A stretch of DNA of 23,028 nucleotides, taken from positions 1 through 23,028 of the forward strand of contig CAMLKW010000047.1 of assembly GCA_946480605.1 (NCBI GenBank), in the 5' to 3' direction. Both the position numbers and the translations under genes were made by a program. The notes under the pieces were generated by a model. That model made no database searches, was not told where the DNA came from, and saw only the letters and a program-made list of their open reading frames with translations. The stretch comes from an uncultured Roseateles sp. GTDB lineage: Bacteria; Pseudomonadota; Gammaproteobacteria; Burkholderiales; Burkholderiaceae. Within the stretch, counting starts at the first letter, position 1, and each line of letters starts with the position of its first letter. This document shows, piece after piece, positions 1 to 23,028 of the stretch.

Positions 1-933
1 CTGGGCCTGAAGGACGCCACCAACGCGCGCAACTTCGCCGGCCTGAACTTCGACGCCGCGGCGGTGCGCGAGGGCGTCGCCTTCGCACACCGCCGCGGCC
101 GCCAGGTGCTGATGGCGCTGAACACCTTTGCCGACGCGCGCGACACCAGCCCCTGGCAGCGCGCCGTGGACCAGGCTGCCGAGCTGGGCGCCGACGCCCT
201 CATCGTGGCCGACATCGCCGTGCTGGCCGACGCGCGCCGGCGCCATCCGCAGCTGCGCCTGCACCTGTCGGTCCAGGCCTCGGCCACCAACCACGAGGCC
301 ATCAGCTTCTACCGCGAACGCTACGGCATCGAGCGTGCCGTGCTGCCGCGCGTGCTGACGCTGCAGCAGGTGCAGCAGTTGCTCAAGCACTGCACGGTGC
401 CTGTCGAAGTGTTCGGCTTCGGCAGCCTGTGCGTGATGGTGGAAGGGCGCTGCGCGCTGTCCAGCTACGCCACGGGACGGTCGCCCAACACGGCCGGCGT
501 CTGCTCGCCGCCATCGGCCGTGCGCTGGGACGAGGCTCCCGACGGCGTGCGCGCACGCCTGGGCGGCGTGCTGATCGACCACTACCGGCCCGGCGAGCCG
601 CGCGGCTACCCGACGCTGTGCAAGGGCCGCTTCGAGGTGGGCGACCTGGCCGGCGACTACGCGCTGGAGGAGCCCACCAGTCTCAACACGCTGGCGCTGC
701 TGCCGCAGCTGATCGCCAGCGGCGTGGACGCCATCAAGATCGAGGGCCGCCAGCGCAGCCCGGCCTACGTGGCCGAGGTCACCAAGGTCTGGCGCGCCGC
801 CATCGACACGGCCTGGGCCGCCCACGAGGGCCGTGGCCGCTACAGCGTGCAGCCGGCCTGGGACGGCCAGCTGGCGCGTTGGGCCGAAGGCCAGCAACAC
901 ACGTTGGGCGCCTACGACCGCCCCTGGAGATGA
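1..933 (+). CDS. ubiU: UbiU, oxygen-independent ubiquinone hydroxylation factor (5' partial)
   Basis: Reading frame 1 is open from the first base, so the start lies outside the window; by comparison with E. coli UbiU (about 331 residues) roughly 27 N-terminal residues are missing. The frame opens with GLKDATNARNFAGLNF, the typical early segment of the U32 family. Four cysteines in the contexts SLCVM, GRCAL, GVCSP and TLCKG have the 7- and 17-residue spacings of the UbiU [4Fe-4S] ligands. SVQASATN and KIEGRQRSPAYV are further family hallmarks. Known role: UbiU pairs with UbiV to hydroxylate the ubiquinone ring without O2, and the U32 'peptidase' label is historical. Its stop overlaps the ubiV start (ATGA), which indicates translational coupling and an anaerobic quinone operon. 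Confidence 0.95.
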   Translation: MGLKDATNARNFAGLNFDAAAVREGVAFAHRRGRQVLMALNTFADARDTSPWQRAVDQAAELGADALIVADIAVLADARRRHPQLRLHLSVQASATNHEAISFYRERYGIERAVLPRVLTLQQVQQLLKHCTVPVEVFGFGSLCVMVEGRCALSSYATGRSPNTAGVCSPPSAVRWDEAPDGVRARLGGVLIDHYRPGEPRGYPTLCKGRFEVGDLAGDYALEEPTSLNTLALLPQLIASGVDAIKIEGRQRSPAYVAEVTKVWRAAIDTAWAAHEGRGRYSVQPAWDGQLARWAEGQQHTLGAYDRPWR

Positions 934-1835
934 ACACGATGCCGGAGCTTTCCATCGGCCCCTTACTGTACTGGTGGCCGCGCGAGGCCGTGTTGAACTT
1001 CTACGCCGACCTGGCCGACTCGCCGGTACATAGCGTCGTGTTGGGCGAGCTGGTGTGCTCGCGGCGCAACGAGTTGAAGTTCGACGATTGGCTGGCCATC
1101 GCGCGCGAGCTGCGTGCGGCCGGCAAGGACGTGCGCCTGGCCACCATGGCCCTGGTCATGAGCGAGGCCGAGCTGCGCACGCTGCGCCGCGTCTGCGAGC
1201 AGGACGAGTTCCCGGTCGAGGCCGGCGACGCTGGCGCGCTGCAGGTGCTGTCGCGCGCGCGGCGCCGGCCGCTGACCCTGGGGCCGCATCTCAACATCTA
1301 CAGCTTCGCCGCGCTGGGCGAGCATGCGGCACTGGGCGCCGACCGCTGGGTCGCACCGGTGGAGCTGTCGCTGGACGCCGTGGCGCGCATCAACCCGCAG
1401 CCGTCGGTGCTGCAGACCGAGGTGTGGGGCTTCGGCCGCCTGCCGCTGGCCTTCTCGGCGCGCTGCTTCACGGCCCGCCACCACCGGCTGCAGAAGGACG
1501 ACTGCCAGTTCCGCTGCCGCGACGATGCCGACGGCCTGCTGCTGAAGACGGGGGAGGGCGAGGACTTTCTGGCGCTCAACGGCATCCAGACGCAGAGCGC
1601 CGCGCTGCAATGCCTGATAGCCCACGGCGCGGCGCTGCAGGAGGCCGGCGTGAGCCTGCTGCGGCTGTCGCCCTGCGGTGCGCACTTCATGCGCGTCGTG
1701 GAGCTGTTCGACGCGGTGCTGGCGCACGGTGCCGATGCCGACGACGCGCTGGCCGAGCTGCGCGCGCTGCCGCTGCCCGGCCGACTGGTGGACGGCTTCG
1801 CGCGCCGCCAGCCCGGGCTCGCGGAGGCTGCATGA
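930..1835 (+). CDS. ubiV: UbiV, partner of UbiU in anaerobic ubiquinone synthesis
   Basis: This 301-residue U32-family protein starts at an ATG overlapping the ubiU stop; a second in-frame ATG at 939 is an equally possible start. Cys43 (GELVC) and a C-x12-C-x3-C group at about residues 179, 192 and 196 match the spacing of the UbiV iron-sulfur ligands. The family's conserved GPHLNIYS and LSPCG segments are present. In known systems UbiV forms a cytoplasmic heterodimer with UbiU and works with the lipid-binding UbiT to make ubiquinone during anaerobic respiration such as denitrification. That fits the nnrS and moaA genes in this window. The stop overlaps the ubiT start in the same ATGA arrangement. 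Confidence 0.95.
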   Translation: MNTMPELSIGPLLYWWPREAVLNFYADLADSPVHSVVLGELVCSRRNELKFDDWLAIARELRAAGKDVRLATMALVMSEAELRTLRRVCEQDEFPVEAGDAGALQVLSRARRRPLTLGPHLNIYSFAALGEHAALGADRWVAPVELSLDAVARINPQPSVLQTEVWGFGRLPLAFSARCFTARHHRLQKDDCQFRCRDDADGLLLKTGEGEDFLALNGIQTQSAALQCLIAHGAALQEAGVSLLRLSPCGAHFMRVVELFDAVLAHGADADDALAELRALPLPGRLVDGFARRQPGLAEAA

Positions 1836-2236
1836 ATACCTTGCCACCCCACTGGCGCGAGCGCATCGCCCGCCTGCCGTCGCGACCGCCTTCCACCGTG
1901 CTCGCACTGCTGCTGGACCGCCTGCTGCTGCCACGCCTGGACGCCGGCCAGCGCCGGTCGCTGCAGGGCCGCACCGTCGAGATCGAGCTGCAGGAGCTGG
2001 GCGCCCGCGTGCGGCTGCAGCTGGGCGAGCGCGGCTTCCGCGCGGCGGGCGAGGGCGGCCCGCCCCACCTGCGCCTGCGCGCCCGCGCCGATGCGCTGTG
2101 GCGGTTGCTGCGCGGCCAGGACGACGCCGACCGTTTGTTCTTCGACGGCGCCCTCGTCATGGAGGGCGACACCGAGTACGGCCTGATCCTGAAGAACACG
2201 CTGGACGCCATCGGTCCGCTGTGGAGCCCCGCATGA
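1832..2236 (+). CDS. ubiT: UbiT, SCP2-domain lipid-binding accessory factor
   Basis: This 134-residue protein consists of a short basic N-terminal helix followed by one SCP2 sterol-carrier domain (from about residue 35), ending in the family-typical DTEYGLILKNTLD. Family knowledge: UbiT (formerly YhbT) binds isoprenoid quinone intermediates and is needed with UbiU/UbiV for O2-independent ubiquinone synthesis, taking the place of UbiJ of the aerobic pathway. The start is fixed by the ATGA overlap with ubiV, and the stop again overlaps the next start. The order UVT plus the overlaps indicates one transcript. Confidence 0.93.
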   Translation: MNTLPPHWRERIARLPSRPPSTVLALLLDRLLLPRLDAGQRRSLQGRTVEIELQELGARVRLQLGERGFRAAGEGGPPHLRLRARADALWRLLRGQDDADRLFFDGALVMEGDTEYGLILKNTLDAIGPLWSPA

Positions 2237-3876
2237 CGACAAGCACCACCCTGGCGCAGCGCCTCGTCGACGCGCTGCTGGCGCGCGGCGCGCGCGAGAT
2301 CTTCGGCATCCCGGGCGACTTCGCGCTGCCGCTGTTCCGCGAGATCGAGCGCGACGGCCGCCTGCCCATCCTGACGCTGGCGCACGAGCCCGGCGTGGGC
2401 TTCGCCGCCGACGCCACGGCGCGCGTGCGTGGCGGCCTGGGCGTGGCCGCCGTGACCTATGGCGCCGGTGCGCTCAACCTCGTCAATGCGGTGGCCGGCG
2501 CCTATGCCGAGCGCGTGCCGCTGGTGGTGCTGTCCGGCGCACCGGCCGCGCACGAGGCCGTCAGCGGCCTGCTGCTGCACCACCAGGTCAAGCAGCTCGA
2601 CTCGCAGTGGCGGCTCTTCGACGAGATCACCTGCGACCGCGCCCGGCTGGACGACCTGGAGCGCGCGCCGCAGGCCGTCGCCCGCGTGCTGGACAACGCG
2701 TTGCTGCGCTCGCGGCCGGTCTACCTGGAGATCCCGCGCGACCTGCCCGGCCGGCCCTGCGCCGAGGTGCCCGCACCCGCACCGCGGCGCTGGGACGCCG
2801 AGCGCGTGGCCGCCTGCGCGGACGAGCTGCTCGCGCGGCTGCGCGTGGCGCGCGACCCGCTGCTGGTCGTCGGCGTCGAGGTGCGGCGCTACGGCCTGGA
2901 GGCGCGCGTGGCCGAGCTCGCGCGGCGGCTGGGCCTGCCGGTGCTGACCAGCTTCATGGGTCGCGGCCTGCTGGCGGACGCGGACCTGCCGCTGGCGGGG
3001 ACCTATCTGGGCCTGGCCGGCGACCCCGAGCTGAGCCGGCGCGTCGAAGCCTCCGACGCCTTGCTGCTGCTGGGCGTCATCGTGTCGGACACCAACTTCG
3101 CCGTGTCGGCGCGGCGCATCGACTTCCGCCATGCGCTGGTGGCCTACGACGACGAGGTGCGCGTGGGCCACCACGTCTACCCCGAGCTGCCGCTGGCCGC
3201 GCTGGTCGATGCGCTGCTGGAACGCTGCCCGCTGCCGCGCGTGGCCGTCGTCGCGCCCCCCGCGCCGCCGGCCTACCCGCAGGGGCTGGTGGAGGACGAG
3301 GCCGCCGTCGAGCCCGCCGACATTGCCTGCGCGATCAACGACGTGTTCGACCGCCAAGGCGCCATGCCCATCGCCTGCGACGTCGGCGACTGCCTGTTCA
3401 CCGCCATGGCCGTGCGGCCCACGGCGCTGCTGGCGCCGGGCTACTACGCCACCATGGGCTACGGCGTGCCGGCCGGCCTGGGGCTGCAGCGCGCCAGCGG
3501 CCAGCGCCCGCTCATCCTGGTCGGCGACGGCGCCTTCCAGATGACGGGCTGGGAGGTCGGCCACGCCGCGCGCCTGGGCCTCGACCCCATCGTCATCGTC
3601 TTCAACAACGGCGGCTGGGAGATGCTGCGCAGCTTCATGCCCGAGGGCGGCTTCCACGACCTCGGTGCCTGGGACTTCGCGGCCATGGCCGCCGGCATGG
3701 GCGGCGACGGCTACACGGTGCACACGCGCGCCGAGCTGGGCGCGGCGCTGCGCCAGGCGCTGGCCACGCGGGGCAGTTTCCAGCTGCTCGACGTCCGGCT
3801 CGCGCCGGGGGCGCGCTCGCCCACGTTGCAGCGCTTCGTGCAAGCGGTGCGGCGCCTGTCCATGCCCGAAGCTTGA
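2233..3876 (+). CDS. Thiamine-diphosphate 2-oxo acid decarboxylase (indolepyruvate/phenylpyruvate type)
   Basis: This 547-residue protein has the three-domain layout of the pyruvate/indolepyruvate/phenylpyruvate decarboxylase family. Catalytic signatures seen are Asp29 (IPGDF), the cofactor-activating Glu52 (AHEPG), the His116-His117 dyad (LLLHHQ), the ThDP/Mg motif starting GDG at 431-433 and closing NN at 458-459, and Glu463 (GGWEML). The HH dyad and late Glu separate it from acetolactate synthase or benzoylformate decarboxylase-like enzymes. It probably decarboxylates an aromatic 2-oxo acid, but the substrate is not readable from sequence. It overlaps ubiT by ATGA and is therefore probably co-transcribed with the anaerobic ubiquinone genes, an uncommon association. 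The last codon lies inside an FNR-like box serving nrdD. Confidence 0.85.
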   Translation: MTTSTTLAQRLVDALLARGAREIFGIPGDFALPLFREIERDGRLPILTLAHEPGVGFAADATARVRGGLGVAAVTYGAGALNLVNAVAGAYAERVPLVVLSGAPAAHEAVSGLLLHHQVKQLDSQWRLFDEITCDRARLDDLERAPQAVARVLDNALLRSRPVYLEIPRDLPGRPCAEVPAPAPRRWDAERVAACADELLARLRVARDPLLVVGVEVRRYGLEARVAELARRLGLPVLTSFMGRGLLADADLPLAGTYLGLAGDPELSRRVEASDALLLLGVIVSDTNFAVSARRIDFRHALVAYDDEVRVGHHVYPELPLAALVDALLERCPLPRVAVVAPPAPPAYPQGLVEDEAAVEPADIACAINDVFDRQGAMPIACDVGDCLFTAMAVRPTALLAPGYYATMGYGVPAGLGLQRASGQRPLILVGDGAFQMTGWEVGHAARLGLDPIVIVFNNGGWEMLRSFMPEGGFHDLGAWDFAAMAAGMGGDGYTVHTRAELGAALRQALATRGSFQLLDVRLAPGARSPTLQRFVQAVRRLSMPEA

Positions 3877-3886
3877 TCTGGTTCAA
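3873..3886 (+). promoter_or_regulatory. FNR/Dnr-type box upstream of nrdD
   Basis: The sequence TTGAT-CTGG-TTCAA differs from the FNR/Dnr consensus (TTGAT-N4-ATCAA) at one base. Centred at 3879.5, it would place a class II start site (-41.5) near 3921, with a weak -10 (CACACT) at 3909-3914. It overlaps the stop codon of the preceding decarboxylase gene. The spacer resembles those of the boxes at 15329 and 19418. Confidence 0.75.
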
Positions 3887-3920
3887 GGACAGTCCCATGC
3901 CCGCTGGACACACTGCGACC

Positions 3921-3934
3921 CACTAGATGTAGCG
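3921..3934 (+). promoter_or_regulatory. NrdR-like box 1
   Basis: CACTAGATGTAGCG matches 11 of 14 positions of the NrdR operator core CACTATATATAGTG. It pairs with a second box starting 32 bp downstream, about three helical turns, the usual layout for cooperative NrdR binding. It begins at the start site inferred from the FNR-like box, so binding here should repress nrdD transcription. Confidence 0.7.
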
Positions 3935-3952
3935 CTGTTAATGCGCTACGAA

Positions 3953-3966
3953 CACCATAGGTAGCG
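3953..3966 (+). promoter_or_regulatory. NrdR-like box 2
   Basis: CACCATAGGTAGCG matches 10 of 14 positions of the NrdR core. It ends two bases before the nrdD ATG and so covers the place of the ribosome binding site; no good Shine-Dalgarno is visible. GTAGCGC in both boxes and GCGCTAC between them also allow an alternative 7-bp RNA hairpin (3929-3949). Confidence 0.65.
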
Positions 3967-3968
3967 CA

Positions 3969-5978
3969 ATGTCCCTCTATCCCCAGCAGGTGGTGAAGCG
4001 CGATGGCCGGTTGCAGGCCTTCGACGCGAACAAGATCACGCAGGCCCTGGCCGCCGCCGGCCGTGCCAGTGGCGAGTTCGGCGACGACGAGGCGCGCTGG
4101 CTGACCGAGAACGGCGTGCTGCCCGAGTTGATGGCCCGCACGCTGCCCGGCATCGAGCAGATCCAGGACGCCGTCGAGTCCACGCTGTTCGGCGCCGGCT
4201 GGCGCAAGACGCTGCGTGCCTACACGGTCTACCGTGAGCAGCACCGCCGCCTGCGCGACGCGCGCCAGACGCTGGTGGACGTGCAGGCCACGATGGACGA
4301 ATACCTGCAGCAGCGCGACTGGCGCATCAACGCCAATGCCAACCAGGGCTGGAGCCTGGGCGGGCTCATCCTCAACGTGTCGGGCAAGGTGGTCGCCAAT
4401 TACTGGCTGGACCATGTCTACCCGCCCGAGGTGGGGCAGGCCCACCGCGAGGCCGACATCCACATCCACGACCTCGACATGCTCAGCGGCTACTGCGCCG
4501 GCTGGAGCCTGCGCACGCTGCTGCATGAAGGCCTGAACGGCGTGCCGGGCAAGGTGGAGGCGGGGCCGCCCAAGCACTTGTCCAGCGCCGTGGGCCAGAT
4601 CGTCAACTTCCTGGGCACGCTGCAGAACGAGTGGGCCGGCGCCCAGGCCTTCTCCAGCTTCGACACCTACCTGGCGCCCTACGTCCGCAAGGACGGCCTG
4701 AGCTACGAGCAGGTGCGCCAGTGCCTGCAGGAGCTGATCTACAACCTCAACGTGCCCTCGCGCTGGGGCACGCAGACGCCGTTCACCAACCTCACGTTCG
4801 ACTGGACCTGCCCGGCCGACCTCGCCGAGCAGGTGCCCGTCATCGCCGGTGAGGAGCAGCCCTTCTGCTACGGCGAGCTGCAGGCCGAGATGGACCTCAT
4901 CAACCGCGCCTACATCGCCGTGATGACGGCCGGCGACGCCAAGGGCCGGGCCTTCACCTTCCCCATCCCGACCTACAACATCACCAAGGACTTCGACTGG
5001 GCCCACCCGAACACCGAGGCCTTGTTCGAGATGACGGCGCGCTACGGCCTGCCGTACTTCCAGAACTTCCTGAACTCCGACCTGGAGCCGCAGATGGTGC
5101 GCTCCATGTGCTGCCGCCTGCAGCTGGACCTGCGCGAGCTGCTCAAGCGCGGCAACGGCCTGTTCGGCTCGGCGGAGCAGACGGGGTCGGTGGGTGTGGT
5201 GACGGTGAACTGCGCGCGGCTGGGCTACGTCTACGCCGGCGACGAGCCCGCGCTGCTGGCGCGGCTGGACCGTTTGCTGGAACTGGGCCGCGACAGCCTG
5301 GAGCTCAAGCGCAAGCTCATCCAGCGGCTGATCGACCAAGGCCTGTTCCCGTACACGCGCCGCTACCTGCGCACGCTGCGCAACCACTTCTCCACACTGG
5401 GCGTGAATGGCATCAACGAGATGGTGCGCAACTTCACGCGCGACGCGCACGACATCACCGCGCCGGAGGGCCATGCGCTGGCCGTGCGGCTGCTGGACCA
5501 TGTGCGCGCCCGCATGGTGGAGTTCCAGGAGCAGACCGGCCACCTCTACAACCTGGAGGCCACGCCGGCCGAGGGCACGACCTACCGCTTCGCCAAGGAG
5601 GACCGGCGCCGCTGGCCCGCCATCCTGCAGGCCGGCAGCGACGCCAACCCCTACTACACGAACAGCTCGCAGCTGCCGGTCGGCTTCACCGACGATCCCT
5701 TCGAGGCGCTGGAGCGCCAGGAGGAGCTGCAGCGCAAGTACACCGGCGGCACGGTGCTGCACCTCTACATGAGCGAGCGCATCAGCTCGGCCACCGCCTG
5801 CCGCGAGCTGGTCAAGCGCGCGCTGTCGAACCACCGCCTGCCCTACGTCACCGTGACGCCGACCTTCTCGATCTGCCCGACCCACGGCTACCTGGCCGGC
5901 CACCACGAGTTCTGCCCCCACTGCGACGCCGAGCGGCTGGCCGCCAAGCGCCGCGCATCCGAATCCCAACCCGCCTGA
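3969..5978 (+). CDS. nrdD: Anaerobic (class III) ribonucleoside-triphosphate reductase, catalytic body lacking the glycyl-radical segment
   Basis: This 669-residue protein starts with an ATP-cone (about residues 5-90; VVKRDGRLQAFDANKI), followed by the ten-stranded barrel typical of class III reductases, with Cys381-Cys382 (RSMCCRL) and the GSVGVVTVN segment. The C-terminus has the structural zinc site Cys636-x2-His639 and Cys649-x2-Cys652. In ordinary NrdD the glycyl-radical loop (RVxGY) follows this zinc site directly; here the frame ends 17 residues after Cys652, and the motif is in the next small gene in another frame. Known role: formate-dependent reduction of ribonucleotides to deoxyribonucleotides without oxygen. 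Upstream FNR-like and double NrdR-like boxes suggest low-oxygen activation and dATP-sensitive repression. Confidence 0.95.
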   Translation: MSLYPQQVVKRDGRLQAFDANKITQALAAAGRASGEFGDDEARWLTENGVLPELMARTLPGIEQIQDAVESTLFGAGWRKTLRAYTVYREQHRRLRDARQTLVDVQATMDEYLQQRDWRINANANQGWSLGGLILNVSGKVVANYWLDHVYPPEVGQAHREADIHIHDLDMLSGYCAGWSLRTLLHEGLNGVPGKVEAGPPKHLSSAVGQIVNFLGTLQNEWAGAQAFSSFDTYLAPYVRKDGLSYEQVRQCLQELIYNLNVPSRWGTQTPFTNLTFDWTCPADLAEQVPVIAGEEQPFCYGELQAEMDLINRAYIAVMTAGDAKGRAFTFPIPTYNITKDFDWAHPNTEALFEMTARYGLPYFQNFLNSDLEPQMVRSMCCRLQLDLRELLKRGNGLFGSAEQTGSVGVVTVNCARLGYVYAGDEPALLARLDRLLELGRDSLELKRKLIQRLIDQGLFPYTRRYLRTLRNHFSTLGVNGINEMVRNFTRDAHDITAPEGHALAVRLLDHVRARMVEFQEQTGHLYNLEATPAEGTTYRFAKEDRRRWPAILQAGSDANPYYTNSSQLPVGFTDDPFEALERQEELQRKYTGGTVLHLYMSERISSATACRELVKRALSNHRLPYVTVTPTFSICPTHGYLAGHHEFCPHCDAERLAAKRRASESQPA

Positions 5979-5983
5979 AGGAG
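5978..5983 (+). promoter_or_regulatory. Shine-Dalgarno of the separate glycyl-radical gene
   Basis: AAGGAG begins on the last base of the nrdD stop codon and lies 8 bases before the ATG at 5992. This near-ideal site argues that the small downstream gene is translated on its own and is not a fragment created by a sequencing error. Confidence 0.85.
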
Positions 5984-5991
5984 AACACCCC

Positions 5992-6180
5992 ATGAACGCT
6001 GTCATCGAACGCCAAGAACAGGACATCACGCTGCTTGATGAGGAACGCCAGCGCTGCGAGGTCTGGACAAGAGTGATGGGCTACCACCGCCCGGTCGCGT
6101 CCTTCAACATCGGCAAGCAGGGCGAGTTCGCCGAAAGAGTCCACTTCGTGGAAGCTCCTCGCCCATGCTCGCCGCGCTGA
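5992..6180 (+). CDS. Separate glycyl-radical subunit of anaerobic ribonucleotide reductase
   Basis: This 62-residue protein contains CEVWTRVMGYHRPV followed by FNIGKQGEF and ERVHF, the extreme C-terminal segment of class III reductases. Gly30 in RVMGY is the predicted glycyl-radical residue. It is in a different frame from the upstream nrdD body, 13 bases after its stop, with a strong Shine-Dalgarno. The N-terminal 20 residues (acidic, helical in appearance) are extra relative to a normal NrdD tail and could mediate docking. The simplest reading is a two-chain enzyme, radical-loaded by NrdG encoded downstream, similar in principle to GrcA/YfiD for pyruvate formate-lyase. Dedicated versus spare radical domain cannot be told from sequence, but the body has no such motif of its own. 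Confidence 0.88.
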   Translation: MNAVIERQEQDITLLDEERQRCEVWTRVMGYHRPVASFNIGKQGEFAERVHFVEAPRPCSPR

Positions 6181-6208
6181 ACGCGGGCGAGCCTGGTCCG
6201 GGACCGCG

Positions 6209-6226
6209 CTGCGGCCTGGGCCGCAG
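6209..6226 (+). other. Stem-loop between the nrdD pair and nrdG
   Basis: CTGCGGCC and GGCCGCAG form a perfect inverted repeat separated by two bases. It lies in the 113-bp spacer before the inferred nrdG start. No T-run follows, so it is not a typical intrinsic terminator; it may be an mRNA-stabilising or attenuating hairpin. Confidence 0.4.
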
Positions 6227-6276
6227 AGCTTCGGCAGGCACAGGCCGTCCACTGGACGCCCTGTGTCCGGCCTCAG

Positions 6277-6365
6277 CCCCCGAGGGGACGGCGATGCTTG
6301 CGGCATCAAGCCGCAAGCACATCGCCAAGCCGGGCCGGCTTGGGAACGGCCCGGCGCTCGGCCCG
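6277..6365 (+). repeat. 89-bp interspersed repeat, copy A
   Basis: This segment matches the reverse complement of 21670-21758 at most positions, by eye roughly 85-90%. It holds a hairpin with TGCTTGCGGC pairing with GCCGCAAGCA around loop ATCAA, and a second stem (CCAAGCC/GGCTTGG). In copy B the first stem reads CTCGCGG/CCGCGAG, so a base pair changed on both sides at once. The repeat contains a GAGGGG ribosome-binding-like run and an ATG that appears to start nrdG. Confidence 0.8.
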
Positions 6366-7067
6366 CATGGAGTAGCGAGTGATGCGCTCGCCGTCGCCGG
6401 CCTGCAGCCCTTCAGCAGCGTCGACTTCCCCGGCCGGCTGGCCGCGGTGGTCTTCCTGCAGGGCTGCCCCTGGCGTTGCGGCTACTGCCACAACGCCGAC
6501 CTGCAGCCCAAGGGCTCGGGTGCCGGCCCGCGCTGGCCCGAGCTGCGCGACTGGCTGGCGCGCCGGCTGGGCCGGTTGGACGGCGTCGTGTTCAGCGGCG
6601 GCGAACCCACGCTGGACCCGGCGCTGCCGGCGGCCCTCGCCGAGCTGCGCGCCATGGGCTATGCGCTGGGCCTGCACACCGCGGGCCTGGCGCCGAAGCG
6701 GCTCGCGCCGCTGCTGCCGCTGCTCGATTGGGTGGGCCTTGACATCAAGGCCGCGCCCACCGATGCCGCGCTGCACGACCGCATCACCGGCCGGCGCGGC
6801 AGCAGCCGCGCGGTGCAGGCGACGCTGGCGCTGCTGCGAGGCAGCGGTGTGGACTACGAATGCCGCAGCACCGTGCACCCGCGCTGGTTCGGCGATGCCG
6901 ATTTGCTGCGCCTGGTGAGTGAACTGGCCGACGCGCCGCGGCATGTGCTGCAGGTGGCGCGCTTGCCCGACGAGGCGGGCGCGTTGCGCAGCCCGCTTGC
7001 CTGGCCTTCGGCGCCGCTGCTGGCTGCGGTGCGACGGATGCGGCCGGACCTGGGCCTGCGGGCTTGA
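6294..7067 (+). CDS. nrdG: NrdG, radical-SAM activase of anaerobic ribonucleotide reductase
   Basis: This is a radical-SAM protein of the NrdG/PflA type. The conserved core begins around residue 31 with GLQPFSSVDFPG, followed by the cluster motif Cys58-x3-Cys62-x2-Cys65 (GCPWRCGYCHN), FSGGEP for SAM binding, and LDWVGLDIKA. It uses a [4Fe-4S] cluster and S-adenosylmethionine to make the glycyl radical of NrdD, here presumably on the separate 62-residue chain. The nearest in-frame ATG before the core is at 6294, inside the 89-bp repeat, preceded by GAGGGG at a suitable distance; this gives 257 residues with about 30 extra at the N-terminus, about 24 of them repeat-encoded. An ATG at 6165 is also in frame but overlaps the upstream gene. 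A non-canonical start nearer the core cannot be excluded. Confidence 0.9.
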   Translation: MLAASSRKHIAKPGRLGNGPALGPHGVASDALAVAGLQPFSSVDFPGRLAAVVFLQGCPWRCGYCHNADLQPKGSGAGPRWPELRDWLARRLGRLDGVVFSGGEPTLDPALPAALAELRAMGYALGLHTAGLAPKRLAPLLPLLDWVGLDIKAAPTDAALHDRITGRRGSSRAVQATLALLRGSGVDYECRSTVHPRWFGDADLLRLVSELADAPRHVLQVARLPDEAGALRSPLAWPSAPLLAAVRRMRPDLGLRA

Positions 7068-7138
7068 TGGTTCTGCGTGACTTGTGGAAGGGGCCGGCGG
7101 CAGCTTCGCAGCACTTGCCGTCCTGAGGCAGCCTTCGG

Positions 7139-7393
7139 GCCCGGTGGCTGCGACGGCGCATCCGCATGTGCTACTGGAAGCAGTGGCGCTGGGCGCGCAC
7201 GAAGATACGCCACCTGCTGGCCTTGGGCGTGAGCCTGAAGCCGGCCATCCAGCACGGGGTCAGCAGCCACGGCTACTGGCACATGGCACGAACCCCGGTG
7301 ACGCAGCAGGCGATGTCCAATGCGTGGTTGAAGGCGCAAGGCCTGGTCAGCATCAAGGATCTGTGGTGCAAGGAGCAGGGCTACTCGACATAA
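7139..7393 (+). pseudogene. Truncated group II intron maturase, C-terminal fragment
   Basis: The frame from about 7139 reads WLRRRIRMCYWKQWRWARTK followed by a region with GYWHMART, SNAWLKAQGL and DLW. This is the thumb/X-domain end of group II intron reverse transcriptase-maturases. An in-frame stop at 7124 precedes it, and no RT catalytic domain exists upstream, where nrdG ends at 7067. Only the last 80 or so residues of a protein normally over 400 remain. It is immediately followed by intron domain V/VI-like sequence, so this is the 3' remnant of an intron oriented plus, opposite to the cassette genes. Confidence 0.8.
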
Positions 7394-7420
7394 CGTATTC
7401 GTCGAGCGTGTCAACTGGTT

Positions 7421-7491
7421 GAACCGACCACTGCGGACCCGCGTGGTGGGTGGTGTGGGGGCTGGGGGCTAGATACCCCTGGCTACCCGAT
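7421..7491 (+). ncRNA. Group II intron domain V/VI remnant and 3' end
   Basis: After the maturase stop, GAACCGACCACTGCGGACC and the pairing strand CGCGTGGTGGGTGGTGTG fit a domain V hairpin. A GGGGGCT...ACCCCTGGCT stem resembles domain VI, and CCCGAT or CCCGA forms the likely intron 3' end near 7490. The following bases TTGGGC match the inner part of an integron core site (G/TTRRRY), so the intron 3' junction appears to lie at a former attC site. Boundaries are approximate. Confidence 0.6.
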
Positions 7492-7521
7492 TGGGCCGCG
7501 TTTGTGCTTGCATGCTCACGC

Positions 7522-7938
7522 CTACTTTGCCTTGCTTATATCTATTTGGCGCAGCGTGTCCAAAGCCAGCCATCCAAAAGACTTCCCGGTGCCTGGTAGG
7601 TACTCCGACGTTGAGACTTGCTCCGAAACGTCCTCAAGCTCAACGTGTTCTAGCCGACCTGAGCCCTCCAACGGTCGCGAGCCGAACGCCTCGTCCGCCA
7701 CAAATTTCAGAAAGACCCCGGAGTTGGTCAGCCACATGCCGTAGTGCACCCAACAGCCTTGATCTGGAACTGAGCGGAGCTTCACCAGAATGCCGGCTCC
7801 AACGTCGTACCCGCGGGCTGTAAGCATCGCCCGAAGCCACTCGAATCGTTCTGGATGATCAGTAAATGAGCGTGCGACATCGACGATCTCGGCGCCTTGC
7901 ACAGCGGCCTGCATTTGAACGCTCCTCTGCTTGCCCAT
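7522..7938 (-). CDS. Cassette-encoded hypothetical protein (138 aa)
   Basis: I do not recognise this protein. It has no signal peptide or membrane segment; the sequence is mixed alpha/beta in appearance, with a GCWVHYGMWLTNSGVFLKF stretch that looks like beta strands. The ATG at 7938 is 17 bases from the core box of attC1, as expected for the first codon of a cassette gene. It is the last unit of the array on the coding strand; its own distal attC has been lost, and only GCCCAA next to the intron end remains. Confidence 0.75.
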   Translation of the reverse strand: MGKQRSVQMQAAVQGAEIVDVARSFTDHPERFEWLRAMLTARGYDVGAGILVKLRSVPDQGCWVHYGMWLTNSGVFLKFVADEAFGSRPLEGSGRLEHVELEDVSEQVSTSEYLPGTGKSFGWLALDTLRQIDISKAK

Positions 7939-7954
7939 GCGTGCCTTCTACGCT

Positions 7955-8023
7955 GCCCAACGTTTGAATTCAGCCGACCAGCCAGCGAAGCTGGCGCAGG
8001 TCGGCTGCAATGAGAGGTTAGCC
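7955..8023 (-). repeat. attC site 1 (69-bp type)
   Basis: Core boxes are GCCCAAC (7955-7961) and GTTAGCC (8017-8023). The stem consists of CAGCCGACC/GGTCGGCTG, with an inner GCCAGC-GAA-GCTGGC hairpin. It is nearly identical to attC site 5. Orientation follows the minus-strand genes. Confidence 0.9.
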
Positions 8024-8024
8024 A

Positions 8025-8363
8025 TCAGCGTAGGCACGGGTACTCCAAGACGAACGCATCGAGAATGAGTTGCTCGACGAATTCATCCGGCTTTGGCTTG
8101 CGGGTTTTGATATAGAAGTCGATGACCGACAGCAACACATCTTCATTGAGTCGGAGAGATCGAGGCGGGCAGAACAGCCGTCGCTGGCCGGCCACACCTA
8201 CGAAGGAATTTGTGTAGAACGTTCCCCGAGCGAAGCCGACGAGATAGGAGCGAATATTGGGATCCTCTCGAAGTCGCTCGTAGTCGCGCACCAACATGTC
8301 GGCTCGCGCCGACTGAACCGCTAGGGACAACAAGGCGAATACACAAAGTAGGGTGAAACGCAC
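8025..8363 (-). CDS. Rap1a/Tai-like secreted protein (putative immunity protein)
   Basis: This 112-residue cassette gene starts with GTG. The N-terminus is a classic Sec signal peptide (MRFTLLCVFALLSLAVQSARA, cleavage after ARA). The mature part has the pattern YLVGFARG...FCPPR...VIDFYI...LILDAFVLEYPC, matching the Rap1a/Tai immunity fold with two cysteines placed for a disulfide. Family knowledge: such periplasmic proteins protect against type VI secretion amidase effectors, though many members are orphan and uncharacterised. No effector gene is adjacent, so immunity is an inference. The start is 16 bases from attC2, and the stop is two bases beyond the attC1 core box. Confidence 0.7.
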   Translation of the reverse strand: MRFTLLCVFALLSLAVQSARADMLVRDYERLREDPNIRSYLVGFARGTFYTNSFVGVAGQRRLFCPPRSLRLNEDVLLSVIDFYIKTRKPKPDEFVEQLILDAFVLEYPCLR

Positions 8364-8378
8364 GCGCTTCTCTCAGAT

Positions 8379-8435
8379 GGCTAACGTTGGCGCTCAGCGG
8401 GCGGCGAAGCCGTCCGCTGCAGCAAAAGGTTAGAC
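8379..8435 (-). repeat. attC site 2 (57-bp type)
   Basis: Core boxes are GGCTAAC (8379-8385) and GTTAGAC (8429-8435). The stem is CAGCGGGCGGC-GAA-GCCGTCCGCTG with one G-T wobble. TTA of the second box is the stop codon of the next minus-strand gene. Confidence 0.9.
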
Positions 8436-8837
8436 GGCCGATGCCTGCCAAAGAACATGCATGTCTCCATCAACGAAACCCATTCCGACTCCGCGCGCGC
8501 CTTTGAGGATGATCGATTTCTCACCGCTAGCGATGTAAGAGCGCACGAGCTCTACGCTTGTTTGCAGCCATGCTTGCCAGTCCTTGCCGGCAACGGCGTA
8601 AGGTATCTCGAAGATGTCTTCGCCAGTAGTGAACGTCTCGGAACCTGGCCAATAGTCGCGTTCCGGAACCTCACCGGGAACAAAGGAATCGGTGCCCATG
8701 AGCTGGACGTGCACCGAATCCTCGCCCTCATAGAGGTTGAAGTGAAATGCGACCGTGGTATCAGGAATGCGTTGAGATAGCGCGCCGTCCGTCCAAGCGA
8801 AGAAGCTGAGCTCGACTGATGAAAGCGACTGTTCCAT
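8430..8837 (-). CDS. Cassette-encoded hypothetical protein (135 aa)
   Basis: This is an unrecognised soluble, acidic protein (early HFNLYEGEDSVHVQLMGTDS, later KSIILKGARGVGMGF) with no signal peptide or transmembrane stretch. The start at 8837 is six bases from the attC3 core box, and the TAA stop lies in the attC2 core box, so it is a complete single-gene cassette. It has alternating hydrophobic beta-like segments and a pair of conserved-looking Trp residues (DWQAWLQ). Function unknown. Confidence 0.8.
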   Translation of the reverse strand: MEQSLSSVELSFFAWTDGALSQRIPDTTVAFHFNLYEGEDSVHVQLMGTDSFVPGEVPERDYWPGSETFTTGEDIFEIPYAVAGKDWQAWLQTSVELVRSYIASGEKSIILKGARGVGMGFVDGDMHVLWQASAV

Positions 8838-8842
8838 AGGCC

Positions 8843-8899
8843 GTTTAACGTTGAAATTCAGCGGACGGCGAAGCCGTCCGCTGCAATGAAAGGTTGGGC
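8843..8899 (-). repeat. attC site 3 (57-bp type)
   Basis: Core boxes GTTTAAC (8843-8849) and GTTGGGC (8893-8899) both fit RYYYAAC/GTTRRRY exactly. The stem CAGCGGACGGC-GAA-GCCGTCCGCTG is a perfect 11-bp pairing. Confidence 0.93.
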
Positions 8900-8934
8900 A
8901 TCAACATCTCCCCCCGATTCGTTGAGCACTCTGA

Positions 8935-9237
8935 TCATTGTTGGTCAGCGAGCTCGTTAATGCGACAGCGCAACAGGCGAGCATCGTCGTGTCGCGTCAT
9001 GTTTAGTGCCGCCAGTTCAAGCGACTCAAGAAGCGAGACGGTTGACCACTGGCTTTCTCTGGCAATCGACAGCAGCCAGTCGAAGGCCAATCCCAGTTCG
9101 TTGTGGTCAATAAATTCAGCAAACTGCGAAAGGCTTAGGGCATGTTGCGCTTCGACACCAGGTAGCAATGAGGAGCCAGCCACCCGCAAATGATGCTCAG
9201 TAAGTTCCCATGACTGCACTAATTCAGGTGTAGCCAT
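8935..9237 (-). CDS. Cassette-encoded hypothetical protein (100 aa)
   Basis: I chose the ATG at 9237 (MATPELVQSW), nine bases from the attC4 core box, because a longer frame would run through the attC itself. The protein is leucine-rich and helical in appearance (LSLSQFAEFIDHNELGLAFD, then LLESLELAALNM), with no signal or membrane segment. It resembles small helical proteins often seen in environmental cassettes, but I cannot name a family. Its stop is 36 bases from the attC3 core box. Confidence 0.78.
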   Translation of the reverse strand: MATPELVQSWELTEHHLRVAGSSLLPGVEAQHALSLSQFAEFIDHNELGLAFDWLLSIARESQWSTVSLLESLELAALNMTRHDDARLLRCRINELADQQ

Positions 9238-9245
9238 TGGTTGCT

Positions 9246-9302
9246 GCTCAACGTTGAAGCTCAGCGGACGGCGAAGCCGTCCGCTGGAGCGACCGGTTAT
9301 GC
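9246..9302 (-). repeat. attC site 4 (57-bp type)
   Basis: Core boxes are GCTCAAC (9246-9252) and GTTATGC (9296-9302). The central stem is identical to that of attC3, CAGCGGACGGC-GAA-GCCGTCCGCTG. Confidence 0.92.
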
Positions 9303-9326
9303 GTGGCTTGCGGCCGGCCAACCACG

Positions 9327-9536
9327 TTAGTGGGCATGCTTTGCCTTGTATTCCAGGAGCGCCTCGGCCAGAACGGGCCCGATGTCTTCGCAGTCCTTAC
9401 GCCACACGTAATCTGTATCTTGCCGCGTGACAACAACGGTGCACCGGTTTCTCGCGCGCTCACCATCCCACTTCAGCAGAACGATGGCACCTTGCTCCTG
9501 CAACTCTTCGATCTGTGGAATCAGCGAATCAATCAT
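9327..9536 (-). CDS. Cassette-encoded small hypothetical protein (69 aa)
   Basis: This 69-residue ORF occupies most of the space between attC4 and attC5, with its start 22 bases from the attC5 core box. The pattern is helix (IDSLIPQIEELQEQ), strands (AIVLLKWDGE, CTVVVTRQDTDYVWRKD), then helix (GPVLAEALLEYKAKHAH), a compact alpha-beta-alpha unit. No family is recognised; size and fold would suit an antitoxin or small binding protein, but nothing specific supports that. Confidence 0.75.
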   Translation of the reverse strand: MIDSLIPQIEELQEQGAIVLLKWDGERARNRCTVVVTRQDTDYVWRKDCEDIGPVLAEALLEYKAKHAH

Positions 9537-9557
9537 GAGCGGCAGGAGGCAGTTGAC

Positions 9558-9626
9558 GCATAACGTCTGAATTCAGCCGACCAGCCAGCGAAGCTGGCGC
9601 AGGTCGGCTGCAATGAGCGGTTATGG
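9558..9626 (-). repeat. attC site 5 (69-bp type)
   Basis: Core boxes are GCATAAC (9558-9564, one departure from RYYYAAC) and GTTATGG (9620-9626). The stem and inner GCCAGC-GAA-GCTGGC hairpin are the same as attC site 1, showing two attC sequence types interleaved in the array. Confidence 0.9.
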
Positions 9627-9977
9627 CTCGCTGCGAAACAGGTCATGAAGATACGTGTCACTGGGCGAGACCTGGGTGATTGCGCCGCCTCTTGTGGCGG
9701 TAAGAACGAAGTCCGACCTCTCCTCTGAATTCTCAATCGTCCGAACTCCATCGACAACGCAAAGGACGCCGAACAGCGTTGCGTCCGCGACCTCTTGTAG
9801 GGCTAGTCGAAGGCAAGACTTATCGGCCTCGGACAGAGACTGAAACCACTTTGAAACTCGAACCAGGTCCGCGTGAGGGGCTCTGCCGGGCGGGCTCCGA
9901 AAGATGCTGAGACAGTCATCCACAGCGGCATCGCTGCATTCCGACTTCAGGGCGCGAACGAAATCTTCAGGGCTCAT
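9621..9977 (-). CDS. Cassette-encoded hypothetical protein (118 aa)
   Basis: This is an unrecognised soluble protein starting MSPEDFVRALKSECSDAAVD and containing RVSKWFQSLSEADKSCLRLA and LFGVLCVVDGVRTIEN. The N-terminal half looks all-helical, the rest mixed. The start is seven bases from the attC6 core box, and the TAA stop falls in the attC5 core box GTTATGG, so the unit is a complete cassette. Its closing strand-turn pattern with TATRGGAITQVSPSD does not match a family known to me. Confidence 0.8.
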   Translation of the reverse strand: MSPEDFVRALKSECSDAAVDDCLSIFRSPPGRAPHADLVRVSKWFQSLSEADKSCLRLALQEVADATLFGVLCVVDGVRTIENSEERSDFVLTATRGGAITQVSPSDTYLHDLFRSEP

Positions 9978-9983
9978 AAAGCG

Positions 9984-10065
9984 CCATAACGAATAGCGTT
10001 TATCCGCCGCCCAGGCGAGGTAGGAAGACGTGCAGGCATGGCAGCGGCGGATAAACCTGTTGAAC
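9984..10065 (-). repeat. attC site 6 (82-bp type)
   Basis: Core boxes are CCATAAC (9984-9990) and GTTGAAC (10059-10065). A perfect 13-bp stem, GTTTATCCGCCGC (9998-10010) with GCGGCGGATAAAC (10044-10056), brackets a longer variable loop. The second core box is also the first seven bases of the terminal inverted repeat of the adjoining element. Confidence 0.8.
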
Positions 10066-10073
10066 TGAACCGC
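10059..10073 (+). repeat. Left terminal inverted repeat of the element
   Basis: GTTGAACTGAACCGC matches the inverted right end at 14 of 15 bases. Its first seven bases are the attC6 core box. Confidence 0.6.
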
Positions 10074-10333
10074 CGGCCCGAGGTGGGCGGCAGTCGTTGA
10101 GATAGGGGAATGTAAGGTTCAACGCCCCTGTCGGCCCAGTGCGGATTCACCCCGGCCGGGCCGGCGAGCGCCATGGAGCTGGCCGGACGCCGGACCGGGC
10201 CGACACGACGCCTGGCCAGGCGCACCCACCCGCCGGCGACGCTGGGTTCGCGGCGGGCTCGCACGCCTCGGGCACGGCTTGGCGCCGACGCCTTCACCGC
10301 GCCTCGTCCCCCCGCGAGCCGGGCCACGCTGGG

Positions 10334-11532
10334 TCATGGCGGCCCCCGGCAGCCGGCTTGCCGCACCGGCAGCAGCGCGCCAAGCGCCGGCACATCCGCT
10401 GCACGTTGTTCCACCACGCGCCAGCGCCCCTGGCAGTGGGGGCAGGTGTTGATCTCGATGCTCGCCACCCGCTTCATGAAGGCCCGGGCGTCTTCTTGCG
10501 CCTGCGGGTTGGCCGCCGGCATGGCCAGCAGTCGCCGCGCTTGGCGCAGCCGCTCGGCCTTGGCGCATGGCGCCAGCAGCCCGTAGTGGCGGATGCGCTT
10601 GAAGCCGCCGGGCAGCACGTGTTGCAGCAGCCGCGCGATGAACTGCTCGCCCGGCATGGCGATCGTGCGCTTGCCGCCGCGGTCGTCGGCGCGCACGCGC
10701 AGTCGCACGCTCTGGCCGGCGATGCCGACCAGCCGCTCATTGCCGATGGCCGTGCGGTGGGTGTAGCGGCTGAGGTAGTCCAGCACCGCCGCTGGCCCGG
10801 CCAGCGGGGTCTTGGCGTAGACCACCCAGTCATGGCGCCACAGGACCGCTCGGCGTTCGCGGCGCGCGTGCGCATCGGCCGGGTCGCGTGGCAGCTCGCC
10901 TGCGGCTTCGGCCGCTTGCAGCGCCGCCATGAACTTGCCTCGGAAGACGCGGCAGAGCGCGTGCACCGGGAACAGGAAGCGCGCGCTGCGTGTGGGGCGA
11001 CCCACGTCGTCGTCGCCGAGTCCGCGTCCAGCCGCATCGCGCCACAGGCCATCAGCGCATGCACGTGAAAGTGGCGCCGCAAGTCCTGCGTCCAGGTGTG
11101 CAAGACCAGCGTGAAGGCTGGCGTGCCGCCGAGCCAGCGCGGGTTGGCGGCGAAGTCGGTGAGCGTGGCAGCCGTCGCGTGCATCAACGTGTCGTACACC
11201 CAGCGCGCATGGGTTGCGGCCAGCGCGTTGAGTTCGTGCGGCAGGGTGAAGACGAGGTGGCAGTAGGGCACGTTGAGCAACTCGCCCAGTCGCGCGGCAC
11301 GCCAGGCGTCGCGCTGGCGGCTCTGGCACTGCGGGCAGTGGCGGTTGCGGCAGCTGTGCCAGCGCCAGTGCTCGGCTGCGCAGCCATCGCAGCGCAGCCG
11401 CTCGCCGCCCAGCGCTGGCGTGCGGCAGGCGAGGATGGCGCGCCAGGCGCGGGCCTGTGCGCTGCTCAGGGTGTGCGTGCGCAGGTACTCGGCGCCGAAG
11501 CGGCGCAGAACCTCGGCCAGCGGGGTGGCCAT
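10334..11532 (-). pseudogene. IS91-family transposase, frameshifted
   Basis: The first frame carries the N-terminal zinc-binding region (CDGC, then CRNRHCPQCQSRQR) and the HUH motif HFHVHAL. Around 10994-10997, a run of four G on the plus strand (C on the coding strand), the reading must shift to the frame continuing SARFLFPVHALCRVFRGKF, then the paired tyrosines DYLSRYTHRTAIGNERL and a C-terminal zinc pair CPHC. One extra C in that run would restore a continuous protein of about 400 residues. The HUH and tyrosine catalytic parts are therefore in separate frames, so the gene is either inactive or needs ribosomal slippage. It starts 22 bases after the recombinase stop. Confidence 0.88.
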
Positions 11533-11554
11533 GGTGGGCTCGGCGAGGCTGGCG

Positions 11555-12433
11555 TCAGTGCAGCGTGCTTAGCAGGGCCAGGGGTTGGCGGCGGGCCAAG
11601 TCGGGGGCATCGGGGCGGGCCAGGTGCAGGTAGCGCATGGTGGTGCTGATGTGGCTGTGGCCCAGCCATTGCTGCAGGTTGTGCAGGTCCACCCCGGCCT
11701 CCAGCAGGTGGGTGGCGTAGCAGTGGCGCAGGGTGTGGATGCCGCCGCGCTTGGTGATGCCGGCGTGAGCGCAGGCGCGGCGGTACCAGCGCTGGGCGAC
11801 GCAGATGTCCAGTGCCAGCATGGGATCGCGCTGCGAGGTGAACAGCCAACCGTGCGGACGCCCGACGAGCCACCAGGCGCGCGCCACGGCGAGGGTGTCG
11901 GGGCTCAGCGGCACGAGGCGGTCCTTGGCGCCCTTGCCCTGCACGACGTGGATGCACATGCGGTCGGCGTGGCTGTCGATGTGTTCGACGCGCAGGCGGC
12001 ACAGTTCGGACACGCGCAGCCCGGTGCCGTAGGCCAGTTGCAGGAAGCTGCGGGCCTTGGCGTGGCAGGCGGCGTCGAACAGGCGGGTGAGTTCGGCGCG
12101 GGCAAGGATCTCGGGCAGGGCCTGCGGGGCCGGACCCAGAGGTATCTGGAACTGGTCGTTCGACTCCAACACGATGCGGTACAGGAAGCGGAAGGCGCAG
12201 CCGTACTGGTTGAGCGTGGAGCGCGAGAGATGGCACTCACGCAGCAGGTGCAGCAGGTAGGCCTGCACTTCATCGGCGCTGAGCAGGTCCGGGCTGCGGT
12301 GGTAGTGCCGCGCCAGCCGGGCCACGGCTTCGATGTAGCTCTCTTGCGTGCGCTCGGACATGCCGCGCAGTTGCAGGGCGTCCAGCATGCGCTGGCGCAG
12401 CGGGGTGATCGGGGTGGGTGCGAAGGTGACCAT
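11555..12433 (-). CDS. XerC/phage-type tyrosine recombinase of the IS91-like element
   Basis: This intact 292-residue protein has an N-terminal SAM-like core-binding domain (about residues 10-95) and a C-terminal catalytic domain with GTGLRVSELCRLR (first Arg), GKGAKDRLVPL (Lys), HTLRHCYATHLL (His and Arg), WLGHSHISTTMRY (His and nucleophilic Tyr). It lacks the extra insertion that marks integron integrases, so I do not call it IntI. A good AGGAG lies seven bases before the ATG. Such recombinases accompany IS91-family transposases in a number of proteobacterial elements; what each contributes to movement is not settled. GC content resembles the host more than the small cassettes. Confidence 0.88.
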   Translation of the reverse strand: MVTFAPTPITPLRQRMLDALQLRGMSERTQESYIEAVARLARHYHRSPDLLSADEVQAYLLHLLRECHLSRSTLNQYGCAFRFLYRIVLESNDQFQIPLGPAPQALPEILARAELTRLFDAACHAKARSFLQLAYGTGLRVSELCRLRVEHIDSHADRMCIHVVQGKGAKDRLVPLSPDTLAVARAWWLVGRPHGWLFTSQRDPMLALDICVAQRWYRRACAHAGITKRGGIHTLRHCYATHLLEAGVDLHNLQQWLGHSHISTTMRYLHLARPDAPDLARRQPLALLSTLH

Positions 12434-12526
12434 CTCGGCGCTCCTGATCGGCTCGGGCTCTTGCCCGCGTCGATCAAGCTACGCCTGCCGCACGCCCCAC
12501 TTCCCAGCAGGGTGACCACCGCGGCA

Positions 12527-12541
12527 GCGGTTTAGTTCAAC
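12527..12541 (-). repeat. Right terminal inverted repeat of the element
   Basis: On the minus strand it reads GTTGAACTAAACCGC, pairing with the left end at 10059-10073. The outer seven bases are also the attC7 core box GTTCAAC read on plus. Confidence 0.6.
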
Positions 12542-12603
12542 GTTTGAGATAACCGGCGTGGGCCGGCTTGCCGGACCACGTCCGGCTGATTGAAAGGTTA
12601 AAG
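12535..12603 (-). repeat. attC site 7 (69 bp)
   Basis: Core boxes are GTTCAAC (12535-12541) and GTTAAAG (12597-12603). Outer arms (CCGGCGTGG with CCACGTCCGG) enclose an inner GCCGGC-TT-GCCGG hairpin. The second box supplies the TAA stop of the CPCC cassette gene. Confidence 0.85.
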
Positions 12604-12954
12604 CGAACCACGCTGGTCCCAGTAGTAACTGAACTCGTCTTGCCCCGCAGCCTCAAAGTACTCGGTACCATTCTTTGGAACGCCTGGCTGGATCAAATCG
12701 GCCGCGACCAGCGGGCGCCAATCGCGAGCCCTTGCGGTGCCATTGAAATCTGCGACGCCGAACGGAATCCTCTCAAGTAGGGCAGCCTGACGGATGCTGA
12801 GACTTTCCTTATTTGCGCCGCCACCCATCGTTGGATGAGTAAGCTGGACAGGGTCATCTTCCCAGCCACAAATCACACAAATCTCATAACTTCCAGGCGC
12901 CTCGCCAAAGGTCAGGAAGCCACAACAAGGACAGGGGAAGTCGCCAACGTCCAT
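12598..12954 (-). CDS. CPCC-type cysteine-rich protein (118 aa), first cassette gene
   Basis: The N-terminus has PCPCCGFLTF, then YEICVICGWEDDPVQ. This pair of CxxC motifs with the CGWEDD sequence defines the CPCC family of small putative zinc-binding proteins. The rest (SIRQAALLERIPFGV, DWRPLVAADL) is less conserved. Function of the family is unknown; members are frequent in cassettes and near phage or toxin loci. The ATG is 8 bases from the attI-like core box, and the TAA stop lies in the attC7 core box. As the first cassette after the presumed attI, it would be best placed for expression from an integron promoter, if one persists. Confidence 0.85.
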   Translation of the reverse strand: MDVGDFPCPCCGFLTFGEAPGSYEICVICGWEDDPVQLTHPTMGGGANKESLSIRQAALLERIPFGVADFNGTARARDWRPLVAADLIQPGVPKNGTEYFEAAGQDEFSYYWDQRGSL

Positions 12955-12961
12955 AAGTGCG

Positions 12962-12995
12962 CTTTAACGTGTTCTCGGGAGACAGCCGCTGCTGC
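12962..12995 (-). other. attI-like recombination junction
   Basis: On the minus strand GCAGCAGCGGCTGTCTCCC is followed by GAGAACAC and the core box GTTAAAG, directly in front of the first cassette gene. There is no palindromic partner arm, so this is not an attC. The order and several short words (GCAGCAG, GTC-CCC, AACA, GTTA) resemble the class 1 attI as I recall it. Position, core box and lack of stem support an attI remnant; the sequence likeness is only moderate. Confidence 0.55.
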
Positions 12996-13340
12996 TTAGG
13001 CAGGAACGGTGCGCCACAACATATCCCTGGTCGGGCGCTGCAAGTGCTTGACTCATAAGCGAACTCTCAAAAAGTTGATGGACGAAACGGCCATTAAATT
13101 TCCGACAAAAGCGGCGCGTTGTTACAAGTTCTCGTCGCGCGAGAACGCGCTTCCGCCAAGTCCAGATGGTGCCAGCCATGGTTCGCTTGAACTCGGTGAA
13201 AACTGCCATGCGCCCAGGCCGATTCAATGGCCGCTGTGCGCGCGAATGCCTACGGTCGGCTCGCGCCAGTGGATCGCTGCAATGGGTCACTAGGCCCCGG
13301 CCACTGCCCGGCTGGCCATTCGCCGCCCCGCGGCGTGAGC
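12996..13340. other. Intergenic stretch at the array's proximal end, no gene recognised
   Basis: This 345-bp stretch should hold the start of an integrase gene or the cassette promoter if the integron were intact. No frame on either strand gives tyrosine-recombinase motifs. The one notable structure is a hairpin, GTTCTCG (13128-13134) with CGAGAAC (13140-13146). The first half is AT-richer than the host; from about 13200 the composition returns to host-like. Confidence 0.5.
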
Positions 13341-13724
13341 TCAGGCCGAGGCTGATGCAGCCGGTTTGAGCAAGTCCCGGCAACGGGCCAGCAGCGCCTC
13401 GGCCTGGGCCGGGTCGAAATCGCCATGCTGGACCTTGCGCACGCCGTGTTCATGCAGGCGCAGCTCGGTGCCGGCCGTCACGCCCACGCGGGCCAGGCAG
13501 GCGCGCACGCAGGCCAGCGGGCAGCCGTCGATGGCGAGTATGGGCCGCCCGGACCCGGCCGCGCGCTGGGCGGTGCGTACCAGCGCCTTCACGCCGCCGC
13601 CCACACCGGCGATGCAGGACATCTCCGCCTCGCCGCCACGGTCCAGCCGCACGGCCAGGTGGTTGGCCAGCTGGGCCGCGCTGGAGCAGCCCGAGCAGGC
13701 GTAGACCAGCGGCAGCTCAGGCAT
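13341..13724 (-). CDS. DGC-domain putative zinc-binding protein
   Basis: This 127-residue protein has the conserved features YACSGCSS at residues 8-15, EMSCIAGVGGGV, and IDGCPLACVRACL, the last containing the DGC signature. Family members are small, cysteine-rich and thought to bind zinc; no reaction is known. They recur beside denitrification and anaerobic respiration genes. It starts 5 bases after the stop of the next gene upstream, so the two form a minus-strand pair divergent from moaA. The 16 or so C-terminal residues are poorly conserved and end in an Ala/Ser tail. Confidence 0.82.
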   Translation of the reverse strand: MPELPLVYACSGCSSAAQLANHLAVRLDRGGEAEMSCIAGVGGGVKALVRTAQRAAGSGRPILAIDGCPLACVRACLARVGVTAGTELRLHEHGVRKVQHGDFDPAQAEALLARCRDLLKPAASASA

Positions 13725-13729
13725 GGGGC

Positions 13730-14122
13730 TCAACCAATGAACACGGCCTCGCCCGCGGGGTTGAACGGCAGCAGCCCGCCGAACTCGCCCGTCTCCACGC
13801 GCTTGACCAGCAGCTCCAGCATGCGCTGGATCTCGCTGGCCGTCGTGCGGCCGGCCAGTGCCGCGGTGAACATCAGCTGCCAGGCCGGGCCGGCCTGGCG
13901 GGCCTCGGTGGCGAGGGCCTCGAAGTCCTTCAGCTCGGCCGGGTCCTTGTCCACGCACATCAGCGGTCGCAGCACGCCGCCTTCGCCCGCGGCGTGGGCG
14001 GCGCGCTGCTCGGGCGTGGCGTCGGCGTCGCACTCGGCGGTGGTGAAGACCATCAGCAGATGCTGTGGCTCGCGTTGCTGGCGCGCCATGGCCAGCAGGT
14101 CGTCGAAGTGTTCGATGTTCAT
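13730..14122 (-). CDS. Conserved small protein of unknown function (often labelled ribonucleotide reductase subunit alpha)
   Basis: This 130-residue protein begins MNIEHFDDLLAMARQQREPQ, continues with LLMVFTTAEC, PLMCVDKDPAEL and QLMFTAALAGRT, and closes with GGLLPFNPAGEAVFIG. I recognise this pattern from small proteins of beta- and gammaproteobacteria carried in databases as a ribonucleotide reductase subunit; nothing in the sequence resembles a reductase catalytic chain, so the name should not be trusted. It has no signal or membrane segment. It is the first gene of a pair with the DGC protein and is divergent from moaA with 144 bp between, which hold no FNR-like box that I can see. Confidence 0.75.
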   Translation of the reverse strand: MNIEHFDDLLAMARQQREPQHLLMVFTTAECDADATPEQRAAHAAGEGGVLRPLMCVDKDPAELKDFEALATEARQAGPAWQLMFTAALAGRTTASEIQRMLELLVKRVETGEFGGLLPFNPAGEAVFIG

Positions 14123-14266
14123 GGGTGCGCAGTCTGCGCGGATGGGTGGGCGCCCGGCGTGTCCGACGGACGAGGCCTGCATCCGCCGGAAGAACTAGGC
14201 GCTGCCAAGCCGGCTCCTGCCACGGCCGGATGGGCCGCCGCGGGGTGGCGCCCAAGAATGCGCCGC

Positions 14267-15316
14267 ATGGACACCGTGCCCCGCCCCAGCGCCGACGGTG
14301 CGCTGCGCGACCGCCGCCAGCGCCCCTGGCGCGACCTGCGCATCTCGCTGACCGACCGCTGCAACTTCCGTTGCGGCTACTGCATGCCGCGCAGCAAGTT
14401 CGGCCCGGGCCACCGCTTCCTGCCGCAGTCGCGGCTGCTGAACTTCGAGGAGATCGCCCAGGTGGCGCGCCAGGCGCTGGCCCTGGGCGTGCGCACGCTG
14501 CGCCTGACCGGCGGCGAGCCGCTGCTGCGCCGCGACCTGCCTCGACTCGTCCGCCAACTGGCCGAGCTGCGCACGCCGGACGGCACGCCGCCCGACCTTG
14601 CGCTGACGACCAACGGCAGCCTGCTGGCCGGCCAGGCCCAGGCGCTGCGCGACGCCGGGCTGAACCGCCTGACCGTCAGCCTCGATGCACTGGACGATGC
14701 CGTCTTCCAGCGCATGAACGAGGTGGGCTTCCCGGTCGCCGAGGTCCTGCGCGGGCTGGACGCGGCCCAGCGCGCGGGCTTCGAGCGCATCAAGGTCAAC
14801 ATGGTGGTGCGCCGCGGCGTCAACGACGGCGAGTGCCTGCCATTGGCGGCCCACTTTCGCGGCAGCGGCATGGTGCTGCGCTTCATCGAGTTCATGGATG
14901 CCGGCCGCCACAACGGCTGGCAGCTCGGCGAGGTGCTGCCCAGCGCCGAGCTGCGCGCGCGCATTGCCGCGCGCTGGCCGCTGCAGCCGCTGGCGCCCAC
15001 GCGCGGTGGCGAGACGGCCGAGCGCTGGCGCTATGCGGACGGCGCCGGCGAGATCGGCTTCATCAGCAGCGTCAGCCAGGCCTTCTGCGGCGACTGCACG
15101 CGCGCCCGGCTGACGGCCGAGGGCCGGCTCTACACCTGTTTGTTCGCGTCCGAGGGCCAGGACCTGCGGCCGCTGCTGCGCGGCCCGGACGGCAACGAGA
15201 CCAGCCTGCGCGAGCGCCTGGCCGGCATCTGGGCCGCGCGCAGCGACGCCTACTCCGAGCAGCGGGGTCGCGTCATCCGCATCGAGCCGGCCGACATGCA
15301 CGTGCTCGGCGGATGA
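14267..15316 (+). CDS. moaA: MoaA, GTP 3',8-cyclase of molybdenum cofactor synthesis
   Basis: This 349-residue radical-SAM enzyme makes 3',8-cyclo-GTP, the first step of molybdopterin synthesis. Cys32-x3-Cys36-x2-Cys39 (DRCNFRCGYCMP) binds the SAM cluster, LTGGEPLLR the SAM, and the C-terminal CGDC...C trio (FCGDCTRARL, then LYTCLF) the second cluster. The chain ends in the essential Gly-Gly. An ATG at 14258 (MRRMDT) is also in frame; 14267 was chosen as the closer match to usual N-termini, and neither has a strong ribosome binding site. Location near nnrS suggests a copy dedicated to anaerobic nitrate respiration, which needs the molybdenum cofactor. Confidence 0.95.
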   Translation: MDTVPRPSADGALRDRRQRPWRDLRISLTDRCNFRCGYCMPRSKFGPGHRFLPQSRLLNFEEIAQVARQALALGVRTLRLTGGEPLLRRDLPRLVRQLAELRTPDGTPPDLALTTNGSLLAGQAQALRDAGLNRLTVSLDALDDAVFQRMNEVGFPVAEVLRGLDAAQRAGFERIKVNMVVRRGVNDGECLPLAAHFRGSGMVLRFIEFMDAGRHNGWQLGEVLPSAELRARIAARWPLQPLAPTRGGETAERWRYADGAGEIGFISSVSQAFCGDCTRARLTAEGRLYTCLFASEGQDLRPLLRGPDGNETSLRERLAGIWAARSDAYSEQRGRVIRIEPADMHVLGG

Positions 15317-15328
15317 ATCCGCCAGACC

Positions 15329-15342
15329 TTGAACTGCATCAA
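15329..15342 (+). promoter_or_regulatory. FNR/Dnr-type box upstream of the nnrS operon
   Basis: TTGAA-CTGC-ATCAA has one departure from consensus. Its centre at 15335.5 predicts a class II start near 15377, 25 bases before the ATG at 15402. It lies just after the moaA stop and would drive the three-gene operon ending in the Dnr-like regulator. Confidence 0.72.
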
Positions 15343-15401
15343 AGCGGCGTCGGCAGCTTGACGCCAGCATCGACGCCCTTGCCTTCAACCCCACCCAGGC
15401 C

Positions 15402-16613
15402 ATGACCACTCCCTCGCTCCTCGAACGCATGGCCTCCGCCGGCCTGCGCCCTTTGCAGCTGGCCGGCCGCCAGCTGCTGCCCGTCGTGCAAGGCGGCATG
15501 GGGGTGGGCATCTCGGCGCACCGGCTGGCCGGCAGCGTTGCCGCGCTGGGTGCCTGGGGCACCATCGCGTCGGTGGACCTGCGCCGCCACCATGCCGACC
15601 TGATGGCGCGCAGCGAAGGCCTGCGCGACGGCGACGAGAAGAAGGCCATCATCGAGCAGGCCAACCAGGAGGCGCTGGCGCGCGAGATCCGCCAGGCGCA
15701 TGCCATCGCCGGCGGGCGCGGGCTGGTGGCCGTCAACGTGATGCGCGCCGTCAGCGACTACGCGGCCTCGGTGCGCACGGCCTTGCAGCAGGGCGCGGAC
15801 GCGCTGGTCGTCGGCGCCGGCCTGCCGCTGGACCTGCCCGAGCTGGCCCAGGACCACCCGAACACGGCGCTGGTGCCCATCCTCAGCGACGCGCGCGGCG
15901 TGGCGCTGCTGTGGCGCAAGTGGGAGCGCCGCCAGCGCATCCCCAGCGCCATCGTCATCGAGCACCCGGCCCATGCCGCCGGCCACCTCGGCGCGGCCCG
16001 CGTGGCCGACCTGGGCGATGCGCGCTTCGACTTCGAGACCGTGCTGCCGGCCGTGCGCCAGCATCTGCGCGATGCCGGCGTGGAGGGCCAGGTGCCACTG
16101 ATCGCCGCCGGCGGCGTGCGTCGCTGCGAGGACATCCAGCGCCTGCAGTCGCTGGGCGCCGACGCGGCCCAGCTCGGCACCGCCTTCGTCGCGACGCAGG
16201 AATGCGATGCCCACCCCAACTTCAAGCAGGTGCTGGCCGAGGCGCGCGACGAGGATCTCGTCGAGTTCACCAGCGTGGCCGGCCTGCCGGCGCGGGCGGT
16301 GATGACGCCCTGGCTGAAGAAGTACCTGAAGGCCGAGGAGCGCCTGCAGGCCGTGGCCCAGCTGAAGCAGCGCTGCACCATGGCCTTCGACTGTCTGAGC
16401 CAGTGCGGCCTGCGTGACGGGCTCAAGGGCTGGGGCCAGTTCTGCATCGACCAGCGCCTGGCCGCCGCGCTGCGCGGCGAGATGGCCAAGGGCCTGTTCT
16501 TCCGCGGCCGCGGCGAGCTGCCGTTCGGTGCGCAGATCGCCAGCGTCGGCCAGTTGCTGGAGCGGCTGCTGACGCCGGGCGTGCCGCTGGGAACGCCCGC
16601 CACGCCGGCATGA
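15402..16613 (+). CDS. Nitronate monooxygenase-like FMN protein
   Basis: This 403-residue TIM-barrel flavoprotein of the 2-nitropropane dioxygenase/nitronate monooxygenase family has PVVQGGMGVGIS near the N-terminus, HPAHAAGHLG (catalytic-loop equivalent), PLIAAGGVRR and QLGTAFVATQECDAHP, the phosphate-binding signature. The C-terminal 90 residues with CTMAFDCLSQCGLRD form an extension with three cysteines. Members of this longer subgroup are often found with nnrS in denitrifiers, perhaps handling nitro compounds or NO-derived damage; the true substrate is unknown. It starts the operon with nnrS (ATGA overlap) and follows an FNR-like box. Confidence 0.85.
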   Translation: MTTPSLLERMASAGLRPLQLAGRQLLPVVQGGMGVGISAHRLAGSVAALGAWGTIASVDLRRHHADLMARSEGLRDGDEKKAIIEQANQEALAREIRQAHAIAGGRGLVAVNVMRAVSDYAASVRTALQQGADALVVGAGLPLDLPELAQDHPNTALVPILSDARGVALLWRKWERRQRIPSAIVIEHPAHAAGHLGAARVADLGDARFDFETVLPAVRQHLRDAGVEGQVPLIAAGGVRRCEDIQRLQSLGADAAQLGTAFVATQECDAHPNFKQVLAEARDEDLVEFTSVAGLPARAVMTPWLKKYLKAEERLQAVAQLKQRCTMAFDCLSQCGLRDGLKGWGQFCIDQRLAAALRGEMAKGLFFRGRGELPFGAQIASVGQLLERLLTPGVPLGTPATPA

Positions 16614-17788
16614 CCTCGGGCGCCTGGCGGTGGCGGCGGCTGCTGGACGCGCCGCACCGGCTGGGCTTTGCCGTCGGCGCGGCGGCCATGGGCGTGCTGG
16701 CGCTGTGGTGGCTGGCGCTGCTGCTGGCGCCGCATCTCGGCTTGGCGCCGGCCTGGGCCGTGCCGCCCACGCTGGCCCATGGCCTGCTGTTCACGCTGGG
16801 CTTCATGCCGGCCTTCATGGCCGGCTTCCTGTTCACGGCCGGGCCCCGCTGGCTGGGCCTGCCCGGCGTCGATGCGCGGGCGCTGCTGACGGCGCTGCTG
16901 CAGTTCGGCGGCGGCTGGCTGATCGCGCTGGCCGGCGTGCATGCCGGCGTCTGGCTGGCGGCCTTCGGCGTCGCGATGGCCGCCTGCGGCTGGCTGCGGC
17001 TGTGCCTGCGCTTTGCGGCGCTGCTGCGCGCCAGCCGTGCGCCGCAGCGGCGGCATGCACGCGGGCTGCTGGCGGCCTGCCTGGTGGGTGTGGCGGCGAT
17101 GCTGCTGGCCTGCCTGGCGCTGCTGCAGGGTGAGGTGGCCTGGCTGCGCGGCGCCGTGAGGCTGGGCCTGTGGGGCTTCATCGCACCGGTGTTCGCCGTG
17201 GCGTCGCATCGCCTGTTGCCCTTCGTCGGCGACGCGGCGCTGCCGATGGCCGCCGGCCTGATGCTGGCCGGCCTCGCCGAGACGGCCTGGCTGCCGCCCT
17301 GGCTGCTGGCGCCGCCGCTGGCCGCCGCGTCGCTGGCCCTGCTGGGCGTGGCGTGGCGCTGGGCGCGGTCGCAGCGCCTGCAGGGGGCGTCGCAGCGGCT
17401 GCCGGCCATGCTGCGCGGCGGCTTCGTCTGGCTGGGGCTGGGCCTGGGCCTGCAGGCCATCTCGCAGGTGCTGCAGGCGGCGGGCCACGCCGGCCTGGGT
17501 GCGGCGCCGCTGCATGCGCTGACGCTGGGCTGGCTGGGCTGCACGTTGCTCGCCATGGCCACGCGCGTGGCCGCCGGGCACGCCGGCCGGCCGCAGGCCA
17601 TTGACCGCCTGGGCTGGGCCGCCTACCGGCTGCTGCAGCTGGGCGTGCTGCTGCGCGTGGCGGCGGCACTGGGCCTGGCCGTAGGCCTGCTGCCGGCCGC
17701 CGCCCTGTGGGCCGCGGTGACGCTCGGCTGGGGCGGGCGGCAGCTTGGCTGGCTGGGCCGTCCACGCGCCGACGGCCGCGCGGGCTGA
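16610..17788 (+). CDS. nnrS: NnrS, membrane protein linked to nitric oxide tolerance
   Basis: This 392-residue protein is very hydrophobic with about 10-12 transmembrane segments. NnrS hallmarks are PHRLGFAVGA near the N-terminus, HGLLFTLGFMPAFMAGFLFT, GPRWLG, ASHRLLPF and LHALTLGWLGCTLLAMATR with AGH. NnrS is a haem- and copper-containing inner-membrane protein that lowers nitrosative stress in characterised bacteria; its biochemical activity is unsettled. The start overlaps the stop of the upstream gene, and the regulator gene follows after 2 bases, giving a compact operon. Confidence 0.93.
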   Translation: MTSGAWRWRRLLDAPHRLGFAVGAAAMGVLALWWLALLLAPHLGLAPAWAVPPTLAHGLLFTLGFMPAFMAGFLFTAGPRWLGLPGVDARALLTALLQFGGGWLIALAGVHAGVWLAAFGVAMAACGWLRLCLRFAALLRASRAPQRRHARGLLAACLVGVAAMLLACLALLQGEVAWLRGAVRLGLWGFIAPVFAVASHRLLPFVGDAALPMAAGLMLAGLAETAWLPPWLLAPPLAAASLALLGVAWRWARSQRLQGASQRLPAMLRGGFVWLGLGLGLQAISQVLQAAGHAGLGAAPLHALTLGWLGCTLLAMATRVAAGHAGRPQAIDRLGWAAYRLLQLGVLLRVAAALGLAVGLLPAAALWAAVTLGWGGRQLGWLGRPRADGRAG

Positions 17789-17790
17789 GC

Positions 17791-18468
17791 ATGGAGGTCG
17801 CCGCCATCGCGCGCTGTCTGCAGCGCCTGCCCATCTTCAGCGAGATCGACGCCGACTCGCTGCAGCACCTGGCCGCCGCCACGCGGCTGCGGCCGCTGGA
17901 GCGTGGGGCGTTCGCGCTGCGCGCCGGCGAGGGCTGCGAGGCCTTCTTCGTCAACCTGGGCCATCCGGTGAAGTTGTTCGTGCTGGCTGCCAACGGCAAC
18001 GAGAAGGTCATCGAGCTGATCGCCGCCGGCCAGAGCTTTGCCGAGGCCCTGATGTTCCTCGGCCGGCCCAGCCCCGTGAACGCGCAGGCGCTGGGCGACA
18101 CGCAGCTGCTGGTGCTGCCGCGCGAGGCCGTGCTGCAGGCCATGGCGGCTGACCAGCGCCTGGCGCTGCGCATGCTGGCGGGCCTGAGCCGGCGCCTGCA
18201 CGGCTTGGTGGGCGACGTGCAGGCCTATGCGCTGCAGTCCGGCCTGCAGCGCGTCATCGGCTACCTGCTGCGCGACGCGGGCGACGGTGGCGCCAGCCGG
18301 GTGGAGCTGCCGGTCAGCAAGGCGACGCTGGCATCGCGGCTGTCGCTGACGCCGGAGTATTTCTCGCGCGTGCTGCGCGAGCTGGAGGACGCCGGGCTGG
18401 TTGCCGTCCATGGGCGCCGCATCGAGATCCTGGACGTGAGGCGGCTGGCGGCCTACCCGGGCGCCTGA
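17791..18468 (+). CDS. Crp/Fnr-family regulator, Dnr-like
   Basis: This 225-residue protein has an N-terminal cyclic-nucleotide-type sensor domain (about 10-125), a dimer helix, and a C-terminal winged helix (VSKATLASRLSLTPEYFSRV). There is no N-terminal cysteine cluster, so it is not an oxygen-sensing [4Fe-4S] FNR; the layout fits Dnr/NnrR proteins that sense NO through haem. The recognition helix has E-x2-S-R (PEYFSR), the residues that in FNR read TTGAT half-sites, matching the boxes in this window. The ATG two bases after nnrS was preferred over an upstream in-frame start inside nnrS. It probably controls its own operon. Confidence 0.88.
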   Translation: MEVAAIARCLQRLPIFSEIDADSLQHLAAATRLRPLERGAFALRAGEGCEAFFVNLGHPVKLFVLAANGNEKVIELIAAGQSFAEALMFLGRPSPVNAQALGDTQLLVLPREAVLQAMAADQRLALRMLAGLSRRLHGLVGDVQAYALQSGLQRVIGYLLRDAGDGGASRVELPVSKATLASRLSLTPEYFSRVLRELEDAGLVAVHGRRIEILDVRRLAAYPGA

Positions 18469-18477
18469 TCGATCAGG
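18464..18477. other. 14-bp perfect palindrome spanning two convergent stop codons
   Basis: CCTGATCGATCAGG contains the TGA of the Dnr-like gene on plus and the TGA of the AsnC-like gene on minus, placed symmetrically. The two genes converge with 4 bp between. It has no T-run, so it is not a standard terminator. Confidence 0.6.
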
Positions 18478-19381
18478 TTTCGGTGTTGAACAGCATGGCC
18501 TGATCGCGCGGCTGCGAGATGCGCAGCGGCAGGGCGCTGTCGGGCGCCGTGCCCAGGCCGGCTTCGGCCAGCCGCTCGCGCCAGGCGAGCGTGCCGGGTT
18601 GGGCCGTCGCGCGCAGCACGATGCCGAGGCGCCATGGCCAGTCCGGCGAGCCCGGGCCCGGCACGACGCGGTCGACGCCGTGCAGCTCGCGCAGGCGTGC
18701 CAGCAGTTCTGCCGACGGGTCGAGATGCCGCCACAGCGCGAGCACGCCGGGCTGCGGCACCGGCGTGGGCGGCGGCTTCAGCACCAGGCCTTCGAGCTGG
18801 CCGCTGCGCCGCCAGGCGCTGAGGTGGGCCAGCACGCGGTGCTCGCTGCAGCCCAGCCGCTTGGCGCAGTCGGAAAACGGCTTGGAGCTGACCTGCAGGC
18901 CCTGCTCCACGCAGGCGGCCAGCCGCGGGTCGTCGCAGCACAGGGCGACGTCGGCGGAGGGCTCGGGCAGGCGCAGGCGGGCCAGCGGCTGCAGCGGCAG
19001 GCGGGCGAGCTGGGCTTGCAGCGTGGCCTCGTCCAGCACCTCGATCTCGGCCCAGACCGACGGTGTGCCGGCCTCGGCCCGCTCGATGCGGTAGCAGCCG
19101 GGCAGGGCCGCCAGCGCGGCGGCCAGGTCGGCCGGCGCGTCGAAGGCCAGGCGCCAGCGCTGGCGCCGCAGCGAGGCGCCCCAGCGCACGCGTATGGGCT
19201 GCAGCGCGCCGCTGCGCTGCAGCTCGCGGCAGGTGCTCAGCAGCTCGCGCGGCGTGGCGCCGCTGCGCGCCGCCATCAGGCGGAACGGCGAGGGGTGCAG
19301 CGGGAAGTCCTGCTGCCAGCCGTGGATCAGGTTCTGGCGCAGGCCGGCGCAGCAACTGGGCGGGGGCGCGTGCGTGGACAT
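18473..19381 (-). CDS. Two-domain Lrp/AsnC-like protein, possibly of siroheme-decarboxylase type
   Basis: This 302-residue protein is built of two similar halves. Each has a winged-helix part (about 25-70: PFRLMAARSGATPRELLSTC; about 165-205: PFSDCAKRLGCSEHRVLAHL) followed by an alpha-beta AsnC-like region (RWRLAFDAPADLAAALAALP; WRLGIVLRATAQPGT). This duplication is characteristic of fused NirD-L/G-H siroheme decarboxylases of haem d1 synthesis, which are often mistaken for Lrp regulators. The usual tyrosine- and histidine-bearing motifs of those enzymes are not obvious here, so a regulatory or divergent role remains possible. Its promoter region carries FNR/Dnr-like boxes, placing it in the anaerobic regulon. 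Confidence 0.65.
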   Translation of the reverse strand: MSTHAPPPSCCAGLRQNLIHGWQQDFPLHPSPFRLMAARSGATPRELLSTCRELQRSGALQPIRVRWGASLRRQRWRLAFDAPADLAAALAALPGCYRIERAEAGTPSVWAEIEVLDEATLQAQLARLPLQPLARLRLPEPSADVALCCDDPRLAACVEQGLQVSSKPFSDCAKRLGCSEHRVLAHLSAWRRSGQLEGLVLKPPPTPVPQPGVLALWRHLDPSAELLARLRELHGVDRVVPGPGSPDWPWRLGIVLRATAQPGTLAWRERLAEAGLGTAPDSALPLRISQPRDQAMLFNTET

Positions 19382-19417
19382 GGTGCGCCATGCTGGGCCT
19401 CTCGCGCCGGCGCGACC

Positions 19418-19431
19418 TTGATCTGCTTCAA
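19418..19431 (-). promoter_or_regulatory. FNR/Dnr-type box upstream of the AsnC-like gene
   Basis: On the plus strand it reads TTGAT-CTGC-TTCAA, one mismatch from consensus. A class II position would put the start site about 2 bases before the ATG at 19381, implying a nearly leaderless mRNA or a different promoter geometry. Confidence 0.7.
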
Positions 19432-19449
19432 GTTCGCCGATGTGGCGAT

Positions 19450-19463
19450 TTGAGCGAGGTCAA
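19450..19463 (-). promoter_or_regulatory. Weaker second FNR/Dnr-like box
   Basis: TTGAG-CGAG-GTCAA keeps both TTGA and TCAA ends. Its centre is 32 bp from the stronger box at 19418, about three helical turns, and it overlaps the ccmI stop codon. Possibly a tandem site; weaker evidence. Confidence 0.4.
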
Positions 19464-20710
19464 GGTTGCTGCAGCGGCTGCGCCTGCGTGCCGACTTTCA
19501 GCACCAGGCCGTGCTGGCCGGGCCGGGCAGGAACGGCCGCGCTGAGCCAGTCGTCCGGCTGGGCCAGGGCCTGGCCCGAGGGACTGATGCGCGCCTGCAC
19601 GGTGAGCGCCTCGAAGCGCGACAGCGGTCGCTCGGGCGACATGGCGTGGCGGTCGTCGATGACGACGTCGGCCGGCAGCTCGCGGGCGCGCAGGCGCAGC
19701 ACGGCCGCCGGCATGCGCTCGCCGGCGGGCCGCACGACGACGAAGACGGTGGCCTGCGCCGGGATGCGGCCGGCCAGCGCGGCGTCGAGGCTGATGCGCA
19801 CGCCGAGCGAGGCCGGCCCCGGCAGCGGTGCCGGGACAGGGACCGGGGCGGGCGCCGCGGACAGCCGCTGCAGGTCGGACTCGACGCGCAGCGCCAGGTC
19901 GGAGCCGGGCGGCAGCAGGCCGAGCAGCCGCTGCCAGTGCCGGCGCGCGCCGGCGGCATCACCGCGGCGCAGCGCGGCAGCGCCGGCCAGGGCCAGCGCC
20001 TTGGGCTGGTCGGCGTCCAGCGCCAGCGCGGCGTCGATGGCGGCCTGCGCCGGGCCGCCCAGTTCGCCCTGCTGCGCCGAGCCCAGCGCGTCGGCGAGGT
20101 CGGCCTGCAGCCGGGCGACAACGTCGGCGGGCGCCTGCTGGCGCGTCGCGGCGGCGATGGCCTGGCGGTAGGACCGGGCGGACTCGTCGAATCGCTCCAT
20201 GGTCTCCTGCGAGCGCGCCAGCACCAGCCAGCCCTGCAGGTCGTCGGGGTCGGCACGCAGGCGCTCGGTCAGCTTGGCGACGGCGGTCTCGACCGGATTG
20301 GTGCCGCCCTCGTGCATGGCCGGCGCGGCCATGGCCAGCTCGGCCACGGCGCGTGGGTCGCCGGCGTGCAGGTAGAGCGCCAGCGCGGCGACGGGCAGTG
20401 CCAGGCTGAGCAGTGCGGCGGGCAGGCGGGTCTGCCACGGGCCGGCGCGCGGCGCGGGCCCGGGCGCGATGGCGTCCAGTTCCTGCAGCAGGTCTCGCTG
20501 CAGTTCGTCCAGCGCCTGCTGCTGCTCGGCGGGGTCCAGCGCCTGCTGCGCCAGCTCGCGGCGCTTGCCGCGGTACAGCTCGCGCAGGCGCTGCGCTTCG
20601 TCGGCGGGCGGGTCGCGCGACTCGCGCAGCAGCGGCCACAGCAGGCCGCCAAGCGCGACGAGCAGCAGCGACAGTGCGACGGCCCAGAGCGGCCACAGCG
20701 ACGCGCTCAT
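19460..20710 (-). CDS. ccmI: CcmI, cytochrome c maturation chaperone with TPR domain
   Basis: This 416-residue protein has two N-terminal membrane segments (about 5-27 and 92-112, LPAALLSLALPVAALALYL) separated by an acidic helical cytoplasmic loop (EAQRLRELYRGKRRELAQQA). TPR repeats follow, with the recognisable DLQGWLVLARSQETMERFDE, and then a periplasmic C-terminal domain. Family role: CcmI presents apocytochrome c to the haem-ligation complex of CcmF and CcmH. The start overlaps the ccmH stop (ATGA). A Pro/Ala-rich linker at about residues 290-305 separates the TPR part from the C-terminal domain. Confidence 0.93.
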   Translation of the reverse strand: MSASLWPLWAVALSLLLVALGGLLWPLLRESRDPPADEAQRLRELYRGKRRELAQQALDPAEQQQALDELQRDLLQELDAIAPGPAPRAGPWQTRLPAALLSLALPVAALALYLHAGDPRAVAELAMAAPAMHEGGTNPVETAVAKLTERLRADPDDLQGWLVLARSQETMERFDESARSYRQAIAAATRQQAPADVVARLQADLADALGSAQQGELGGPAQAAIDAALALDADQPKALALAGAAALRRGDAAGARRHWQRLLGLLPPGSDLALRVESDLQRLSAAPAPVPVPAPLPGPASLGVRISLDAALAGRIPAQATVFVVVRPAGERMPAAVLRLRARELPADVVIDDRHAMSPERPLSRFEALTVQARISPSGQALAQPDDWLSAAVPARPGQHGLVLKVGTQAQPLQQP

Positions 20711-21141
20711 GGTGCCTCCTCGCCGTCCAGCAGCCGGCGCGCGCGCTCGCGCTGGGCGTCGTCGAGCACGCCGGGCGCCATCGCCCGCTGGCGCTGCCGC
20801 AGCGTGGCAGCGAGCGCGGCCATGCCTGCGAGCAGCGCGAGGAAGGGCAGGCCCCACAGCAGCCAGGTCGACGGCCGCAGCGGCGGCGTGTAGCGCACGA
20901 AGCTGCCGTAGCGCTGCTCGAAGAAGGCCAGCACCTCCTCGTCGCTGCGGCCGGCCTGCAGCTGCGCGCGGATCTCGCGCCGCATGTCGGCCGCCAGCGG
21001 CGCGTTGGACTCGGCGATGGTCTGGTTCTGGCAGACGACGCAGCGCAGTTGCGCGGCCAGCTGCGCTTCGCGGGCGTCGATGTCGGCCCGGGCGGTGCAG
21101 CTCCAGACGAGCAGTGCAATCGCGATCACGAGGTGCTTCAC
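20707..21141 (-). CDS. ccmH: CcmH, thiol-reducing component of cytochrome c maturation
   Basis: This 144-residue protein starts at a GTG that overlaps the ccmG stop (GTGA). It has a signal peptide (to about residue 19), the redox motif Cys34-x2-Cys37 in LRCVVCQNQTIAES, the conserved FFEQRYGSFVRY, and one C-terminal transmembrane helix (WLLWGLPFLALLAGMAAL). CcmH keeps the haem-binding CxxCH motif of apocytochromes reduced at the outer face of the membrane. The length fits the short single-domain CcmH of bacteria that encode CcmI separately, as here. Confidence 0.95.
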   Translation of the reverse strand: MKHLVIAIALLVWSCTARADIDAREAQLAAQLRCVVCQNQTIAESNAPLAADMRREIRAQLQAGRSDEEVLAFFEQRYGSFVRYTPPLRPSTWLLWGLPFLALLAGMAALAATLRQRQRAMAPGVLDDAQRERARRLLDGEEAP

Positions 21142-21656
21142 TTCAAGGCCTTCACGGCGGGCATCAGCTTGTCGCGCCAGACCTCGGCCGTGACCGGCCC
21201 GGTGTGGCGCAGGCGCACGCGGCCGTCGGCGTCGATGACGAAGGTCTCCGGCACGCCCTGCACGCCGAAGTCCATGCCGACGCGGCCGTCGGCGTCGACC
21301 GCCGAGGCGAGGTAGGGGTTGCCGACCTGTGCCAGCAGCGCGAGCGCGGCGGCGTCGCGGTCCTTGTAGTTCAGGCCGAACAGCGGCACGCCATCGCGCG
21401 TGGACAGCACCTTCAGCGCCGGCAGCTCGCTGCGGCAGGGCTCGCACCAGGAGGCCCACACGTTGAGCAGCCAGACCTGGCCGCGCAACTGGGCGGTGTC
21501 CAGGCTGCGCGTCGCGTCGTGCAGCAGCGGGCGGGCTATGGCGGGGGCGGGCTGGGCGATCAGCGCCGAGGGCAGGACGCGGGGGTCGCGCTGCAGGCCC
21601 AGGCCGAGTGCGACAGCCAGCGCGAGGAAAGCCAGCAGTGGCAGCAGGTAGCGCAT
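21138..21656 (-). CDS. ccmG: CcmG/DsbE, thioredoxin-like protein of cytochrome c maturation
   Basis: This 172-residue membrane-anchored thioredoxin has an N-terminal anchor (MRYLLPLLAFLALAVALGLG), active site Trp70-Cys71-Glu-Pro-Cys74 (ASWCEPC), and the cis-proline loop GVPET. It passes electrons to CcmH and apocytochrome c. Its ATG shares one base with the ccmF stop (TGATG), so translation is coupled. A longer in-frame start exists upstream but runs through the end of ccmF and the repeat, and is rejected. Confidence 0.95.
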   Translation of the reverse strand: MRYLLPLLAFLALAVALGLGLQRDPRVLPSALIAQPAPAIARPLLHDATRSLDTAQLRGQVWLLNVWASWCEPCRSELPALKVLSTRDGVPLFGLNYKDRDAAALALLAQVGNPYLASAVDADGRVGMDFGVQGVPETFVIDADGRVRLRHTGPVTAEVWRDKLMPAVKALK

Positions 21657-23028
21657 CAGGCGCCCCTCTCGGGCCGAGCGTCGGGCCGCTCCCAAGCCGG
21701 CCCGCTTGGGCGATGTGCTCGCGGCTCGATGCCGCGAGCACCGCCGTCCCTCCGGGGGATCGACCAAGGTAGTCCTTGGGCGAGGGGTCTGCTGTAACGG
21801 TGATCGGCGAGCGCCAGCAGCCCGCCCAGCGCCATCAGCGCACAGCCGATCCAGATCCAGGCCAGGAAGGGCTTGACCTGGATGCGTACCGTCCAGGCGC
21901 CATCGGCCAGCGGCTCACCGAGGCCCACCAGCAGGTCGCGCCGCAGGCCGCTGTCGATGGCGGCCTGGCTCATGGGCATGGCCTGGGTGCGGTAGACGCG
22001 CTTCTCGGGGTGCAGCGTGAGCGGCGGCTCGCCGTCGCGGCTGACGGTGAAGGTGGCGCGCTGCGCCTCGTAGTTGGGGCCCTTGACGGCCTCGGTCGCG
22101 CCGAGGCGGAACTCGAAGCCGCCGACGCTGACCGGCGCGCCCGGCGCCAGGCTCAGCTCGCGCTTGCTCTCGAAGCCGCCGGACAGCGTGACGCCGAGGA
22201 CGAACAGGCCCACGCCGGCATGCGCCAGCAGCATGCCCCACCAGGCGCGCGGCTGCCTGGCCCATCGGCCGCGCCAGTCGCCCCGCAGCCGTTGCCAGGC
22301 ATGCGCGGCGGCCGACAGCACGCACCAGGCCGACAGCAGCAGGCCGAAGGCGGAGAAGGGCGTCCAGGTCTGCCCCGGCTCGCGCGGCAGCAGCCAGCCC
22401 AGCAGCAGCGCGCACACGCCGCTGGCCGCCAGCGCCCAGCGCAGCTGCAGGCGCAGCTCGGGCAGCGTGCTGCGCTTCCAGCGCGCCAGCGGGCCCACGC
22501 CCATCAGCACCAGGGCCGGCACGACGAGGGGCACGAAGACGGCCTCGAAGTAGGGCGGGCCGACGGAAATCTTGTCGCCGCCCAGCACGTCCAGCAGCAG
22601 CGGGTAGAGCGTGCCGATCAGCACGGCCAGCGCGGCGCTGGCGAACAGCACGTTGTTGACCAGCAGCAGCGTCTCGCGCGACAGCGCCGCGAAGCGCCCG
22701 CCCGGCGCGATGGCGGGCGCGCGCCAGGCGAACAGCAGCAGCGACGTACCGACGACCGTCACCATGAAGCACAGGATGTAGAGGCCGCGGCCGGGGTCGA
22801 CCGCGAAGGCGTGCACCGAGGTCAGCACGCCGGAGCGGACCAGGAAGGTACCCAGCAGGCTCAGCGAGAACGCGGCGATGGCCAGCAGCACCGTCCAGCC
22901 GCGGAAGGCGCCGCGCTGGTCGCTGACGATGAGCGAATGGATGAGCGCCGTGCCCACCAGCCAGGGCATGAAGGACGCGTTCTCGACCGGGTCCCAGAAC
23001 CACCAGCCGCCCCAGCCGAGCACGTAGT
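21656..23028 (-). CDS. ccmF: CcmF, haem lyase subunit of cytochrome c maturation (5' partial)
   Basis: This is the C-terminal 457 or so residues of CcmF; the start lies beyond the right edge. The WWD haem-handling motif WGGWWFWDPVENASFMPWL is visible at the window edge, with many transmembrane helices and a long periplasmic loop after about residue 265. CcmF joins haem to apocytochrome c with CcmH and CcmI. The last 30 or more residues (from SIPRRDGG onward, rich in Arg, Pro, Gly) follow the final membrane helix and are encoded by the interspersed repeat at 21670-21758, so this tail is probably a repeat-derived addition. Confidence 0.95.
   Translation of the reverse strand, partial: YVLGWGGWWFWDPVENASFMPWLVGTALIHSLIVSDQRGAFRGWTVLLAIAAFSLSLLGTFLVRSGVLTSVHAFAVDPGRGLYILCFMVTVVGTSLLLFAWRAPAIAPGGRFAALSRETLLLVNNVLFASAALAVLIGTLYPLLLDVLGGDKISVGPPYFEAVFVPLVVPALVLMGVGPLARWKRSTLPELRLQLRWALAASGVCALLLGWLLPREPGQTWTPFSAFGLLLSAWCVLSAAAHAWQRLRGDWRGRWARQPRAWWGMLLAHAGVGLFVLGVTLSGGFESKRELSLAPGAPVSVGGFEFRLGATEAVKGPNYEAQRATFTVSRDGEPPLTLHPEKRVYRTQAMPMSQAAIDSGLRRDLLVGLGEPLADGAWTVRIQVKPFLAWIWIGCALMALGGLLALADHRYSRPLAQGLPWSIPRRDGGARGIEPRAHRPSGPAWERPDARPERGA
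21670..21758 (-). repeat. 89-bp interspersed repeat, copy B
   Basis: Its reverse complement matches 6277-6365. The main hairpin reads GTGCTCGCGGC-ATCGA-GCCGCGAGCAC, a perfect 11-bp stem. A second stem pairs CCCAAGC with GCTTGGG. The copy lies inside the coding end of ccmF, 12 bases before its stop. Confidence 0.8.

Follow-up and report, generated by a model that had tools for sequence, protein, structure and literature searches.

In the one-chain class III ribonucleotide reductases (RNRs) of E. coli, phage T4, Thermotoga maritima and Prevotella copri, the radical glycine is located at the enzyme's own C-terminus. To our knowledge, all known glycyl radical enzymes carry the radical glycine on the catalytic chain, which oxygen cleaves irreversibly. 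Small free-standing glycyl-radical domains that complete a larger enzyme in trans are represented by YfiD/GrcA and by Y06I of phage T4, a phage-borne spare part for pyruvate formate-lyase (PFL); the accessible portions of Andorfer et al. 2021 (PMC8683613) present only YfiD and Y06I as validated spare parts and allow that others may exist. These proteins stand in for the damaged end of an enzyme with a radical domain of its own. An RNR in two gene products is described for the class II enzyme NrdJa/NrdJb (PMC9669993), and introns or inteins are reported to split phage nrdD genes (PMC3653736), as far as the available sections of these two papers go. A cellular NrdD split in the present manner was not described in the open-access literature that we searched; absence from print is not thereby established.

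We found such a split in an uncultured Roseateles sp., in a stretch of 23,028 nt that we refer to as the window. Its nrdD body (3969..5978, forward strand, as are all genes and coding features given below) encodes 669 amino acids (NF006126, 1118 bits; PF13597, 571.5 bits) with an ATP-cone domain at residues 7-93 (3987..4247; PF03477, 60.7 bits), a catalytic barrel and a zinc site. The MCCR motif at residues 380-383 (5106..5117), invariant in 45 aligned bodies, is followed by the finger-loop sequence GLFGS. C636, H639, C649 and C652 (5874..5924), which occupy invariant alignment columns, are what we take from family knowledge to be the zinc ligands, and the body ends 17 residues after C652. The Shine-Dalgarno sequence AAGGAG (5978..5983) overlaps the TGA of the body and lies eight bases before the ATG at 5992 of a separate gene for a glycyl-radical chain of 62 amino acids (5992..6180), which matches the tail of PF13597. 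Gly30 in its RVMGY motif (6070..6084) is the presumed radical residue, as indicated by its invariance in cellular and viral chains. A re-reading of the open reading frames reproduced the coordinates, sizes and differing frames (frame 2 for the body, frame 0 for the small ORF) reported in the preliminary description of this DNA, and its statements that NrdD ends shortly after the zinc site and that AAGGAG stands eight bases before the small gene were borne out as well.

The activase gene nrdG follows (6165..7067; TIGR02495, 170.4 bits against a cut-off of 131.15), encodes the radical SAM motif CxxxCxxC and starts either at 6165 (300 amino acids, overlapping the small gene) or at 6294 (257 amino acids). 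An FNR/ANR/DNR-type box, TTGATCTGGTTCAA (3873..3886, no strand assigned), is located 82 bp 5' of the nrdD start codon and has one mismatch to TTGAT-N4-ATCAA, presumably the consensus of these regulators; the window contains three matches to this type of box against 0.06 expected from shuffled sequences. The neighbourhood fits an anaerobic way of life, with a peptidase U32 family protein encoded upstream and an NnrS protein encoded downstream.

The two ORFs share one family profile between them. The body covers positions 2-531 of the 562 positions of PF13597 and the small ORF the remaining 531-562, with 32.9 bits against a curated cut-off of 26.2, and both matches abut at position 531. With its NRDD domain, a barrel fold with active-site cysteines (C176, C381 and C382, invariant in 45 aligned NrdD bodies), the zinc-site residues and NrdG as neighbour, the locus has the hallmarks of a class III RNR, and it shares fold, ATP-cone, active-site and zinc residues and the NrdG partner with the one-chain enzymes. 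It differs from these in that the radical glycine of RVxGY is found on a separate gene product and not on the body. The preliminary description had named an RVxGY motif elsewhere in the body as an observation that would overturn its reading, and a search of the 669 residues for R..G[YFW] gave none. On sequence grounds, the window enzyme is a two-chain variant of class III RNR and not a one-chain NrdD.

A structure model of the body (mean pLDDT 82) agrees with this assignment: ranks 1-36 of a Foldseek search were all class III RNRs, and the best structural matches were the NrdD proteins of P. copri, S. thermophilus, T. maritima and T4. In the body modelled alone, the zinc-region residues 631-650 reached a mean pLDDT of only 50-53, whereas the matching blocks of a fused Actinotalea homologue reached 84-85 and are followed by strands in the tail. 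This comparison of single-chain models of two different proteins would fit a small chain that docks on the zinc ribbon of the body.

We consider it highly probable that the window encodes an obligate two-chain class III RNR, with a radical chain that works in trans and that phages have taken up. The large chain would contribute the ATP-cone, the barrel, the active-site cysteines and the zinc ribbon, against which the 62-residue chain with the radical glycine would dock, so placing a loop in the barrel as the C-terminal loop of a one-chain NrdD does. Gene order and family knowledge lead us to infer that NrdG loads the radical onto the small chain. Both chains would be produced from one operon under FNR-type control, each translated from its own ribosome binding site. 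As a separate and cheap protein, the radical part could act in trans. The preliminary description had proposed that the small chain is exchanged when oxygen cleaves it, and the unlinked, prophage and phage copies described below make such an exchange more plausible.

The small chain is a widespread protein in its own right, with 7312 database proteins matching it at E<=0.001 within the length limits of the search; the best 120 of these 7312 matches are 58-78 amino acids long. When the position of the radical residue was left open in the search pattern, glycine was found there in 79 of 79 cellular and 53 of 53 viral chains. It is also among the 14 invariant columns of 44 aligned cellular chains, an alignment whose rows were chosen by the T-R-V motif, so that the invariance of T-R-V is not independent there. 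The viral chain alignment took in all of 46 nonredundant viral chains except L146. Of the 46 chains compared with Pfam (that of the window and 45 viral ones), each matches PF13597 and no further family. They are thus of the RNR type, unlike the PFL-type glycyl-radical sequence of YfiD/GrcA, and on these NRDD-only matches we rejected the idea that the small chain is of GrcA-type origin. The same 46 chains match phrog_4132, a PHROG family without assigned function, and 14 of them also match phrog_487, which is named NrdD-like. This suggests that phrog_4132 contains the class III RNR radical chain, and would turn a phage family of unknown function into a likely nucleotide-metabolism gene.

Viral contigs carry this chain mostly by itself. 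A scan of IMG/VR with the 62-residue chain yielded 66 loci, all of them with the glycine, and a scan with the chain alignment yielded 176 confirmed stretches, of which 80 were kept; the resulting 145 viral loci correspond to 105 distinct contigs (40 duplicates) and 90 distinct 96-nt cores. By tblastn with the window proteins, 103 of the 105 contigs had no detectable body, and none had NrdG, in the DNA examined, which for some loci is short upstream of the chain (at least 1000 bases 5' of it in 120 of 145). Forty whole viral records of 16-108 kb all contained the chain, two of them with and 38 without a body, and no NrdG exceeded the TIGR02495 cut-off in any of the 40 (weak hits in one).

The surroundings of these chains are largely viral. 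Named PHROG neighbours (terminase, portal, tape measure, tail fibre, virion protein, DNA polymerase) were found at ten of 12 viral loci scanned; one locus has the chain between terminase and portal (L149), the sole named neighbour at another is a methyltransferase (L127), and the PHROG scan gave no named phage protein among the neighbours at L117 and L150. The terminase family phrog_2 was matched in 13 of the 40 viral records, but also in 11 of 14 bacterial and archaeal controls, which makes this test weak support. Directly upstream of the chain, the PHROG scan of eight viral neighbours revealed no common partner: one is RusA-like, one a thymidylate kinase, two belong to unknown families and four had no match. 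The phage collection INPHARED gave two weak hits only, and the phage evidence therefore rests on IMG/VR contigs, prophages and PHROGs, among which the viral records include ambiguous cases (chains at contig ends in L131 and L140, a short chain in L169) and host DNA can be present on IMG/VR contigs.

The absence of a body in 38 of the 40 whole records, and of NrdG over the cut-off in all of them, implies that the partner of a phage chain would be that of the host. Lone phage chains might accordingly work as decoys or inhibitors, by titrating NrdG or by poisoning the reductase of the host, since inhibition needs no more than the chain itself. We regard this as unlikely, though not negligibly so: more dNTP usually benefits phages, the glycine is kept in all 53 viral chains, as expected of a working radical site, and T4 has a working spare part for PFL, according to the portions of PMC8683613 cited above. 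Phages and prophages that carry the chain alone would instead most likely raise or restore the reductase activity of their host and hence its dNTP supply. We see the greatest novelty of our finding in this radical chain, which phages carry and which would act in trans.

Extra chains unlinked to the body are also present in cellular genomes. Six genomes with a split body (G300, G316, G400, G481, G974 and G985) contain such copies, and several of these have prophage neighbours, namely an integrase and an endolysin (L087), a portal protein (L089), a repressor-like protein (L093) and an endolysin with an Rz-like spanin (L277). L276, one of the two copies in G985, had no phage neighbour by eye, and the single neighbour scanned at L091 gave no match. 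On plasmid pALVIN01 of Allochromatium vinosum, a lone chain was detected and no body was found. A different layout occurs in four Actinomycetota genomes (G587, G599, G675 and G707), in which an intact fused NrdD is accompanied by a lone chain elsewhere; this chain has an extra N-terminal region and another motif type, RRITGYLVGT, and a protein search revealed the same layout for Adlercreutzia and Paraeggerthella entries.

These genomes mark the difference between the window chain and the described spare parts. The window chain resembles YfiD/GrcA and Y06I as a small radical domain that would complete its enzyme in trans, but the partners of those proteins have a radical domain of their own and the window body has none, whereas the fused NrdD of the four Actinomycetota genomes does have one. 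The Actinomycetota arrangement is that of YfiD, and its lone chain would be a spare part proper. The window enzyme is likewise akin to NrdJa/NrdJb in being an RNR made of two gene products, but NrdJ uses adenosylcobalamin, unlike a class III RNR. With moderate confidence, we propose that the radical part of class III RNR is a trans-acting, exchangeable module, which would be an obligate subunit in much of the Pseudomonadota, would serve phages and prophages to recharge or boost the host body and, as a different lone chain, would act as a spare part after oxygen damage in some Actinomycetota with a one-chain NrdD.

The split is conserved among the nearest relatives of the window body. The best 80 loci from named genomes, retrieved with this body as query, comprise 62 split and 13 fused ones and five without a tail, where the contig ends too soon (L026, L044), the tail is on another contig (L068, L070) or the locus is truncated (L064). 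The preliminary description had held that fused relatives would refute the split; such relatives do exist, but they represent another state of the same family and are not evidence of an error, and they indicate that the split is not needed for function. Classification of frames and gaps gave rows for 84 of 87 sources (none for L064, L073 and L086). Across the 66 split sources (relatives, the window and three plasmids), all three frame relations are represented (21/25/20), and the gaps between body and tail range from -32 to +431 nt, a value of -1252 for L014 being an artefact of start calling; L085, split by annotation, has the tail motif YTRVMGY. In the nearest relative (L001, with a 95% identical body), a stop separates the two ORFs, which share one frame there and are in different frames in the window; this indicates a junction that has shifted without the loss of either reading frame. 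The stretch from the last zinc cysteine to the residue before EVWTR measures 3 to 34 residues in fused forms (13 measured); split forms have a median of 15 residues after the zinc cysteine (71 bodies) and a median of 22 residues of the small chain before the residue preceding EVWTR (64 chains).

Separate ribosome binding sites precede most of the small genes. With the start set, blind to any Shine-Dalgarno sequence, at the first in-frame ATG from the body end onwards, a Shine-Dalgarno match of at least 5 nt was found before 50 of 65 small genes and was missing before 15, against control rates of 4.1% for shuffled upstream sequence and 5.2% (53/1016) for internal Met codons of the body. In some genomes, the two genes are physically apart: an ORF that resembles DUF1508, as named by eye, sits between the chains in L016 and L040, a 2.2-kb stretch separates them in L279, and in G738 the small chain is next to NrdG and 9 kb away from the body. 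In G328, G470, G482 and G483, the two are encoded on different contigs. In RefSeq, plasmid pHG1 of Cupriavidus necator H16 has the body, a 66-codon nrdD and NrdG as three genes, and other complete plasmid records likewise annotate body and small chain separately.

A search for PF13597 in genomes sampled by class or order, draft genomes included and tallied by hand, showed how common the break is. Burkholderiales had a match in 95 of 300 genomes and, with tails taken from among the matches listed, the break in 76 of these 95, which sets them against the one-chain enzymes of textbook class III RNR. In 71 of the 95 genomes the body ends at position 525-540, five continue in frame through one stop (TAG or TGA; G005 and G915, two of the five, score identically and could be near-duplicates), 17 are fused only and two are partial. 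Matches in 26 of 232 Gammaproteobacteria comprised 19 split and five fused forms and two fragments, and those in 26 of 241 Alphaproteobacteria 19 split and seven fused forms, with one counted as split (G373) being an NrdD of the E. coli type that is interrupted by an in-frame stop. Among the 57 of 198 Actinomycetota genomes with a match, one of them a weak fragment, no split NrdD was seen.

These data bear on three further explanations. A programmed frameshift or stop read-through could yield a fused NrdD, with the small ORF being no separate gene; this is conceivable for the window sequence taken alone, since the small frame is open for 45 codons 5' of its ATG, and the five Burkholderiales genomes with a single in-frame stop would suit it as well. 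We nevertheless judge it very improbable in view of the three frame relations among 66 sources, gaps of up to 431 nt, the strong Shine-Dalgarno sites before most small ORFs, chains that are kilobases apart or on different contigs, and the lone phage copies. It is just as hard to believe that the NrdD body is dead or has been repurposed and that the small chain is a relic: the catalytic and zinc residues do not vary among 45 bodies, the glycine persists in 79 of 79 cellular chains, NrdG is adjacent and an FNR-type box precedes the operon. Moreover, the split nrdD and the nrdG of C. necator pHG1 are reportedly, in work by Siedow et al. from 1999, necessary for anaerobic growth. That a sequencing or assembly error broke one ordinary nrdD gene, as the frame change between body and tail in the window might suggest, is practically out of the question, because independent records show the same break (62 of the 80 nearest loci, among which frames and gaps vary, plus complete plasmid records with separate genes), besides the Shine-Dalgarno excess and the genes between the chains in some genomes. 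The preliminary description had discounted such an error, rightly so, and the two separate chains that it proposed are strongly supported by comparative evidence in the form of conservation, Shine-Dalgarno excess and unlinked and phage copies.

In a tree of 106 bodies, built by a quick method and with several long branches, the split label needs at least nine changes, five of which are forced by strongly supported branches. Seven loci were left out for divergence or truncation (L064, L102, L172, L173, L174, L176 and L180), L098 and L171 are absent as no body was found, and L099 and L100 were entered as split on account of adjacent tails. Most fused forms (Actinomycetota, Marinicaulis) nest among split Pseudomonadota with support values of 87 and 97, which suggests that the fused NrdD of Actinomycetota and Marinicaulis arose by re-fusion. 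The three genomes in the tree that have body and tail on different contigs form one clade with a support of 99.

A natural separate radical chain would allow loading, transfer, loss and replacement of the radical part in vitro, as a separate reagent. The split RNR could also account for the continued use of an oxygen-killed reductase by facultative denitrifiers.

The active site of the window enzyme may also hint at its reductant. MCCR replaces SCCR at residues 380-383, and MCCR is the motif given for group NrdDh4 in the accessible parts of Aurelius et al. 2015 (PMC4493059). The related group NrdDh3 comprises the NrdD of N. bacilliformis, an enzyme that uses thioredoxin. A protein reductant instead of formate is therefore possible for the window enzyme. 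A Phe at the tip of the finger loop is a further mark of NrdDh4; in the finger-loop alignment, Leu398 and not Phe399 stands opposite the T. maritima Ile, a position for which the accessible parts of PMC4493059 regard the homologous residue as uncertain. In sequence databases, the small ORF already carries the name 'anaerobic ribonucleoside-triphosphate reductase'.

Two phage records carry a separate radical chain together with an NrdD body. In one of them (locus L167, 1197-5135), body and chain lie 2 kb apart, separated by ORFs that by eye appear RuvC-like and lysozyme-like, and the body has no ATP-cone. In the other (record G527, locus L274), the radical chain follows 170 nt downstream of the body (4575-7001), which contains an in-frame insert of approximately 140 residues at its MCCR site. 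This insert, whose boundaries are approximate, has THN at its end, followed by Cys, and its sequence appears intein-like. The class III ribonucleotide reductase radical chain also occurs alone in phages, namely at the IMG/VR loci L104-L169 and L190-L268 (105 distinct contigs), surrounded by structural, replication or lysis genes; phrog_4132, of unknown function, matches this lone chain.

Among cellular genomes, four Actinomycetota (G599, G675, G587 and G707; loci L269-L272) encode, besides an intact fused NrdD, a stand-alone radical chain of the E. coli type, which is extended at its N-terminus and is a candidate spare part. In Actinomycetota genomes including G605, G709, G712 and G720, NrdD matches are broken within open frames of 900-1700 aa, and the break points recur at profile positions ~52, 154 and 252, a sequence pattern which suggests several inteins. 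The E. coli-type NrdD of genome G373 (locus L102, 2900-3250) is interrupted past the zinc site by a single in-frame TAG, after which a chain carrying RRITGYLVGT opens with ATG; the gene may have split independently here, or the stop may be recoded or the result of an error.

The interval between the body and tail-NrdG in genome G738 (locus L278, 997-12398) holds ORFs assigned by eye as peptidase-U32-like, HemN-like and Crp/Fnr-like, an anaerobic gene cluster that resembles the genes around nrdD in the window. The window itself contains adjoining ORFs for an IS91-type transposase and a phage integrase (10477-12433) and, besides the one ahead of nrdD, two further FNR-type boxes at 19418-19431 and at 15329-15342, the latter directly ahead of a nitronate monooxygenase-like gene, which is followed by nnrS.
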